From Roseofilum acuticapitatum BLCC-M154 (GTDB lineage: Bacteria; Cyanobacteriota; Cyanobacteriia; Cyanobacteriales; Desertifilaceae), in the NCBI RefSeq assembly GCF_030068475.1, contig NZ_JAQOSP010000116.1, positions 1 to 64,000 of the forward strand: a stretch of DNA of 64,000 nucleotides, given 5' to 3'. Below the pieces are notes generated by a model, which was not told where the DNA came from, searched no databases, and worked only from the letters and a program-made list of their open reading frames with translations. The position numbers and the translations under genes were made by a program. Below, one piece after another: positions 1 through 64,000 of the stretch. Position 1 is the stretch's first letter. Every line of letters starts with the position of its first letter.

Positions 1-150
1 CCGCGAAGCGGAAATACCCTAATTAAAAATCCAGGGAGCAAGATGCTCCCACTCCAGTCATATCAAAGAATTCGAGGAGTGCGGGCATCTTGCCCGCTTC
101 TTAACAAATTTTCATGTCCGCTTGCGGAAACCGGACTTGATATAAGTCAA
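1..150. repeat. Palindromic repeat element, composite copy 1
   Basis: A composite of three short palindromic modules: CCGCGAAGCGG at the left edge, GGGAGCAAGATGCTCCC, and GCGGGCATCTTGCCCGC, followed by CCGCTTGCGG and ending in CCGGACTTGATAT. The same modules in the same order recur near 24.2, 30.6-30.9, 56.3 and 59.3 kb. No gene is seen here. It is probably cut by the left window edge. Confidence 0.85.
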
Positions 151-151
151 T

Positions 152-180
152 GAGTAAGGTGGGCAGTGCCCACCCTACTT
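152..180. terminator. Inverted repeat GGTGGGCA..TGCCCACC, possible terminator
   Basis: The arms GGTGGGCA and TGCCCACC form a near-perfect hairpin just past the 3' end of the leftward carboxypeptidase gene. The surrounding GTA(A/G)GGTGGGCA pattern is also a dispersed repeat in many cyanobacteria, so it may be a repeat acting as a terminator. There is no clear T-run. Confidence 0.4.
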
Positions 181-225
181 GTTAGTGTCTCTTTTCCCAT
201 TAATCTGGACTTCATATTACTTTTG

Positions 226-1623
226 CTATTGTACTTTTTGAATCCGAGATCCAGTGACTGGGGACAAACTGGGTTTTAAGTTTTCCGGTAAACGTGATAC
301 AGCTCCCCATTGGCTCACGAATTGACTAAGAAAGGCTTCTTGCTCTGGGCGAAAATCTTCGTAATAGCTGCCACCATTAAATATGGCAAACCAAATAACC
401 CCCTTTTGGCTGGTGGGTAAGGCTCCAGCTAAGGTGCTGACGGCATAGAGACTGCCTGATTTAACGACGGCAAATTGAGGTAAGGAGCGGGAGTTTAAGA
501 TGCCTTCATCTTGTCCGACAATGGCGACGACATCACCAACCGTCATTTGATGGGGCTGTAAAAGTTTCTCAATTCCTAAGAATAAACCGATCGCCGCTCG
601 TGGGGACATTTGGTTTTCTTCCCCTAATCCCGACCCATTAATCAGTTTGATCTCGGCTGGGGGAATACCGGCTAAAGCAGCAGATTTTTGAGCGACTATT
701 CCTGCTCCTCCCACCATGCGGGCGAACATTTCAGCCATGGGGTTATTGCTGTATTGGTTCATTTTTTTCAGCAGTTCAGCCACGGGTAGGGAGGAATAGC
801 GCAGGAGGGGTTTAATATTAGTGGGGGCAGTGGTGACGGTTCTGACCAAGCCTCCGGCGCTCAGTGCGGGTTGTGGGGTGTCTGCGGGTAGGGTTTCATA
901 CTGCATGTAGGCTTGATCGGGCCAAAGCTGTACATTTAAGCCTTGGCGTAAGAGAGCGCCGGAGGTTTTGGGATTGTCTTCATAGTTCATGTAAAATGAA
1001 CCGACGATGACTAGATCTCCGGTGACTTGTTTGATTCCCATCTCGGTTAAGGCATTGCCGAGGGCGATCGCATCTTCCCAGACAAAAAACGGGTCGCGAT
1101 CGCCGATAATCACTAAATCCCCCTGAATTACTCCATTTTGTAGGGTTCCGGTATAGCCAATTTGGGTAACAAATTGATGTTTGGGGCCAAAAGTGTCTAA
1201 TACCGCTAGGGTGGTAGCAATTTTGGTCACCGAAGCAGCCGGTAAAGGGGTTGTACCTTGATGATTAGCCAGTAAAGTATCTTCCGACTGCATCCATACA
1301 CCTTGACTAGCTTTGGCATAGCCTTTGGTCGCCATAGTATCAAGCATTTGCTGCACTTGGGCATTCACCTGGGGATCGGGATTTTCGGGGGCAGCCAGTT
1401 GGGTAGTTGGTGCTGCCACAGGGGTTGGACTCGGTGAAGGGCTGGGGGTTACCGCTTCCGGAGTTGTAGGTACATTCGGTTGAGACACATCTGGGGGAGG
1501 TGCTGGCGGTATAAAAGCATCTTCAGATTCACAGCCGATCAATCCTAACGTGGCGATCGCCGGTAAAATCATTCCAGCACCCATACGAGAAACCAAACGC
1601 AACATCATTAACTTTCTCTCCAT
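226..1623 (-). CDS. D-alanyl-D-alanine carboxypeptidase, PBP4/peptidase S13-like lipoprotein
   Basis: A 465-residue penicillin-binding-protein-type serine peptidase expected to trim or cleave peptidoglycan peptides outside the inner membrane. The N-terminus has a hydrophobic segment ending in a lipobox-like LIGC, so it is probably a lipoprotein. A long Pro/Ser/Thr linker with SPSPSPTP follows (about residues 38-75). The three active-site motifs are visible: SVTK (SxxK) near residue 130, YSNN (SxN) near 290, and KSGS (KTG-like) near 390. The KTG motif is KSG, a tolerated variant. The ATG start precedes the signal directly. The gene is transcribed alone, leftward, with a repeat-rich 3' flank. 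The family assignment is solid; whether it is a carboxypeptidase or an endopeptidase cannot be told. Confidence 0.85.
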   Translation of the reverse strand: MERKLMMLRLVSRMGAGMILPAIATLGLIGCESEDAFIPPAPPPDVSQPNVPTTPEAVTPSPSPSPTPVAAPTTQLAAPENPDPQVNAQVQQMLDTMATKGYAKASQGVWMQSEDTLLANHQGTTPLPAASVTKIATTLAVLDTFGPKHQFVTQIGYTGTLQNGVIQGDLVIIGDRDPFFVWEDAIALGNALTEMGIKQVTGDLVIVGSFYMNYEDNPKTSGALLRQGLNVQLWPDQAYMQYETLPADTPQPALSAGGLVRTVTTAPTNIKPLLRYSSLPVAELLKKMNQYSNNPMAEMFARMVGGAGIVAQKSAALAGIPPAEIKLINGSGLGEENQMSPRAAIGLFLGIEKLLQPHQMTVGDVVAIVGQDEGILNSRSLPQFAVVKSGSLYAVSTLAGALPTSQKGVIWFAIFNGGSYYEDFRPEQEAFLSQFVSQWGAVSRLPENLKPSLSPVTGSRIQKVQ

Positions 1624-1723
1624 TACCGATTACCAGCGCTACTCAAACCTTACCACTTTTTGCAGGTTATTTTTGACCACAGAGACACAAAGAACACTAA
1701 GAGATGATGGTAGCTTGAAGGTT

Positions 1724-3235
1724 TTAAGTTTTAAGCGCTTTTTTCGGGCGCTGTAAGGGGTTCATTCTTGCTTCTAACCATTTAAAGGCAAAGGAGGAGA
1801 GGGTGGTTAAGATCAGATACATGAAAGCGACGGCGAGATAAATTTCAAAGGCTCGATAGGTCGTTGCTACCATCAGTTGTCCTTGGCGGAAGAGTTCTTC
1901 AAAGCCAATGACAGCAACTAAACTGGTGTCTTTAACTAGGGTAATGAATTCGTTGCCTAAAGGGGGTAACATGCGCCGTAAGGCTTGGGGAAAGATGACA
2001 TCTTGCAGGGTTTGTAGGGGACTCATGCCCAGGGATTGACAGGCTTCCCATTGACCTTTATCAATGGATTCAATGCCACCGCGCATGATTTCGGCGAGGT
2101 AGGCGGCGACGTTTAAGCTTAGGGCTAAGACGGCGGCGGGGAAGCGATCGAAGCTAAAGTCTAGACCTAATTCTCGGAATAAGCCGGGTAGTCCAAAGTA
2201 GATCATGAAGAGTTGGACGAGCATGGGGGTTCCCCGGAAGAAGTCTACATAAATGCGGCAGAGCAGGCGCAGGGGTTTGTAGGGGGAGATGAGGGCGATC
2301 GCCACTGCTGTGCCGCCAATTAAGCCAAAGCCAAAGGAAAGGGCAGTCAGCAGTAAGGTGATGGTGGAGCCTTGAACTAAGTTAGCAAAGAGTTTGCCCC
2401 AGTCGAACGTAATCACTTGTTCGGTTTCGAGGGAGGGAGGAACTAGGGGTAATTCAGGGGGTTCGCCAGCAAACCAGGTTTGATAAACAGCTCGATATCC
2501 GCCATTTTGAATCAGTAATTCTATGGCGTTATTGATGTCATCTATATAAGGGGAGTCTTTAGGTAGGGCAATGCCATAGTATTCTTCGGTGACTAATTCT
2601 CCGACGACTTTTACGCCTTGTAATCCGGCTTCTTTGATGGCATATAAGGTGACTGGGCCATCATTAACTACGGCATCGACTTTGCCATTGATGAGTTCTT
2701 GTAGGGCTAAGGATGCGGAATCAAAGGAACTGACGGTTGCGCCTTCTATGGTGCTGGCTTGCTGGGCCCCCGTTGTACCAATTTGAACGGCGATCCGTTT
2801 GCCTTCTAAGTCTTCAAAGCTTTGAATATCGGTGTTATCGTTTTGAACGGCGATCGCCAAACCCGCTTTAAAGTAGGGACGAGAAAAGGATATGGTTTGC
2901 GCTCGTTCTGCGGTGATCGTCATGCCACTAATGGCAGCATCTACGGTGTTGGATTGGAGGGCGGGAATAATGCCATCAAAGGGTAAGCTGATAAATTCAA
3001 TGTTCAGTTCAGCCGCTTCACCAATGGCTTTCATCAGATCGATATCAAAGCCAATCAAGTCTCCCGTGGCTTGATCTTGCATTTCAAAGGGGGGAAAGGT
3101 GGGTTCGGTGGCGACTTGGAGGGTGGGGGGGGATTGGGCAATGCTGGATACACTGGTGAAGAGGACGACCAGCAGACAACTGGCGATCGCCAGAAAAACC
3201 TGTATTTTGCGGGTGAATCCCTTACTCCCCATCAT
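1724..3235 (-). CDS. Polar amino-acid ABC transporter, fused substrate-binding protein and permease
   Basis: One polypeptide carries both the periplasmic binding domain and the membrane permease of a glutamine/polar amino-acid importer. After a signal/TM segment (about residues 10-35), residues 38-265 form a family-3 solute-binding domain (FPPFEMQDQATGDLIGFDID, then the GTTGAQQ region). Residues 285-500 form a HisM/GlnP-type permease with several TM helices and an EAA-like loop (RGGIESIDKGQWEACQSLGM). The first possible start is TTG; I chose the ATG six bases downstream. The ATPase gene lies divergently next door with an NtcA-like site between, so the two probably form one nitrogen-regulated transporter. 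The fused architecture is known in several bacterial phyla. Confidence 0.88.
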   Translation of the reverse strand: MMGSKGFTRKIQVFLAIASCLLVVLFTSVSSIAQSPPTLQVATEPTFPPFEMQDQATGDLIGFDIDLMKAIGEAAELNIEFISLPFDGIIPALQSNTVDAAISGMTITAERAQTISFSRPYFKAGLAIAVQNDNTDIQSFEDLEGKRIAVQIGTTGAQQASTIEGATVSSFDSASLALQELINGKVDAVVNDGPVTLYAIKEAGLQGVKVVGELVTEEYYGIALPKDSPYIDDINNAIELLIQNGGYRAVYQTWFAGEPPELPLVPPSLETEQVITFDWGKLFANLVQGSTITLLLTALSFGFGLIGGTAVAIALISPYKPLRLLCRIYVDFFRGTPMLVQLFMIYFGLPGLFRELGLDFSFDRFPAAVLALSLNVAAYLAEIMRGGIESIDKGQWEACQSLGMSPLQTLQDVIFPQALRRMLPPLGNEFITLVKDTSLVAVIGFEELFRQGQLMVATTYRAFEIYLAVAFMYLILTTLSSFAFKWLEARMNPLQRPKKALKT

Positions 3236-3307
3236 CCTCAACCCTCTCCTCTAGATAGAATCACGTTAGACCGTTGTTTAGTATCGACGGTTGATTCTGC
3301 AATAAAA

Positions 3308-3321
3308 GTAATGGCGGATAC
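3308..3321 (+). promoter_or_regulatory. NtcA-type operator GTA-N8-TAC with a -10 box
   Basis: GTAATGGCGGATAC matches GTA-N8-TAC exactly. A TAN3T-type -10 (TATCTT, 3345-3350) follows 23 bases later, the layout of class II NtcA-activated promoters. The start codon of the ABC ATPase is at 3385. The site also faces the divergent permease gene. Binding itself is inferred. Confidence 0.55.
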
Positions 3322-3384
3322 ATTTTATCGATAGAGGATTTAGATATCTTAAAACCCAACTCCCCTAACGATGGTTTAAAAACT

Positions 3385-4137
3385 ATGGTCAACTCAGCAA
3401 CTGCCGTTATTGAATGTCAAGACTTACACAAAAGCTTTCACGATCTGGAAGTGCTAAAAGGAGTGACAACGACACTGCATGAAGGGGATGTGGTGTCAGT
3501 GATTGGCCCTTCTGGATGTGGTAAAACGACATTTTTACGGTGTTTAAATCGTCTGGAGTCGATCAATAAAGGACGCTTGGAAGTAATGGGGATTGATATT
3601 TCCCATGCCCAAGTGAGTCAAGCTACCCTGCGCCAACTTCGCAGTCGGGTGGGGATGGTGTTTCAGCATTTTAATTTGTTTCCCCATTTAACGGTTTTAC
3701 AAAATTTGATGCTTGCCCCCATTAAGGTCTTAAAAGAATCGGAATCGGAGTGTCGAGAACGGGCGATTCATTACTTAGAAAAAGTCGGGTTAGGCAATAA
3801 GGCAGCGTTTTATCCGGAGCAGCTTTCGGGGGGACAAAAGCAACGGGTGGCGATCGCCCGCAGCTTATGCATGAAACCCAGTGTTTTACTGTTTGATGAA
3901 CCCACCAGTGCCCTCGATCCGGAGTTAGTGGGGGAAGTCCTCAGCGTCATGAAGCAACTCGCGCAAGAGGGAATGACAATGGTGGTCGTCACCCATGAGA
4001 TGCAATTTGCGCGGGAAGTCTCTAATAAGGTGCTATTTTTCCACCAAGGCATTATTGAAGAGTCGGGCGATCCACAAGCGCTCTTTACCCAACCGAAGAG
4101 CGATCGGCTCAAATCTTTCCTCAGCCGTATTAGTTAG
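3385..4137 (+). CDS. Polar amino-acid ABC transporter, ATP-binding protein (GlnQ-like)
   Basis: A 250-residue ABC ATPase, the usual length for GlnQ/HisP. Walker A is GPSGCGKTT near residue 42; the Q-loop is in [13 protein letters not shown]; the signature is [15 protein letters not shown]; Walker B is [14 protein letters not shown]; the switch histidine is in [10 protein letters not shown]. It powers uptake through the fused binding-protein/permease encoded divergently from it. It lies just downstream of the GTA-N8-TAC site, which suggests induction under nitrogen limitation. The family is clear; the exact substrate is not. Confidence 0.92.
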
Positions 4138-4171
4138 AGTTAAGCTTAAGGAAGATAACAACCACTCTTCC

Positions 4172-4378
4172 ATGAATTCTAACCTTCTCAAACCCAGTTT
4201 ATTTGGGATTCAATATTCCAATCGAGATTTTACACGAAAAGAAGCTTGGGGTAAAAATTGCTTTAATTCTTCGTTTCCAGCTTCTCTTTGTGCTTATTTA
4301 CATAGTCGTAATTTAGACAATATCTACCTGAAACTCAATTCCAATTTAGCCGTTGAGCATTCCACTGAAGCACAATGA
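4172..4378 (+). pseudogene. Truncated HindVP-type restriction endonuclease (N-terminal stub)
   Basis: A 68-codon frame from ATG 4172 whose stop overlaps the methyltransferase start as ATGA (4375-4378). The translation contains YSNRDFTRKEAWGKN and FNSSFPASLCAYL, then a run resembling NLxxxYLKLxxNLxxxH. I recognise this as the conserved N-terminus of HindVP/HgiDI-type endonucleases (GRCGYC family), which normally run to several hundred residues; this one stops at the start of the methylase. The catalytic part is therefore missing. It reads as a deletion that fused the remains of R directly to M. The family match is from memory and should be checked by search. Confidence 0.72.
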
Positions 4379-5322
4379 AAACAGTAGACTTATTTGCTGG
4401 ATGTGGAGGAATGTCATTAGGATTTCAAGAGGCTGGATTTAATCTAGTAGCCGCTTTTGATATCTGGGAAAAAGCCATACAAACCTATCAAGAAAATTTT
4501 GATCATCCCATTTTCAAACAAGATCTATCTGCTGTAGATGCTTACGAGAGAGTAAGCCATTTTCAACCAGAAATGATTATTGGGGGGCCTCCTTGCCAAG
4601 ATTTCTCTAGTGCAGGGAAACGGGATGAAAGTCTAGGTCGCGCTAATCTGACACTTAGTTTTGCTCATATTGTTGTGAAGCTTAAACCCCAATGGTTTGT
4701 AATGGAAAATGTAGCTAGAATTTCTAAAAGCCAGATTCTAAAAATTGCATATAACCAATTCAAAAAAGTTGGATATGGACTTACCTCTTGTATTCTAGAT
4801 GCCAGTTATTGCAGTGTTCCACAAACGAGAAAGCGCTATTTTTTGATTGGTCATTTACAGGGTAAAGATGATGCTCTAAAGCCAATTTTGCAAAAAAATA
4901 AATCTGAGAAGCCGATGACTGTGTTTGATTATTTAGGGGAAAGTTTAGGCATTGAATGTTTTTATCGTCATCCCAGAAGTTATAAGAGGAGAGGTGTGTT
5001 TAGTATTTATGAACCGAGTCCTACCATTCGGGGAGTCAATCGTCCCGTTCCTAAAACTTATCAAAAACATCCAGGAGATGCCGGAGATATCGATCAACAT
5101 TTAAGAGCTTTAACTACTTTAGAACGCAGCTATTTACAAACCTTTCCAAAAACATTCAAGTTTCAAGGGAATAAATCTGAATTAGAGCAAATGATTGGCA
5201 ATGCAGTCCCCGTAAAATTAGCTGAGTATGTGGCTTTATGTATTAGAGAATATTTAGTTACTGGCGATCCCTTAACCCAACATAATGTTAATAAAGGTTC
5301 AATAACTATGGGGATATACTAA
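4375..5322 (+). CDS. DNA (cytosine-5) methyltransferase
   Basis: A 315-residue C5 methyltransferase. Motif I is DLFAGCGGMSLGFQEAGF (residues 4-21); motif IV with the catalytic Cys is GGPPCQDFSSAG (near 70); motif VI is MENV; motif VIII is QTRKRYF; motifs IX-X are near RGVNRPVP and GNAVPVKLAEYV. The variable region between VIII and IX is short. The gene overlaps the preceding restriction-enzyme stub by four bases and the next methylase by one (TAATG), so the three are probably co-transcribed. By the HindVP-like neighbour the target may be GRCGYC; that is inference. The A+T-rich codons differ from the surrounding genes, which suggests acquisition by transfer. Confidence 0.93.
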   Translation: MKTVDLFAGCGGMSLGFQEAGFNLVAAFDIWEKAIQTYQENFDHPIFKQDLSAVDAYERVSHFQPEMIIGGPPCQDFSSAGKRDESLGRANLTLSFAHIVVKLKPQWFVMENVARISKSQILKIAYNQFKKVGYGLTSCILDASYCSVPQTRKRYFLIGHLQGKDDALKPILQKNKSEKPMTVFDYLGESLGIECFYRHPRSYKRRGVFSIYEPSPTIRGVNRPVPKTYQKHPGDAGDIDQHLRALTTLERSYLQTFPKTFKFQGNKSELEQMIGNAVPVKLAEYVALCIREYLVTGDPLTQHNVNKGSITMGIY

Positions 5323-6209
5323 TGGGTAAACGAATTGCTTTTGGGTGGTATGGTGGAAAATTTAATCATCTTAACTGGCTTCTTCCTTTATTGCCAGAAG
5401 CCACCCATTATTGTGAACCATTTGCGGGATCTGCGGCGGTTCTCCTCAATCGTAAACCTTCTCCTGTAGAAACTTATAATGATATTGATGGAGAAGTGGT
5501 CAACTTTTTTCGCGTTTTGCGCGACCAAAAAGAAGACATCATTCAAGCCATTGGATTAACGCCTTTTTCCAGAGAAGAACTGAGAATTGCTGTTGAAGAA
5601 CCCAGGGAAAATTGCTCAGAACTCGAAAGAGCAAGGCGTTTTTTCGTTCGCGCTCGTCAGGTGAGAACGGGACTTGCTCAAACCGCTAGTGCTGGAAGAT
5701 GGGCCCATTGTAAGCTCACCAGTCGAGCAGGTATGGCAGGAGCGGTTTCCCGTTGGTTAGGTTCTGTTGAAGGACTCTCGGAGATTGTACAAAGACTGTT
5801 ACGGGTGCAAATTGAACAGGGCAGAGCCATAGAAGTGATTGGGCGATATGATAGTCTAGACACCTTATTTTACTGCGATCCTCCTTATCCCCATGATACA
5901 CGAGGCGATCGCCATGCCTATGCATACGAAATGACGGATGATGATCATCGAGAATTAGCCGCAGTTTTGAACCAGGTTCAGGGAAAAGTAGCGATATCCG
6001 GCTATGATTGCAATCTCTTTGCTCATCTTTACAAAGATTGGAACCGTATTGAAGCACCCTCCAAACAATGTTTATCTGTTAAACAACCTCGGACAGAGGT
6101 ACTTTGGACAAATTATGATATTCCAAAACAGGGAAGTACATGCCAGAACCCATCGACATCCTCAATGCCGCTTTTAGACAAGCTAATGCCAACTTACACT
6201 CCTCATTGA
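5322..6209 (+). CDS. DNA adenine-N6 methyltransferase, D12/Dam class
   Basis: A 295-residue D12-class methylase. The SAM-binding motif FGWYGGKFNH is near the N-terminus, followed by YCEPFAGSAAVLLN (motif I) and the catalytic FYCDPPYPHD near residue 188. NYDIP marks the usual C-terminal end of the family, and about 25 extra residues follow. Its ATG shares a base with the stop of the C5 methylase. Its 3' end overlaps by 70 bases the start of a second restriction-enzyme-like stub. It is either an orphan left from a type II system or the solitary GATC-type methylase common in cyanobacteria; the local context favours the first. The target sequence cannot be read from the sequence. Confidence 0.9.
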   Translation: MGKRIAFGWYGGKFNHLNWLLPLLPEATHYCEPFAGSAAVLLNRKPSPVETYNDIDGEVVNFFRVLRDQKEDIIQAIGLTPFSREELRIAVEEPRENCSELERARRFFVRARQVRTGLAQTASAGRWAHCKLTSRAGMAGAVSRWLGSVEGLSEIVQRLLRVQIEQGRAIEVIGRYDSLDTLFYCDPPYPHDTRGDRHAYAYEMTDDDHRELAAVLNQVQGKVAISGYDCNLFAHLYKDWNRIEAPSKQCLSVKQPRTEVLWTNYDIPKQGSTCQNPSTSSMPLLDKLMPTYTPH

Positions 6210-6361
6210 TTGATGATATCAATATTAGACAAGCTGCTAACTATATCGGAATACTACTAATGGGTTCAGAAGCAGGCAAGATGCTCGCATTCCTGTTGCA
6301 GTGTGGGAGAGTCTTGCTCCCTAATTCCTTAATTAGGGTTGTTTTTCTGGACTTGATATGA
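6140..6361 (+). pseudogene. Probable restriction endonuclease N-terminal stub, ended by a repeat
   Basis: A 73-codon frame beginning inside the adenine methylase. Only about the first 40 codons look like protein: an SLIDDINIRQAANYI segment resembles the N-terminal helix of several type II endonucleases of the kind that continue with NRA..R.L..C.LAK. From about 6262 the frame runs into the GGCAAGATGCTCGC repeat, and the TGA comes from the repeat terminus TTGATATGA. So the gene appears truncated by repeat insertion or deletion. The family call is tentative, from memory of weak motifs. Confidence 0.4.
6262..6361. repeat. Palindromic repeat element, degenerate copy 2
   Basis: It contains GGCAAGATGCTCGCATTCCT, a decayed GGGAGAGTCTTGCTCCC module and TAATTAGGGTTGTTT, ending in GGACTTGATATGACT. 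This is the same module order as the copies near 30.6-30.8 kb but with several mismatches. It ends three codons before the 3' end of the converging SelD-like gene. Confidence 0.7.
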
Positions 6362-6366
6362 CTCAG

Positions 6367-8604
6367 TTATTCCTCATTAACACTTAACTGGATGGGGGGC
6401 AGATCGCCAGAGGGAAGATGAACTTCACCGATAATAGCGCTTTGGGTATAGCCTAAATCTTGCAGGAGTTTTAAGCATTCATCCGCTTGAGGTTGGGGAA
6501 CTCCTGCAACTAATCCCCCAGACCATTGAGGATCGAAGAGGAGGGGATAAAGGGGATGGGAGCTAAAACTAGAACTATTTTGCAAATAGCGATCGCTCCC
6601 CTGGTTTTGCTCATAGAATGGACTCAACTCCATTTGATGTAAACTCTCTGATGCTCCTTCTAAAACTGGGAGACAATCCAAATTAAGGCTCAGACTCACA
6701 GAACCGAAATCCACCATTGTTCCTAGATGTGCCAATAAACCCAAATTTCCCACTGCGGTGCAAGCGGTGGCCCCGGTTTCCACAAAGGTTAGGGATGCGG
6801 GATAATTGGATTGGGTCATCGTCGCGATCGCCCCTTCTAACCATCTTGCCCGACCCTTATACTGCTCTTGAGCCGCTAGGAGAGCGCCAACCCCTAGGGG
6901 TTTAGTCAGGATTAATACTTGTCCCGGTTGTAATTTTTGGGGATGTAAAAGCTGTTCGGGATAGGCATAACCTTGACTGGCAAATCCCAAGGATAAACTC
7001 GGCCCCAAAGAAGCACGACATCCGACCAACTGGGTTTGACTAACCATCAGCGCTTTTAGAACTCCAGAGATCAGTTGATAGAGGGTTTCTTCCTGTTGCG
7101 GGGGGAGACTATTGGGCAATTCTATCCAACCTAATAGACTGTGGGGAGTTGCACCCCTGGCCAAAATGGGATTCAAACAATGATGGGTGGCCGATATGCC
7201 GAATACATAGGGATCGCGCAGACGATCAGTGAGTAAATCCATACTCTCGATTAGGATACCCGGACTGACCGATGAGAGGGCTAAATTGGCCCCAGGATGG
7301 GTGATATTGATTAAGGATTCTAACTTGGGTTTTTCGGTAATAATCCGTTGGATGGCTGAAGATATGCGCTCTGGGGGAATAGGAAGGGGAGTGAAGGGGG
7401 GAGCAGTGGGCGATCGCCCCAAATCCTCAAACTGAGCCATAAATCGGCGATCGATCCAATCCTTCCAGTGCCAGAGGAGCGGGTTGGGCCCCAGTCCCCA
7501 CTTACCCCAAGAGGCGATCGCCTTCCCATCCCCCGTACCAATTAACCCTAAGATCTGCTCTTGGGGGCGATAGGGTTTCGGTGCTTTCCCCAAAGCAGCC
7601 TGTTTCAAATTTTCATATAAAGGCTTGCCTTGGCGCACCGCAAACACCCCCGCCTTGGGGCGCGTATAATTCACCATGGTAGCAATATCGCCAGCCGCAA
7701 ACACCTGGGGATGGGAAATCGACTCAAGAGAATCCTTGACTAAAATAAACCCATCCTTATCGGTGGCTAAACCGGCCGCCTTTAACCAGGGGGGAGCCGA
7801 AGCTTGAGTCACCCAAAAGATGCGATCGCACTCTAAGCTAAATCCAGACTCACACTGAATTCCCTGCTCTGAAACCTGGCTCACCCGTTCCCCTAAATGC
7901 AATTGAATATCCCGTTTCCCCATTAACTGGGTAAGCCGTTTACGCACCACTCGGTTATGGGAAGGCATAATCTCTTGCCCCTGATGGAACAAATGAATTT
8001 CGGGAAACGAAGCCGTATACATGACAAAAGAAGCGTCAATATTCCGCATTCCCCCCGTCGCTTGTCGGCACACAAATAAACCCTGTTGCATCGTCAGGGC
8101 TAACTCAACGCCCCCTGCACCTGCGCCCACAATGGCTAGTTTTAGGGTTTTGGTCGGATGACGGGCAAAGGCTTCAATGGTCTCTCGCCAACGGTTGAGA
8201 AACTGGGAAACCGGTTTAGCGGGTATAGCATACTTATCCGCTCCAGGCACTTGGAGTTGGTTGGGGGTACTGCCAATATCAATCGAGAGCAGGTCAAAGC
8301 GGACGGGGGGACGATGGGCAAGAGAGACTTGGTTGCGCTTTAAGTCTAGACCAATGGCCTGATCTCGGTACAGTTGGGCCCCAGCAAATTGACAGAGATG
8401 GTGTAGGTCGATGTGAGTTTGGTCAAAGCTGTAAAACCCGGCAATATGCCCCGGTAACATCCCAGAATAGGGGGTGTGTAGGGTATCGGTAATTAGGGTA
8501 AGACGCACGCCTGGAATGGGATTGAGAGCAAACTGACGAAGGGCGATCGCATGGGCGTGTCCTCCACCAATCAATACAATTTCTTTGCTCAGGGTCTGGG
8601 CCAT
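6367..8604 (-). CDS. NADH-dehydrogenase-like/selenide-water-dikinase-like fusion protein
   Basis: A 745-residue fusion. Residues 1-390 are a pyridine-nucleotide-disulfide oxidoreductase: FAD motif IGGGHAHA at 11-18, second nucleotide motif VGAGAGGVEL near 160, and FAD-closing FAAGDIATM near 300. Residues 440-745 are a PurM/SelD-type ATP-binding domain: DPYVFGISATHHCLNPILA, then QVLILTKPLGVGALLAA. Known cyanobacterial fusions carry a catalytic GCGAK-like Cys/Lys motif at the junction; here that stretch (about 405-440) has no Cys and no such motif. Selenophosphate synthesis is therefore doubtful and the domain may have another role. It stands alone, leftward, followed after about 35 bases by a radical SAM gene on the same strand. 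Confidence 0.82.
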   Translation of the reverse strand: MAQTLSKEIVLIGGGHAHAIALRQFALNPIPGVRLTLITDTLHTPYSGMLPGHIAGFYSFDQTHIDLHHLCQFAGAQLYRDQAIGLDLKRNQVSLAHRPPVRFDLLSIDIGSTPNQLQVPGADKYAIPAKPVSQFLNRWRETIEAFARHPTKTLKLAIVGAGAGGVELALTMQQGLFVCRQATGGMRNIDASFVMYTASFPEIHLFHQGQEIMPSHNRVVRKRLTQLMGKRDIQLHLGERVSQVSEQGIQCESGFSLECDRIFWVTQASAPPWLKAAGLATDKDGFILVKDSLESISHPQVFAAGDIATMVNYTRPKAGVFAVRQGKPLYENLKQAALGKAPKPYRPQEQILGLIGTGDGKAIASWGKWGLGPNPLLWHWKDWIDRRFMAQFEDLGRSPTAPPFTPLPIPPERISSAIQRIITEKPKLESLINITHPGANLALSSVSPGILIESMDLLTDRLRDPYVFGISATHHCLNPILARGATPHSLLGWIELPNSLPPQQEETLYQLISGVLKALMVSQTQLVGCRASLGPSLSLGFASQGYAYPEQLLHPQKLQPGQVLILTKPLGVGALLAAQEQYKGRARWLEGAIATMTQSNYPASLTFVETGATACTAVGNLGLLAHLGTMVDFGSVSLSLNLDCLPVLEGASESLHQMELSPFYEQNQGSDRYLQNSSSFSSHPLYPLLFDPQWSGGLVAGVPQPQADECLKLLQDLGYTQSAIIGEVHLPSGDLPPIQLSVNEE

Positions 8605-8638
8605 GGGTTTAGAGCATATAAAACTGAACTATAGTTTA

Positions 8639-10213
8639 TCAAGCAACCTGCTCTCTTGAACTCAAGTTGGGTTGGTAGGCTTTCAGCCATGGACTGAGAT
8701 GACCATTAGAGTCCGTAATGGCGATCGGATCGAAGTATCGAGCTTTATCGGATGGAGTAATGTTAGGGGGGTAGCGATCGTATTGAGGATCTAGCACATC
8801 TTTGCCGCCAATATAATTCCTGATTAAGGTTCGAGAGCTAGTCTTGGATTCATTAATATGGCTTAAGCTCCCCGTATAAAACAAGTACATGGCTACGGGA
8901 TGATTGAGTCCCATCTTCACTGTCTTTTTCAACAGATTCCAAAAAAACGTTTTGCGATCGCACAACTGTATCGTATCCCGGTAAAGCAAACTAAAAAACT
9001 GACCGTAATCTTGGTGAGCATCAATGGTATTACCATAAGCCAAGGCCTGACCATCCAAATCTCGCAGTCGCAAATTCGGTAAAAGTTCCCCCTTCTGTGC
9101 GCTTTCCCAGAACAATTGTGTACCGACCAATGGGGATACTGTAGTAAAGAAAAGCGGGAATGTCAGATTGTCCAGCTCGACAAGCTTTTGAATCTCCTGC
9201 TTCATCTGAGCCACAGAGGAAATGCGAGGATCGAACATATAGGGATAGGTCAGGACTATTCCTTGCTGTTGGACAAACCGAATGTCATCTAATACGTTGT
9301 CAAGATTACTTTTATTTTGCTTTTTGTTATGGCGATCGAGAAAATCATTATCAAACGACTCAATTCCTGTAAAAAGAACCTTACACTTAGAGTCAGCCAT
9401 CATCGCAATCATATCCCGTTTCCGGAGCATGTTTTGAGTAATTAGAGCGCCCCAACCGCGAATTTTTTTAGATTTTTTCAAATAAGAGCATAGCTCGGTC
9501 ATGTAAGGCAAATTGTTAGAAAAGTTATTATCAATAAAGAAAAGGAGAGGGAAAAGTCGCCGAATACTAAATCTAGGACTTGTGGCAATGGCTCGCTCTA
9601 TGCTCTGTACAACGGTATCGATGCGATAGGTTGCATGATTAGCTCCTTCTGCCGGAATCACACAAAAGTCACACTTAAAATTACATCCACGAGAGGCTTC
9701 AACAAAGTGGTATTGGGGACGAATGCCACTGCGGGCTAAAAGCTCGTACTTAACAATATAATTGCTGACTTGAGTTTGGGGAGAACGATAAATCTGCTTC
9801 AGAGTTCCAGATTCAAAGTCGCGCAAGACTTCTAATGTACACTCTACCCCTCCCACACTCACCGCATTAAAAAACTCTGTTGCAAATTCCGGAAATAAAG
9901 TACAGATGTTGCCTCCAGCAACCACAATTGATCCCTGTTTTTGGAAGATATAGGATAATTGGCGCATCCGATCAAAATCTTTTTGTAAACCGGTTAAAAA
10001 GACGAGATCAGCTTGATCCGGTTGGGTAATATCATAGGGGCCTTGATAACTTTCGTGGTATAGCTTAACATCATATTTTTCAGTATCGATCTGGGACGCA
10101 ACATGCAAACCGGCCATCGTTTGCATGGTGATTTTTTCCTGTTTATAGGAGCGATCTTGGTGAAAATGGGTGCAGATAATTAAAATGCGCTGTTGTCTTT
10201 GTTTTTTTGCCAT
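8639..10213 (-). CDS. B12-binding-domain radical SAM protein
   Basis: A 524-residue radical SAM enzyme. The N-terminal about 150 residues look like a cobalamin-binding Rossmann domain (ADLVFLTGLQKDF, VVAGGNICTLFPE, AVSVGGVECTLEVL). The 4Fe-4S cluster motif is EASRGCNFKCDFC with Cys177, Cys181 and Cys184 (CxxxCxxC). GIESFDNDFLDRHNKKQNK near 285-305 is the usual later barrel strand. Members of this class act on hopanoids, tetrapyrroles or other lipids and natural products, but this one has no neighbour that identifies a substrate. A basic KKQRQQR follows the start Met. It may be co-transcribed with the SelD-like gene 35 bases downstream. Confidence 0.85.
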   Translation of the reverse strand: MAKKQRQQRILIICTHFHQDRSYKQEKITMQTMAGLHVASQIDTEKYDVKLYHESYQGPYDITQPDQADLVFLTGLQKDFDRMRQLSYIFQKQGSIVVAGGNICTLFPEFATEFFNAVSVGGVECTLEVLRDFESGTLKQIYRSPQTQVSNYIVKYELLARSGIRPQYHFVEASRGCNFKCDFCVIPAEGANHATYRIDTVVQSIERAIATSPRFSIRRLFPLLFFIDNNFSNNLPYMTELCSYLKKSKKIRGWGALITQNMLRKRDMIAMMADSKCKVLFTGIESFDNDFLDRHNKKQNKSNLDNVLDDIRFVQQQGIVLTYPYMFDPRISSVAQMKQEIQKLVELDNLTFPLFFTTVSPLVGTQLFWESAQKGELLPNLRLRDLDGQALAYGNTIDAHQDYGQFFSLLYRDTIQLCDRKTFFWNLLKKTVKMGLNHPVAMYLFYTGSLSHINESKTSSRTLIRNYIGGKDVLDPQYDRYPPNITPSDKARYFDPIAITDSNGHLSPWLKAYQPNLSSREQVA

Positions 10214-10400
10214 TACTTAGACCTATTCAATTCTACAATAATCGACGCAATCTTCAACACGAATAAGATAATCTACATTAGAGGTTTAATTTGTAAATTT
10301 TCTGTTACAGTGTACAACTATATATGAAGCGAGTTCATCAGCCTGCTGGTGAATTGCGCCTGATGATACGGCTGTCCACCCTAGTTTGAGCGTTCTGTCC

Positions 10401-11150
10401 ATGCACTATTGTCCTATTGCATCAGCGTCCCAGAGTTCAACTCGTCCCTCTCAGAAGGGTTCTACCCTGAAAATCATTGCCTTTGGCGATAGTCTGGTTT
10501 ATGGCTTTGGGGATGTGGAAGGTGGGGGTTGGGTGGAGCGCCTGCGCCGCTCGTGGATGGCTCCAGAGAGTGCGGGCCATGTAGTTTATAATTTGGGGGT
10601 TCGAGGCGATCGCACTCCGCAGGTTGTCCAACGGTTAGAATGCGAGTTTTGTCGCCGGGGAGAGTTGCGAAATCGTCTCCCAGATTTGTTGATCTTATCA
10701 GTAGGATTAAATGATTCCGCTTGTGTGTCTCGTTCCCAAGGGCGCAACTATACCGATTTTGATAAGTTTCAGGCCGAATTGAATTATTTATTAGATCAAG
10801 CCCAAGACCTCTGTCCCGTGCTATTTGTGGGGATGGTTCCGGTGGATGAGTCTAAAATGCCCTTTTTAGATTGTTTGTACTATAACCATGAGCAACAATA
10901 TCGCTACAAAGAAGCCACCCGCCAAGCTTGCCAACAGCGCCAAATTCCCTATTTAGATTTATTCGATCTCTGGATGCAACATTCCCTCAGTTGGCAACAG
11001 GAGCGCCTCGGCTCCGATGGACTCCATCCGAATGTGTTGGGATATCAAACCATTTTTCAACAAATTTGTGCGTGGGAACCCATTCAGAGATTGGATCGGG
11101 GGGTTATTTTACCTCAAAGCGTGGGGCGATCGCTGCAATATAGTGCTTAG
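10401..11150 (+). CDS. SGNH/GDSL-family hydrolase
   Basis: An esterase or lipase-like serine hydrolase of about 249 residues. Block I is FGDSLVYGFG with the catalytic Ser; block II Gly is in NLGVRGDRT; block III is SVGLNDSA; block V is DGLHPNVLGYQ with the Asp-His pair. No signal peptide is obvious, so it is probably cytosolic. The frame extends to a TTG at 10386; I chose the ATG at 10401, although neither has a strong ribosome-binding site. Homologues are often annotated as G-D-S-L family lipolytic protein; the substrate is unknown. Confidence 0.86.
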   Translation: MHYCPIASASQSSTRPSQKGSTLKIIAFGDSLVYGFGDVEGGGWVERLRRSWMAPESAGHVVYNLGVRGDRTPQVVQRLECEFCRRGELRNRLPDLLILSVGLNDSACVSRSQGRNYTDFDKFQAELNYLLDQAQDLCPVLFVGMVPVDESKMPFLDCLYYNHEQQYRYKEATRQACQQRQIPYLDLFDLWMQHSLSWQQERLGSDGLHPNVLGYQTIFQQICAWEPIQRLDRGVILPQSVGRSLQYSA

Positions 11151-11230
11151 AGCCTATTTGAAGGTAGCGATCGCCTCTAAAGTCGAAAGCAGCGCAAGTA
11201 AGCAGAGGCGGCGAATGGGTTCGATATTAA

Positions 11231-13732
11231 CTATTTCCGCTTAAAGACCACCAATGTAATATCATCATACATCTTGTGGGAGCCGATATAAGAGCGAACA
11301 TCGGTAATTAGGCGATCGCGGATTTCCTCGACTGAATGATGCCACACCTGAGTGATGCGATCGCAAAATCGCTCTAAACCATAATGCTCACCCGCCTCAT
11401 TTTCCGCTTCCGTAATCCCATCCGTATACAAAATACCACCATCCCCCGGATTCAAATCCACCACCACTGAGTCAAAAAACGCCGAAACATCCTCCAACAA
11501 CCCCAAAGGAATCCCCAAATCAATCGTATCAACACGCTCTATCTTGCCCTCTGCACGCACAATCAATAGCTCCTCATGTTGACCACTCAACCTTAACTTG
11601 CCTTGGGCATAATCCAAAATACTTAACGTTAAATTTTTCTCCGATTTCATGCGTTGCACATTATGATAAATGGTGCGATTCAAAATATCTAAAAAACGCT
11701 CAGGATCGGCTTCTTGCGTTTCTAACAACGTCCGTACAGCCGTTTGCACCATAATCGACAACACCCCACTTTCTAAACCATGACCCGTCACATCCCCAAT
11801 GGCAATTTTTACCCCCTGATTGTGAAATAAAACATCATAATAATCCCCGCCCACCTCCGTAGCCGGTTCCATAAATCCAGCAATGTCTAAATCTGGAATA
11901 GCAGCCAACTCTTCAACTTTTGGCAATAAAATTTTTTGTAACTTTCGAGTGACCTCCAACTCCGAACTCATCCGGACATTCTCCTCTTGAAGTCTCTGAT
12001 TCAAAGCCAAAATTTCCCGATTCGCTTTCGCCAAATCTACTTCCGTTTTCTTCCGTTGGGTAATATCTCGAAACGTCCCTACATAAAATGTGCGATACTC
12101 TCCTAAATTCGCTTTCATTACAGTTGCTTCTAGAGGAAACTCTTCCCCATTCGATCTCACGCCAATCACCTCATGTCTGCCCGGTTTAATCAACTCTCGA
12201 ATCACCGTTAACCGGTCAGCTAGGGGATAATCTGGAATGGCAATCAATTGATGAATCGATAATCCCATAAACTCCGAGAGAGAATAGCCAAAAATCTTTT
12301 CTGCACTGGGATTGGCTTTAGTAATTTCTAAATTGTCTAGGGTAAAAGTTAAAATTCCATCGCTGGCTGTATTAAACACCGCCTGAGTTTTACTCACCGC
12401 TTCCTCTAAAGCTGCCATCACCTGATTATAACGATGGGCAATTTGTCCCACTTCCGTAAAGGGTTCTACCGGTACACGCAGAGCTAGATCCTGATTATTT
12501 GCCTGCTCTTGCATCACTTGAAACAAATCGTGGATTTCAGTTTTTGCCTGATGCTCAGAAATATTCAATCCCACCTTTTCTTCTGCTAAAGAAACCCGCA
12601 GAGCAATCAACTGATTGAGACCCCACAAAATTCCGTAAGTCAGAGAAAATGCCCAAACTCCAGCCACCACAATTCCTAATACTTGAATACCAAATTGTTC
12701 CCGCACTGTTAACCCTGTTCCCAGAATTCGGGGATCGCCAAACCAAGCAACGGCCAAGGTTCCCCAAATGCCTGCTCCTCCATGAACCGCAATGGCATCA
12801 ACCGCATCATCAATTTTGAAATCTTCCAAAATTTGAGCGACAATCATCATAATCGTTGCACCAATAGTGCCAATAATAACGGCTTCTAGAGTCGTCACCG
12901 CATGACAAGAAGCAGTAACAGCAACCAAACCAGCTAAAGACCCATTCATTAGGGCTTCAACCTGGGGAATTTTCCGCCGATACCAACCAATAGCCGCACC
13001 GGTAATCATTCCTGAAGATCCAGCCATCAGAGTATTGACCATAATTCCCGGTACTTTCTCGTTGAGGCTTAAGGTGCTACCCCCATTAAATCCTAACCAG
13101 CCGAACCAGAGGAGTAGAGTGCCTAAAACTGCCAGTTGCATATTAGACCCATAGATTTTGCGAGGGAGTCCCGAATACCGAAATCGTCCGGCACGGGGGC
13201 CAACCACCATTAAAGTGGCTAAAGATACCCAGGCCCCAATGCTATGAACAACGGTGGAGCCAGCAAAGTCTACAAATCCCAAATGGCCTAACCAACCAGC
13301 CGAATTTCCGGAGTTCAAACCATTCCAGGCCCAACAGCCAAAGATAGGATAAATGAAGCCAGAAACGAGACCTGCAACCACCAAATAGGAGACAAATTTC
13401 ATCCGTTCTGCGACTGCACCGGAAACAATGGTAGTTGAGGTGCTGCAAAACATGGTTTGAAAGAGAAAGAAAGTGGCGACGGAGGGGGTACTAATATTAA
13501 TAAAAAAGTTACTGGTTCCTAACCATCCGCTAGGATTTTCTCCAAACATTAGGGCATATCCGATCGCCCAAAACAGGCTCACCGAAATTCCAAAATCAGC
13601 TATATTTTTAACTGCAACATTGATGCTATTTTTGGAACGAGTCAGACCGGATTCTAGACACATAAATCCGGGTTGCATGAGAAAGACCAGCCCGGAACAG
13701 ACTAAAACCCAAAGAATATCCGTCAGATTCAT
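11231..13732 (-). CDS. Ammonium transporter (Amt) fused to PAS and PP2C/SpoIIE phosphatase domains
   Basis: An 833-residue membrane receptor-like protein. Residues 1-395 are a full Amt domain: FVDFAGSTVVHSIGA and AVHGGAGIWGTLAVAW carry the two pore histidines. A HAMP-like or helical linker (about 395-445), a PAS domain (about 445-565; FNTASDGILTFTLD) and a coiled coil follow. The C-terminal 230 residues are a SpoIIE/RsbU-type PP2C phosphatase: GGDYYDVL, GDVTGHGLESG, ILYTDGITEAEN and DDITLVV hold the metal-binding aspartates. It probably couples ammonium sensing or transport to dephosphorylation of a partner such as an anti-sigma-antagonist. Amt fused to kinases or cyclases is known; this output is less usual. 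No partner is encoded nearby. Confidence 0.9.
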   Translation of the reverse strand: MNLTDILWVLVCSGLVFLMQPGFMCLESGLTRSKNSINVAVKNIADFGISVSLFWAIGYALMFGENPSGWLGTSNFFINISTPSVATFFLFQTMFCSTSTTIVSGAVAERMKFVSYLVVAGLVSGFIYPIFGCWAWNGLNSGNSAGWLGHLGFVDFAGSTVVHSIGAWVSLATLMVVGPRAGRFRYSGLPRKIYGSNMQLAVLGTLLLWFGWLGFNGGSTLSLNEKVPGIMVNTLMAGSSGMITGAAIGWYRRKIPQVEALMNGSLAGLVAVTASCHAVTTLEAVIIGTIGATIMMIVAQILEDFKIDDAVDAIAVHGGAGIWGTLAVAWFGDPRILGTGLTVREQFGIQVLGIVVAGVWAFSLTYGILWGLNQLIALRVSLAEEKVGLNISEHQAKTEIHDLFQVMQEQANNQDLALRVPVEPFTEVGQIAHRYNQVMAALEEAVSKTQAVFNTASDGILTFTLDNLEITKANPSAEKIFGYSLSEFMGLSIHQLIAIPDYPLADRLTVIRELIKPGRHEVIGVRSNGEEFPLEATVMKANLGEYRTFYVGTFRDITQRKKTEVDLAKANREILALNQRLQEENVRMSSELEVTRKLQKILLPKVEELAAIPDLDIAGFMEPATEVGGDYYDVLFHNQGVKIAIGDVTGHGLESGVLSIMVQTAVRTLLETQEADPERFLDILNRTIYHNVQRMKSEKNLTLSILDYAQGKLRLSGQHEELLIVRAEGKIERVDTIDLGIPLGLLEDVSAFFDSVVVDLNPGDGGILYTDGITEAENEAGEHYGLERFCDRITQVWHHSVEEIRDRLITDVRSYIGSHKMYDDITLVVFKRK

Positions 13733-13881
13733 AAAATAGGGGGATCGGCGATCGCCCCAGAGTCAGCAGATCTTGCTCTCTCCCTAAATCCTTCTCTCAG
13801 GGTAGAGAGAGTTTTCTCTAAGGCTTAAGTTTTAACATTATACAATGGAGATCCCCATTCTCAGATCTGGCAGGCATTACC

Positions 13882-14520
13882 ATGTCCATGTTTTTCCATG
13901 AAGAATTACACCGTACAGCCGCCGTAATCCAAAAGCTGCAAAGCTTTCCAGTCACCATTTGTGGGGCGGGTGCTTTGGGTGCAAATCTGACGGAGAATTT
14001 AGCCAGAACAGGACTCACTCAGATTAAGGTGATTGATGGCGATCGCATTGAGGAACGTAATCTCTCTACCCAACCCTATTATCAATCGGATGTGGGCGCT
14101 TATAAAGTGAAAATCCTCACCAATACCCTCTATCGCGCTTTAGGCATCAGTTTGCAGGGTATGAATCAACGCTTAACCGATGACAGCGTTCATAAATTGC
14201 TCAAAGGTTCATCTTTGGTGATTGATACGTTTGATAATAGTCCCAGTCGCCAAAGTGTCAAAGACTATTGTCAAAGCAACCAGATTCCCTGCTTACATAT
14301 GGGATTAGCTGCTGAATATGCCGAAATCATTTGGAACGATCGCTATCGCGTCCCTTCGCCAGCCAATGATGATGTCTGTGACTATCCCCTAGCTCGCAAT
14401 TTAGTCTTGCTCACGGTTGCTGTTGCTTCGGAAGCGATCTTAAAGTTTATTAGCGATCGACAGCAGCACAGCTATACCATTACATTTGCCGATTTTTCCA
14501 TTACTCCAATCAATCTTTGA
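13882..14520 (+). CDS. ThiF/MoeB/HesA-family adenylyltransferase-like protein, stand-alone
   Basis: A 212-residue E1-like Rossmann protein. The nucleotide-binding loop is ICGAGALGANLTENLARTG (near 24-42), followed by VIDGDRIEERNLSTQ with the typical D.D.ie..NL. VIDTFDNSPSRQSVKDYC is the strand and helix that contact the substrate. It lacks the two CxxC zinc motifs of MoeB and any rhodanese domain, and ends in a short helical tail. Such proteins adenylate the C-terminus of a ubiquitin-like sulfur carrier or modify peptides; no carrier gene is nearby. The ATG has no strong ribosome-binding site. The family is clear, the partner unknown. Confidence 0.82.
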   Translation: MSMFFHEELHRTAAVIQKLQSFPVTICGAGALGANLTENLARTGLTQIKVIDGDRIEERNLSTQPYYQSDVGAYKVKILTNTLYRALGISLQGMNQRLTDDSVHKLLKGSSLVIDTFDNSPSRQSVKDYCQSNQIPCLHMGLAAEYAEIIWNDRYRVPSPANDDVCDYPLARNLVLLTVAVASEAILKFISDRQQHSYTITFADFSITPINL

Positions 14521-14530
14521 TATCAAGGCA

Positions 14531-14555
14531 GTAGGGTGAGTATTTCCCACCCTAC
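14531..14555 (+). terminator. Hairpin GTAGGGTG..CACCCTAC after the ThiF-like gene
   Basis: Perfect 8-bp arms separated by a nine-base loop, ten bases past the stop. The two genes here converge, so it could end transcription from both sides. The GTAGGGTG arm also matches a widespread cyanobacterial repeat. There is no T-run. Confidence 0.45.
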
Positions 14556-14576
14556 CAGAGAGCAATTGACACCCAT

Positions 14577-14795
14577 TCAAGACAGCAGTTCAAAGGCATT
14601 GACTTCTAGTACCGGCCCGATCGCGGCCATGGTCATCACATCATCACGAATTGTGCCTTCAACTGAGCACTTAAGTCCAGGTTGGAGTATTTCAGGCGGA
14701 GCATCCATGAGTTCAAAGACCTCGCCTGTTTCAGACAGTAAGGCCCAAGTTCCAACGCCGATCTCTTGACGTTCAATGGTACCAGTAACTTTCAT
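14577..14795 (-). CDS. Small conserved-looking protein of 72 residues, coupled to the subtilase gene
   Basis: An acidic protein of unknown function with alternating strands (GTWALLSETGEVFELM, then LKCSVEGTIRDDVMTM), which looks like a small beta-barrel, OB-like. The frame can be extended upstream, but the ATG at 14795 has an AGGAG ribosome-binding site inside the end of the protease gene and overlaps its stop as ATGA. Translation is therefore probably coupled to that of the protease. The start choice is well supported; the function is not. Confidence 0.72.
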   Translation of the reverse strand: MKVTGTIERQEIGVGTWALLSETGEVFELMDAPPEILQPGLKCSVEGTIRDDVMTMAAIGPVLEVNAFELLS

Positions 14796-16558
14796 ACAGT
14801 TTTTTGTTCTCCTATGACGGCTAAACGAGCAAGGGCAAAACATAAGAGGGCGTTTACCCCTAGGAAGAGTTGCGCGAACCAACCTGAACCTAACCATAGC
14901 ATTTCTGGATCAATAACAGCACTGATTCCTAGGAAACTGGCAAATCCTAAGCTTGTGCCGATCGCCAACCATTTTCCAGAGGGATGCCCCAAGAGGGCAA
15001 TCACTAGGATGAGGGGAATCAGAAAACTGGCGAAGATGGGGTTAAGTAGGGGACTGCCGCTAATGATATTACCCCATTCGGCGATCGAACTACCCATCAT
15101 GCGGAAGGGCCATTGGGGGACATCAAAGAAATACAATCCTCGGAGGAAAAATAGGCCCGTACTTCCGGCCACTAAACCCATGCTTAACGACCCACTCCAG
15201 GCAAAGGGGAAATAGTTTCGCAGCAGCCAAGCGAGGATATAGGAACCGAGTACCATAGCAATTTTGGGCATTAAGGCGATCGCCCCGCCATCGATCCAGA
15301 AGCGAGGATTCAGATAGCCATTATCCCGCAACCACCGGAAGAAGTCTTTGAACGTAATCTGACCTTTGATCGCCAGTTTAACGGCGGCTCCGGCATCTAA
15401 TTGACCCGCGCCAAAATGATTCAGGGGGTCTTCTTCCACTGCGCGAGATGATTCTTTGAGGATTTTGAGGACATCTTCGGGGTCTTCTACGCCCACTGAT
15501 TTAATTAAAGCAGCAACTCCGGCTACATGGGGCGCGGCCATGCTGGTTCCCTGATAGCCTTCAAAGACGGCTTTTCCGGTTTGGGGATCGATGGTGTTTT
15601 GCAGAATTTTACCGGCTTCTGAGCCTCCGGGAGCCGAGAGGTCTACCCCCGCGCCAAAGTTAGAATAGGGGGCTTTTGCGCCAGAGGGATCGAGGGCAGA
15701 AATCCCGATCGCATGGGGATAGCGAGCGGGATAGCTGGCGGCATTTTGATTGGAGTTCCCGGCTGCTGCCACGATGACCACTCCTTTGTTATAGGCATAA
15801 TCGATCGCTTCTTTGAGCAGAGCGCTTTCCCCTGCTCCCCCCAAACTGAGGTTAATCACATCGGCTTCATGGTCGGCAGCAAATTTAATCGCCTCCGCAA
15901 TATCGGCCACCGTGCCGCCCCCGCTTGCTCCCAAGACTTTCAGGGGCATTAATTTGGCTTCATAGGCGATCCCGGCTACCCCATAGTCATTATTGGTGGA
16001 TTGGGCAATGGTTCCTGCTACATGGGTTCCATGACCCGCATCATCCTTGGCTTCGATGCGATCGTTTACAAAGTCATAGCCTTGGGTAAATTTTGTATCC
16101 TTGAGATCGGGGACTTGAGTAATTCCCGTATCAATGACTGCCACGGTCACTCCTTGACCTTTGGTCTCATCCCAAGCCGATTCCATATTGATGCTGCGGA
16201 GGTTCCACTGTTTGGCATAATCGGGATCGTTGGGAATCTCTGTGGCTTGATAAATATAGTTCGGTTCAATACTTTCGGTATAATTTTTTAGGTCTGTAGC
16301 TTGCAATTGCTCCAATAAGAGGCGATCGCCTTCGATAATATATACATGATCGTCAAGAGAAAATTCACTATTGAGCCGGGGGCTTACGCCATACTCTTGA
16401 TTTAAAGATTGCACCCATTCGGGAATTTGATTGGCTCGCTCTTCACGAAAATCCAGGATAATCGATTGATAGGTTCCTTGAGTGGCTAACCCTTCAGAGT
16501 TGAAAAGGGCAAACCCTAATGTAAAAATAAATAAGCATAGGAGGAGAAATTTTTTCAT
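14792..16558 (-). CDS. Membrane-anchored subtilisin-like serine protease (peptidase S8)
   Basis: A 588-residue exported subtilase. A signal peptide (MKKFLLLCLFIFTLGFALF) begins at ATG 16558; a longer frame upstream adds 27 residues without signal character, so I chose the internal start. A pro-domain-like region follows. The catalytic triad lies in VAVIDTGI (Asp), GHGTHVAGTIA (His) and GTSMAAPHVAGVAALI (Ser). After residue 420 come about four hydrophobic segments, predicting a C-terminal membrane anchor not present in secreted thermitase-type enzymes. It probably acts at the outer face of the plasma or thylakoid membrane. It overlaps the downstream 72-residue gene. Confidence 0.9.
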   Translation of the reverse strand: MKKFLLLCLFIFTLGFALFNSEGLATQGTYQSIILDFREERANQIPEWVQSLNQEYGVSPRLNSEFSLDDHVYIIEGDRLLLEQLQATDLKNYTESIEPNYIYQATEIPNDPDYAKQWNLRSINMESAWDETKGQGVTVAVIDTGITQVPDLKDTKFTQGYDFVNDRIEAKDDAGHGTHVAGTIAQSTNNDYGVAGIAYEAKLMPLKVLGASGGGTVADIAEAIKFAADHEADVINLSLGGAGESALLKEAIDYAYNKGVVIVAAAGNSNQNAASYPARYPHAIGISALDPSGAKAPYSNFGAGVDLSAPGGSEAGKILQNTIDPQTGKAVFEGYQGTSMAAPHVAGVAALIKSVGVEDPEDVLKILKESSRAVEEDPLNHFGAGQLDAGAAVKLAIKGQITFKDFFRWLRDNGYLNPRFWIDGGAIALMPKIAMVLGSYILAWLLRNYFPFAWSGSLSMGLVAGSTGLFFLRGLYFFDVPQWPFRMMGSSIAEWGNIISGSPLLNPIFASFLIPLILVIALLGHPSGKWLAIGTSLGFASFLGISAVIDPEMLWLGSGWFAQLFLGVNALLCFALARLAVIGEQKTV

Positions 16559-16747
16559 GGCTGACACAATCAATGATTCGGTGGAAACTACAGATACAGG
16601 AGTAGAAGCTAGGGGGAAGCTTTTACAACCATAACTCATCCTTTTGGGGATTTGGGGCCCATGGAGCCGAATTGTTAACGATTCTTTTCACGTTGGCGAT
16701 CGCAAAAAAACAGTTTTCCTCTCTAGCCATCATTAACGAGAAAGATT

Positions 16748-17167
16748 ATGGAACGTGGTTTACTCTGGTTGCCTTTACTGGCCGTATTTATCGGTTTAAC
16801 CTGGGCCGGATGGAAGGAATACCAAAAATTACAGGTTTATGAAGAGTGGGCCAAAGGCTTCGATCGCTCCAAGTATGATATCTATGCTGCTTTGGGACAA
16901 AAAGGAGACCAGTTAACCTGGGGTCAACCCACAGCATCCGGGGTTATAAACTGCCAAACCCTAACTCTGACTGACTTACAAGAGGTTCAACTGTCGGTTG
17001 AGGGTAAGAGGGTTAAGGACGATCTCCCCCAAGGAAAAACAGTGATGTTAGTCCTACAGTTTCAAGGGAAAAGCGAATCTGTGAACATTCCTTTCACAGA
17101 TCCCGAATTAGCCCAGCAATGGGGGAATTATTTAAATCAGGAGTGGTTACAGCAAAAACCCGCTTAA
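16748..17167 (+). CDS. Single-pass membrane protein of unknown function
   Basis: A 139-residue protein with one N-terminal TM helix (LLWLPLLAVFIGLTWAGW, residues 5-22) and an otherwise soluble domain. The C-terminal part (SVNIPFTDPELAQQWGNYLN) looks like an alpha/beta fold. It lies 98 bases upstream of ftsQ on the same strand, so it may belong to the division operon, but no division motif is visible. I do not recognise the family. Confidence 0.72.
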   Translation: MERGLLWLPLLAVFIGLTWAGWKEYQKLQVYEEWAKGFDRSKYDIYAALGQKGDQLTWGQPTASGVINCQTLTLTDLQEVQLSVEGKRVKDDLPQGKTVMLVLQFQGKSESVNIPFTDPELAQQWGNYLNQEWLQQKPA

Positions 17168-17265
17168 AAACCCTCTGAGTAGAGGGTAAGAGCCACTCAT
17201 CACCATGACCCAAAAATTTGTAAGCTATATTCTCAACCTTTGATTCCCTCTTGCCTATTTAAGCA

Positions 17266-18099
17266 ATGACCCTTATTCAACCGATTTCTAAACAGGAATT
17301 ACTGGAACGACGCAGAAAACTCCGCCAAAAACAACGGTTGAAGCTCCTGCAAACCCTTTGGCAAACTGTAGCTGTTGGGGCGATCGCCTATGGGGGAGGA
17401 TGGCTACTGACTCAGCCGAATTGGGCGATCCGCGATCCTGAACAAGTGGTAATTAGGGGCAATGAGTTGCTCACCACCGAAGCCTTGCGAGAGCTGTTAC
17501 CGATTAAGTATCCCCAGTCCCTATTTCGAGTCCAACCCCATGAAATTGCCCAGACCTTAGAAGCCAAGGGGCCAATCGCTCAAGCCCAAGTGACGCGGCA
17601 ATTATTACCCCTGAGATTAACAATCGAGGTGAGTGAGCGCAAGCCCGTGGCGATCGCCATGGACTCTGGACAGAGTAAAACTGTGGGTTTAATTGATGAA
17701 CAAGGCATCTGGATGCCCCTGGAAAGCTACACCCAGTTAACCTCCTCTGCTCTTCCCACCCTAAAAATTATTGGCCCGTTAGCCTATTATCAGTCCTCTT
17801 GGGCCGAAATATATGGGGTTCTCAAAACATCTCCTGTTCAAATTATGGAGCTGAACTGGGAAGATCCCAAAAACCTCATCCTGACTACCGAATTAGGAAA
17901 AGTCCATTTGGGAGTCTATACCCCCCAATTGGCCAAGCAATTGCAAGTTCTCGATCGAATGCGACAGCTCCCGCAGCAGATCCCTCCGGGGCAAATGAAC
18001 TATATCGATCTGAGAAATCCAGACGACCCATCCATTGAGATCAAGTCCTCATCTACTCAATATAAGCCATTTGATGCCGGCCAGATCCCTCAAGAATAA
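17266..18099 (+). CDS. ftsQ: Cell-division protein FtsQ
   Basis: A 277-residue bitopic protein: a basic cytoplasmic stretch (RRRKLRQKQRLK), one TM helix (about 28-50), then a POTRA domain (RDPEQVVIRGNELLTTEALRE onward) and a FtsQ/DivIB C-terminal domain with VSERKPVAIA. FtsQ links the early and late divisome in the periplasm. It is followed by ftsZ after 301 bases, the classic cyanobacterial arrangement. The assignment rests on architecture and on linkage to ftsZ. Confidence 0.88.
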   Translation: MTLIQPISKQELLERRRKLRQKQRLKLLQTLWQTVAVGAIAYGGGWLLTQPNWAIRDPEQVVIRGNELLTTEALRELLPIKYPQSLFRVQPHEIAQTLEAKGPIAQAQVTRQLLPLRLTIEVSERKPVAIAMDSGQSKTVGLIDEQGIWMPLESYTQLTSSALPTLKIIGPLAYYQSSWAEIYGVLKTSPVQIMELNWEDPKNLILTTELGKVHLGVYTPQLAKQLQVLDRMRQLPQQIPPGQMNYIDLRNPDDPSIEIKSSSTQYKPFDAGQIPQE

Positions 18100-18400
18100 A
18101 CTGTAAATTTAGGGAAGACTTAACGTTTCGAGATTCCCCTTTGCCTAGGTGAAAGATAGTTAAACGGCAACCACTGAACTAATGAGTACAAGCTATGATA
18201 AGCTTCATCAAGGGTATGGTGAATCGGCATCAGCCCTCACTTGAGGTGGAAGCCTGGGAGATCATCCCCATCAGCCATTATGATAGGGGTGAGGAATTGA
18301 GCTACTGGGTGCGATTTGTGTCTGCCAGAGTTGCGATGTTATTCCTTAGCCAACTTGATACTATACATTCATTGATATTTATTGTGTAAAGCAACGGCCC
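18100..18400 (+). other. ftsQ-ftsZ intergenic region
   Basis: A 301-base spacer that probably holds the ftsZ promoter. A 64-codon frame at 18195-18389 exists but shows no family motif and no ribosome-binding site, so I do not call it. No strong hairpin was seen. Confidence 0.5.
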
Positions 18401-19687
18401 ATGACACCTCCCAATCAGAAGCTGGGGCATGTCCCCCTCAACTCTAATCGTGATAGTCAATCCAATCCTTCAATGGGAGTGGATTCAGGTAATCCGTTTA
18501 AAAATGCTGGAGTTTCTTCTTCTAATTTCAAAGGGCATCAACAAATGGTAAGCGATGAGGATCAACTACAAAACATTACACCCAGTAGTGTAGCCAAAAT
18601 TAAAGTGATTGGTGTCGGAGGCGGTGGCGGTAATGCGGTCAACCGTATGGTGATCAATGAAGTCTCAGGGGTGGAGTTTTGGTCAATTAATACGGATGCC
18701 CAAGCTTTGGTCAATTCGGCGGCCCTGAATCGATTGCAAATTGGGCAAAAGCTGACCCGTGGCTTGGGGGCTGGGGGGAATCCGGCGATCGGACAAAAGG
18801 CCGCAGAAGAGTCCCGTGACGAAATTAGTCAGGCTCTGGAAGGTTCGGATTTGGTCTTTATTACCTCTGGTATGGGAGGCGGTACGGGTACAGGGGCTTC
18901 GGCTGTGGTGGCTGAAGTGGCTAAAGAGGTGGGGGCCCTAACGGTAGGGGTCGTGACTCGCCCGTTTTTGTTTGAAGGCCGGCGGCGCATGAATCAGGCA
19001 GAACAGGGGATTGAAGCGCTTAAAAGTCGGGTGGATACCTTGATCGTGATTCCTAATGATAAGTTGTTGTCGGTGGTTTCTGAGCAAACACCAGTACAGG
19101 AAGCCTTTACGGTTGCCGATGATATTCTGCGTCAAGGGGTACAGGGAATTGCGGATATTATTACGGTTTCGGGCTTGGTGAATGTGGATTTTGCTGATGT
19201 GCGGGCGGTGATGGCGGATGCGGGATCGGCTCTGATGGGTATTGGGGGCGGTTCTGGGAAGTCGAGAGCGAGGGAGGCGGCGATCGCTGCCATTTCTTCC
19301 CCCTTACTGGAGTCTTCCATTGATGGGGCTAAAGGTGTGGTGCTGAATATTACGGGCGGTAGCGATCTGACTTTGGTTGAGGTGAATGCGGCAGCTCAGG
19401 TCATTTATGAGGCGGTCGATCCCAATGCCAATATTATTTTTGGGGCGGTAATAGATGAGAAACTGCAAGGGGAAATCCGGATTACGGTGATTGCAACTGG
19501 TTTTACGGGAGAACTCCCTTCTTCTAATACGGTACAGCAGCAGCGATCGCATCCTAATATCTATCAAGCGCCCTTAACTCCTTCTCCTGCACCGGCTCCT
19601 TCTCCGAGTCCTTCTCCCCTGAATCCTCAACCGAAAGGGCTGGATATTCCCGATTTCCTCCAACGTCGTCGTCCACCGAGAACCTAG
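18401..19687 (+). CDS. ftsZ: Cell-division GTPase FtsZ
   Basis: A 428-residue tubulin homologue that forms the Z-ring at midcell. [18 protein letters not shown] (about 67-84), the tubulin signature GGGTGTGAS, then PNDKLL and [16 protein letters not shown] are all present. The first about 60 residues are a cyanobacterial N-terminal extension rich in Asn/Ser. A Pro/Ser linker ([16 protein letters not shown]) leads to the conserved C-terminal tail [11 protein letters not shown], the docking peptide for FtsA/SepF/ZipN-type partners. The start used is the ATG at 18401; the ribosome-binding site is weak. Confidence 0.97.
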
Positions 19688-19699
19688 AAGGAAGAGCAG

Positions 19700-20506
19700 A
19701 TGAAGTCTAAAATTCCGGTTGTACTGACGATCGCCGGCTCGGATAGTGGGGGAGGTGCGGGTATTCAGGCCGATCTGCGTACCTTCGCCTTTCACTGTGT
19801 TCATGGTACGTCAGCTTTGACTTGCGTGACGGCCCAAAATACGGTAGCCGTGAACCGGGTGGATGCCTTGCCTCCAAAAGCAGTGGTGGCTCAACTTGAA
19901 GCGGTGGTTGAGGATATGGGGGTTCAGGCCGTGAAGACGGGAATGTTACTGAATGCAGGGATTATCAAGGCCGTGAGCGATCGCCTGCAAGCCTTGCAAC
20001 TGCGTCCCCTGGTCGTCGATCCGGTGATGGTCTCCCGTAGTGGGGCCCCACTGATCGACCAGGAAGCGGTTAGAGTTCTGCAACAGGAGCTGATTCCCCA
20101 AGCCACTTTGGTGACCCCAAATCGCTATGAAGCACAGTTGCTGACGGGTGTAGAAATTAACTCTTTGGACAAAATGAAGGAAGCCGCAGAAACCTTGAAA
20201 TGGCAATCTGGAGTCCAGGCAGTTTTGATTAAGGGTGGGGGAATGACCGGAAAATTACGGGCTGTTGATATTTTTATTGACGATCGGGATATTACGGTAT
20301 TAGAAACAGAACGTATTGATACATCAAATACCCATGGAACCGGATGTACCTTATCAGCAGCGATCGCTGCTAATCTGGCTATGGGTCATTCAATTCGAGA
20401 CTCAGTACAGAAAGCGAAAAACTATGTCACCCAAGCCCTGAAATGGAGTTTAGATATTGGTCAGGGAACTGGCCCAGTGGGTCATTTCTTCCCACTGATG
20501 CCTTAA
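19700..20506 (+). CDS. thiD: Hydroxymethylpyrimidine/phosphomethylpyrimidine kinase
   Basis: A 268-residue ribokinase-fold enzyme of thiamine synthesis that phosphorylates HMP and then HMP-P. LTIAGSDSGGGAGIQADLRT is the substrate-binding N-terminus; VVDPVMVSRSG and NTHGTGCTLSAAIAANLA (anion hole and catalytic Asp region) are typical. The length is normal. It begins 13 bases after ftsZ with an AGAGCAGATG ribosome-binding context, so it is probably read from the ftsZ transcript. Confidence 0.95.
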   Translation: MKSKIPVVLTIAGSDSGGGAGIQADLRTFAFHCVHGTSALTCVTAQNTVAVNRVDALPPKAVVAQLEAVVEDMGVQAVKTGMLLNAGIIKAVSDRLQALQLRPLVVDPVMVSRSGAPLIDQEAVRVLQQELIPQATLVTPNRYEAQLLTGVEINSLDKMKEAAETLKWQSGVQAVLIKGGGMTGKLRAVDIFIDDRDITVLETERIDTSNTHGTGCTLSAAIAANLAMGHSIRDSVQKAKNYVTQALKWSLDIGQGTGPVGHFFPLMP

Positions 20507-20532
20507 TTAAAGTTGGGTTGCAGCTCTCTAAC

Positions 20533-20613
20533 CTACTCAAAATTTTCATTAGCTTGAATCAGTTGGATACTCTTGAGGATATCCATCAGATAAAGGCTAA
20601 GTTTACGCGACAT
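20533..20613 (-). pseudogene. Truncated HEPN-domain (DUF86-like) toxin partner
   Basis: A 26-codon frame whose ATG overlaps the 3' end of the MNT gene in the -1/+2 frame, exactly where the HEPN partner of an MNT-HEPN pair usually starts. The translation begins MSRKLSLYLMDILKSIQLI, which matches the usual N-terminal helix of HEPN/DUF86 proteins, then stops at TAG. A normal partner is about 110-120 residues with an Rx4-6H site, which is absent here. I read this as a deleted toxin half. Confidence 0.62.
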
Positions 20614-20920
20614 CAATAGCTTCCTGGATAATGTTTGTTCGGATTTGGGGTTTGATATCACTTTGAATCACTAAATCAACATTTCTTTGAAAAAGTTGTT
20701 CAAGAAACAATTTGAGACCCATATATAGTCCCAGGGTAGGATCAACTTGAAACTCTACTAAGAAATCTAGATCGCTGGTGGATGTTGCTTGATTGCGGGC
20801 TGTGGAACCAAATAGAGCCATCGTTTTGATTTGGTATTCTTGGAATAAATTGGGTTGTTCTCGTAGAATTTGCAGAACAGTCTCGGCCGTGAGTCCATTT
20901 TCCTGGGTTTGATTAGTCAT
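20603..20920 (-). CDS. MNT-family nucleotidyltransferase (antitoxin-type)
   Basis: A minimal nucleotidyltransferase of about 105 residues. ALFGSTARNQATSTSDLDFLVEF carries the GSxxRx6SDLD motif of the pol-beta superfamily, and a later LVIQSDI strand supplies the third acidic position. In MNT-HEPN toxin-antitoxin pairs this protein AMPylates and silences the HEPN RNase. The frame extends further upstream (an ATG at 20968 overlaps the HAD gene stop as ATGA); I chose the internal ATG because the family usually starts near there. Its partner is a 26-codon stub. Confidence 0.75.
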   Translation of the reverse strand: MTNQTQENGLTAETVLQILREQPNLFQEYQIKTMALFGSTARNQATSTSDLDFLVEFQVDPTLGLYMGLKLFLEQLFQRNVDLVIQSDIKPQIRTNIIQEAIDVA

Positions 20921-20964
20921 CACTGTATTGCTATTGCCTATTGCCTTGTCAGTCGATCCATTGC

Positions 20965-21675
20965 TCATACAAAGGCTTGAAAACAAGACCAGACTTTACC
21001 TTTAGCTACCTTAAATAACTCCGGGTGTTGAGATTGACGTTGTAGCCAAATGGGAGAAAGTCCAGCTTCTATTGCACCTAAATAATCATCTTCATAACTA
21101 TCGCCAATATGTAAGGCTTCATGGGGTTTGTAGCCATGTTTGGCTAGAGCTGTATGGAAAATTTTTGGATCGGGTTTAGCCGTACCCACTTCGGTGGAAA
21201 TGGTAATCGACTTGAAAAAAGGTTTTAGGCCTAAGGCGTTGAGAACCTTATGTAAGCGGGAGTCAAAGTTAGAAATAACCCCCAGTTCAATCCCTTGATT
21301 TTTCCAACTTAAGAGAGAGGATTTGACATCGGGATAAACAAACCAAGGGTAAAACGTTGAGAAATAATGATAGAGTTCATTGAAAAAGCGGTCAAAGTCA
21401 GTAAACTGATCTATCACCTCCGCTTGTTTAAAGGTTTCAAACGCGATCGCTTTCCACCACTCGAACTCATGGGACTGTCGCTCTTGAGAGTCAATTCCTG
21501 GAAAAGCGGCTGGTGGGGCCTTTTTGAAGCTCTCGCTAAAGGTTTGGTCAATCAGATCGGCAGAAACTTCAACCCCAAATCCTTGGGCAAATTGGCTATA
21601 AATTTCGCCGACACTGCCGCGTACTCCAAAGAGCGTGCCCACGGCATCTAAAAAAATAACCTTTGGTTTTGACAT
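20965..21675 (-). CDS. HAD-superfamily hydrolase, REG-2/HDHD3-like
   Basis: A 236-residue HAD phosphatase-like protein. Motif I is IFLDAVGTLFG: the nucleophile Asp is present, but the usual second Asp is Val, as in the REG-2/HDHD3 subfamily. LGVISNFDSR is motif II, the KPDPKIF region motif III and HIGDSYEDDYLGA motif IV. The substrate is unknown. The MNT frame may start inside its 3' end. It is followed upstream, on the same strand, by NDH-2. Confidence 0.85.
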   Translation of the reverse strand: MSKPKVIFLDAVGTLFGVRGSVGEIYSQFAQGFGVEVSADLIDQTFSESFKKAPPAAFPGIDSQERQSHEFEWWKAIAFETFKQAEVIDQFTDFDRFFNELYHYFSTFYPWFVYPDVKSSLLSWKNQGIELGVISNFDSRLHKVLNALGLKPFFKSITISTEVGTAKPDPKIFHTALAKHGYKPHEALHIGDSYEDDYLGAIEAGLSPIWLQRQSQHPELFKVAKGKVWSCFQAFV

Positions 21676-21693
21676 GGTGATGCCTTTGATGAT

Positions 21694-22887
21694 CTAATTT
21701 AACATTATCTCTTGTAAGGGTTGTGTCATCCAGTTAAAAGCGACTTTTAATTGGTGGTTGAGGGTGGGTAAACGATAGAGATAAATGAGACGACGGGCAA
21801 TGTGGGCTAGGGGGCCATCGAGTTGCAGTCCTAAACCGGTTAAGGTAGCATTATCGATACCCAAAGCCATCATTTCACCAAGATGAGAGTAGCGAACGGG
21901 GAGCAGGGGGCGATCGCATAAAGAGGCCCAGATATTCCAGGCACAATAGTCTGCCTGTTGAATGGCGGCTTGGGCAGTTTTGGGGAGCATTTGACCGGTG
22001 GCATCACAGCAGTCAGAAAGGTCGCCTAGAATGAAATAATGGGGACGATCGATCGCCTGTAGAGTGGTAGTAGTAGTAATTTGACCGCGAGCATTCTTTT
22101 TGAGATCTAAACCTTGGACACTGGGCGGAATTTGGGTTCCCACTGTCCATAACACTACATCTACGGGAAGAGTATCTTCTTGGCCTTTATACAATAGGGA
22201 AATAGAGTCTGGGGCGATCGCCTCAATGGTGGTTTCTAAATCGATCCATACTCCTTTTTGTTTTAAGGCGGCTTCGGCTGCTTTGCGGTTAAACTCTGGG
22301 GAATTGGCTAAAATACAATCGCCTTTTTCTACCAGGCGAATGCGTCCGCGATCGCCCAGGCGATCGGCTAATTTACAGGCTAATTCTACCCCACTATAGC
22401 CTGCCCCGGCGATCGCCACCCGAATTACTTCTTGCTCCGATGCGATTAAGGGGCGTAAACTTTCTTCTAAGCGATAGACATCTTCCAGAGTCCGAAAGGG
22501 AATCCCATATTCTTGGCATCCGGGAACCCAAGTTAACGGGGTTTCTCCTCCCAAAGCTAACACGATGCGATCGCCATGCAAAACCTGTCCTGAGTCCAGA
22601 GTAACCTCTTGAGTCTCCAAATTAATTTGGCTCACTTCTGCTTGCATAAACCGCACCCCAGTATCTGCCAACAGCTCTGCATAAGGCGGCGCTATTTCCC
22701 AAGTCTGCATTTCCCCAGTAATCAGCTCATATAATAGGGGCATAAACAAAAATCGGTCTTGGCGATCGATCAAAACAATCTCTGGCTTTTCCCGTCCCTC
22801 CCAAGAAAACTCACTCAAACGCAGGGCAGTATACAACCCCCCAAAACCACCACCAAGGATACAAATGCGCGTAGATCGTTGTGACAT
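21694..22887 (-). CDS. Type II NAD(P)H dehydrogenase-like FAD oxidoreductase
   Basis: A flavoprotein of about 397 residues, NDH-2 type. The FAD motif is ICILGGGFGGLYTALRL, the NAD motif is VAIAGAGYSGVELACKL (near 160), and the QxxQA-like quinone-site motif is TAQAAIQQADYCAW. The C-terminus (LIYLYRLPTLNHQLK) is amphipathic and probably binds the membrane. It oxidises NADH and reduces plastoquinone, or acts as a redox sensor, as proposed for cyanobacterial NDH-2. The frame opens at a TTG (22911); ATG codons at 22905 and 22887 are both possible, and I prefer the latter. Confidence 0.88.
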   Translation of the reverse strand: MSQRSTRICILGGGFGGLYTALRLSEFSWEGREKPEIVLIDRQDRFLFMPLLYELITGEMQTWEIAPPYAELLADTGVRFMQAEVSQINLETQEVTLDSGQVLHGDRIVLALGGETPLTWVPGCQEYGIPFRTLEDVYRLEESLRPLIASEQEVIRVAIAGAGYSGVELACKLADRLGDRGRIRLVEKGDCILANSPEFNRKAAEAALKQKGVWIDLETTIEAIAPDSISLLYKGQEDTLPVDVVLWTVGTQIPPSVQGLDLKKNARGQITTTTTLQAIDRPHYFILGDLSDCCDATGQMLPKTAQAAIQQADYCAWNIWASLCDRPLLPVRYSHLGEMMALGIDNATLTGLGLQLDGPLAHIARRLIYLYRLPTLNHQLKVAFNWMTQPLQEIMLN

Positions 22888-22932
22888 AACAGAAGACTCG
22901 GACATCCACAAGAGAACTTCTTACAGCATAAC

Positions 22933-23115
22933 AATGAGTCATGAGTCATGAGTCATGAACAATGAACAATGAACAATGAACAATGAACAATGAGTAAACA
23001 AGCGAGCAAGATGCTCGCACTCCCCATCCCCCCATCACCCCATCACCCCATCCCCCCATCCCCCCATCACCCCATCCCCCCATCCCCCTATCACCCCATC
23101 CTCCCCATCTCCCCA
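22933..23115. repeat. Short tandem repeats: ATGAACAATGA units and CCCCATC runs
   Basis: First GAGTCATGAGTCATGAACA followed by about five GAACAATGAACAATGA units, then GCGAGCAAGATGCTCGC, then a roughly 80-base pyrimidine-rich CCCCATCACCCCATCCCC tract. This lies in the divergent promoter region of NDH-2 and prohibitin. The short units match non-coding filler seen near 49.4, 50.4 and 61.8 kb. Confidence 0.75.
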
Positions 23116-23165
23116 AAGCACTGTAAGATGATCGAGGCAAGACACTCGATCGTAAGGAGGTTATC

Positions 23166-24020
23166 ATGTCCAGAAATCAATCAGACCTTGGCGTATCCGG
23201 AATCCTATTTGGCATTATTGCTGCCTTAATTATCTTAATTGGCGCAAACAGCTTTGTGATTATCAATCCCGGTCAGGCAGGGGTTCTCAGCATTTTAGGG
23301 AAAGCCAGAGATGGGGCACTCCTAGAAGGCATTCACTTCAAACCCCCCCTCATTTCAGCCGTTGATGTTTATGATGTCACTGTACAAAAATTTGAAGTTC
23401 CTGCCCAAAGTTCCACCCGCGACTTACAAGAATTAACCGCTCGTTTTGCGATTAACTTTCGCCTCGATCCGCTTAAAGTTGTGGAAATTCGCCGTACCCA
23501 AGGAACTCTAGAAAATTTAGTTTCTAAAGTAATTGCTCCCCAAACCCAAGAATCTTTTAAAATTGCGGCAGCAGTGCGAACGGTAGAGGAATCGATTACC
23601 AAACGGGCAGAATTGAAGCAAGATTTTGATATCGCCTTAGATCAAAGACTGCAAAAATATGGCATTATTGTCCTCGATACCAGCGTCATTGACCTCACCT
23701 TCTCGGCTGAATTTGCCCGTGCGGTAGAAGACAAACAAATTGCCGAACAACGGGCGCAACGGGCGATTTATATTGCTCAAGAAGCCGAACAACAAGCCCA
23801 AGCCGATATTAACCGCGCTAAAGGGAAAGCCGAAGCTCAACGGTTATTAGCAGAGACATTGAGGGCCCAAGGGGGGACATTGGTGCTGCAAAAAGAGGCG
23901 ATCGAAGCCTGGAAAGAAGGGGGGGCACAAATGCCCAAAGTTTTAGTCACTGGCGGTCAATCCAATTCCGGTGTACCCTTTTTATTCAATCTCGGTAATC
24001 TGGATCAAGCCGTAGATTAG
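23166..24020 (+). CDS. Prohibitin/SPFH-domain membrane protein
   Basis: A 284-residue SPFH protein. One N-terminal TM helix (FGIIAALIILIGANSFVII) is followed by the band-7 domain (NPGQAGVLSILGKARDG onward) and a helical coiled-coil rich in Ala/Gln/Glu (AQRAIYIAQEAEQQAQ), as in eukaryotic and cyanobacterial prohibitins. It forms large ring complexes at plasma and thylakoid membranes. A strong AAGGAGG ribosome-binding site sits five bases before the ATG, so the start is secure. Confidence 0.93.
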   Translation: MSRNQSDLGVSGILFGIIAALIILIGANSFVIINPGQAGVLSILGKARDGALLEGIHFKPPLISAVDVYDVTVQKFEVPAQSSTRDLQELTARFAINFRLDPLKVVEIRRTQGTLENLVSKVIAPQTQESFKIAAAVRTVEESITKRAELKQDFDIALDQRLQKYGIIVLDTSVIDLTFSAEFARAVEDKQIAEQRAQRAIYIAQEAEQQAQADINRAKGKAEAQRLLAETLRAQGGTLVLQKEAIEAWKEGGAQMPKVLVTGGQSNSGVPFLFNLGNLDQAVD

Positions 24021-24059
24021 TAGATTCCCAGTAGGTTTGGTCAGCACCTAACAAAATCT

Positions 24060-24087
24060 GTAGGGGCGAACGGCCGTTCGCCCCTAC
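24060..24087. repeat. 28-bp perfect palindrome GTAGGGGCGAAC..GTTCGCCCCTAC
   Basis: A perfect 28-base palindrome 40 bases after the prohibitin gene; it can also serve as its terminator. A copy with the same outer nine bases and the same 28-base length sits in frame inside the copper ATPase (28419-28446). Confidence 0.85.
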
Positions 24088-24129
24088 AAAAATGTCTCAC
24101 TGTTATTTGAATTGGCTATAAATTCGGTG

Positions 24130-24250
24130 AAACACCATAATTTAAAAAAATTTAGGGAGCGAGACGCTCCCACTCCAGTAATATCAGAGGATTAGAGGAG
24201 TGCGGGCATCTTGCCCGCTTCTCTTTTTCCATTCACCGGATTTGATATGA
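24130..24250. repeat. Palindromic repeat element, copy 3
   Basis: GGGAGCGAGACGCTCCC, then CACTCCAGTAATATCA, then GCGGGCATCTTGCCCGC, ending CCGGATTTGATATGA. It directly abuts the stop codon of the PEP-CTERM gene, where it could help end transcription. Confidence 0.85.
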
Positions 24251-24251
24251 T

Positions 24252-25190
24252 TTAACTCTGTTTACGCAGTTTGCTACCCGCGAACATTAAGCCAACCAGG
24301 GCTAAACCAGCAACTGCGGTGGGTTCGGGAACGGGAATGCTAGGTACTTCTACTTCTTCAAACGTTCCTTTCAGAGCGATACCATCGTTGGTGCATTCAG
24401 CGAACAGATAAGAGACGAACTCACCCAGCATTTCTGGGGTTTTGGTGAAGCTAAAACCAAAGGTTTGAGTTCCCAGTTTATTGTTTTCTACTCCAAAAGC
24501 GTTGGAAAAGTTTAAACCTAAGTTGCTCAGTTGAGTTGAATTGAGCAATTGGAAATTGTCGTTTTCTACTTTAGTTCCAGACGCGATGGAAGTAGGAGCG
24601 CCACGGTTAGCAGTATAGAAAGAGGTTTCAGAGGCTTCTAAATCACCCAAGGATTTAACACCAGCATTGCGGTCTGCAACATTCTGGGCGCGGCCTTTGG
24701 TGTGGTCGTAATGTTTTTCAATTGTAGACCAACCAGAGTTAACAGCAGTGACGTTTTTGGTGGTGATATCTTTGTACAAACCTACAGGGTTGGTTCCTTG
24801 GGCCGCATCAAGGGTAGCGTCATTGAGTCCACGTCCGAAAGAGTCGTTGGTTTCGGCGAAATGAATACCGTATTGCTCTCCACCGACACTGAAGAGGAAG
24901 TCACTCCAACCGATATTTTTGTCGTTGGCACCGTTATAAGATGCTCCCTGTAAGCCTAGGTTAGTGTTGATCCCAACTGTGATGGTGTCTCCATCTTGGT
25001 GAACTGCCATACCATAGATTTCGTAGACAGATACACCGTTGACTTCGCCACCTGTACCGTCGTTGAAGTAGTCACGAGCATAGTTCCAACCGTTGACGAA
25101 GGTTCCGGCTTGGGCAACTCCAGTCATACTGAGTAAACAAGCGGTGGTTGCAGCAGTACCGATAAGAGTTTGAATAGAATTAAGTTTCAT
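24252..25190 (-). CDS. PEP-CTERM exosortase-dependent surface protein
   Basis: A 312-residue secreted protein. A Sec signal peptide ends near AQA (about residue 28). The C-terminus has the sorting signal PVPEPTAVAGLALVGLMFAG followed by basic KLRKQS, the PEP-CTERM architecture recognised by exosortase. The middle is a beta-rich domain (GTFVNGWNYARDYFNDGTGG onward) similar to XDD-type exosortase-dependent surface proteins. It is probably anchored or released at the cell surface, possibly in the sheath. AAGGAG lies nine bases before the ATG. No exosortase is encoded in the window. Confidence 0.88.
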   Translation of the reverse strand: MKLNSIQTLIGTAATTACLLSMTGVAQAGTFVNGWNYARDYFNDGTGGEVNGVSVYEIYGMAVHQDGDTITVGINTNLGLQGASYNGANDKNIGWSDFLFSVGGEQYGIHFAETNDSFGRGLNDATLDAAQGTNPVGLYKDITTKNVTAVNSGWSTIEKHYDHTKGRAQNVADRNAGVKSLGDLEASETSFYTANRGAPTSIASGTKVENDNFQLLNSTQLSNLGLNFSNAFGVENNKLGTQTFGFSFTKTPEMLGEFVSYLFAECTNDGIALKGTFEEVEVPSIPVPEPTAVAGLALVGLMFAGSKLRKQS

Positions 25191-25595
25191 GAGGTTTGCT
25201 CCTTCTGTTCTGTGTTGTGTACTAAACCGCCGTCCTCAAGGTTAATCAAGATGAGTCGTCATCTTTGCTTTAACAGATGCACGGAACACTAACGACGTTC
25301 AGTAGGCTTTGTTTTTACCCTATATTCAGCATATGCCAGTTCTTCAACTGTGCCATCAGGAGAGTTGCTGAATTTAGATTGCACCTAAAATGAAGGATGG
25401 GTAAGGGATACGGAGCCGAGGAAAGGAATGCCCCTAGAAACCCGTATTTTTAAAGCCAAGCTTTATATCTCTGACGAAAGAATATAACAATTTACGCAAA
25501 TCCCCTGTAGTTCTGGCAGGTTGTAGAGAAAGACTGCTAGAGCTGGCCCAGAGTAACCTCATCGTTGTCAGGGTCAACTCCGGATGAAGTGAGGA
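25191..25595 (-). other. Promoter-bearing gap upstream of the PEP-CTERM gene
   Basis: 405 bases between two leftward genes. It should hold the PEP-CTERM promoter and the 3' end of the parA-like transcript. I see no gene, strong hairpin or repeat in it. Confidence 0.5.
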
Positions 25596-26618
25596 TTAAT
25601 TTTGGAGACCGACAGGATTTAAAGCTAACCCATCGGTTTGATCCACAATGTTTCGTGCTAATGCCTGGAAGTCTTTGTACACATTTTTTACAGCGTACAC
25701 ATGAGCGCCGATCGCCCCATCAGCCGGTTTAAGATGAAAGATGGGTTTGTGGGACTCTTGCGCCATGGGCATTAGGCTCTGATAATGTCTCAGGAGTGCC
25801 AAACAATTGGGATCGTTCGGTGGAGTTAAGATGGTATCACTCCGTTCTGCCAGGACTTCAACATTATAGATTTCTGGAATTCGGGCGATCCATTTTTGAA
25901 ACGCTTTCACTGGACGGTCGTAGCGGACACCATGCTGGAGAATCACATAACCCATCGGTTGCATTTTCCCGGTAGGCAAATCTAGATCGGAGGCTGGATT
26001 TTTCGGAATCCTCTCTTGCCATTCTTCTCGCCATCGTCTTAGCGTTGGGCCAAGGTTTTTCAGTCCTTGTAAGGAAAACAGATCGGGTGAGAGCGGTACA
26101 ACCACATAATCTGAAGCAATTAGAGCCGCTCGATTAATTGCACCCAAATTCGGCCCTAAATCAACCAAAACCACATCAGCATTGTGAATTTTACCCGCTT
26201 CAGTTAAGATTCTCCAAAACGCAGAGATCACCCTGAAGGCTCGTTCTTTGCGATCTAAACAATCTGGCCACTGAGAAGATAATTCATCTTCAAATCCAGA
26301 TAGTTGCAAATCTCCAATTAACAGGTGCAATTCATCTTCTATTCGTTCTAGACTGGGAGACGCAATATCGCCAATTCCGCTCAATAATGGCTTTACACAT
26401 CGAAAAATGGTGTCGTAGCGATTGAGGGAACTACTTTCTAAAATCTCTTCTAGTCGATCTTCGTCTAAAAAGGCTGCGGTTAAATTGGCTTGTGGATCTA
26501 AATCGGCCGCGATAACTTTGAGTCCTAAATCAAAATACATCCAAGCTAAATGATAGACCAGAGAAGTTTTCCCTACTCCACCTTTATTATTGAAAAAGGT
26601 AATAATCGGCGCGTTCAT
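25596..26618 (-). CDS. ParA/MinD-family ATPase
   Basis: A 340-residue P-loop ATPase. Deviant Walker A is FFNNKGGVGKTSLVYHLAW (residues 8-26), with the signature Lys; A' is AADLDPQAN and Walker B is VVLVDLGPNLG. A long C-terminal region (PNDPNCLALLRHYQSL) is typical of stand-alone ParA proteins that position cellular cargo. There is no ParB gene or clear parS cluster. Its ATG overlaps the stop of a broken upstream gene as ATGA, so the pair was once translationally coupled. Confidence 0.88.
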   Translation of the reverse strand: MNAPIITFFNNKGGVGKTSLVYHLAWMYFDLGLKVIAADLDPQANLTAAFLDEDRLEEILESSSLNRYDTIFRCVKPLLSGIGDIASPSLERIEDELHLLIGDLQLSGFEDELSSQWPDCLDRKERAFRVISAFWRILTEAGKIHNADVVLVDLGPNLGAINRAALIASDYVVVPLSPDLFSLQGLKNLGPTLRRWREEWQERIPKNPASDLDLPTGKMQPMGYVILQHGVRYDRPVKAFQKWIARIPEIYNVEVLAERSDTILTPPNDPNCLALLRHYQSLMPMAQESHKPIFHLKPADGAIGAHVYAVKNVYKDFQALARNIVDQTDGLALNPVGLQN

Positions 26619-26896
26619 GGTTTTCTCCTGATAATCACCGAGATGTAAGAATCTTCCAAGATAAATTCTGCTGGTGGGTTGCCATTTTTTTGTAACTCTT
26701 TCTGAGCGATGGGAATACCAATCCCAAACCGTTGCACATAGCCTAAATTTTTCATTGCTTCGGCTAAATGGGGATTGCGATAAGGTGCATGGGTTTCTTC
26801 ATAGGAGCGGAGTAAGTTGGATAGAGCTTTATCACCGAGGGGAAAAAACCGGGTTTGTACCAGAACCTGGGATAGGAGTGATAAAGTTAGCCACAA
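26615..26896 (-). pseudogene. C-terminal fragment of an AlbA-type ATP-binding protein
   Basis: About 75 C-terminal codons look authentic: YRNPHLAEAMKNLGYVQRFG, then GIPIAQKELQKNGNPPAEF, which match the end of AlbA_2/HATPase-type putative transcriptional regulators. The first about 18 codons come from an inverted repeat (AACCGGGTTTGT), and the missing ATP-binding part is not found upstream, where a GUN4 gene sits. Its stop overlaps the parA-like start. Such a protein is commonly the partner of this kind of ParA. Confidence 0.65.
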
Positions 26897-26909
26897 ACCC
26901 GGTTTCTTA
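26842..26909. repeat. Inverted repeat AACCGGGTTTGT..ACAAACCCGGTT
   Basis: Perfect 12-base arms at 26847-26858 and 26893-26904, extending to AAAAAACC and GGTTTCTT with one mismatch. The AAACCGGGTTT type is a common dispersed element in filamentous cyanobacteria. It lies at the truncation point of the AlbA-type fragment, between it and the GUN4 gene. Confidence 0.75.
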
Positions 26910-27857
26910 TCAGGTTTGCAAGTGTTCTAGCAGTTGTTCGCGAGACCATTGTCCGAGTTTGAGCAGTGCGTCGGCAAACTTGTCTTTGGGAAGGGCGAGC
27001 ATTTTCTCCTTGACGGCTAAGAGTTCTTCATCTATTTCGGTAAATTTGTCCTTGAAGAAGGCATCGATGAGAGTGGCTCGCTCTTCTTCCCGTTCCCTGG
27101 TGAGTTCTTCTTGGTAGAAGTTAGAGGATCTTACCTTTTCTCGTTCTGTAATGAGTTGTATCTGGGCTTCCATTTCTGGAATAGGTGGAAATTGAGACCA
27201 TTCTTCACGACACAGAAGAACTTTATAAACAGATGGCGTTACTCCTCTTAGACAAGGTAAATGTCCTCTTACAGCTTTTTCAGGATCAAAAATCAAGTCT
27301 TCATACTCAATCCAATCACCATCTTTATACCAACAGAGAATATCAACTAGATCTGTAAATACTGTATCCCTAGATTCTAAGTTACCTCCCACTTGTTTAT
27401 AAAATTGACTTTGAAGACTAAAGCCAAATTTTCCATGACTATATTTGAGCCAAAGACGCTCAATAATCTGTAAATCCTCAGAAGTAACCATTTGCCATTC
27501 ACTTTGGCGCAAACCCTGAAACGACCTATTTCTCGTCAACTTAAGAAAATGTAAGCATGTTTCTTCGTGCGCTTCTTCCCAGCGTCCACTCCTGAACAGA
27601 AAATCTAACCGTAGATAATCTTGTCCAGAAGAAGATTGTAAGGGGATGTCATCTGAAGGTACATCGAGTTCACTTTCTGACTGTAAGGGTTGAGCGTCAG
27701 CAGGAGGAACCGGTCGTGCTTGTATCGTAGCGGATAAACCAGAACCTTTCATCTCTGCAAGCTGCACTTTAAGCGCTTCCTGTTCTTGAGTTAACCGATC
27801 CACCTGTTCCGCGAGCTGGATCAAACGCACCTCAAACCGAGTCTCTACCTCTTCCAT
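26910..27857 (-). CDS. GUN4-domain protein with an N-terminal coiled coil
   Basis: A 315-residue protein. The start is the ATG at 27857 with a GGAG site; a longer frame adds 26 residues with no clear feature. Residues 1-40 form a coiled coil (LAEQVDRLTQEQEALKVQLA). Residues about 80-225 are a GUN4 fold: YLRLDFLFRSGRWEEAHEET, then LWLKYSHGKFGFSLQSQFYK. The C-terminus is charged and helical. True Gun4 binds porphyrins and activates Mg-chelatase; proteins with this domain plus other regions are numerous in cyanobacteria, and their ligands are mostly unknown. Confidence 0.82.
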   Translation of the reverse strand: MEEVETRFEVRLIQLAEQVDRLTQEQEALKVQLAEMKGSGLSATIQARPVPPADAQPLQSESELDVPSDDIPLQSSSGQDYLRLDFLFRSGRWEEAHEETCLHFLKLTRNRSFQGLRQSEWQMVTSEDLQIIERLWLKYSHGKFGFSLQSQFYKQVGGNLESRDTVFTDLVDILCWYKDGDWIEYEDLIFDPEKAVRGHLPCLRGVTPSVYKVLLCREEWSQFPPIPEMEAQIQLITEREKVRSSNFYQEELTREREEERATLIDAFFKDKFTEIDEELLAVKEKMLALPKDKFADALLKLGQWSREQLLEHLQT

Positions 27858-27980
27858 AGTGTTCTCCAAGGGGATGTAAGATTGAGTGGGGGATGACCGG
27901 ATGTTACCGTGATAACCGCGATCAACCCCACCCATGAGTATATCAGGATTGAAGCAATATTAAGCACTCGCTCGTGGTGA

Positions 27981-28035
27981 GGGCGGGTTTATAAAATTGA
28001 TGGGTTGGTATTGTAGATTTGGGTAGAACCCGCCC
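27981..28035. repeat. Inverted repeat GGGCGGGTT..AACCCGCCC
   Basis: Nine-base perfect arms 37 bases apart, ending ten bases before the copA-like stop codon; it could end that transcript. The right arm runs into CCCTACGGGG, which resembles the 28-bp palindrome family. Confidence 0.5.
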
Positions 28036-28045
28036 CTACGGGGAA

Positions 28046-30334
28046 TTAATGGGGTTGAAAGTTTTGTAATCTTAAGGCGTTGGTGACGACGGAAACGGAA
28101 CTTAATGCCATGGCTGCTCCGGCAATCATGGGGTTGAGTAACCAACCGAAAATCGGATATAAAATACCGGCAGCAATGGGAATCGATGCGGTGTTATAAA
28201 CAAAGGCGAAAAAGAGGTTTTGGCGGATGTTCTTTAAGGTGGCATGACTGAGTTGAATGGCGGTGATAATGCCTTGTAAGTCGCCAGAAATTAAGGTGAT
28301 GTCACTGGCAGCGATCGCCACATCGGTTCCTGTACCGATCGCTATTCCGACATCTGCCTGGGCTAAAGCTGGGGCATCATTAATACCATCACCCACCATG
28401 GCGACGATATGTGGATGGGTAGGGGCGTGGGGCCCCTCGCCCCTACGGTTTTGCTGGAGCTTACGAATGATATCGGCTTTGTTTTCGGGACGGACTTGGG
28501 CGAAAATCTGGGTAATTCCCACTTGAGCGGCGATCGCCTCTGCGGTATGCTGATTATCTCCCGTGAGCATCACCACCTCTAACCCCATGCGCTGGAGTCG
28601 CTTAACGACAGCTTCCGAGGAAGGTTTCAGGGCATCGGCGATCGCCAAAATCGCCTCCACTTCTCCATCTACCGCCATCCAAATCACCGTTTTTCCGGCA
28701 CTCTCCCATCGATCTTGATACTCGCTCAAGGGCGCATCCTGAGAAGTTTTCACCCCCAGATTCACCCCCAATTCTTCCATCCATCGCCGAGTTCCCAGTT
28801 GGATCAGGTGGTCAGAAATATACCCCTGCACCCCACAGCCAGGAATAGCCTTAAACTGCTCCGGCTCGCTCAAAGGTTTTTTCACCCCCTGACGCTCGCT
28901 ATAGTCCACTACCGCCTTTCCTAGGGGATGCTCTGAGGATTTTTCTAGGCTGGCTGCCATCTCTAACAGTTTCAATTCATTGCCGTGGGCAGTTCCCAAC
29001 GTGGTGATATAGTCCGTAACCGTGGGTTTGCCTTGCGTCAGGGTTCCAGTCTTATCTAAGACAATGGTTTGCACCTGATGAGCCAATTGCAAACTATCTG
29101 CCCCTTTGATTAAAATCCCCTGTTGTGCCCCTTTTCCCGTTCCCACCATCACCGAGGTAGGGGTGGCTAACCCCAGAGCGCAGGGACAAGCAATGACTAA
29201 TACGCTGACAGTGGTTACCATGGCTAGGGTAAGGTTGCCGGTGAGCAGTATCCAGGTGAGAAACGTGAGGATGGCAATGACTAAAACCGCAGGCACAAAC
29301 CAGGATGTCACGCGATCGGCTAGTTTCTGAATCGGAGCTTTAGAACTTTGAGCCTCTTTCACTAACTGGATAATCTGGGCTAAAACCGTATCTTTGCCGA
29401 CGCGCAGGGCTTCGAGCTGAAAACTACCGGTTTGATTGATGGTTGCACCAATCACTTCATCACCGGGTTGCTTATCCACCGCCACACTTTCCCCGGTAAC
29501 CATGGATTCATCCACCGTTGAGGAACCCTTAACGACTTTACCATCAACGGGAATTTTTTCGCCGGGACGCACCAAGAGGCGATCGCCCACCTGCACCTCA
29601 GTTAAGGGAATATCCTGCTCTTCCCCATCCCGAATTACCCGTGCTGTTTTCGGCTGCAAGCCAATCAGAGCGCGAATAGCCGATGAAGTTTTAGATCTTG
29701 CTTGATGTTCCAGCATTCTGCCCCACAAAATCAGGGTAATAATCACCACTGCTGCCTCATAATACACATCCGCGCTCAAGCCTGCGCCCACAAAAAAACC
29801 AGGAAACAGAGTCGGAAACAAAGAATAGAGATAGGCTGAACCCGTCCCCAAAGCCACCAAGCTATTCATGTCCGCGCTCTTGTGTTTCAAGGCTTTCCAA
29901 GCACCCACAAAAAACGAGCGACCACACCAAAACAGTACCGGAGTGGACACCACCCACTGCAACCAAGGGTTATGGAGCCACATGGGCCAACCCGGTATCG
30001 AAAGTCCCGTCATCATCGGCAAAGACCCCACCACCAACAGCAGCGAAGCGGCTCCCCCAAACCAGAGTTTATGCTGTAATTTCTGGAGTTCTGGATCAGC
30101 CTCTGCTTCCCCCTCTTCCTCTAAGGGAAGATTGGCTTGATATCCTGCATCCGCCACGGCTTGCTGAATAATCTCTAGACTAACCGCACGAGGATTATAC
30201 TTAACCGTCGCCTCTCGCAGCGCAAAATTAACGGTACAGTCTGTAACCCCTGATACTCCTTCAATGGCACTTTCAATCCGTTGGGCACAAGCTGCACATC
30301 CCATCCCTTCTAACTGTAGCGTTTGTTTTTGCAT
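28046..30334 (-). CDS. Copper-translocating P1B-type ATPase
   Basis: A heavy-metal ATPase of about 762 residues. The N-terminal HMA domain has [11 protein letters not shown] (GMxCxxC). The membrane metal motif is [15 protein letters not shown] (CPC); the phosphorylated Asp is in [10 protein letters not shown]; the HP motif is in [10 protein letters not shown]; the hinge is [17 protein letters not shown]. It exports or moves Cu(I) across the plasma or thylakoid membrane (CtaA/PacS-like). A 28-base palindrome is inserted in frame just before the hinge motif (residues about 627-636). The start is the ATG at 30334; the frame extends seven codons further to 30355. There is no metal-responsive regulator next to it. 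Confidence 0.93.
28419..28446 (-). repeat. 28-bp palindrome inserted in frame within the copper ATPase
   Basis: GTAGGGGCG and CGCCCCTAC arms flank GGGGCCCC. It adds [11 protein letters not shown]-type residues between the KLQQN helix and [11 protein letters not shown]. The family normally has only a short loop there. The frame is kept. Confidence 0.8.
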
Positions 30335-30375
30335 TACCTTTACCCTCCAATCCATTCCCTAGAGTTTAAAATCTC

Positions 30376-30895
30376 CAGTTGGGTGGAGAGTCAAGTCATA
30401 CAGCGCTTCGCGCTGTATCGGTGGACAGTAGGAAAAGATCCCCCCTTGCCCCCTGCTTTTTAAGCAGGATTTTCCGCAAGCGGACATGAAAGGGGGATCA
30501 AGATGTCCCACATAAAGCGCGAAAACTGCTGTATCAAGTCCGGATAAAGGGTGAAGAAGCGGGCAAGATGCCCGCACTCCTCAAATCCCTTGAAGAAGCG
30601 GGCAAGATGCCCGCACTCCTCAAATCCCTTGATATGACTGGAGTGGGAGCATCTTGCTCCCTAAATTTTTAATCAGGGTATTTCCGCTTCGCGGACATGA
30701 ACAATCGGACTTGATATGATATCAAGTCCGGTTTCCGCAAGCGGACATGAAAATTTGTGAAGAAGCGGGCAAGATGCCCGCACTCCTCAAATCCCTTGAT
30801 ATGACTGGAGTGGGAGCGTCTCGCTCCCTGGATTTTAATCATGGTATTTCCGCTTCGCGGACATGAACAATCGGACTTGATATCAGAGGGAGGAA
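30376..30895. repeat. Dense palindromic repeat array with nested insertion
   Basis: About 520 bases with no gene. Left part: CAGCGCTTCGCGCTGTATC, then a GATCCCCCCTTG..AAGGGGGATC inverted element split by TTTCCGCAAGCGGACATGAA. Then a 39-base tandem duplication carrying GCGGGCAAGATGCCCGC starts at 30552 and 30591. After that GGGAGCATCTTGCTCCC, TTTCCGCTTCGCGGACATGA and a second full copy from about 30760. It looks like repeated insertion of small elements into one another. Confidence 0.88.
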
Positions 30896-30911
30896 AAGGC
30901 GATCGCCAAAA

Positions 30912-30941
30912 TTAAGGGGCTAGAGTTTTCTAGCCCCTTAA
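30912..30941 (-). terminator. Rho-independent terminator of psbY
   Basis: A perfect 12-bp stem TTAAGGGGCTAG/CTAGCCCCTTAA with a six-base loop. Read leftward, it is followed by TTTT. It begins 30 bases past the psbY stop codon. Confidence 0.82.
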
Positions 30942-30970
30942 CCCATAAAGGAGTGACCTGGTGTGGAAGT

Positions 30971-31093
30971 CTAAGCTTCTCTATTGTTTAAGAAGGTCTG
31001 AATCTGATTTAAAGCGGCTGCACCAATATTGAACAAAGCCCATCCTCCAGCTACAGCTAAGGGTAATAAAACGACCACTACGCGCCAATCCAT
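30971..31093 (-). CDS. psbY: Photosystem II protein PsbY
   Basis: A 40-residue single-TM protein: [19 protein letters not shown], then [19 protein letters not shown], close to the cyanobacterial PsbY pattern (short N-terminus, helix, then a GAAAL.QI motif). PsbY is a peripheral PSII subunit near cytochrome b559. A GGAGG site lies six bases before the ATG, and a strong terminator follows. It is monocistronic. Confidence 0.88.
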
Positions 31094-31418
31094 GATCTAT
31101 CCTCCAGATTCAGTAAAGTTATTTATCAATTTCTCATACTTCTAGTTGTACCGCAAAGTGGCAGAGTTGGGTAGGTTGGAGAGCGATCGCCGCCCCCTCT
31201 CTTCAGGCCCTCTCCCACATTCATTGAATTAAGAATAGCAATTCTATTGTATAAAAGCTTCATCCTAGTATAAGCTAAGTTCATTGATTTGAAAAAAATG
31301 TTTACATTAACAGGAGTAAACCCTATTTAGAGAGGGCATTTTGGCACAACTAAATTATACTTTAATTCATCCGCTTCATATTACCCAACCCACCGTTTTG
31401 GGTATGGAAGGTTAAGCC
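31094..31418 (+). other. Divergent promoter region between psbY and the kai operon
   Basis: 325 bases with AT-rich stretches, including TTGTATAAAAG and TTTACATTAACAGG. It should hold the divergent promoters of psbY and the kai operon, but I cannot fix the boxes. The ribosome-binding site GGAAGG lies nine bases before the kaiA3-like ATG. No gene was seen. Confidence 0.5.
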
Positions 31419-32297
31419 ATGATCGTTTATTATGTACTATTAATTACCAAAAATACTAATGATTACACTCAAATTAATCGATTTTTAAATGATGTTCCCA
31501 GTTCAGCCACAGCCGATCTAGAGTTTCAAGTGGACTGCTGTCATAACTTAGAAGAAGCGATCGCCCAACTGCGTGCCAAACACTTTGATGTCTTGCTGCT
31601 CTCTCTCAATGCCGCAGATAGTCAAGCAATGGACACCTTACAGAGCTTCCAACAGCAGTTTCCCTACCTTCCCATTGTCGTATTGACCGATAGTAAGGAT
31701 GAAACCCTGCGGGTTCAATGCCTGCAACTGGGGGCCCAGGGCTATCTGGTCAAAGATCAAATCGATAGTAAGCTGTTAGTCTACTCCCTCAGATTGGCGA
31801 TCGAGCAAAAACGCGAACTAGAGATCCTACAACAAAATCAATTAAAACGACTACAAGAACAAGAAATTCTCGGACTAAGGCAAATTGCCGACACTGCCAA
31901 AACCCAGATTACGGCCAAGCTTTTCGGATTATCCCTATTACGAGAATCTTCCCCCGAAATTTTTCAGGAAATCGTGCAACAATATGGAGACTTGATGGAC
32001 TTGTCTATGGAACAAAGAGCATATAAAGTTGAACATAATATTTCTGAACAGCTCAGAAACATGGGAGAACAACTCGGTTTCCTAAAAGCATCTCCTAGAG
32101 ATATAGTTGATATTCATACTGAAGTGTTGAAACAAAAAACCCAGAAAAGTAATCCCGTAAAAGCCCAAGCTTATGTTTCCGAAGGACGATTAATGGTTTT
32201 AGAGTTAATGGGCTATTTAGCCTCTTACTACCGTAAATATTTTATTGGTTTAAGTAAATTAAACGTCACCAAAAACTACCAAAATCTGAAACCGTAA
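31419..32297 (+). CDS. kaiA3: KaiA3-like protein: pseudo-receiver plus KaiA/RsbU-type domain
   Basis: A 292-residue protein in the position kaiA normally takes. Residues 1-130 are a NarL-like receiver fold (FPYLPIVVLTDSKDETLRVQ, GAQGYLVKDQID with the conserved Lys), but the acceptor Asp position in DVLLLSLNAAD is Ser62 and the N-terminal acidic pair is missing. Residues about 160-285 form a helical domain (SPRDIVDIHTEVLKQKTQ, then EGRLMVLELMGYLASYYRKY) resembling KaiA C-terminal and RsbU N-terminal domains, which share a fold. A receiver-KaiA-like chimera next to kaiB3-kaiC3 has been reported as KaiA3 in Synechocystis. Its stop overlaps the kaiB start (TAATG). No canonical KaiA is present in the window. 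Confidence 0.75.
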   Translation: MIVYYVLLITKNTNDYTQINRFLNDVPSSATADLEFQVDCCHNLEEAIAQLRAKHFDVLLLSLNAADSQAMDTLQSFQQQFPYLPIVVLTDSKDETLRVQCLQLGAQGYLVKDQIDSKLLVYSLRLAIEQKRELEILQQNQLKRLQEQEILGLRQIADTAKTQITAKLFGLSLLRESSPEIFQEIVQQYGDLMDLSMEQRAYKVEHNISEQLRNMGEQLGFLKASPRDIVDIHTEVLKQKTQKSNPVKAQAYVSEGRLMVLELMGYLASYYRKYFIGLSKLNVTKNYQNLKP

Positions 32298-32599
32298 TGC
32301 ATTACTATTTACTCAAGCTCTATATTACTGGGAATACGCCTAAATCCCAGCGAGCGATCGCCAATCTTATAGAGATTTGTAATACTCAACTTGAAGATCA
32401 ATATGAACTCAAAATAATTGACGTTTTAGAAGAACCTGAATTAGCGGAAACGGAACGAATTTTAGTCACTCCTACCCTAATTAAGCAACTCCCTCAACCC
32501 ATTCAGAGGATTATTGGAGACCTCTCCAATGCAGATACACTACTCTTGGGACTAGATTTGATTCCAGAGAAGAGGCACAATGAAAGACAAGAATCTTAA
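32297..32599 (+). CDS. kaiB3: Circadian clock protein KaiB (KaiB3-like)
   Basis: A 100-residue thioredoxin-like fold-switching protein. LKLYITGNTPKSQRAIANL (residues 6-24) and LVTPTLIKQLPQPIQRIIGD match the KaiB core; it ends in a charged tail. KaiB binds the CI ring of KaiC during the night phase. It is translationally coupled to the preceding KaiA3-like gene. The KaiB3 label follows from the KaiC type and neighbours, not from a tree. Confidence 0.9.
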   Translation: MHYYLLKLYITGNTPKSQRAIANLIEICNTQLEDQYELKIIDVLEEPELAETERILVTPTLIKQLPQPIQRIIGDLSNADTLLLGLDLIPEKRHNERQES

Positions 32600-32639
32600 G
32601 ATTCCGATCTATTCTATCCTTAGCAATCAAAACACTGTT

Positions 32640-32652
32640 TCCGCTTCGCGGA
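32640..32652 (+). repeat. TCCGC-TTC-GCGGA hairpin touching the kaiC start codon
   Basis: This is the TTTCCGCTTCGCGGACATGAA module of the dispersed repeat family. It lies in the 54-base kaiB-kaiC gap, and its CATGAA end supplies the ATG at 32654. A second ATG in frame at 32660 is free of the repeat. The hairpin may hinder ribosome access. Confidence 0.8.
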
Positions 32653-32653
32653 C

Positions 32654-34195
32654 ATGAAGATGACTGTAGACAAGTATTCAGACTCAGACGCAATTGAGAA
32701 GCTCGAAACCGGTATTCCTGGATTTGACTTTCTCTCCCAAGGGGGACTACCCAAACACCGAGCTACCTTAGTGGTGGGCACAGCAGGGAGTGCAAAAACC
32801 GTATTTGCCACCCAATTTCTGGCTGAAGGGATTAAACGGGGAGACAACGGTATATTTATCACATTTGAAGAACCCCCAAAAGCCATCCGTAAAAATATGC
32901 GCGGGTTTGGTTGGAAAATTCAGCACTGGGAAGAGAATCGTCAATGGGCCTTTGTGGATGCTTCTCCCCAACCTGGAGATAAACCGATCGTCAGTGGGGA
33001 ATACGATCTCGGTGCATTATTAGCCCGGATCGAATTTTCTATTCGTAAATATAAGGCTAAAAGAGTATCAATGGACTCTTTGGGGGCCATTTTTTCTCAC
33101 TTGAGTGATAATGCACAAGTTCGCAGTGACTTATTTAAAATTGCCTCCGTCCTGCGAGAGTTAGAAGTAACTTCTATTCTCACGGCTGAACGTACCTCAG
33201 AATATGGGGAAATAAGTCGCTATGGGGTGGAAGAATTCGTGGCGGATAATGTGGTCATTTTACGCAATGTTCTCTGTGAAGAGAAACGTCGCCGCACCAT
33301 CGAGATCCTTAAATATCGGGGCACAGAACACCAGAATGGGGAATTTCCGTTTACGATCATTCCTAGACAGGGGATTACGATCATACCCCTATCGGCGATC
33401 GAACTCGAACAACGCTCTTCTAATATTCGGATTAGTTCAGGTAGCTTAGAACTCGATCGCATGTGTGGGGGTGGGTTCTTCCGCGATTCCATTATTCTCG
33501 TTTCTGGAGCTACCGGAACCGGGAAAACTTTAATGGTGACCGAATTTATGGTAGGTGGGTTTAAAAATAACGAGCGCTGTCTGCTGTTTGCTTTTGAAGA
33601 GAGTCGCGAACAACTCTATCGCAATGCAATTGGATGGGGGGTAGATTTCCAAAAAATGGAACAAGAAGGCTTGTTAAGAGTCGTCTGTCGCTATCCAGAA
33701 ACTACGGGTTTAGACAGTCATCTGATTCAGATGAAAGAAATTATTGAAGACTTTAAACCCAATCGTGTTGCTGTTGATAGTCTTTCTGCCCTAGAGCGGG
33801 TCTCTAACTTAAAAGGATTTCGAGAATTTATTATTGGCTTAACTTCTTTTATTAAACAACAAGAAGTCGCCGGATTATTTACCTCAACTACGCCCACATT
33901 GGTTGGGGGAACCTCAATTACGGAAGCCCATATTTCCACTATTACAGATTCGATTATTTTACTCAGGTATGTGGAAATGTATGGAGAAATGCGACGGGGA
34001 CTGACCGTTTTAAAAATGCGCGGTTCGATGCATGATAAGGATATTCGTGAGTTTGCGATCGATGGGGAGGGAATGCACATTGGTAAACCTTTCCGTAATG
34101 TGACCGGTATTTTAGCCGGAAATCCTATGTATATTGCCCAAAGTGAGGTCGATCGCCTGACCGGTTTATTCGATCAAGGTGTTGATTTTAGCTAA
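32654..34195 (+). CDS. kaiC3: Circadian clock ATPase/kinase KaiC (KaiC3-like)
   Basis: A 513-residue double RecA-domain hexamer former. CI Walker A is GTAGSAKT at 42-49 (GTSGTGKT in classical KaiC) with FEE at 71-73. CII Walker A is GATGTGKT at 285-292 with catalytic FEES. The autophosphorylation pair is Ser428-Thr429 within HISTITD, and Thr423 matches the third site, so kinase function looks intact. The C-terminal tail lacks the SGSPTRI A-loop sequence of KaiC1. The variant CI loop and tail point to the KaiC3 class rather than KaiC1. The start at 32654 comes from a repeat; 32660 is an alternative. Confidence 0.92.
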   Translation: MKMTVDKYSDSDAIEKLETGIPGFDFLSQGGLPKHRATLVVGTAGSAKTVFATQFLAEGIKRGDNGIFITFEEPPKAIRKNMRGFGWKIQHWEENRQWAFVDASPQPGDKPIVSGEYDLGALLARIEFSIRKYKAKRVSMDSLGAIFSHLSDNAQVRSDLFKIASVLRELEVTSILTAERTSEYGEISRYGVEEFVADNVVILRNVLCEEKRRRTIEILKYRGTEHQNGEFPFTIIPRQGITIIPLSAIELEQRSSNIRISSGSLELDRMCGGGFFRDSIILVSGATGTGKTLMVTEFMVGGFKNNERCLLFAFEESREQLYRNAIGWGVDFQKMEQEGLLRVVCRYPETTGLDSHLIQMKEIIEDFKPNRVAVDSLSALERVSNLKGFREFIIGLTSFIKQQEVAGLFTSTTPTLVGGTSITEAHISTITDSIILLRYVEMYGEMRRGLTVLKMRGSMHDKDIREFAIDGEGMHIGKPFRNVTGILAGNPMYIAQSEVDRLTGLFDQGVDFS

Positions 34196-34212
34196 AGTAA
34201 AAGAGTATTACG

Positions 34213-34707
34213 ATGACTTCTCCCGAACCCTCCCAAGAAGATCGGCAACTCGAACAGGATGCTCGTGCGGGACGCGAGTTTTCCTTAGCCGAACTCATCT
34301 CTCGTGAAGGGGGAGATTTCTTAAAAGGGGAATCTCCTATTCCTAAACTCGCCCAAGCGAGGACGGCAATTAACCGTTTTATTGTTAATCATTTACCGGA
34401 TTCATCTGGATGTTTACAATCGGTTTTACAAACCTGGGTCACTCTGGATGAAGCGAAGATAAGTCAACATTTAGACAAACCGTTACGCGCTCTTGAGGAA
34501 ATCCTTATCTCCATTTTAGAGAATCAACAGTTACTTTATGAATTGGTTAAGCAAGTGGATTTTAAGTGGGGTCAACTCTACGACGAGAAACCCTATTTTC
34601 AGCAACCGGGCGAACCTCCTCATCCAGAGGATGAATATACCCATGAATCGGTCTATGAAACCCTGAATGAGTTTCTGGTCTGTGTAAAGTCAGGGAATGG
34701 GGAATAG
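34213..34707 (+). CDS. Unknown acidic protein of 164 residues behind kaiC3
   Basis: It starts 18 bases after the kaiC stop, on the same strand, so it is probably the fourth gene of the kai operon. It is mainly helical and acidic: an N-terminal charged segment (EDRQLEQDARAGREFSLAEL), a central SLAELISREGGDFLKGESPI block, and a helix EEILISILENQQLLYELVKQ. There is no TM segment and no motif I recognise. Its position suggests a role with the KaiC3 clock, but that is inference only. Confidence 0.75.
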   Translation: MTSPEPSQEDRQLEQDARAGREFSLAELISREGGDFLKGESPIPKLAQARTAINRFIVNHLPDSSGCLQSVLQTWVTLDEAKISQHLDKPLRALEEILISILENQQLLYELVKQVDFKWGQLYDEKPYFQQPGEPPHPEDEYTHESVYETLNEFLVCVKSGNGE

Positions 34708-34816
34708 AATCTCGCTTAAAGATTAAACTTTGTCGGTTTTTCTGGACAAATACCCCCTAGACTTGCGATCATGCAGGGGTGATAAGCGATTGTTTTGGTG
34801 GTGAGGAGAGAGAGTT

Positions 34817-35515
34817 ATGGCAACCATTACGGGAACCCCTTTTAATGATTTTCTGGGTGGAACGCCCTTTTCCGATCTGATTTTAGGTTTGGAGGGTAAT
34901 GATAGCCTCTATGGGGTTGATGATAACGATGAAATCTATGGCCATCAAGGAGTGGATTTAATTTTGGGTAACCGAGGAGATGATGCAATCTTTGGTGGCC
35001 AAGGGAATGATGTGATCTTTGGGGGACAAAATAACGATCGCATCTTTGGCAACCGAGGAGACGATCAGATCAATGGTAACCGGGATGAAGACCAGATTTA
35101 TGGGGGCCAGGGAAATGATATTGTTCGAGGAGGCCAAGGAAATGACCAATTATGGGGGGATTTTGGGGATGATATTCTCTATGGGGATAATGGTAGCGAT
35201 ACGGTAACGGGGGGCGCAGGCAATGATATTTTTGTGATGGGTACGTCTGCTGCACCCAATGCTCGCACTACGGGGGGCCCTCGTTTGGAAGATGCGGATG
35301 TCTTTACGGATTTTCGTTTGGGAGAAGATGTTATCGGTTTAACGAATCGTTTGCGTTTTGAGGATTTGGAAATTTTGCCGGGAATGGGCAATCAAACGAT
35401 TATTAAGGATATACAAACGGGGGATTTTCTGGCTATTGTTGAGGGGGTTAATTCAACTCAGTTGACTGCTGCTAATTTTCGGACTGTACCGGGTGAATTT
35501 ACGATTTGGGTTTAG
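34817..35515 (+). CDS. Calcium-binding RTX-repeat protein
   Basis: A 232-residue protein. From about residue 20 to 145 it is a run of nonapeptide repeats of the GGxGNDxxx type (GGQGNDVIFGGQNNDRIFGN, GGQGNDIVRGGQGNDQLWGD), which bind Ca2+ as a parallel beta-roll after export. The C-terminal about 85 residues (GGAGNDIFVMG, then DFRLGEDVIGLTNRL) resemble the end domain recognised by type I secretion. It has no Sec signal. A GAGGAGAGAG ribosome-binding site precedes the ATG. No HlyB/HlyD-type exporter is near. Function is probably adhesive or protective. Confidence 0.88.
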   Translation: MATITGTPFNDFLGGTPFSDLILGLEGNDSLYGVDDNDEIYGHQGVDLILGNRGDDAIFGGQGNDVIFGGQNNDRIFGNRGDDQINGNRDEDQIYGGQGNDIVRGGQGNDQLWGDFGDDILYGDNGSDTVTGGAGNDIFVMGTSAAPNARTTGGPRLEDADVFTDFRLGEDVIGLTNRLRFEDLEILPGMGNQTIIKDIQTGDFLAIVEGVNSTQLTAANFRTVPGEFTIWV

Positions 35516-35605
35516 TTGCTTTTGAATGAGGTGACGGTAATCCGTATGGAAGCTCTCCCATGGGATTGATTATCATAAATATAGCAATTGTTCTTGGAGA
35601 AGAGA

Positions 35606-35941
35606 ATGTACGATCCAGATAAGCGCAAGTTACTCTCGGCCCTATGTCAAGGCTCTATTTTCTTTAGTTTATTGTGGGTTTCGGTGGGAGTGCCGATCGC
35701 CATTTCGGTCATCTCTGACGATCCGGTAGTCAAGGAGAATGCGAAAGAATCGCTTAATTTCCACTTTAATGTCTGGTTATACGAAATCATTTTTGGCGTA
35801 TTAACCCTGGTTTTAATTGGTTGGCCTCTGTTGGGACTGTTGCAAATTATGAGCGTGATCTTACCAATTTTGGCGATCGCCCATTGCCTGAGTCAACCGG
35901 AAACCAGCTATCGCTATCCCTTTATCTTTCGCCTCCTCTAG
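35606..35941 (+). CDS. DUF4870/Tic20-like small membrane protein
   Basis: A 111-residue protein with three to four predicted TM helices: LCQGSIFFSLLWVSVGVPIA, a NFHFNVWLYEIIFGVLTLVL stretch after KENAKESLNF, and a third near LLQIMSVILPILAIA. The N-A-K-E-S-L-N-F-H-F pattern is typical of DUF4870. The role is unknown. The frame opens at a TTG (35588); I chose the ATG at 35606 with GGAGAAGAG upstream. It converges with the next gene. Confidence 0.75.
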   Translation: MYDPDKRKLLSALCQGSIFFSLLWVSVGVPIAISVISDDPVVKENAKESLNFHFNVWLYEIIFGVLTLVLIGWPLLGLLQIMSVILPILAIAHCLSQPETSYRYPFIFRLL

Positions 35942-35942
35942 G

Positions 35943-36389
35943 TTAACTCAAATAGGCCATCACCCCACCGACCATTAAGCCGAAAGCCGAGGTGATGGCT
36001 AAAATAAAAAAGGCGTGCCACTCATTAAACCCCAAGGTTTGTAGATCTAGGCGAGCTAATGCACCGGCACAGAGCAATACAAATCCCCGATAAAACACAT
36101 GAATTCGGGATAAAATCAATACTGAGAAAAAGCCTAGGGTGACCACCCCTAAAAACAACCCTAGATCGCTTTCAAATCCCTTCACTACCCCCTGCTTGAG
36201 TTGTCGCAAAGGAGCAGTAAGCAAGGCTGTAAAACTGAGGGCTAACAGGGTTGCCAGAATCCAAAGACGAACCTCCGCCGAAAAGGGCGAAGATTCGTTT
36301 AAGCCATTCAGGGGCGGTAGGGCTGCTGCAAAACTGGTATAAGAAATAAGCAAAATAGCCAGGGAAGGCCAGGGCAGCTTTTGAATCAT
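35943..36389 (-). CDS. Membrane protein of unknown function, four TM segments
   Basis: A 148-residue hydrophobic protein with TM segments near LAILLISYTSFAAALPPL, LWILATLLALSFTALLTA, LGLFLGVVTLGFFSVLIL and FILAITSAFGLMVGGVMAYL. I do not recognise the family. It ends two bases from the converging DUF4870 gene. The start may be a few codons off. Confidence 0.7.
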   Translation of the reverse strand: MIQKLPWPSLAILLISYTSFAAALPPLNGLNESSPFSAEVRLWILATLLALSFTALLTAPLRQLKQGVVKGFESDLGLFLGVVTLGFFSVLILSRIHVFYRGFVLLCAGALARLDLQTLGFNEWHAFFILAITSAFGLMVGGVMAYLS

Positions 36390-36437
36390 TTTAAACTAAG
36401 ACCTCCCTGATTATACTAGAACTAATTCAGCAGCATT

Positions 36438-37874
36438 TTAGGATTTATCACTTGCTCCTACTCTATCTTCGCGCTTATCTCGCAAGGAAGATGCACTTTT
36501 ACCGCGTTTTACCAGCTTGGGCTTAGGAGTGCTGTATTTAACATCATCTTCCGTGGCATCGTAATCCGTTTGTGTCCAAGCGGGACGAGTGCTATCATAA
36601 GCCATTTGCAGGGCAGCCGCCGCGATCGCATGGGGTTCATAGCCTTCTTCACTCAATTTTGCCACCAAAGGCAAGAAGGAAGCCATCCGCTCCCCAGTCA
36701 CTGCACTACCCACTTGCTCTTGCAAGCGGTCAATATGCCGGGCTTCAATCTGAGCGCGAGTGGGAATCCGATTCACCGTTAACCGTTGACGCACATAGCG
36801 TTCAATTTGGGTCAGTTTACGGCGTTCAAAGGATTGTACCAAACAGATGGCTGTACCATCCTTACCTGCGCGTCCTGTCCGACCAATACGGTGGACATAA
36901 TTTTCCAGGTTATCGGGTAAATCGTAGTTAATTACATGGGAGAGATCGTCCACATGCAATCCTCGCGCCGCAATATCGGTTGCCACCACCCAACGCACCT
37001 GACGATGGCGGAAGCGAGTCATTAACCGCTCCCGTTGGGATTGGCTCAAATCTCCATGATACTCATCCACACTATAGCCAGCCGATTGCAGTTGACTGGT
37101 TAATTCAGCCGCTTGGCGACGGGTACGCACAAAGATAATCGCTGAATCCGGGCTTTCCATTTCTAGAATCGGTTGTAGGGCCCGTTGTTTCGTCCATCCT
37201 CGCGGAATCATATAGGCAATTTGCTCAATATGAACCGGAGCCGCTTTGGTACGCTCCACGGTCACCGTAATGGGAGATTTCAGGAACCGTTGCACTAGGG
37301 AGCGAATGGAGGGGGGCATAGTGGCAGAGAAACAAGCGGTTTGTCGCTCCGTGGGCACTTGGGATAAGATTTTCTCCACATCTTGGATAAAGCCCATATT
37401 CAGCATTTCATCGGCTTCATCTAAGACCACCCAAGAGAGGTCTTGGAGGGTTAATTCTTGGCGATCGAGTAAATCAATCACCCGTCCTGGAGTTCCTACC
37501 ACGATATGCACTCCATTTCTGAGCCGTTGGATCTGGCGCTCAATGGACTGCCCACCATAGATAGCACTCACCCGAATCCGTTTATCTCCGGTTAAATCAC
37601 GAATGGCTTTGCGGACTTGTTCTGCTAATTCCCGCGTTGGAGTCAGAACCAGGGCTTGGGGGTTGCGGGCCTCAAGATCGAGGCGCTCTAAAATCGGTAG
37701 GGCAAAGGTTGCGGTTTTACCGGTTCCCGTTTGCGCTTGGCCAACCACATCTTGATTCTGAAGTAGATGGGGAATGGCTTTGATTTGAATTTCTGTGGGT
37801 TCAACAAACCCAATGCTTTCTAGGTATTGGGCACGATTTTCAGAAATTCCGAGGTCTTGAAATGAAACAGTCAT
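36438..37874 (-). CDS. DEAD-box ATP-dependent RNA helicase
   Basis: A 478-residue helicase. The Q motif is FVEPTEIQIKAIP; motif I is AQTGTGKTATFALP; Ib is TPGR; II is VLDEADEMLNMGF; III is SAT; IV is AIIFVRTRR; V is ATDIAARGLHVDD; VI is HRIGRTGRAGKDG. The C-terminal about 100 residues are a basic, Ser/Lys-rich extension. It is similar to cyanobacterial CrhR/DeaD proteins that unwind mRNA secondary structure in the cold. The ATG lies after CTAAGGAGT, a good ribosome-binding site. Confidence 0.94.
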   Translation of the reverse strand: MTVSFQDLGISENRAQYLESIGFVEPTEIQIKAIPHLLQNQDVVGQAQTGTGKTATFALPILERLDLEARNPQALVLTPTRELAEQVRKAIRDLTGDKRIRVSAIYGGQSIERQIQRLRNGVHIVVGTPGRVIDLLDRQELTLQDLSWVVLDEADEMLNMGFIQDVEKILSQVPTERQTACFSATMPPSIRSLVQRFLKSPITVTVERTKAAPVHIEQIAYMIPRGWTKQRALQPILEMESPDSAIIFVRTRRQAAELTSQLQSAGYSVDEYHGDLSQSQRERLMTRFRHRQVRWVVATDIAARGLHVDDLSHVINYDLPDNLENYVHRIGRTGRAGKDGTAICLVQSFERRKLTQIERYVRQRLTVNRIPTRAQIEARHIDRLQEQVGSAVTGERMASFLPLVAKLSEEGYEPHAIAAAALQMAYDSTRPAWTQTDYDATEDDVKYSTPKPKLVKRGKSASSLRDKREDRVGASDKS

Positions 37875-37963
37875 TAATACTCCTTAGTATGAATGGAAAT
37901 TTTACGTCCGATGTCAACGTGAGTTAACGCCCGAAGGCGAGGGTTATTAGTCGAGGTATTGCT

Positions 37964-39286
37964 CTAAACCCAATCGCCATAGAGGTCATAGGCATCCGCA
38001 TCTGTAATCTTGACCCCAATGAGTTTTCCTAGGGGTTCCGAATCGTCTTGGGGTCTGACATAAACCACGCCATCAACTTCTGGGGCAAATCGGGCAGAGC
38101 GACCGATTAAATCTTGGGTGTCTGGGAAGGTTCCTTCCACTAGCACCTGGACTGTTTTGCCAATTTCTGCCTGATTTCGCTTCAGGGAAATGGGTTGTTG
38201 TCGCTCCATCAGTTGATTTCGACGTTCTTGTTTGACGAGTTCTGGAACTGGGTTTTCAAAACTAGAAGCGGGGGCTTCTTCTTCGGGAGAGAAGGCAAAT
38301 ACGCCGACATGATCGAATTGATGACGCTCTACAAAGTCACACAAGTGATCGAAGTGGGTTTGGGTTTCACCCGGAAAACCGACAATAAAAGTCGTTCGGA
38401 AGACTCCATTAGGGATCGCTTGTTTCAGGTTCTCGATGATTTGATCGTTGACCTGACCTTGCCAAGGGCGATTCATAGCCCGAAGAATATCTGGATGGGA
38501 GTGTTGCAGAGGTAAATCGAGATAGGGGAGGATGTTGGGGGTTTCTTGGATGGCGGCAATCACCTCTGGGGTAAAGCCAGTGGGATAGGCATAGTGCATC
38601 CGAATCCAAGGAACATCCACCTGTCCGAGCGCTCTCAGGAGTTGAGCCAGTGCTGGCTTTCCATAGAGGTCAGCTCCGTAATTGGTGGTAATTTGGGAGA
38701 TCAAGACCAGTTCTTGAACCCCTTCATCCGCTAACCGGTGGGCTTCAGCAACGATGGATTCGATGGGGCGCGATCGCTGCTTTCCACGCAGGTGGGGAAT
38801 AATGCAAAACGCGCATTTATAATCGCATCCTTCGGCAATTCTCAGATAGGCCACCCCTTCGGTTGTTGTCCGATAACGGGGGGTTTGGTGGTCGGCGATG
38901 TAGGTGGGGTTGCTGGAAACGGCGATCGCCCGTTCGCCTCCTTGCACCTTCTCCATCACCTCTACAATTTTCTGATAATCTCCTGTCCCCACCACCGCTA
39001 CCGCTTCCGGTAGGGCATCGAGTAGGTCTTGTTGATAATGTTGGGCCATACAGCCCGTAATCACGATTTTTTTATCAGCCTCTGCGAGTTCGACGAGGGT
39101 TTGAACCGATTCTTGTCGAGACTGTTGGATAAAACTACAGGTGTTAACAATGACATAATCGGCTAACTCTTCGTTTGAATCAACGCCGTAGCCTGCTTCA
39201 ACGAGCAAACCGAGCATATGTTCGGTGTCGATTCGGTTTTTTTCACAGCCCAAGTGGGCGATCGCAATCGTTGGCTTATTGCCCAT
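37964..39286 (-). CDS. rimO: Ribosomal protein S12 methylthiotransferase RimO
   Basis: A 440-residue radical SAM methylthiotransferase that modifies an Asp of ribosomal protein S12. The N-terminal UPF0004 domain has [23 protein letters not shown] and TGCM cysteines. The radical SAM motif is [10 protein letters not shown] near residue 150. The C-terminal TRAM domain includes [23 protein letters not shown] separates RimO from MiaB. The frame opens at a TTG (39298); ATG 39286 ([14 protein letters not shown]) is the better start. Confidence 0.95.
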
Positions 39287-39674
39287 GGAGTTTTTCAATC
39301 AGTGGATCGCAGGATTTAGATCAGCTACACAAGGCTACAACAGCTTTGCTGCTCTCTCTAACCAGTTGATAATGCACCGCTTTCGTGCCGTTTGATCCAC
39401 TCAAGAGGTAGTCCTCGGCAATTCACGGTGACTTTAACGATTATCCTAGCGCAAATTTGAAGTTTTGCAACATTCCTAAACATTTTCATTGGATCTGGGC
39501 GGCTCTTTCTCCTCTATTCCGTCGTGTCCTACTGCCCACCAACCGATAGAATTAACGTAGGATAGAACGATTAGGACTCGGAGCAGCTCTAGCCAAACTC
39601 AGCCGATCCGAAATCTTCTCTATCCTGTACTTCCCCAACCCTGGGCCGACCTCTAACCCCTTCTGTTAAGCTTA
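39287..39674. other. Intergenic region between rimO and the Crp-like gene
   Basis: 388 bases that should hold the divergent promoters. I see AT-rich stretches and a short GCTCTAGCC motif but no clear hairpin, repeat or gene. Confidence 0.45.
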
Positions 39675-40376
39675 ATGCCAACGCCTTTCATGTTGACTAC
39701 TGAAGAATTTAGTGAACGATTTCCCCTATTCAATACCGCCAACCCGGAGACCCTCGATCGCCTATTGTCCATTGCCCAAGAACACGAATATCCAGCCCAA
39801 CGAGCGGTGTTAATGGAAGATGCCTGGGGAAATGCGGTGTTTTTCATTGTCTCTGGTTGGGTCAAAGTCCGCCGTCTGTCGGATAAGAATGATATGACGA
39901 TCGCCATCCTCGGCCCGGGCAACTTTTTTGGCGAAATGGCGATTTTAGATGAATCTCCGCGATCGACTGATGTGATTGCCCTCTGTCCGGTAAACCTAGT
40001 GAGTGTATCGGCCCAGCGTTTTATTCAAGCTCTGTTTAATGATTCCCAGCTCCATCATCGCATGTTGCAATTAATGGTTCGCCGTCTGCGTCAAAATAAT
40101 GTCCGCTTTCAACTGCGAAACCAACCACCAGCCGTTAAACTGGCTAATACCTTGGTGCGGTTAGCCGAAGACTATGGCACGGATACTCAGCAAGGCGTAG
40201 TCATTTTTAATGCAGACTTTCAAGATTTGGCGGATGTCTCCGATATTGGTTTACAGGAAACTCAGAAAATTATGGAAAAGCTCCAAGAAAAAAAATGGAT
40301 TGCGATCGATGCGGACAAAAACCGACTGTGTTTAATGAATAAAAAGCAACTCAAGCATTTAGCTGGCATGGCTTAA
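39675..40376 (+). CDS. Crp/Fnr-family transcriptional regulator
   Basis: A 233-residue regulator. The N-terminal cyclic-nucleotide domain has the phosphate-binding cassette FGEMAILDESPRSTDV (near 92-107), with the Glu and Arg-Ser/Thr pattern that favours cAMP binding. A long dimer helix (QLMVRRLRQNNVRFQL) leads to a winged helix (FQDLADVSDIGLQETQKIME). Its recognition helix differs from NtcA, so it is not that protein; a SyCRP-type role is possible. The ATG at 39690 could also serve. Confidence 0.88.
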   Translation: MPTPFMLTTEEFSERFPLFNTANPETLDRLLSIAQEHEYPAQRAVLMEDAWGNAVFFIVSGWVKVRRLSDKNDMTIAILGPGNFFGEMAILDESPRSTDVIALCPVNLVSVSAQRFIQALFNDSQLHHRMLQLMVRRLRQNNVRFQLRNQPPAVKLANTLVRLAEDYGTDTQQGVVIFNADFQDLADVSDIGLQETQKIMEKLQEKKWIAIDADKNRLCLMNKKQLKHLAGMA

Positions 40377-40419
40377 ATCTATCTCCTGATGTCTATTCTT
40401 ATCTGCCCTTAAATCATTC

Positions 40420-42225
40420 ATGACTCAAGTTTCTATGTCTCAAACCACCCTCTCTGATAACGCTCAAGTAGCGCTCTTCTATCAAGTCAGTATGCCTCAA
40501 CCCAGCAATCACTTCTATGAAGTGAGCCTACATATTTCTGCTTGGCAAGCTGACCAACTTGACCTGCTCTTTCCCGTTTGGAGTCCTGGCTCTTATCTTA
40601 TCCGGGAATATGCTAAAAATTTACAAGACTTTCAGGTTCATGACAGAGAAAGAAATGCCTTATTTTATCACAAAAAGAGTAAAAATCATTGGCAAATTAA
40701 TACCAAAAATAATTCAGAACTTTTTATTTCTTATCGCATCTATGCCAATGAACTCACTGTTCGTACAAGCCATTTAGATGCTTCCCATGGCTATTTTAAC
40801 GGTACTTGCCTATTTTTCCAAGTTCTGGGCAAGGAACAAACCCCCATTAAAGTCAAAATTGTTCTTCCCGATCCCACTTGGAACATTAGCACCGCCCTCC
40901 CCAAAGTTGCCGGAAAAACGTCCACATTTCAAGCCCATAATTTCGATCATCTAGTTGATAGTCCCTTTGAAATAGGCGCTCATGCCATCTATCATTTTCA
41001 AACCCTCAACAAAAACCATGAATTAGCCGTTTGGGGACAAGGTAATCTGCTTGCCGAAAAAGCCATTCATGATATTGAAAAAATCATCCATGTTGAATCA
41101 GAACTCTTTGGCGGACTCCCCTACGATCGCTACCTCTTCATCCTCCACCTGGCTCGAAGTCGGGGCGGCTTGGAACATAGAGACTCCTGTTCCCTAATTT
41201 TCGACCGCTTCAGTTTCCGCGATCGCGAAAAATACGCCTCCTTCATGCAACTGGTTGCCCATGAATTTTTCCACCTCTGGAACGTCAAACGCCTGCGTCC
41301 TATTGGACTAGAAACCTACGACTATACCCAAGAAAACTACACCTCATCTCTGTGGTTTTGTGAAGGGGCAACCTCCTACTATGATATGATCATTCCCCTG
41401 CGAGCCGGAATTTATGATGCTCGCCATTTCTTGAACGAACTGAGCAAAGAAATCACCCGCTATCAAAACACCCCTGGGCGTTGGATTCAACCCCTGCACG
41501 AATCGAGTTTTGATGCTTGGATTAAGCTCTATCGCTCTGATGCCAACAGTCGCAATAATCAGATGTCTTACTATCTCAAAGGCGAGTTAGTCTCCTTCAT
41601 TCTCGATCTGATGATTCGCGCTCACCATGAAAATCTGCGATCGTTCGATGATGTCATGATACAAATGTGGGAAAAATTCGGCAAAACCGAAACCGGTTAT
41701 ACTCCAGAACAACTGCAAGCCACCATCGAATCCATTGCCCATATTCCCCTAGAAAAATTCTTCCATACTGCTCTAAACACCACTCAAGATCTAGAATTCA
41801 ACACCTATCTAAAACCCTTTGGCTTGCAACTCAAAGCTGAGATTAAATCTCTCGATATTCCCCATCTAGGTATCACCGTTAAATCTGAACATGGCATGAC
41901 AGTTGTTAAATATGTAGAACTTGATTCTCCTGCCTATAATATCGGCATTGATGCGGGAGATGAACTGTTAGCCTTAGACGGGTTGCGCGTCAGTGCAGAC
42001 GATCTCAATCACCGCTTAAAAGACTATAATCCCGGAGATTCCATTACCCTAACCCTCTTCCATGGAGATCAACTCAAAACCCTAATCGTCACCCTAGCCG
42101 AACCCAAACCTACTTCTTATTATATTGCCCCTTTACCGAACCCTTCATCCCTGCAATTGAAAAACTTTGAAGGATGGTTAGGAGTATCTTTGAAAAATGT
42201 CTTTAGTAACGGAGGAAAAGAGTAA
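40420..42225 (+). CDS. M61-family metallopeptidase with PDZ domain
   Basis: A 601-residue zinc aminopeptidase of the glycyl-aminopeptidase type. The zinc site is HEFFHLWNVKRLRP (HExxH near residue 282), with the third ligand in CEGATSYY about 30 residues later. An N-terminal beta domain covers 1-230, and a C-terminal PDZ domain covers about 480-560 (NIGIDAGDELLALDGLRV). It has no Sec signal. It starts 44 bases after the Crp-like gene, probably in one transcript. Confidence 0.9.
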   Translation: MTQVSMSQTTLSDNAQVALFYQVSMPQPSNHFYEVSLHISAWQADQLDLLFPVWSPGSYLIREYAKNLQDFQVHDRERNALFYHKKSKNHWQINTKNNSELFISYRIYANELTVRTSHLDASHGYFNGTCLFFQVLGKEQTPIKVKIVLPDPTWNISTALPKVAGKTSTFQAHNFDHLVDSPFEIGAHAIYHFQTLNKNHELAVWGQGNLLAEKAIHDIEKIIHVESELFGGLPYDRYLFILHLARSRGGLEHRDSCSLIFDRFSFRDREKYASFMQLVAHEFFHLWNVKRLRPIGLETYDYTQENYTSSLWFCEGATSYYDMIIPLRAGIYDARHFLNELSKEITRYQNTPGRWIQPLHESSFDAWIKLYRSDANSRNNQMSYYLKGELVSFILDLMIRAHHENLRSFDDVMIQMWEKFGKTETGYTPEQLQATIESIAHIPLEKFFHTALNTTQDLEFNTYLKPFGLQLKAEIKSLDIPHLGITVKSEHGMTVVKYVELDSPAYNIGIDAGDELLALDGLRVSADDLNHRLKDYNPGDSITLTLFHGDQLKTLIVTLAEPKPTSYYIAPLPNPSSLQLKNFEGWLGVSLKNVFSNGGKE

Positions 42226-42235
42226 AGAGGCAACA

Positions 42236-42343
42236 TTAAATCACAAAAATATCGGATACAGGAATTACAAGGATGCCACTCTCGATCATGTGATGGTATT
42301 CTTCAACGCTGAAATGGGCAATTTTTGGAGCTATAATGGTCAT
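42236..42343 (-). pseudogene. Internally deleted Uma2 copy, 35 codons
   Basis: The frame reads MTIIAPKIAHFSVEEYHHMI, then ESGIL joined to VIPVSDIFVI. The first 24 residues match the N-terminus of the intact Uma2 gene 1.2 kb away (MMIVAPKIAHFNLEEYHQMI) and the last ten match its C-terminus (IPVSDIFVI). About 150 internal codons are missing, in frame. An AGGAGG ribosome-binding site survives. It is probably inert, but a short peptide could be made. Confidence 0.78.
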
Positions 42344-42364
42344 TTCATCCTCCTTTCGATTTTC

Positions 42365-43453
42365 CTATCGCACTGACCAATCCTCTAACGCCATTTCAAT
42401 TACGCTATCGACGGACTTAAAATCATCATGAGTTATAGGTCTCAGCTTCTGACGAGATTTAATCTGTTTTCGGTAATTCATATAGTAGTCTTCAAAAGAA
42501 TAATATGTTTCATGTTTTTTAAACGAATATCTTAATTGTGTATTCAAGTAATTACTCATCCACGTATTATAGTCAGTTACCTTTGTCGCACGATAAAAGT
42601 CATCTGTTTGGATGCTAATTCCACCCAGTATTCTACTTCTTTGAAATCTTCTATTTCTTAAATTCGCTCGTTTTGGAATAATCCACATAGTTGGCAAGTG
42701 AACAACAAGAGATAATCTTTTTTCTTGATCTTTTGGGCCACAATAATAGCTGAAATGGGCGCAAGTTTTTTGGTGACTCATTTTTCCTTGCTTGTTAAAC
42801 TTGCCAAATTTCAGATCTTTGGTATCATAATAGCGATTGGCCTCAGCCTCAAATTGAATCCTGGGATCATAATCCAGAATCTTCTGAATAATTTCCAAAA
42901 TTCTATCTTTAATCTCTGGCTGTGTCAGTAAATAGGCTTGAAAAAAGGGTGGCAAAGAATCAAATAGGGAATCTTCATCCACTTCAATGTCTTGTTTGCG
43001 ATAGACTTTTCCGTCCAAATCTCGCAAAATCAGACAATAACGGTTGTCTTTCGTGCGATCGATTTCATATTGTAACAGTAAGCTATTCGGCATGTTATGA
43101 GCAGCATACTCTTTAGCCGGAGTCGAAAAATCAGCAGCAATTGAAATTAAAGAAAACTCTTGTTTCCAGTCCACTGGTGCAAATTCTTCACCGTCAGGAG
43201 GATGGCGCATTAATGCTTTTTTGTATCGCAGTAACTGATTGAGGCTTGCTTTACCTCCGCTATTTTTCAGTTCGATAATCGCTAATCGGTTTTGTGCATC
43301 AACGGCTAAAATATCCGATCGATTTTTGTCATTAATGTAATATTGTTTAGCCACCGGATTTAAATCTAGGAGCTGAGGTAGATGCAGCCAGATAAACTCC
43401 TCAAGCAAGGCTTCTGATTTAAATAAGAATTTTCCTTTATGAAATTTGATCAT
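42365..43453 (-). CDS. NucS-like PD-(D/E)xK nuclease
   Basis: A 362-residue protein whose first about 120 residues carry SDILAVDAQNRLAIIELKNS (the D..ExK active-site core) after LEEFIWLHLPQLLDLNP, like the C-terminal nuclease domain of NucS-type endonucleases. The rest (HFSYYCGPKDQEKRLSLVVH onward) is basic and has no motif I know. It is A+T-rich and lies between a deleted and an intact Uma2 gene, all leftward and tightly packed (two bases to Uma2), as in a transferred nuclease island. The substrate is unknown. Confidence 0.75.
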   Translation of the reverse strand: MIKFHKGKFLFKSEALLEEFIWLHLPQLLDLNPVAKQYYINDKNRSDILAVDAQNRLAIIELKNSGGKASLNQLLRYKKALMRHPPDGEEFAPVDWKQEFSLISIAADFSTPAKEYAAHNMPNSLLLQYEIDRTKDNRYCLILRDLDGKVYRKQDIEVDEDSLFDSLPPFFQAYLLTQPEIKDRILEIIQKILDYDPRIQFEAEANRYYDTKDLKFGKFNKQGKMSHQKTCAHFSYYCGPKDQEKRLSLVVHLPTMWIIPKRANLRNRRFQRSRILGGISIQTDDFYRATKVTDYNTWMSNYLNTQLRYSFKKHETYYSFEDYYMNYRKQIKSRQKLRPITHDDFKSVDSVIEMALEDWSVR

Positions 43454-43455
43454 TT

Positions 43456-44016
43456 TCAGATGACAAAAATATCGGATACAGGAATTGAAAGATCGGGAAA
43501 TGCCAAGGGGGTGACTTCTTCTGTGACTGAAAAATCCTGCCTGTCTCGATAGTCATTTCCTTGAGGAAAGCGATAAACTATTACTATTCTAGAGTTAATA
43601 TCCACAATCCAATATTCTGGGATATTTTCTTGGGCATAGAGTTCTTTTTTTGCGGACATATCGTAACTTCGAGTTGCCTTGGATACTTCAACAACTAGCT
43701 CGATATCCTGGGGAAAAGGGTGATGGTCGATATATTGCGATCGCGGCAACTTTGCGACCACAATATCGGGTTCTGGTTCCGATGTCGATAAGGTAATCGG
43801 TTTAGCTTCTCGGACATAGGCTCGTCCTGCGATTAGCCGTTCCAATTTTTTCGCTAAATTTTCTTCAAAATAAGCGTGTTCCGTGCCTTGAGGAGACATT
43901 TCTATAATCAGTCCATTAATCAATTCTACCCTGCGTTCCTTGAATATACCACTCTCGATCATTTGATGATATTCTTCAAGGTTGAAATGGGCAATTTTTG
44001 GAGCTACGATCATCAT
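43456..44016 (-). CDS. Uma2-family (PD-(D/E)xK) protein
   Basis: A 186-residue protein of the large Uma2 family expanded in cyanobacteria. VELINGLIIEMSPQGTEHAY, then SEPEPDIVVAKLPRSQ (acidic site) and DIELVVEVSKATRSYD (ExK-like ExS variant) form the expected nuclease core, followed by KKELYAQENIPEYWIVDIN. The start is the ATG at 44016, after GGGAGGAT; the frame extends 25 codons upstream through a repeat. A deleted second copy lies at 42.3 kb. Biochemical function is largely unproven for the family. Confidence 0.87.
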   Translation of the reverse strand: MMIVAPKIAHFNLEEYHQMIESGIFKERRVELINGLIIEMSPQGTEHAYFEENLAKKLERLIAGRAYVREAKPITLSTSEPEPDIVVAKLPRSQYIDHHPFPQDIELVVEVSKATRSYDMSAKKELYAQENIPEYWIVDINSRIVIVYRFPQGNDYRDRQDFSVTEEVTPLAFPDLSIPVSDIFVI

Positions 44017-44049
44017 TTTATCCTCCCTTAGAAAGCCCTCTCCCTCCAT

Positions 44050-44069
44050 CCCTCTCCCATGGGAGAGGG
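44050..44069. repeat. 20-bp palindrome CCCTCTCCC-AT-GGGAGAGGG
   Basis: A perfect palindrome in the 83-base gap between the Uma2 gene and leuS, followed by TTTTTGGGGGATGAGGGC. A related hairpin with the same GGGGGATGAGGGC flank is at 48468-48491, so it is a dispersed element. Read leftward it may help end leuS transcription. Confidence 0.75.
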
Positions 44070-44099
44070 ACTTTTTGGGGGATGAGGGCATAATCTCTC

Positions 44100-46658
44100 T
44101 TAACCAGCAACGACAAAGTTAACTAATTTGCGTTTAGGCACAACAATCACCTTCTTCACTTCCTTACCCTCAATATAGCGTTGAGCGACTTCTGAATCGC
44201 GGGCATATTGTTCTAAAAGCGCTTGATCTTCGGTGGCGGGGACTTCGATTGTGCCCCGTGTTTTACCCATAATTTGAATCACGAGGGTGATCTCATCGAC
44301 GACTAGGGCGCTCTCATCGACAATGGGCCAAGATTGACGGTGAATGGACTCCTGATGACCCAAACTTTGCCATAATTCTTCTGCTAAGTGGGGAGCAAAA
44401 GGCGCAAGCAAAAGCAATAAAGTTTTGATGCCTTCTGTGTAAACGGGAGAGGATTTACAGAGGGCATCATTGAGGGCGTTACTGAGTTTCATCATCTCGG
44501 AAACGGCGGTATTAAACTGATAATCCCCTTCTAAGTCATCGGTGATTTCTTTAATGGCGGTATGGATGGCGCGACGGAGGTCTTTTTCGGCTTTGGAATT
44601 AGTGGCTTCCTTGTCAGAAGAAGCTTCTGAGAACTCCATCACCAAGCGCCAAACTCGGTTGAGGAAACGAAATTGCCCTTCTACATCGGCATCATCCCAT
44701 TCGAGGTCTTTTTCGGGAGGGGCTTTGAAAAGGATAAACATCCGTGCGGTATCTGCGCCGTATTTACCCAAGACGGTTAAGGGGGCGATACCGTTGTATT
44801 TGGATTTGGACATTTTCTCATAGCAGGTGATGAGAGCTTCGCCAGTATTGGGATCAGTGGGTTGGCTCAAGTCGGCTATGTCATCGGTGCGAATATATTT
44901 GCCGGTATTGGGATTTTTGTAGGTAAGTGCCTGTACCATACCTTGGGTGAGCAACCGTTGGAAGGGTTCATCGAAATTGAGTAAGCCGCGATCGCGCAAA
45001 ACCTTAGTAAAGAAGCGAGAATATAATAAGTGGAGAATCGCATGTTCAATCCCGCCCACATATTGATCCACCGGCATCCAATCATTGGTTTTCGCCGAAT
45101 CAAACACTGCTCCATCATTCTTCGCATCGGGATAGCGCAGGAAATACCAAGACGAATCAATAAACGTATCCATCGTATCCGTTTCCCGTTTCGCCGGAGT
45201 GCCGCAACTCGGACAAGGGACATTCACCCAATCTGACAATTGCGCCAAGGGAGACGCACCCTTACCCGTAAACGCCACATCCTCCGGCAAGCGTACCGGG
45301 AGTTGCTCGTCGGGAACCGGAACCGCTCCACAATTGGGACAATGAATAACAGGAATGGGAACCCCCCAATACCGTTGCCGAGAAATCAACCAATCCCGCA
45401 AGCGGTACTGCACCCGTGCTTTTCCATATCCCTTACTTTGGGCATAATCAATGATTGCCTGTTTGCCTTGGGTGGAAGGAGCGCCGTTAAAAATCCCGGA
45501 ATTCACCATATAACCCGGTTCCGTATAGGCTTCGCTCAAGCTTTCCGGCACTTCCCCTTGAGTTGGGGAAATCACAATCTTAATCGGTAATTCTTGCTGA
45601 GTGGCAAACTGGAAATCGCGCACATCATGGGCGGGAACCCCCATCACTGCGCCGGTTCCATACTCGTACAACACATAATCGGCAATCCAGATGGGAATCT
45701 CTTCCCCCGTAAACGGATTAATTGCCCGTCCTCCGGTGGGTATGCCGCGTTTCGGCTTATCTTCGGCCGTGCGGTCAATATCGCTCTCCCCTTCCAGGGA
45801 TGTGATAAACTCACTCACCGCTTGCTGTCGGTCTGGGGTGGTCACTTGGGGGGTTAAGGGATGTTCCGGAGCTAAGACTACATAGGTCACCCCATAAACG
45901 GTATCGGGTCGGGTGGTAAAGACGGCAATTTTGTCATCGCGTCCAACAATGGGAAATTCCAGATAAGCGCCCACGGATTTGCCAATCCAGTTGGCCTGCA
46001 TAAGTTTCACGCGCTCTGGCCATCCGGTGAGCTTATCCAAATCTTGCAAGAGTTCTTCGGCGTAGTCGGTAATCTTCAAGAACCATTGTTTTAAGAGTTT
46101 GCGCTCGACTTTGGCTCCGGAGCGCCAGGAATTGCCCTCGCTGTCTACCTGTTCATTGGCGAGTACGGTTTGGTCTACGGGGTCCCAATTGACGGCTGCT
46201 TCTTTCTGGTAGGCTAAACCCGCTTGGAAGAATTGTAAGAAAATCCATTGCGTCCATCGGTAATAGTCGGGGGAACAGGTGGCGACTTCCCGATTCCAGT
46301 CGTAGGAGAGTCCTAAGCGCTTGAGTTCTGCCTTCATCTGGGCAATATTTTGGTCAGTCCATTTGGCCGGATGGATGCCCCGCTCAATGGCTGCATTTTC
46401 TGCCGGTAGTCCAAAGGCATCCCATCCCATGGGGTGCAGGACGCGATAGCCGCGCATCCGATAGACCCTAGCGATCACATCAGTTATTGTATAGTTTCTG
46501 ACGTGACCCATATGCAGGTTTCCTGAAGGGTAGGGAAACATGGAAAGGGCGTAGAATTTAGGTTTCTCTGGGTCGGTCAGTGTGGTGTCTACTCCTTGTT
46601 CTGCCCAGGTTTGTTGCCATTTTTCCTCGATTTCAACTGGATTATAGCGAGATTCCAC
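44100..46658 (-). CDS. leuS: Leucyl-tRNA synthetase
   Basis: An 852-residue class I synthetase, normal bacterial length. The HIGH motif is [16 protein letters not shown] (residues 46-60); the CP1 editing domain follows ([20 protein letters not shown]); two zinc-like Cys pairs appear in [11 protein letters not shown] and CPSCG; KMSKS is in [11 protein letters not shown]. The C-terminal anticodon-binding domain ends at [10 protein letters not shown]. The start is GTG 46658 after CAGGAG. It is a single-copy housekeeping gene, with no tRNA nearby. Confidence 0.97.
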
Positions 46659-47087
46659 GAGTTAAACTCCTGCGGGGTCATTCTTTACTGTTTGACTATT
46701 TTGACACAATCTGGGATGGGTCGGCCCGTTCTCTGGAATTTTGCGGGGCTATGGCCTGGGTTGGGGGGTCTGTCGGTCAGTAGAAGCCAGAGAATTTAAC
46801 TTATCTTCATGAAGTTTTGTAAAAATATCCGTGGGTTTGCGGAATCTAGAATTCTAAAGCTGTAGTCAGCATTTGAGGATTAAGTACACTTATGTAAGCA
46901 AGAAATCAAAAAAGTTCAAAACTTTTAGGGAAAACTAGCAAATTTTGTAAATTTGCGGTTATGATGTTCAAATCTTAATAAAATCTAAAGTCAATACTGT
47001 GATGGCAGCTCAGTCAACCGACTGAGCCTTTGTGAAGGCAAACCCTACCCATCGGGTCATCTACTACTACCGGAGTGAAGCAATCTT
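46659..47087 (+). other. Long leader before the 66-residue gene, with a hairpin
   Basis: 429 bases. The last about 130 (from TATGAT near 46959) may be a transcribed leader: CTCAGTC-AACC-GACTGAG forms a perfect 7-bp hairpin at 47009-47026, followed by CTACCCATCGGGTCATC before CCGGAGTG and the ATG. It resembles a regulatory leader, but I recognise no riboswitch class. Confidence 0.4.
47009..47026 (+). promoter_or_regulatory. Perfect hairpin CTCAGTC-AACC-GACTGAG in the leader
   Basis: Seven paired bases and a four-base loop, 62 bases before the start codon of the small conserved gene. It has no T-run, so it is more likely a leader structure than a terminator. Confidence 0.45.
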
Positions 47088-47288
47088 ATGTTAATTCGAG
47101 ATATTGTTCAACAAAGTCTAACCGTTGGCTATCTGAGCCTGGATGCAGAAGAAAAACTGCGAGCCAATTTGAGCCACAAGTATGATGTGGAAGATTTCCG
47201 GGCATTTATGCAATTGCAGTTTGCGATCATGAATGGACAGGTAAGGCAGGAGGCTCGCGAACAGTTTTTGGTTGCAGTGACCAACTAA
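47088..47288 (+). CDS. Small conserved protein of 66 residues
   Basis: A helical acidic protein (MLIRDIVQQSLTVGYLSLDA, then LSHKYDVEDFRAFMQLQFAI) of a kind I recall as a short conserved hypothetical in many cyanobacteria. It has no TM segment or known motif. CCGGAGTG eleven bases before the ATG is a usable ribosome-binding site. Its 3' end overlaps the converging murG stop by four bases. Confidence 0.72.
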   Translation: MLIRDIVQQSLTVGYLSLDAEEKLRANLSHKYDVEDFRAFMQLQFAIMNGQVRQEAREQFLVAVTN

Positions 47289-48355
47289 GTTAAGGGGCGC
47301 ATCATGCTCAGGATTAATTGGGCTAACTGCTGGGCACTGTCGGGTTGAGCAAGGGCAGCCATGGCTTGTGACATTTTCTCTAGGGTTTCTGGAGATTGAA
47401 GCAGTTGAGAGACGGCTTTTTTTAGGGTTTCAGCCGTGAGTTGGTTTTGCTCAAAGAGTTGTGCGGCTCCGGCTTGGACGAAAATCCGGGCGTTATAGGT
47501 TTGATGATCGTCGGCAGCGTAGGGATAGGGAATGAGTAGTGCGGGTGTTTTGGCGATCGCCAATTCCGTCAATGTTCCAGCTCCAGCACGACTAATCACT
47601 AAACTCGCTCGATGGAGTAAAGCGCCCATATTATCGTAAAACGGTAGGGTTAAATAGCGCGGATGCTGAAGATTGTTCGCTTCGGGATCATTATTCCCCG
47701 TTAAATGAACGACTACCACACCTTGATCTAACCACTCTGGCGCGGCTTGGCGCACCAATTGATTCACCGCAACAGCGCCTTGAGATCCCCCAACCACCAC
47801 AATAAGGGGGGCATCTTCAGGAATATCTAGGGTGAGGGGTTGGGGATTCAGAAAATCGGCACGCACGGGAGTCCCCATCGTCACGACATTGGCTCCCTTG
47901 AGATAACTTTGGGCGGCTTCAAACCCTACGGCTACTGTGGTACACCAGGGAGCCAGAAGGCGCGTAACTTTACCGGGTAAGGCGTTCGACTCATGAAGGA
48001 GAACGGGTAAATTGAGCGATCGCGCCGCTAGAATAACGGGAGCAGCAATATACCCTCCAGTAGTAAACACCCCTTGAAATCCACCAGTTTTCAGCAACCG
48101 ACGACAGACTCCAATGGAACTCACCAGCCCTTGCAACACTCTAAGACTCTTGAGACTTAAGCCACCCTGAAAGCCTTCAACGGCGATCGTATGTAGGGGA
48201 TATTGACTAGGGACTAACTCGGTTTCTAAGCGGTTGGGAACCCCCAACCATTCAATCTGGCAGTTCTCAAGTTGCCCAGCAACTGCTAAAGCGGGAAACA
48301 AATGCCCACCAGTTCCACTAGCGGCAATTAAGAGTTTCAAGGGTGAGTTTGACAT
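47285..48355 (-). CDS. murG: UDP-GlcNAc:lipid I N-acetylglucosaminyltransferase MurG
   Basis: A 356-residue GT28 enzyme that makes lipid II on the inner face of the plasma membrane. The first glycine loop is AASGTGGHLFPALAVAGQL (residues 11-29); GGYIAAPVILAA follows; the second donor-site loop is VVVGGSQGAVAVNQL; SRAGAGTLTELAI matches the C-terminal nucleotide-binding region. The length is normal. It stands alone rather than in a dcw cluster. Confidence 0.95.
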   Translation of the reverse strand: MSNSPLKLLIAASGTGGHLFPALAVAGQLENCQIEWLGVPNRLETELVPSQYPLHTIAVEGFQGGLSLKSLRVLQGLVSSIGVCRRLLKTGGFQGVFTTGGYIAAPVILAARSLNLPVLLHESNALPGKVTRLLAPWCTTVAVGFEAAQSYLKGANVVTMGTPVRADFLNPQPLTLDIPEDAPLIVVVGGSQGAVAVNQLVRQAAPEWLDQGVVVVHLTGNNDPEANNLQHPRYLTLPFYDNMGALLHRASLVISRAGAGTLTELAIAKTPALLIPYPYAADDHQTYNARIFVQAGAAQLFEQNQLTAETLKKAVSQLLQSPETLEKMSQAMAALAQPDSAQQLAQLILSMMRPLT

Positions 48356-48467
48356 AAAGGAGCTATATCTGAATCAGGTACTCTAGAGTATAGTAATAGG
48401 GTTTTGCGGGCAGTTTCTGCTAATCCGTTATTTTCCCATAAACCGTTTTACCTTCTCCTTACTTTCC

Positions 48468-48491
48468 CCCCTTCTCCTGTGGGAGAAGGGG
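48468..48491. repeat. Hairpin repeat CCCCTTCTCC-TGTG-GGAGAAGGGG
   Basis: A perfect 10-bp stem, followed by TTGGGGGATGAGGGC as in the element at 44.05 kb. It lies upstream of the next gene, between divergent transcription units. Confidence 0.7.
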
Positions 48492-48541
48492 TTGGGGGAT
48501 GAGGGCAAAGGTTGAGACATTATTTTTAGATAGGTCAATCC

Positions 48542-49369
48542 ATGAGCAAGAATATGATAAATACTATTTCCAGCCACCAGAGACGATGGGCAACATTACC
48601 CGGTAGTCGCCTTTGGGCTACCCTGCTGTTGAGTCTCTCCATCGTCACGACTGGGGTGGGGGTACAAGCGGCTGAAACCGTACCCAATGAACTCAAACAA
48701 GTGATCGAGCAAATTGACAGTAATGCCAGTCAACAGAACTTAGAAGGGGTTTTAGCCTTTTACGATCGCCAGTTCAAGAGTGACGATGGCTTAACCCGCT
48801 CTAGTCTGGCAGAAGTGTTAGCGGGATTTTGGCAGGATTATAGCCAGATTCGCTACAGCACCGAAATCGAGTCCTGGAAACAAGAGGGTAATGCTTGGAT
48901 CGCGGAAACGGTGACTAAAATACAGGGTCAAAAAATGATGATGGGGCGATCGATGGATATGCGATCGGAAATTCGCTCCCGACAACGACTCGAAAACCAA
49001 AAGTTAGTCCAACAAGAAATTCTCTCCGAACGCACCATTTTAACCTCTGGAAATAATCCCCCCACCGTTGATTTTCTGCTTCCTGAACAGGTTTTAATTG
49101 GTCAAAGGTTTAGTGTAGATGCGATCGTTCAAGAGCCTTTAGGGAATGATGTTCTCTTAGGTGCTGTTCTAGAAGAGCCGATCAACGTGGACAATTATCT
49201 GGAATCTGAATCCATCGATTTGGAGTTACTCTCGGCTGGCGGTTTATTCAAATTAGGAACGGCTCCTGTTATTCCCGAACCAAGATGGATTTCAGCCGTA
49301 TTAATTCGTGGGGATGGCATTACTATGATTACGCAGCGTTTAAGAGTCGTGAAGTCAATTAATAATTAA
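48542..49369 (+). CDS. Exported protein with an NTF2/SnoaL-like domain
   Basis: A 275-residue protein. A signal peptide lies around residues 20-45 (LWATLLLSLSIVTTGVGVQA with an AxA-like end). The region VIEQIDSNASQQNLEGVLAF, then YDRQFKSDDGLTRSSLAEVL, looks like an NTF2/SnoaL-type cone fold (about 50-165). The C-terminal part (PPTVDFLLPEQVLIGQRFSV) is a beta domain. Function is unknown. It may be co-oriented with the next exported protein. Confidence 0.68.
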   Translation: MSKNMINTISSHQRRWATLPGSRLWATLLLSLSIVTTGVGVQAAETVPNELKQVIEQIDSNASQQNLEGVLAFYDRQFKSDDGLTRSSLAEVLAGFWQDYSQIRYSTEIESWKQEGNAWIAETVTKIQGQKMMMGRSMDMRSEIRSRQRLENQKLVQQEILSERTILTSGNNPPTVDFLLPEQVLIGQRFSVDAIVQEPLGNDVLLGAVLEEPINVDNYLESESIDLELLSAGGLFKLGTAPVIPEPRWISAVLIRGDGITMITQRLRVVKSINN

Positions 49370-49456
49370 CCCTGAATCAGGGCTGTGGGGATGTGGGGGA
49401 ATGGGGAAATCGCCAATGACCAATGACCAATTATCAGCGTGAAGCGTTTAAGATCT

Positions 49457-50386
49457 ATGTCTCAGTTCAAAATTGATGTATGGGGGATAGTATTTGCGAG
49501 TTTGATTGGGGTGAATCCCCTGTTAACAAACCCTGCATTTTCTTTTCCTGTACTGGCTCAAGATATCCCCATTAATTCTGATAAAATTCAGAGGGTTCCG
49601 CAATTTTTAGTTGATGCCGTTCGTTGGGATTTGAGCCTTGAATTAGGCGTACATCCCGATCGCCTTTCCTTTGTGCAAGCCAGTCGCCAAGAATGGCCCG
49701 ATACCTGCCTAGGATTGGCGAGTCCTGGGGAATTCTGCGGTCAGCAAATCCTTCCCGGATGGCGCATTGTCCTATCCGATGGGTCTCGAAACTGGGCTTA
49801 TCGCACCGATGTTCAGGGACAAATTAGGCGAATGGAAGCTATCCCCGAAGAGATTGCTTTTCCCCTATTTTTACAGGAAATTGTCCTAAAAGCGGCGGCT
49901 GAAGAGTCTCAACAACCCATCGATTCTTTGGCATTTCAACAAGCCCTTCCCCAAACTTGGCCCGATACTTGCTTAGGCTTAGGAGGCAATAATTGCACGG
50001 CGATCGCCATTCCCGGTTGGCAAATTACGGTCATTAGCAATTCTCTGGGTAAAACTTGGAACTATCGCACCAATCGCAATGGCTCTATTGTTCGGCAAGC
50101 GATCGAGGGATCTGCGGCTGGAACCATAGAAGGATTACCAACATCAGTCAGGCAAGCCGTCTTCAAAGATTTGGCCCGTCGCCGTAGGTTACCCATGCGT
50201 ACCCTAGAAGTCGTAGAAGCTACTCCGCAAATTTGGTCTAATCACTGTTTAGGGCTGCAATTTTGGAATACCGAATGCCCAGCAGAAGAGCTAGAAGGCT
50301 GGCGAGTGGTGGTCAAAAATTCCCGTCGCAGTTGGGTGTACCGGACAGATAATCAAGGCGAGATTGTTTATCCCGAAAGCAATTAA
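49457..50386 (+). CDS. Exported protein with three repeats of a Cys-containing domain
   Basis: About 309 residues with an N-terminal signal (GIVFASLIGVNPLLTNPAFS). Three copies of a roughly 75-residue unit follow: each has a W/P-D-TCLGL motif (EWPDTCLGL, TWPDTCLGL, IWSNHCLGL), then C.....PGW or LEGW, then WxYRTDxxG. Each unit holds two cysteines that could pair. The same unit occurs singly in other cyanobacterial exported proteins, from memory. Function is unknown. The frame also opens at a GTG (49439), which would lengthen the basic n-region; either start is possible. Confidence 0.72.
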   Translation: MSQFKIDVWGIVFASLIGVNPLLTNPAFSFPVLAQDIPINSDKIQRVPQFLVDAVRWDLSLELGVHPDRLSFVQASRQEWPDTCLGLASPGEFCGQQILPGWRIVLSDGSRNWAYRTDVQGQIRRMEAIPEEIAFPLFLQEIVLKAAAEESQQPIDSLAFQQALPQTWPDTCLGLGGNNCTAIAIPGWQITVISNSLGKTWNYRTNRNGSIVRQAIEGSAAGTIEGLPTSVRQAVFKDLARRRRLPMRTLEVVEATPQIWSNHCLGLQFWNTECPAEELEGWRVVVKNSRRSWVYRTDNQGEIVYPESN

Positions 50387-50429
50387 ATGAGTCATGAGTT
50401 ATGAGTTATGAGTAATAAAGTCCCATTTT

Positions 50430-51728
50430 TTAAGGCAAAATTTGATTTTCAAAATCAGGAGACTGAGAATCGAGATAATGGGCAAATTTGCGAATCACAG
50501 GAAAAGTAAGACGAGCTAGTTTAAGTTGTCTCAAAACAGCTTGTGGATCGGATAAATGAGTTTCAGGTAATTCTTGACCCAGTTTTTTGAATACTAACCC
50601 GATAGGAATTTTTATTTGTTCTTGTAAGCGCAAACAGTTAACTAAAAATTGGCTGTAAGGGCCAATAATGGAACCGACACCGCCTCGTGCTTGTCCCCAA
50701 CCAATATAGTAAATGCCTTTATAATCATCTAAAAAAGTCCCTGCATAACATTGAACCGTTGCCCCTTTAATCCGTTGCAGTTCATCCGGTAAAAAGGGAT
50801 AGGCAAGATGATAGCCAGTGGCGCAAACCATCAAATCAACTGGGGCAGAAGTGCCATCTACAAACTTCACCCTAGAGTCATCTAAGCGATCGATACCCGG
50901 CTTAGGAATAATTTTCCCTTGTTTAATATAGTAAGGGACTTCATTATTAATCGTAGGATGTTTGGTAAATAGGCGATGGTTGGGTTTAGGTAAACCATAG
51001 CGTTTATGGGGGCCAAAGGTGAGGTTTATAATAGTATGAGCCATAGCTCGCTGTACCCATTCTGGCATCCACCATTGAACCAGATTAACAACCGGAATTC
51101 CGGCAAAGGTTTTGGGGATAAACCAAACGGACTCGCGCAAGCTCAAAAAAGATTTTTCGGCCACTCGTGCAGCTTCGGCGGCAATATCACAACCGGAGTT
51201 ACCGCCGCCAATGACGAGGACTCGTTTACCGCGCAGTTGGTCGGGATGTTTGTAATCTTTAGAATGAATCATTTTGCCTGTAAACTCTCCCTGAAATTCG
51301 GGAAAGCGCTTGCACCAGTGATGGCCATTGCAGATTAATATGCCTTTGTAAATCCGTTCTTCTCCGTTGTCAAAGATAACCCGCCAAAGGTTATTGGAGA
51401 TGGGATAAATGGTGGTGACTTTGCGGTTAAGTTCGATGTTTTCTTGTAATTGATAATGGTCGGCAAAGTTACGCAAGTAGGCTAACATTTGGGCGGCACT
51501 GGGAAAGTCGGGATAGTCCCCCGGCATGGGGAAATGGGGAAACTCGGTGACTTGGCGAGAGGAGATGATATGGGCAGTTTCATAAACACCGTGATACCAA
51601 TTTCCGCCTATATCATCGCTGGCATCCACTTGATCGTAGGGAATTTGGGCAGATTTAAGGGCTGCGGCAATGCCGAGTCCGATAAAACCTGCCCCAAGGA
51701 TGAGGTGTTTTTCAGTAGTTGGGGACAT
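50430..51728 (-). CDS. Flavin-containing monooxygenase-like oxidoreductase
   Basis: A 432-residue FMO-type protein. The FAD motif is LILGAGFIGLGIAAAL (residues 8-23); the FMO fingerprint is FTGKMIHSKDY (FxGxxxHxxxY); the NADPH motif is VLVIGGGNSGCDIAAEAA; CATGYHLAYPFL is the typical late motif. Such enzymes oxygenate N or S atoms or do Baeyer-Villiger reactions. No partner or pathway gene is nearby, so the substrate is open. Confidence 0.88.
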   Translation of the reverse strand: MSPTTEKHLILGAGFIGLGIAAALKSAQIPYDQVDASDDIGGNWYHGVYETAHIISSRQVTEFPHFPMPGDYPDFPSAAQMLAYLRNFADHYQLQENIELNRKVTTIYPISNNLWRVIFDNGEERIYKGILICNGHHWCKRFPEFQGEFTGKMIHSKDYKHPDQLRGKRVLVIGGGNSGCDIAAEAARVAEKSFLSLRESVWFIPKTFAGIPVVNLVQWWMPEWVQRAMAHTIINLTFGPHKRYGLPKPNHRLFTKHPTINNEVPYYIKQGKIIPKPGIDRLDDSRVKFVDGTSAPVDLMVCATGYHLAYPFLPDELQRIKGATVQCYAGTFLDDYKGIYYIGWGQARGGVGSIIGPYSQFLVNCLRLQEQIKIPIGLVFKKLGQELPETHLSDPQAVLRQLKLARLTFPVIRKFAHYLDSQSPDFENQILP

Positions 51729-51874
51729 AATCCTAGTTAATTAACCATCGCGAACTACAAGAATGATGAACGAATGACAACAGAATAATTGAACTCTAGT
51801 AAGAATAGATGATTTTCGATAGAATAAATTGATTAGGCGCTGTTTCTGCTTCATCGCTCACCTTGACTTCATCT

Positions 51875-54800
51875 ATGTGGAACTTTTTACAAAATATTTT
51901 CTCTCCTAGCCAATATATGCCCCATGGTTCGTGTTATTTGTGGCAAACCCCCCTGATTTGGCTGCATGTCACCAGTGATGCGTTGATTGCGATCGCCTAT
52001 TTTTCTATTCCCGCTCTCCTGATTTACTTCGTCCACAAGCGCCGTATGCCCTTCATGGGCATATTTTACCTGTTTGGAGCCTTTATCATTTGCTGTGGCA
52101 TCGGACACCTGCTCGATATTTGGACGCTTTGGCATCCCGCCTATTGGCTCTCTGGCATAGAACGGGCAATCACAGCCTTAGTTTCCTGTTGGACAGCCGC
52201 TCAAATGGTGGTGCTATTGCCCCAGTTCCTCGCTCTGAAAACTCCAGAAGAACTCGAAGCCATCAATCGAGAGCTGCAAGCAGAAATGGAGCAACGCCAG
52301 CGCACAGAACAGATTTTAAGCAATATTGTCACCGGAACGGCTGCGGTTACCGGAGAGAAATTTTTTCCCGCTCTCATCCATCATTTAGCTACTGCCCTTC
52401 AGGTAGAGTATGTGGCGATCGCCCAAAAAGTCGATCAAAATCTGCAAACCCTCGCCATTTGGATGGACAGTCAACTGCAAAACAACATCGAATATCCCCT
52501 GGCTGGAACCCCCTGCCAAGATGTCATCAAGCAGGGTCAACCTTGCTGGTATGGGGACAACCTACAAGCCCTCTTTCCAGACGATCCCCTCCTACCCCCC
52601 CTGAACGCTGTCAGTTATTTAGGCGTACCCCTCATCGATGAACAACAACAGATCATGGGCAACCTCTGCATTGTAGACTCCAAACCCCTACCCAAAGACG
52701 ATCGCACCCAAGGACTCTTGCAAGTCTTCGCTGCTCGTGCTGCCGCCGAACTGCAACGGCAAGAAGCCACCGAAGCCCTCACCCAAGCCAAAACCGAACT
52801 CGAACAGCGCGTTGTTGAACGCACGACCGACTTAGAACAGGCCAATACCATCCTGCAACACATTGTCAAACGGGAACAAACCATCACCCACATTCTGGAG
52901 CAAATGCGCCTCACCCTGGACATCAGGGAGATATTTCAGTCTACCACCGAAGAACTCCGTTTAGCTCTAGAGTGCGATCGCCTCGTCGTCTATCGTTTCG
53001 ATCCTGACTGGAGCGGCGAAATTGTTGCCGAATCCGTCACCCAAGGTTGGATACCCCTCCTCTCCCCAGACTGGGAAAGCCTACCCGAACTCTATCAAAC
53101 CACCGACACCGAAGAATGCCGACTTAGCACCTCAGAACCCTTCATCGAAGATACCTATCTCCAAGAAACCCAAGGCGGGCGCTTCTACGAAAAAATTGCC
53201 TGTAGTAGCGTACCTGACATCGAAACCGCAGGCTTTAGCCCATGCTATCTAGCACTCCTGCGGAAAATGCAAGCTAGAGCCTATCTCATCGTTCCCATCT
53301 TTGCCCACAATAAACTTTGGGGATTACTCGCTGCTTACCAAAACTCTACGCCCCGACCATGGCAAACCCCAGAAATCACCATCTTCTCCAAAATTAGCAA
53401 TCAATTGGGCGTTGCCGTCCAGCAAGCTGAACTCTTTGAGCAAACCCAACAGCAAGCCAAAGAACTCGCCCAAGCCAAAGAAGCCGCCGATAGTGCCAAC
53501 CGCGCCAAGAGTCAATTTCTCGCCAACATGAGTCATGAATTACGCACACCCCTGAATGCCATTTTAGGCTTCAGTCAACTCATGACGGTCAATCCTGGCC
53601 TCCCCGAAAAATGCCGCCAATACATCGAAATTATTAATCGCTCTGGAGAACACTTATTAGCCCTCATTAATGACATTTTAGAAATGTCTAAAATTGAAGC
53701 GGGGCGTACCGTACTGCGAGAAAATGATTTTAACTTTCCTCAATTACTCAACAATCTTCAGGAAATGTTGGCTTTAAAAGCCGAAGGTAAAAACCTCAAT
53801 TTACACTTTAATATTGACGCAGATGTACCCCAAATCATTCGTACCGATGAGAGTAAACTGCGGCAAGTCCTCATTAACTTATTGGGAAATGCGATCAAAT
53901 TTACTCAAACCGGTTCAGTCACTTTAGACGTTCAACCCATTAGCCATCCAGAATCTTTAGTCCTCTACTTTGCAGTAGAAGATACCGGCCCAGGAATTGC
54001 CCCAGAAGAACAAAATAAACTATTTCAAGCCTTCGAGCAAACTCAAACCGGACTAGCTTCAGAAGAAGGAACAGGACTGGGGTTACCCATCAGTCAACAA
54101 TTTGTAAAATTAATGGGAGGTGAAATCACAGTTGAGAGTCGTTTAGGTGAAGGGGCTAAATTTAGCTTTGTCATTCCCATCACTCCTGTGGTTTATGAAG
54201 TGATAGAATCTGAGAGAGAAAATTGCGGTCGTATCGTTGGATTAGCTCCCCATCAACCCACCTATCACATTCTAGTCATTGAAGATAATTCTGCTAATCG
54301 CTTACTGTTATCGGATCTTCTAGATCGCATCGGTTTTATGGTTACTACGGCTAATAATGGACTTGAAGGCATTGCGGCTTGTGAATCTGACCATCCAGAC
54401 TTAATTTTTATGGATTTACAAATGCCACAAATGGATGGCTATGAAGCGCTGAGAAATATTCGACAGAAACAACAGAACAACCCTCAACTCGGTGCTGTTC
54501 CCGTTATCGCTATTAGTGCTAGTGCTTTTGAAGAAACCCGCCAGAATGTTCTGGATACTGGATTTAATGATTTTGTCCGTAAACCCTTCCAAGAACAAGA
54601 ATTATTAGAGATCATCGCTAAACATTTAGATGTGGTTTATGAATATGAGCAAGAAGCCTCTGGAACGGTAAATGAATCGGCTTCATACTGCAATAATGAC
54701 CCGGAATTAGAAGAGACTAGACTCGCTTTATGCCAAATGCCTCCGGATTGGATTGAAGCCTTATCTGATGCGGCAGCTCAAGGGAGTGACAAAATCATAC

Positions 54801-54919
54801 TAGACTTAATAGAAGATTTGCCGGATGAACAGGCTTTACTGGCTTCCGATCTCACCGTAATGGCAATTGATTTTCGATTCGATCTGATACTGCAATTAGT
54901 CGATCAATTGGATCGATAA
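51875..54919 (+). CDS. Ethylene-receptor-like hybrid histidine kinase with a phytochrome-type GAF domain
   Basis: About 1014 residues. Residues 15-125 form a three-helix membrane domain like plant ETR1, with [14 protein letters not shown] holding Cys74 and His78 (the Cu(I)/ethylene ligands in ETR1). A GAF domain (about 150-290) and a second GAF (about 345-510) follow; the second is phytochrome/CBCR-like, with [18 protein letters not shown] where Cys457 fits the bilin-attachment site. HisKA has [11 protein letters not shown] with His554, then HATPase ([11 protein letters not shown]), then a receiver with Asp847 in [11 protein letters not shown]. SyEtr1/UirS of Synechocystis has similar parts. 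The TTG at 51863 is an alternative start. Confidence 0.88.
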
Positions 54920-54969
54920 AAGATCGAGTTCTACTGATTTGATAAAAACTCTAAAAATGGTAACTTTCT

Positions 54970-56256
54970 ATGATTTTATCTGAAACTGCATCCGATCCTA
55001 TTGATATCTTGATTGTTGATGATACACCGGTCAATCTTCGTCTACTCTCGGATATGCTAGAACAGCGCGATTACAATGTCCGCAAAGCTCTGAATGGTAA
55101 AATGGCATTGCTGGCAACTGAAAATAAAATCCCTAATTTGATTTTGTTGGATATTAACATGCCGGAAATGAATGGGTATCAGGTTTGCGAACAGTTAAAA
55201 CAATCGGAGAAGACTCAGCAAATTCCTGTAATTTTTATTAGTGCTTTAGATGAACCGACAGATAAAATCAAGGCTTTTCAGGTGGGGGGAGTCGATTATG
55301 TGACTAAACCCTTTGCTGTGGAAGAAGTTTTAGCCCGAATCACTCATCAATTAGAGTTACAAAGACTGACTCGTGATTTGCGCGATCGCAATCAAGAGCT
55401 AGAGGCTACTTTAACTGAATTAAAGATGACTCAAGTGCAATTAATCCAAAAAGAGAAAATGTCGAGTTTGGCAGAATTGGTTGCAGGAGTCGCTCACCAA
55501 ATTAATAATCCAATTAGTTTTATTTATGGTAATTTTGAGCCGGCCAAGGAGTATATTAATGATTTAATTAAAATCATTCATTTTTATGAAGAACACTATC
55601 CAGAATCTTTGCAGAGAGAGGATAATCCTGTAAACGAATTAGATTTTGAGTTCCTGAAATCTGACTTAATGGATTTAATGCAATCGATGTATCATGGAGC
55701 CGATCGCATTCGCTCTATTGTTTTAACTCTGCAAAAGTTTTCCCATCTGGATGAAGCGGATGTCAAGATTTTAGGCATTAATCAAGAACTGGAAAGCACT
55801 CTAACCTTGATTCAATATAGTCTAGACTCTTATAAGAATCATCTATCTGTTCATTGGATTAAAGATTATGGTAATCTCCCTAAAATCACCGGTTGTCCGA
55901 GGGATTTAAATCAGGCTTTTTTAAATATTTTTAATAATGCTATTGAAGCACTAGAAGACTGTCCGGAAATGCTTGAACCTACAATTGGTATTCAAACGAA
56001 GGTTGCAGAAAATAATCGGGTAAAAATTGTAATTAAAAATAATGGTAGGGGTCTCTCAGACCAAGTACGCTCGCAGATTTTTAATCCATTTTTTACAACT
56101 AAAATGGATCGTAAAGCTCAAGGCTTAGGGTTGTCTATTAGCCATCAAATTATTGTGGAGCAACATGGGGGCAGTTTAAGTTGTGAGTGTTTGCCCGGTG
56201 GAGAAACGGCTTTTATTATTGAATTGCCGATTAAGGGAAAAATTAAGGAGCGGTAG
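54970..56256 (+). CDS. Response-regulator/histidine-kinase protein
   Basis: A 428-residue protein. The receiver domain (1-125) has IVDDTPVN, Asp61 in LLDINMPEMNG and Lys in VTKPF. A coiled coil (130-165) leads to a kinase with H-box GVAHQINNPISFIY (His176) and ATPase N-box NIFNNAIEAL and G-box GLGLSISH. The REC-first order fits a kinase controlled by another kinase, and the hybrid kinase 50 bases upstream is the obvious partner. No DNA-binding output is present. Confidence 0.9.
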   Translation: MILSETASDPIDILIVDDTPVNLRLLSDMLEQRDYNVRKALNGKMALLATENKIPNLILLDINMPEMNGYQVCEQLKQSEKTQQIPVIFISALDEPTDKIKAFQVGGVDYVTKPFAVEEVLARITHQLELQRLTRDLRDRNQELEATLTELKMTQVQLIQKEKMSSLAELVAGVAHQINNPISFIYGNFEPAKEYINDLIKIIHFYEEHYPESLQREDNPVNELDFEFLKSDLMDLMQSMYHGADRIRSIVLTLQKFSHLDEADVKILGINQELESTLTLIQYSLDSYKNHLSVHWIKDYGNLPKITGCPRDLNQAFLNIFNNAIEALEDCPEMLEPTIGIQTKVAENNRVKIVIKNNGRGLSDQVRSQIFNPFFTTKMDRKAQGLGLSISHQIIVEQHGGSLSCECLPGGETAFIIELPIKGKIKER

Positions 56257-56261
56257 GTTGG

Positions 56262-56336
56262 AGGAGTGCGGGCATCTTGCCCGCTTCTCTTTTGCCCTTT
56301 TCATGTCCGCTTGCGGAAACCGGACTTGAGATCGGG
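56262..56336. repeat. Palindromic repeat element, copy 4 (partial)
   Basis: GCGGGCATCTTGCCCGC, TTCATGTCCGCTTGCGGAAA and CCGGACTTGAGAT, in the same order as in the copy at the left window edge. It lies between converging genes and could act as a terminator for both. Confidence 0.85.
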
Positions 56337-56388
56337 GATAAGGGAAAACCTGCCCTAACTCAAGACGACTAAAAATGATGAGGGTGGT

Positions 56389-56856
56389 CTACATCTGGGA
56401 TTGTAGATAGTTGGGTAAGCCAATTTTCTCAATTAATCCCAATTGCTTTTCTAACCAATAGGCGTGATCTTCTTCTGTGTCTGCTAGAATGACTTTGAGG
56501 ATTTCACGGGTTTGATAGTCTTGTTCGGTTTCGCAAATGGCGATCGCCTCTTTTAGGTCTCCAACAACCCTATACTCTAAATCTAGGTCGCTTTTAAGCA
56601 TTTCTGGCACAGTGGAGCCGATGCTTAAGCCGTCCTGTTGGGATAAATCGGGGGTGGTTTCTAAAAATAATAACCGCCCAATAATGGCATCTGCATGTTG
56701 GGTTTCTTCTTCCATTTCATGGTTGATTCGCTCGTAGAGCTTGTTTAAGCCCCAATCGGCGTACATGCGAGAGTGGGTGAAATACTGATCCCTCGCTGCG
56801 AGTTCACTTCTGAGTAGTTTTTGCAGTTGGGCAATGACGCGATCGTTCCCTTTCAT
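56389..56856 (-). CDS. bfr: Bacterioferritin subunit with intact ferroxidase site
   Basis: A 155-residue four-helix bundle. Ferroxidase residues are Glu18, Glu51, His54, Glu94, Glu128 and His131 by my count, so iron oxidation should work. The heme-ligand position (Met52 in E. coli) is Thr52, so this subunit cannot bind heme as usual. It pairs with the neighbouring complementary subunit, as described for Synechocystis BfrA/BfrB. Expressed leftward, probably together with its neighbour 59 bases upstream. Confidence 0.93.
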
Positions 56857-56915
56857 CTTTCGATTCTCATTTAATAACTGGTGTAGTTGATAATTGACCT
56901 AGGGATAGCCTATGG

Positions 56916-57380
56916 TTACATCATCGATTGTAAGTAGTTTTCTAATCCTGAATTTTGGATTAGCCATTGTTGGGATTCTAACCAATCAATGGATTCTTCT
57001 GTCTCCTCTAGAATGCCTTCTAGCATATCCCGACTGATATAATCTTGAAGGGATTCGCACAGTTGAATTGCCTGTTGCAGAGTAGTCCGGATCTCTTGAT
57101 ACATCGTCAAGTCGTTTTGCAAGACTTCCGGTACATCTTCGCCAATGAGCAGTTTCCCTAAATCTTGCAGGTTGGGTAAACCTTCTAGGAACAAAACTCG
57201 CTCAATCAGCTTGTCGGCGTGTTTCATTGCTTCAATCGATGCTTTGTATACTTTGTCGTTGAGCTGATGAAGTCCCCAGTTTTTGCAGATTCTGGCATGG
57301 AGAAAAAACTGGTTAATGGCTGTCAATTGAAGTTTGAGGGCAGCATTTAATTGGGCTTTGACATTGGGATCACCCTGCAT
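56916..57380 (-). CDS. bfr: Bacterioferritin subunit with heme Met but no ferroxidase site
   Basis: A 154-residue paralogue of the downstream bacterioferritin. Met52 (heme ligand) is kept in IEAMKHAD, but ferroxidase positions are changed: Gln18, Ala51, Tyr94, and Ser at the His130 position. It should bind heme at subunit interfaces and not oxidise iron. A mixed shell with the next gene product is likely. The Bfd gene lies divergently, so iron storage and release are encoded together. Confidence 0.92.
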
Positions 57381-57511
57381 TCGTGTACTCCTAACTGATT
57401 GATTAGACGGCTTTTAGAGTTTTGGTTTAGAACGGCTCTGGATTTCAAGCGGTCTTTGCCGATCCTACTTGACTTCCTGGGGGCTGTCAATGCATAATGG
57501 ACTGGTTACTT

Positions 57512-57530
57512 GAGAATTCTTTTCATTAAT
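57512..57530 (+). promoter_or_regulatory. Possible Fur box between bfr and bfd
   Basis: GAGAATTCTTTTCATTAAT matches 12 of 19 positions of the Fur consensus GATAATGATAATCATTATC. It lies 53 bases before bfd and 132 bases upstream of bfr. The match is only moderate. Confidence 0.3.
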
Positions 57531-57583
57531 ATGGGATTAGGTGAAGAGAAGGTTTTTAAATCTAGTGGAGGCAGTGAACTGGG

Positions 57584-57826
57584 ATGTACATTTGTATCTG
57601 TCATGCTGTTACAGACCGCGATATTCGCAAGGCGGTGGCTCAGGGAGCGTGTTCTGTGGATATGGTGTGCGATCGCCTGAAAGTCTCTAGTAGTTGTGGT
57701 CGCTGTTGGGAACATGCCCACCAAGTGGTGGAGGAAGCGATAGTTGAGCATCAAGCGCCGGTGGATATTCATGCGATCGCCCAGAAAACTCAAGAACGTT
57801 ATGGCGATCGCCGTAAAGCTTCTTAA
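57584..57826 (+). CDS. bfd: Bacterioferritin-associated ferredoxin (Bfd)
   Basis: An 80-residue 2Fe-2S protein. MYICICHAVTDRDIRKAV (CxC) and SSCGRCWEHAHQVVEE (CxxC) hold the four cluster cysteines in the CxC...CxxC pattern of Bfd. It reduces the ferritin core through the heme so that iron can be mobilised. It lies divergent to the bacterioferritin pair. Confidence 0.92.
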   Translation: MYICICHAVTDRDIRKAVAQGACSVDMVCDRLKVSSSCGRCWEHAHQVVEEAIVEHQAPVDIHAIAQKTQERYGDRRKAS

Positions 57827-57883
57827 CAATAACTTAAAGTTTGTTGCATTAAACTCTTAATAAGAGAAGTCCCTTAAATCCGC

Positions 57884-58720
57884 CTATTGAGTAAGAGTGA
57901 CTAGCCAGGGTTGGAACAGCTCCACCCATTGGGAGCGACTAACGATCAGGGTGGGATAGGGACAATGATGATAATCTGCACCCACGATCAGGGGAAAGGG
58001 TGCGGAATCGGTGAGAGGAACCCAGACTGCACCGGCAGCATGGGCGATCGCCCAAACTGCGGCAATATCCCAGATTTTTGGGGTCGCTTCTACCCCACCG
58101 ATAGCAATTCCAGCCGCAACGGTGAGCATATTGTAGGTTGCAACCCCCAACATACGAATTTTACAGGGAAAAGGGCCGCGATCGCTCTGCAATACAGAAA
58201 TACTACGAGCGCAAAGATTAAAGAAATGATTTCCACTGGGGCGATCGGATGTGGGGGTAATCCCTCGATCTTGCAAAAAAGCCCCCACTGGATGGCCGTT
58301 GAGTTCTGGGGGAGCATTCCAAAACCCATAAAAGGACTGACGAGTGGGGGGAAAATGGACATAGCCAAAGACAGGAGTCCCTTGATAGAGCAGGGCCATG
58401 GAAATCCCCCACAGAGGAACCCCACGAGTAAAATTAGTGGTTCCGTCAATGGGATCGACGATCCAACAGAAGGGAGTATCGGGAAACTGTTTGGCCGCTT
58501 CCTCCGTTAAGACTCCATGATCGGGGAACTGGGCTAAAATCCGATTTTGCAGTTGGCGATCGGCCCATCGATCGGACTGAGTTACCAAGGAACCATCCGC
58601 CTTTTCCTCTCCCTGCACCCGGCCAAACTGCTTCAGGAGTTCTTCCCCGACTTCTTGGGTACTCACTCGCGCAAACTCCAACACTTGTTTCCACAGGGGA
58701 TCATTGCTCAATTCCATCAT
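57884..58720 (-). CDS. Inositol-monophosphatase-family phosphatase
   Basis: A 278-residue Mg-dependent phosphatase. The metal site WIVDPIDGTTNFTRG (near 86-100) and LTEEA (Glu of motif A) are present, and KIWDIAAVWAIAHAAGA is the C-terminal WDxAA motif. Substrate may be inositol-1-P, histidinol-P or a related sugar phosphate. It starts 27 bases after the end of the injection-system operon, so it may be read through from it but is not an obvious part of it. Confidence 0.9.
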   Translation of the reverse strand: MMELSNDPLWKQVLEFARVSTQEVGEELLKQFGRVQGEEKADGSLVTQSDRWADRQLQNRILAQFPDHGVLTEEAAKQFPDTPFCWIVDPIDGTTNFTRGVPLWGISMALLYQGTPVFGYVHFPPTRQSFYGFWNAPPELNGHPVGAFLQDRGITPTSDRPSGNHFFNLCARSISVLQSDRGPFPCKIRMLGVATYNMLTVAAGIAIGGVEATPKIWDIAAVWAIAHAAGAVWVPLTDSAPFPLIVGADYHHCPYPTLIVSRSQWVELFQPWLVTLTQ

Positions 58721-58747
58721 GCTTTAGCCCAAATCAATACCATCAGA

Positions 58748-58903
58748 CTACTCAGGATTTAACATCCCCGCAATTTCTACCACCCATTGCTGACGCTCTT
58801 GATGATCGAGGGCGAGAATTTCGGCCCTAGACCAGTGAAAATGAAAAGCGATAAAGGCTACCTCCCGATACAACTGGGGTAGGGGGTAGCCAGTTACTCC
58901 CCC
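58748..58903 (-). CDS. DUF6760-like small tail protein, probably made by -1 frameshift
   Basis: A 51-residue frame reading GGVTGYPLPQLYREVAFIAF, then HFHWSRAEILALDHQERQQW. I recall this GYP..LY.EVA.IA..FHW pattern from small proteins (DUF6760) in contractile injection clusters. It has no ATG, GTG or TTG in the open stretch from the upstream TAA (58931) to GTA ACT; the frame simply continues from the preceding gene in the -1 frame. A GGGGGAG run at the junction suggests slippage, as in phage tail chaperone G/GT pairs. A rare start codon is the other possibility. Confidence 0.65.
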   Translation of the reverse strand, partial: GGVTGYPLPQLYREVAFIAFHFHWSRAEILALDHQERQQWVVEIAGMLNPE

Positions 58904-59223
58904 GATAGAATTAATTCTGCCTCCGTAGGGTTAATGCTGTTGTAGACATCGAGCAGGTAATCTAAATCGATGAGAAAGAGGTTTTCTAAGGCTTCTGGAG
59001 TGAGGGAGGGGAGTGTACCGAGTTGCACAATGGTGCGCGAGAGCATGACGAGAGGGCGATAATCGGGGTAGTCGGAGAGAGTCGGGTGGCGATCGCCCAT
59101 TATCTCATCTTGTCCTGTCGCTAGACGTATAATCCCTTCTCGATGCACCGTTCCTTCCTCATCCACCAACCCTTTCGGTAAGACAAAGCTAAACCCGATT
59201 AAATCATCCCTTTCTTCAGTCAT
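58894..59223 (-). CDS. Contractile-injection tail assembly chaperone-like protein A
   Basis: A 109-residue protein. FSFVLPKGLVDEEGTVHREG, then IIRLATGQDEI and LSRTIVQLGTL; the same pattern occurs in its paralogue 130 bases upstream (FDFTLPKGYLDSEGNLHRQG). Such proteins sit after the tube genes in cyanobacterial injection clusters, where phages have a tail-assembly chaperone. The ATG is formed by the end of a palindromic repeat (TTGATATG), with no clear ribosome-binding site of its own. Its 3' end carries the GGGGGAG run where the -1 frame continues. Confidence 0.72.
   Translation of the reverse strand: MTEERDDLIGFSFVLPKGLVDEEGTVHREGIIRLATGQDEIMGDRHPTLSDYPDYRPLVMLSRTIVQLGTLPSLTPEALENLFLIDLDYLLDVYNSINPTEAELILSGE
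58897..58903 (-). promoter_or_regulatory. Candidate -1 frameshift site GGGGGAG
   Basis: Read leftward, the zero frame is TCG GGG GAG TAA. The run of five G lets a Gly tRNA slip back one base to GGG, giving GGG GGA GTA ACT and entering the DUF6760-like frame. Position right before the stop and the similarity to GGGAAAG of lambda support it. Confidence 0.45.
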
Positions 59224-59372
59224 ATCAAGTCCGATTGTTCATGTCCGCGAAGTGGAAATACCATGATTAAAAATTTAGGGAGCGAGACGCTCCCACTCCA
59301 GTAATATCAAGGGATTAGAGGAGTGCGGGCATCTTGCCCGCTTCTTAACAAATTAACCGGACTTGATATCAT
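59224..59372. repeat. Palindromic repeat element, copy 5, between two operon genes
   Basis: A full copy: ATATCAAGTCCGATTG, CCGCGAAGTGG, GGGAGCGAGACGCTCCC, GCGGGCATCTTGCCCGC, CCGGACTTGATATC. Its left edge supplies the start codon of the next gene downstream; its right edge supplies the last residues and stop of the gene before. Confidence 0.9.
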
Positions 59373-59670
59373 TCTCTACCGGTTCCAACTCATTAATTTG
59401 ACGATAAAAATCCTGAAGATAACTTAAATCTACAGCAAACATATTTTCCACCACAGCCGGAGAAATTTCCTGTAGTGTTCCCAATTGAATAATCACCCGC
59501 GCCAAAATAATCACCGTCGCATAAGCCGGATTATCCATCACCCTCGGATCGCGCATGGGGATAATCTCATCCATCGCACGAGATAAGCGCATCTTTCCCT
59601 GACGGTGCAGATTTCCCTCGGAGTCTAAATAGCCTTTCGGCAACGTAAAATCAAACTCAGTTTGCAGCAT
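59353..59670 (-). CDS. Contractile-injection tail assembly chaperone-like protein B
   Basis: A 105-residue paralogue of the next gene: FDFTLPKGYLDSEGNLHRQG, DEIIPMRDPRVMDN, ILARVIIQLGTLQEISPAVV. The last residues (DIKSG) and the TAA are encoded by the repeat at 59224-59372, so its original C-terminus was probably cut or replaced. The role is inferred from position and paralogy. Confidence 0.72.
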   Translation of the reverse strand: MLQTEFDFTLPKGYLDSEGNLHRQGKMRLSRAMDEIIPMRDPRVMDNPAYATVIILARVIIQLGTLQEISPAVVENMFAVDLSYLQDFYRQINELEPVENDIKSG

Positions 59671-59756
59671 AGAGTAGTTTCAATTGATCGGTTAACTCGA
59701 CGGAGCTTTGTGCTGTGATAGGGGGATAGGGAGATAGGGGAGCAGATAACAGATTT

Positions 59757-59791
59757 AATTTTTAATTTTTAATTTTTAATTTTTAATTTTT
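59757..59791. repeat. Tandem AATTTTT units
   Basis: Five exact 7-base AATTTTT units and part of a sixth, just after the tube gene 3 stop. Polymerase slippage could change the copy number. Read leftward it is A-rich, so it is not a terminator for that gene. Confidence 0.85.
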
Positions 59792-59798
59792 AATTCCC

Positions 59799-60317
59799 CT
59801 ACGGGGGCGAAATCCGCTTAAACACCTCACAAGCCATTTCCAACTCTTCGCAAGCGAGTTCTGAACTCGAAGCCGTGTTATCCGTGACACTATAGCTAAT
59901 CGGCCAAGCATTCTCAAACTGAAACAGAGCGCCAATATCACCATTCTGACGATAAATGGCGATCGACCCACTGCGGCGCTGCCTAGACCAATTCCCTTGC
60001 TGTACTGCATTCAACCAGTTCCAAAGAGTTTCTGAGCTACTTAATCCGCGTCTAAGGCTAATATTATCTACCGTTTTTTTAGCACCAGGCAGTTTAGAGG
60101 TATACAATCTGCCTCGCTTGGCTTTACCCCAAGGTTCCGGAAAAATTTCCGTAAATTCCACTACTTCTTGAGCAACCTTAAAGCCTTTGCACTCCATAAA
60201 TAGTCCATCAACCCCATCCTTTGACTCATCTAAATGCAATTCCACGTAAAACCGGCAAGCCGTCAGAATTTCAGGGTACTTCAGTCTATTCTTAAAAGCA
60301 TCTTTACTTTGTGCCAT
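59799..60317 (-). CDS. Contractile-injection tube protein 3 (gp19-like)
   Basis: A 172-residue phage T4 gp19/Hcp-fold tube protein. RFYVELHLDESKDGVDGLFM and ECKGFKVAQEVVEFTEIFPE match the opening strands; NISLRRGLSSSETLWNWLNA is the hallmark middle; SGSIAIYRQNGDIGALFQFE the last sheet. One of three paralogues in the cluster; such systems often use one for the main tube and others near the baseplate or cap. It follows a strong hairpin in the gap. Confidence 0.88.
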   Translation of the reverse strand: MAQSKDAFKNRLKYPEILTACRFYVELHLDESKDGVDGLFMECKGFKVAQEVVEFTEIFPEPWGKAKRGRLYTSKLPGAKKTVDNISLRRGLSSSETLWNWLNAVQQGNWSRQRRSGSIAIYRQNGDIGALFQFENAWPISYSVTDNTASSSELACEELEMACEVFKRISPP

Positions 60318-60362
60318 TTCTGTTTAAGCTTACAATCCATAAGATACTGGAAATCAAACCGA

Positions 60363-60392
60363 TAAGACAAGGGATTAAAATCCCTTGTCTTA
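60363..60392. terminator. 13-bp hairpin between tube genes 3 and 2
   Basis: TAAGACAAGGGAT pairs perfectly with ATCCCTTGTCTTA around a four-base loop. Read leftward it is not followed by a T-run, so it may be an attenuator or an mRNA end-stabiliser that sets the ratio of the tube proteins rather than a full stop. Confidence 0.55.
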
Positions 60393-60411
60393 ATTTAATT
60401 GTCTTCTGGAA

Positions 60412-60912
60412 TTATACGGTTGGCACTGGTGCAATCTGTGTTCCTTCCGTCGGGACTTTTCTAATCCCAGTATGGCTAATTTCTATCGTTTCCTTAAATA
60501 AATCACTGCTGTCAGCGCCAGCTTGAGTTGTCGTATATTTAGCCGGAATAGCATTCAGAATATTATACCTTGCGCCTTCCTTCCCATCCTGCTTATACAT
60601 AATCAAAGAAGCATCGCCAGCTTCTTGTACAGCAGTAGTTGTACCCCCAGTCATGGATGAGGGATGGGAGCTGGTATACCAGTTAATGAGCGCATCATTT
60701 TCTACGGTTGTCACAAACTCTAAGGTCATATTCTCATAGCTTACATGAGAAGGGGTAATCTGGGTTCCAGCAGACACATCCTTGCCGGCATAAATGGCTT
60801 GTCCTTCGGCTGCGGGTTCAATGCTCATGGAAATACCACTCACTTTTTGTAATTGTAGGGTGGTAATGCCTTTCAATTCAAAATAAAACCGGGCTTGGGT
60901 TAAATATTCCAT
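60412..60912 (-). CDS. Contractile-injection tube protein 2 (gp19-like)
   Basis: A 166-residue tube-family protein. YLTQARFYFELKGITTLQLQ, QKVSGISMSIEPAAEGQ, and LIMYKQDGKEGARYNILNAI fit the gp19 fold. It differs markedly from paralogues 1 and 3. It has a Thr/Gly/Ala-rich insert (TTTAVQEAGDASLIMYK). Transcribed leftward from the sheath side. Confidence 0.85.
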   Translation of the reverse strand: MEYLTQARFYFELKGITTLQLQKVSGISMSIEPAAEGQAIYAGKDVSAGTQITPSHVSYENMTLEFVTTVENDALINWYTSSHPSSMTGGTTTAVQEAGDASLIMYKQDGKEGARYNILNAIPAKYTTTQAGADSSDLFKETIEISHTGIRKVPTEGTQIAPVPTV

Positions 60913-61232
60913 AGTTGAATATCCTCTTTAGATAGTTAGGAGAAACGGAAAAAGGTACAGAGGTTAAGTTTCTAGTGCCCTGATGCAGCTCATTGGGTAC
61001 TTTAGATGTTGGGTAATGCGAGCATCTTGCTCGCTAGAGGAAGGCAGCGAGCAAGATGCTCGCACTATATAGCAGTTTTTGCTGTTATGAGGTACATTAA
61101 TGACTGTTTTGAACGATCGCTAAAATAGCTCAAAGCGCTACCCAGTCTGCTGTTTGTTCCCCCCATTCCCCCATCCCCCCATCACAGCGCGAAGCGCTGT
61201 ATCTATTGCATCATTTTAGATGAAACCATCCA
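60913..61232. repeat. Repeat-rich gap between tube genes 2 and 1
   Basis: 320 bases without a gene. GCGAGCATCTTGCTCGC (about 61018) and GCGAGCAAGATGCTCGC (about 61052) are two inverted modules; then a CCCCCATCCCCCCATC tract and CAGCGCGAAGCGCTG near 61185. The last also occurs near 30405 as CAGCGCTTCGCGCTG. Confidence 0.8.
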
Positions 61233-61736
61233 CTAAGCTGCGTTTGACATGGCGACAACTTTAGTGATTTTCTCAGCGACAAACTCATAGGTTTCCATGA
61301 CCAATTCCCCAGAAGTTGCATCGACATCAGAAACTGAATACTTTTTAATCCAAGCTCGGTCTAGATTCCATCGTAGAACTTCCTTATTACTAGGATCGTA
61401 GACAACCAGCGAACCGGATTTACGACTATTGGCCCAATTGCCACCCCCCTCTTCTTCTTTAGGCATCACATCGATAAACCAGTCAAATAGCCGTCGAGCT
61501 GCGCCTTGGGTATCATCATTGACGTAAACTTCAATGGTCATGGAGGGGTTGGTTTCATAACCGGCGACCGTGGTATGTCTGGCTCCACCATGTCTACCAC
61601 TGTGAATGGGTTTATCGCCACCGGTTACTTTACCTTCATAGGTTAGAGCTGCCATACTTTTGACTTCTAATTCTTCTAAGCCTTCAAAGTTTAGATAAAA
61701 TCGGTTGGCTGTAGTTGTATAAACTGGAGGTGCCAT
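61233..61736 (-). CDS. Contractile-injection tube protein 1 (gp19-like)
   Basis: A 167-residue tube-family protein. RFYLNFEGLEELEVKSMAAL, then VTGGDKPIHSGRHGGARHTT and ARRLFDWFIDVMP follow the gp19 pattern, with SGSLVVYDPSNKEVLRWNLD the last sheet. It lies next to the sheath gene, the usual place of the main inner tube. It starts with an ATG 176 bases after the sheath stop. Confidence 0.88.
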   Translation of the reverse strand: MAPPVYTTTANRFYLNFEGLEELEVKSMAALTYEGKVTGGDKPIHSGRHGGARHTTVAGYETNPSMTIEVYVNDDTQGAARRLFDWFIDVMPKEEEGGGNWANSRKSGSLVVYDPSNKEVLRWNLDRAWIKKYSVSDVDATSGELVMETYEFVAEKITKVVAMSNAA

Positions 61737-61749
61737 GGTGTGAGTTTCC

Positions 61750-61912
61750 TTTTACTGATGGGTAATGGGTAATAAGTAATGGGTAATAGGTAATGGGTAA
61801 GAATTTACAGCAGTTTTTGCGCTTTATGTGGGACATTGCCGATCCCCCTAAATCCCCCTTTTCAAGGGGGACTTCTAATGCCCCCCTTTTTTAAGGGGGG
61901 GGTTGGGGAGGA
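61750..61912. repeat. GGGTAAT short repeats and a CCCCCTTTT inverted element
   Basis: First GGGTAATGGGTAATAAGTAA-type units, then CCCCCTAAATCCCCCTTTTCAAGGGGG (GATCCCCCTAAA..) and a second AAGGGGGGG arm. This is a common cyanobacterial inverted element, also split by another repeat near 30440. No gene. Confidence 0.75.
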
Positions 61913-63628
61913 TCAACCTTCGCCTTCAGCCGTCCACTGACTGATGCGGAAGATGACAAATTCAGCCGGTCGCACGGGAGCAATACCGACTTCTACATAC
62001 AATCGACCGAGCATCATACTTTGGGGCGTATTGATATCGGCATCGCACTTAACATAGAATGCTTGAGCGGCAGATCCTCCCATGAGAGCGCCCGATCGCC
62101 ACAAATCTGTTAAGAAGCTGGTAATCGTGCGTTTAACCCGTTGCCACAGGTCTTCATCATTGGGTTCAAACACTACCCATTGCATTCCATTTTCGATGGA
62201 TTTCTCGATGTAGCTCATCAAGCGGCGAACGTTGATATAGCGCCATTGGATATTATCTGGCTCAACCAGAGTTCTCGCTCCCCAAACCCGAATGCCTCGG
62301 TTGGGGAAGGGACGGATACAGTTAATTCCGGCCGGATTGAGCAGTTCCTGTTCCCGGAAATTACAATCGTAGGCTAAACCCATCACCCCTCTAGGCACTT
62401 CATTGGCGGGTGCTTTATAAACGCCTCGCGTTTCATCGGTGCGAGACCAAACCCCAGCCATATAGCCACTGGGAGGAATTGCGACTGGGCGACCGGAATT
62501 TCTGGGATTGGGAACGCGAATCCAGGGATAATAGAGGGCAGCAAACTGGGAACGGCGATTAAATTCTTCTCGCAGCCAACGACTGATTTCTTGGGGTTTT
62601 ACCCGGTCTGGGGGCGGATCGAGAATCACCATCCGGTTGGGAGCGTTGGGAATATCCCCATCGGCCGCTCCTTCACAGAGACTGACCATGACATCCATAA
62701 TGCCGTGGAGTTGGTCGATGTTGATCAGCCCCGCTTCGTAGACTTTCATTAGATCGGGGCAAGCCATGATCGTTACTTCGTCAATCTCGAAGAGTCCGCG
62801 AACCCCGGTGCGGTCATCTCGTACCCCTTCAATGTGTTGGGAGAAGCGATCGGGGGGAGGCATCACCAGGGGAGGACTGATTTCATATACTCCATTACTG
62901 GGTCGTCGGGCTAGGGGAGAGCCACTTATGGATAGGTCTACGGCCGCAATATATTCCGATTCTTCTAAGGCCGTCACCACATAATTGGCCACAGAAGTCT
63001 CGATTTGGGGATTCATGGTCAAGTTTTCAAACCGTTCGAGTTCTTCATCTCCTTGGGCGACGACTACGGTGAAAAATTCCCCGGTATTGGCGGTGATGGT
63101 TGTGCTAGAAGCTTCTGACTCTTCCGGTGGCGGTTTGGGTTCTCCGTCCATAATTTGCACCCGAACGGAGCGATCCATGGGTACGAGGGCGGCATTGATG
63201 GAGCCACTATCGCCAGTGGTCGTTAGGTCAGAACCGGCACGGATGGAAAACTTCAGGGAGGGTCTGTTTCCCCGGTTCATAATGCTGGTTCCGGTTTCGG
63301 TGGCTTCGGGTTCTGGGGAACCAGGTAAGCGCGTGCCGATGCTGACGATCCAGCAACGGCCGCCGCCATTGAGGAACCATCCGTAGACACTTAAGGGGAG
63401 ATAAGCGCCAAAGTCGGTAAACCCATCGGAGTTGGGTCGGCCAAAATATTGCAGATATTGATCCCAAGTGGTAACCAACATCGGTTTAAAGGGTTCTGCG
63501 CCCCCTCGGATGTCTTCGGTAAAACCGACAAAGCCACCTACAGCAGTCGGAACCCCTTCAATGGGACGACTGCCGCGATTGACTTCTTCGATATAAACAC
63601 CGGGAGCGTAATAATCAAGTCTCGCCAT
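61913..63628 (-). CDS. Contractile-injection sheath protein
   Basis: A 571-residue phage-tail-sheath protein. YYAPGVYIEEVNRGSRPIEG is the classical N-terminus; AVGGFVGFTEDIRGG follows. NPAGINCIRPFPNRGIRVWG and NVRRLMSYIEKSIENGMQWV are the C-terminal hallmark of the family (the part that contacts the tube). The central region is a variable surface domain (about 110-245). Length fits single-gene sheaths of thylakoid-anchored injection systems. It is the first gene of the leftward operon; no capsid or terminase gene is near. Confidence 0.95.
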   Translation of the reverse strand: MARLDYYAPGVYIEEVNRGSRPIEGVPTAVGGFVGFTEDIRGGAEPFKPMLVTTWDQYLQYFGRPNSDGFTDFGAYLPLSVYGWFLNGGGRCWIVSIGTRLPGSPEPEATETGTSIMNRGNRPSLKFSIRAGSDLTTTGDSGSINAALVPMDRSVRVQIMDGEPKPPPEESEASSTTITANTGEFFTVVVAQGDEELERFENLTMNPQIETSVANYVVTALEESEYIAAVDLSISGSPLARRPSNGVYEISPPLVMPPPDRFSQHIEGVRDDRTGVRGLFEIDEVTIMACPDLMKVYEAGLINIDQLHGIMDVMVSLCEGAADGDIPNAPNRMVILDPPPDRVKPQEISRWLREEFNRRSQFAALYYPWIRVPNPRNSGRPVAIPPSGYMAGVWSRTDETRGVYKAPANEVPRGVMGLAYDCNFREQELLNPAGINCIRPFPNRGIRVWGARTLVEPDNIQWRYINVRRLMSYIEKSIENGMQWVVFEPNDEDLWQRVKRTITSFLTDLWRSGALMGGSAAQAFYVKCDADINTPQSMMLGRLYVEVGIAPVRPAEFVIFRISQWTAEGEG

Positions 63629-64000
63629 AATGGATTCCTTCCGAATACCAAGTTACTGTGGAGATTTCCGGTTAAGAGATGACTGTATCCAAAAACGGAG
63701 ATCAAAATCAGAAAATAGGGAGTTTTTCCTAAATTACTCTTGACCACGATAAGTGCAACGATACAATAACGGAATTCTAAATGGCTAGTTCTTTAAGAGA
63801 TTTTTTTGAAGGTTTACTTTTTTTTACTTTTCTTAACGATTGATAATAATTAAGCAAAAAATATCCATAAAAAATGACAAAAATTAATCCATAGATGAAT
63901 GGCCGATCCTAGGCTAAGATAGCGGCTAAGACCCGATGAGCTATTCTGGGGCAGGATCAGGGCTGGCAATAGAACTGAAGCGAGTGAGTGAATTTAATGG
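63629..64000. other. Upstream region of the injection-system operon
   Basis: 372 bases up to the window edge. The first part should hold the sheath promoter and a leader. AT-rich stretch 63780-63890 (TTTTTTTGAAGG, AAAAAATATCC). The final 100 bases are less AT-rich, but I recognise no gene or RNA in them. Confidence 0.45.

Follow-up and report, generated by a model that had tools for sequence, protein, structure and literature searches.

A MITE-like element at the overlap of two genes in a contractile injection cluster of Roseofilum acuticapitatum

The gene B/gene A junction of the injection cluster

We analysed a stretch of 64,000 nucleotides (the window) from Roseofilum acuticapitatum BLCC-M154, whose assembly amounts to 5.22 Mb in 154 contigs. 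The minus strand of the window carries a contractile injection cluster in the order sheath, three gp19-like tubes, gene B, gene A and a small ORF. Cyanobacterial injection systems of the same kind are described in Anabaena, according to the available part of PMC8894136. The features of the locus are as follows.

58748..58873, minus strand: small ORF 3' of gene A, 41 aa from a TTG, probably the last gene of the cluster
58894..59223, minus strand: gene A, 109 aa, paralogue of gene B, with its native N-terminus and a regenerated ATG
59220..59222: target duplication, copy 1, TCA on the plus strand and TGA on the coding strand, which supplies the TG of the gene A ATG
59223..59368, minus strand: MITE-like element of 146 bp with terminal inverted repeats TATCAAGTCCG and without a transposase gene, its edges set by the empty site of a relative (G001)
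59223..59233, plus strand: terminal inverted repeat at the gene A start, whose last coding-strand base (59223) is the A of the gene A ATG
59278..59294, minus strand: terminator-like hairpin within the element, GGGAGCG TCT CGCTCCC, then TAAATTTTTA
59353..59670, minus strand: gene B, 105 aa, phrog_508-like (putative tail assembly chaperone), whose last four residues, IKSG, and TAA are element sequence
59358..59368, minus strand: terminal inverted repeat at the gene B end, reading T ATC AAG TCC GG(T TAA), that is IKSG and a stop
59369..59371: target duplication, copy 2, TCA on the plus strand
59799..63628, minus strand: upstream injection-system genes, with the sheath at 61913-63628 and gp19-like tubes at 61233-61736, 60412-60912 and 59799-60317

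Genes A and B are designated putative tail assembly chaperones solely from their match to the phage family phrog_508 (E 5.4e-6 for gene A and 1.8e-4 for gene B), and searches of Pfam and NCBIfam with both proteins at E <= 1 gave no match. In six genomes of the genus, the A-type copies share 43-51% identity with gene B. Among 80 related loci (L001-L080), tandem B-like paralogues occur in 19, all cyanobacterial, while the remaining 61, mostly from Streptomyces and Chloroflexi with one cyanobacterial locus, have one B-like copy in the stretch examined. A sequence like the 41-aa ORF also follows gene A in the loci of UBA2566 and R. halophilum (L001 and L002), where gene B is 93% and 95% identical to that of the window, respectively.

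An empty site in the same genus

On the coding strand of R. acuticapitatum, the junction reads GTAGAGAATGA-TATCAAGTCCGG...TCGGACTTGATA-TGACTGAAG. At the homologous place, G001, which belongs to the same genus, reads GTAGAGAATGACTGAAGAAAGGGATG, and R. acuticapitatum differs from it by the 146-bp element and by a 3-bp target duplication (TGA). G001 thus has the exact empty site GAGAATGACTGAAG, letter for letter GTAGAGAATGACTGAAGAAAGGGATGATTT. A 2-bp duplication of TA, considered for the window element, is ruled out by this empty site, which shows 3 bp. The earlier note on this DNA had proposed that a repeat was inserted between two co-directed genes, and this is borne out by the empty site; both reading frames are intact.

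The element has the hallmarks of a MITE: it bears TATCAAGTCCG at both ends, it is flanked by a 3-bp TNA duplication with an empty site in G001, and it is short (146 bp), multicopy (47 BLAST matches and 191 exact 12-mer ends) and devoid of a transposase gene. With at most one mismatch, the window holds 12 matches to the 11-bp end TATCAAGTCCG, where shuffled sequences average 0.91 and 0 of 100 shuffles reach 12. No match to the window was found in Rfam at the gathering threshold, nor to the element in the plasmid collection.

In G001, gene B ends in VEND and a stop, gene A begins with MTEERDD, and the two genes overlap by 8 nt (ATGACTGA). The overlap is the same in three other genomes (G003, G004 and G005), where it occurs with ATGAGTGA and gene B ends in VENE, whereas in G002 the two genes do not overlap and gene B ends in VESE. 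The C-terminus of gene B therefore differs from that of repeat-free relatives (VEND, VENE or VESE before the stop in all five), as the earlier note would have it. L001 and L002 match G005 and G003 at the junction and, being probably identical genomes, were not counted again. Because the element is missing from the B/A junction in all five other genomes of the genus (G001-G005), the simplest reading of these alignments is an insertion in the R. acuticapitatum line. Judged by the dS of gene B, G003 is nearer to R. acuticapitatum (0.17) than G001 (0.32).

The ends of genes B and A

The 3' end of gene B reads ...GAG AAT GAT ATC AAG TCC GGT TAA, that is VENDIKSG and a stop. The earlier note had read DIKSG and TAA from the repeat; IKSG and the stop are indeed wholly element sequence, but the D codon (GAT) is made of the duplicated target and the first base of the element. 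The gene A start (...CTTGAT ATG ACT GAA) is likewise composite, since only the A of its ATG (59223) comes from the element as claimed, and TG (59222-59221) belongs to the duplicated target. The further proposals that the repeat gives gene A a new start and that the original one may be missing do not hold: the N-terminus MTEERDD is identical in R. acuticapitatum and in repeat-free G001, so the original start is present in the relative and was regenerated at the insertion. No other upstream start is possible for gene A, because an in-frame TGA lies 18 nt before the ATG with no start codon in between.

Over 101 codons, gene B differs from its G001 counterpart by 17 synonymous and 0 non-synonymous changes, and gene A, which is less conserved than gene B, shows a dN/dS of 0.29, these values pooling the time before and after the insertion. 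The match to gene B ends by residue 98 in 70 of the 80 related loci, and the length of the ORF at its 3' end varies among them, which places the new tail in a weakly conserved part of the protein. In the other 10 loci the match extends to residue 101-105, so this tail is not wholly unconstrained.

The insertion removed the overlap of genes B and A. The 8-nt overlap contains two TGA sites, of which only the first yields the observed outcome; as read from the sequence, an insertion into the second (CTGA) would keep the gene B stop and break gene A.

The repeat family in Roseofilum and its order

The 12-mer end TATCAAGTCCGG occurs 108 + 83 = 191 times in R. acuticapitatum (reversed control, 0 + 0). 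Elsewhere in the genus, exact 12-mer ends number 79 in G001 and 45 in G003, where the control gives 1; the other three genomes have 10, 10 and 9. At least one exact end is present in 97 of 195 genomes of the order; outside the genus the number per genome is mostly small and reaches 35 at most.

We drew 48 elements from the 30 best BLAST places, 30 listed ends and 60 further stretches, a sample that covers most of 100 listed ends, themselves part of the 191 in this genome. TNA stands on both sides of 44 of these elements, and it is identical on the two sides in 32 (TGA 10, TCA 9, TTA 8, TAA 5). The remaining 16 elements lack an identical duplication, four of them also lacking TNA on a side, and no duplication longer than TNA was found among the 48. 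In the stretches examined, TNA precedes 133 of 141 distinct exact ends. Fifty-one of the 141 read TATCAAGTCCGG(A/T)TAA, one frame of which encodes IKSG and a stop. An ORF of at least 80 codons enters four of the 141 ends, and two of these four end in IKSG and a stop, namely at the window copy and at a copy on another contig (L183).

Relation to IS630-like elements

Ends of the TATCAAGTCCG type, with 0-2 mismatches, border IS630-type transposase genes or remnants at five loci (L213, L214, L220, L232 and L233). L213 (1142 bp) and L214 (1185 bp), both from genomes of the order, have ends with 0 mismatches; the transposase fragment of the former matches HTH_33 and HTH_29, and that of the latter matches DDE_3. 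L232 and L233, found on cyanobacterial plasmids by similarity to the L213 fragment, have 1-2 mismatches per end, and a third plasmid locus (L231) has one end only. L220 is a transposase remnant in G004, of the same genus, with 0 and 2 mismatches at its ends. Similar proteins from Thermus plasmids carry an IS630-family annotation.

Within R. acuticapitatum itself, profile searches with DDE_3 and DDE_Tnp_1_2 gave no match, neither of two DDE_Tnp_1 matches has paired family ends in the stretch examined, and the L213 fragment found no match, with five partial matches in G004. The flanks of the transposase loci are TTA/TTA in L214 and L220 and unequal in L213 (TGA/GGA), L232 (TTA/TAA) and L233 (TAA/TTA).

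IS630 elements duplicate a 2-bp TA. ISTth6, a member of this family, is listed with 2-bp direct repeats in the accessible part of PMC6352166. The window element has the same ends as the IS630-like insertion sequences with an HTH_33/HTH_29 and DDE_3 transposase; it differs from them in having no transposase, and its duplication is of 3 bp against 2 bp for ISTth6 (PMC6352166, same part), as shown by the empty site and by the identical TNA of 32 of the 48 elements. By sequence, the element shares its ends with IS630-like elements, which points to an IS630-like origin, but since the duplication is a 3-bp TNA we do not class it as a member of IS630.

Insertion at the overlap and its likely consequences

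These observations are best explained by a non-autonomous, TNA-targeting MITE that inserted into the first TGA of AATGACTGA, at the 8-nt overlap of genes B and A. With this TGA duplicated, AATGA came to precede the element and TGA to follow it. The element closes with ...CTTGATA, and its terminal A re-formed ATGA with the following TGA, so that gene A kept its start codon and its whole protein. Gene B lost its own stop, now reads 16 nt into the element and has gained IKSG and TAA, and the overlap has become a 129-nt gap (59224-59352) with hairpins. We hold it highly probable that a TNA-targeting MITE inserted in this way, near-neutrally, with the gene A start rebuilt and a tail added to gene B. 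For the proteins themselves, the change was most likely nearly neutral, because neither reading frame is shifted and most of the conserved part of gene B precedes the tail. Most likely, then, a parasitic insertion was tolerated because both frames survive, and genes B and A are presumably still co-expressed. The operon would then be unbroken, as the earlier note had it, although the insertion did away with the 8-nt overlap and brought in a terminator-like hairpin.

Transposable elements can in principle be excised precisely, and the element could be an old repeat that the five relatives lost in this way. This is extremely improbable, given that all five lack it and that exact ends are commonest in R. 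acuticapitatum. It is rather unlikely, though worth weighing, that the element is polar, its hairpin ending transcription or its folded RNA blocking translation, with gene A and the following small gene silenced or reduced and decaying. A terminator-like hairpin does lie on the coding strand within the element (two overlapping matches, against a mean of 0.6 and an sd of 0.9 in shuffles), and the predicted fold pairs the inverted ends with a probability of about 1, which would bury the gene A start. However, the T run of this hairpin is offset by TAAA, gene A is intact with the dN/dS given above, and such repeats can be co-transcribed with operons, as the consulted part of PMC3049150 reports for BOX elements.

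The same predicted mRNA fold, in which the pairing probability of the inverted ends is 0.99-1.0 at all 12 positions tested, also bears on a coupling of the two genes by the hairpin: the paired ends would hide the GGA and ATG of gene A until a ribosome ending at the gene B TAA frees them, and the element would have swapped overlap coupling for hairpin coupling. When a terminating ribosome is modelled on the gene B stop with a smaller and a larger footprint, the mean unpaired probability over 21 nt at the gene A start does rise from 0.18 to 0.45 and 0.48, but the value of 0.36 for comparison in G001 came from a shorter stretch. For the A, T and G of the ATG, the unpaired probabilities are 0.01, 0.04 and 1.00 without a ribosome, 0.54, 0.19 and 0.16 under the smaller footprint, and 0.03, 0.01 and 0.01 under the larger one, where the GGA is paired too (0.03-0.05) in another structure. 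Since the ATG is mostly paired in both ribosome models, these predictions offer a weak suggestion of such coupling, and any MITE transcript would pair its inverted ends as a matter of course. Outside the genus, the match to gene A starts 40-214 nt past the gene B stop in the 17 tandem loci, so that a tight overlap is no general need. We consider this coupling improbable. We also asked whether the ends are made to do no harm between genes: given TNA targeting and a terminal A, an insertion into the TGA of an ATGA overlap would always re-form ATG for the next gene, one frame of the end would give the previous gene IKSG and a stop, and a ribosome-opened hairpin would couple the two. A habit of joining two genes was rejected on the count of the 48 elements in both orientations: five close an ORF of at least 80 codons lying upstream, and of these the window copy alone starts an ORF of this size as well. 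As the window copy is the sole one to do both, ends built for junctions are little supported and very improbable.

Comparison with known repeats

Prokaryotic MITEs such as the cyanobacterial Nezha are short and non-coding, with inverted ends, a target duplication and many copies (PMC10969869, in the part available), as found here; the window family has TATCAAGTCCG ends and a TNA duplication, and is compared with Nezha on the shared traits. Repeat-supplied stop or start codons are already in print. For the BOX repeats of Streptococcus pneumoniae, the available text of PMC3049150 counts 58 overlapping CDSs, of which 36 meet the repeat at their very 3' end and take the stop from it, and three expressed cases with a repeat-encoded start codon. 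BOX elements are modular repeats of another phylum, whereas the single window copy lengthens one protein by a tail and restores a native start codon where two genes overlapped. In Acinetobacter, one copy of MITEAba12 is joined to a gene at its 3' end and, as here, provides the stop, but the fused protein falls 398 aa short of its homologue (PMC6382973, portion consulted), while gene B loses only its original stop. The palindromic elements of Rickettsia also add repeat-encoded residues in frame to unrelated proteins; many of them are in-frame fusions inside ORFs (PMC10969869, same part), and the window element contributes four residues at the very end.

A native start regenerated at an overlap from the terminal base of an element and the target duplication was not found in the open-access literature searched. 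The window case is a tidy but ordinary MITE insertion into an operon. It gives a clean before-and-after view: in a contractile injection cluster, a mini-transposon entered a pair of overlapping genes and destroyed neither, and another genome of the genus preserves the empty site. It also provides a setting for asking whether inverted ends in an mRNA alter translational coupling, and it draws attention to an abundant repeat family of the genus with a TNA duplication despite ends common to IS630-like transposons.

Further copies of the family

The second copy that ends an ORF in IKSG and a stop (L183, the same as L088, 727-872; contig C53 of R. acuticapitatum from 25026) closes an unrelated, putative thioesterase-like ORF as LNCHIKSG. 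The G003 homologue of this ORF ends in LNCRL and a stop. The predicted empty site aligns without gaps in G004 and G005, and in G003 with two gaps of 1 nt each, a few bases beyond the junction; in these three genomes the site has neither an element nor a TATA remnant, and the target is TCG against TCA. At the end of the same gene in G001 (contig C42; L237, about 1346-1500), there is a different insertion, bounded by TATAGCGC...GCGCTATA, which ends the protein a few residues sooner. The site may be a hot spot for insertions. For another copy (L177), the two halves of the empty-site query match different contigs in G001 and G003, and the left match in G001 extends 18 nt beyond the junction. A copy at 105606-105756 of R. 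acuticapitatum contig C116 (L107, 1505-1650) lies inside an ORF with a putative HNH motif and appears to interrupt the gene.

In the window, two pairs of family ends are adjacent, 3 bases apart (30532-30716 and 30720-30882), and a partial, diverged copy with the end TCTCAAGTCCG (56257-56331) lies just past the stop of a response-regulator/kinase-like ORF (54970-56256). Finally, a family end occupies bases 127-138 of contigs C8, C18, C20 and C44 of R. acuticapitatum, and several further contigs start or finish in family copies, so the family probably breaks the assembly of this genome.
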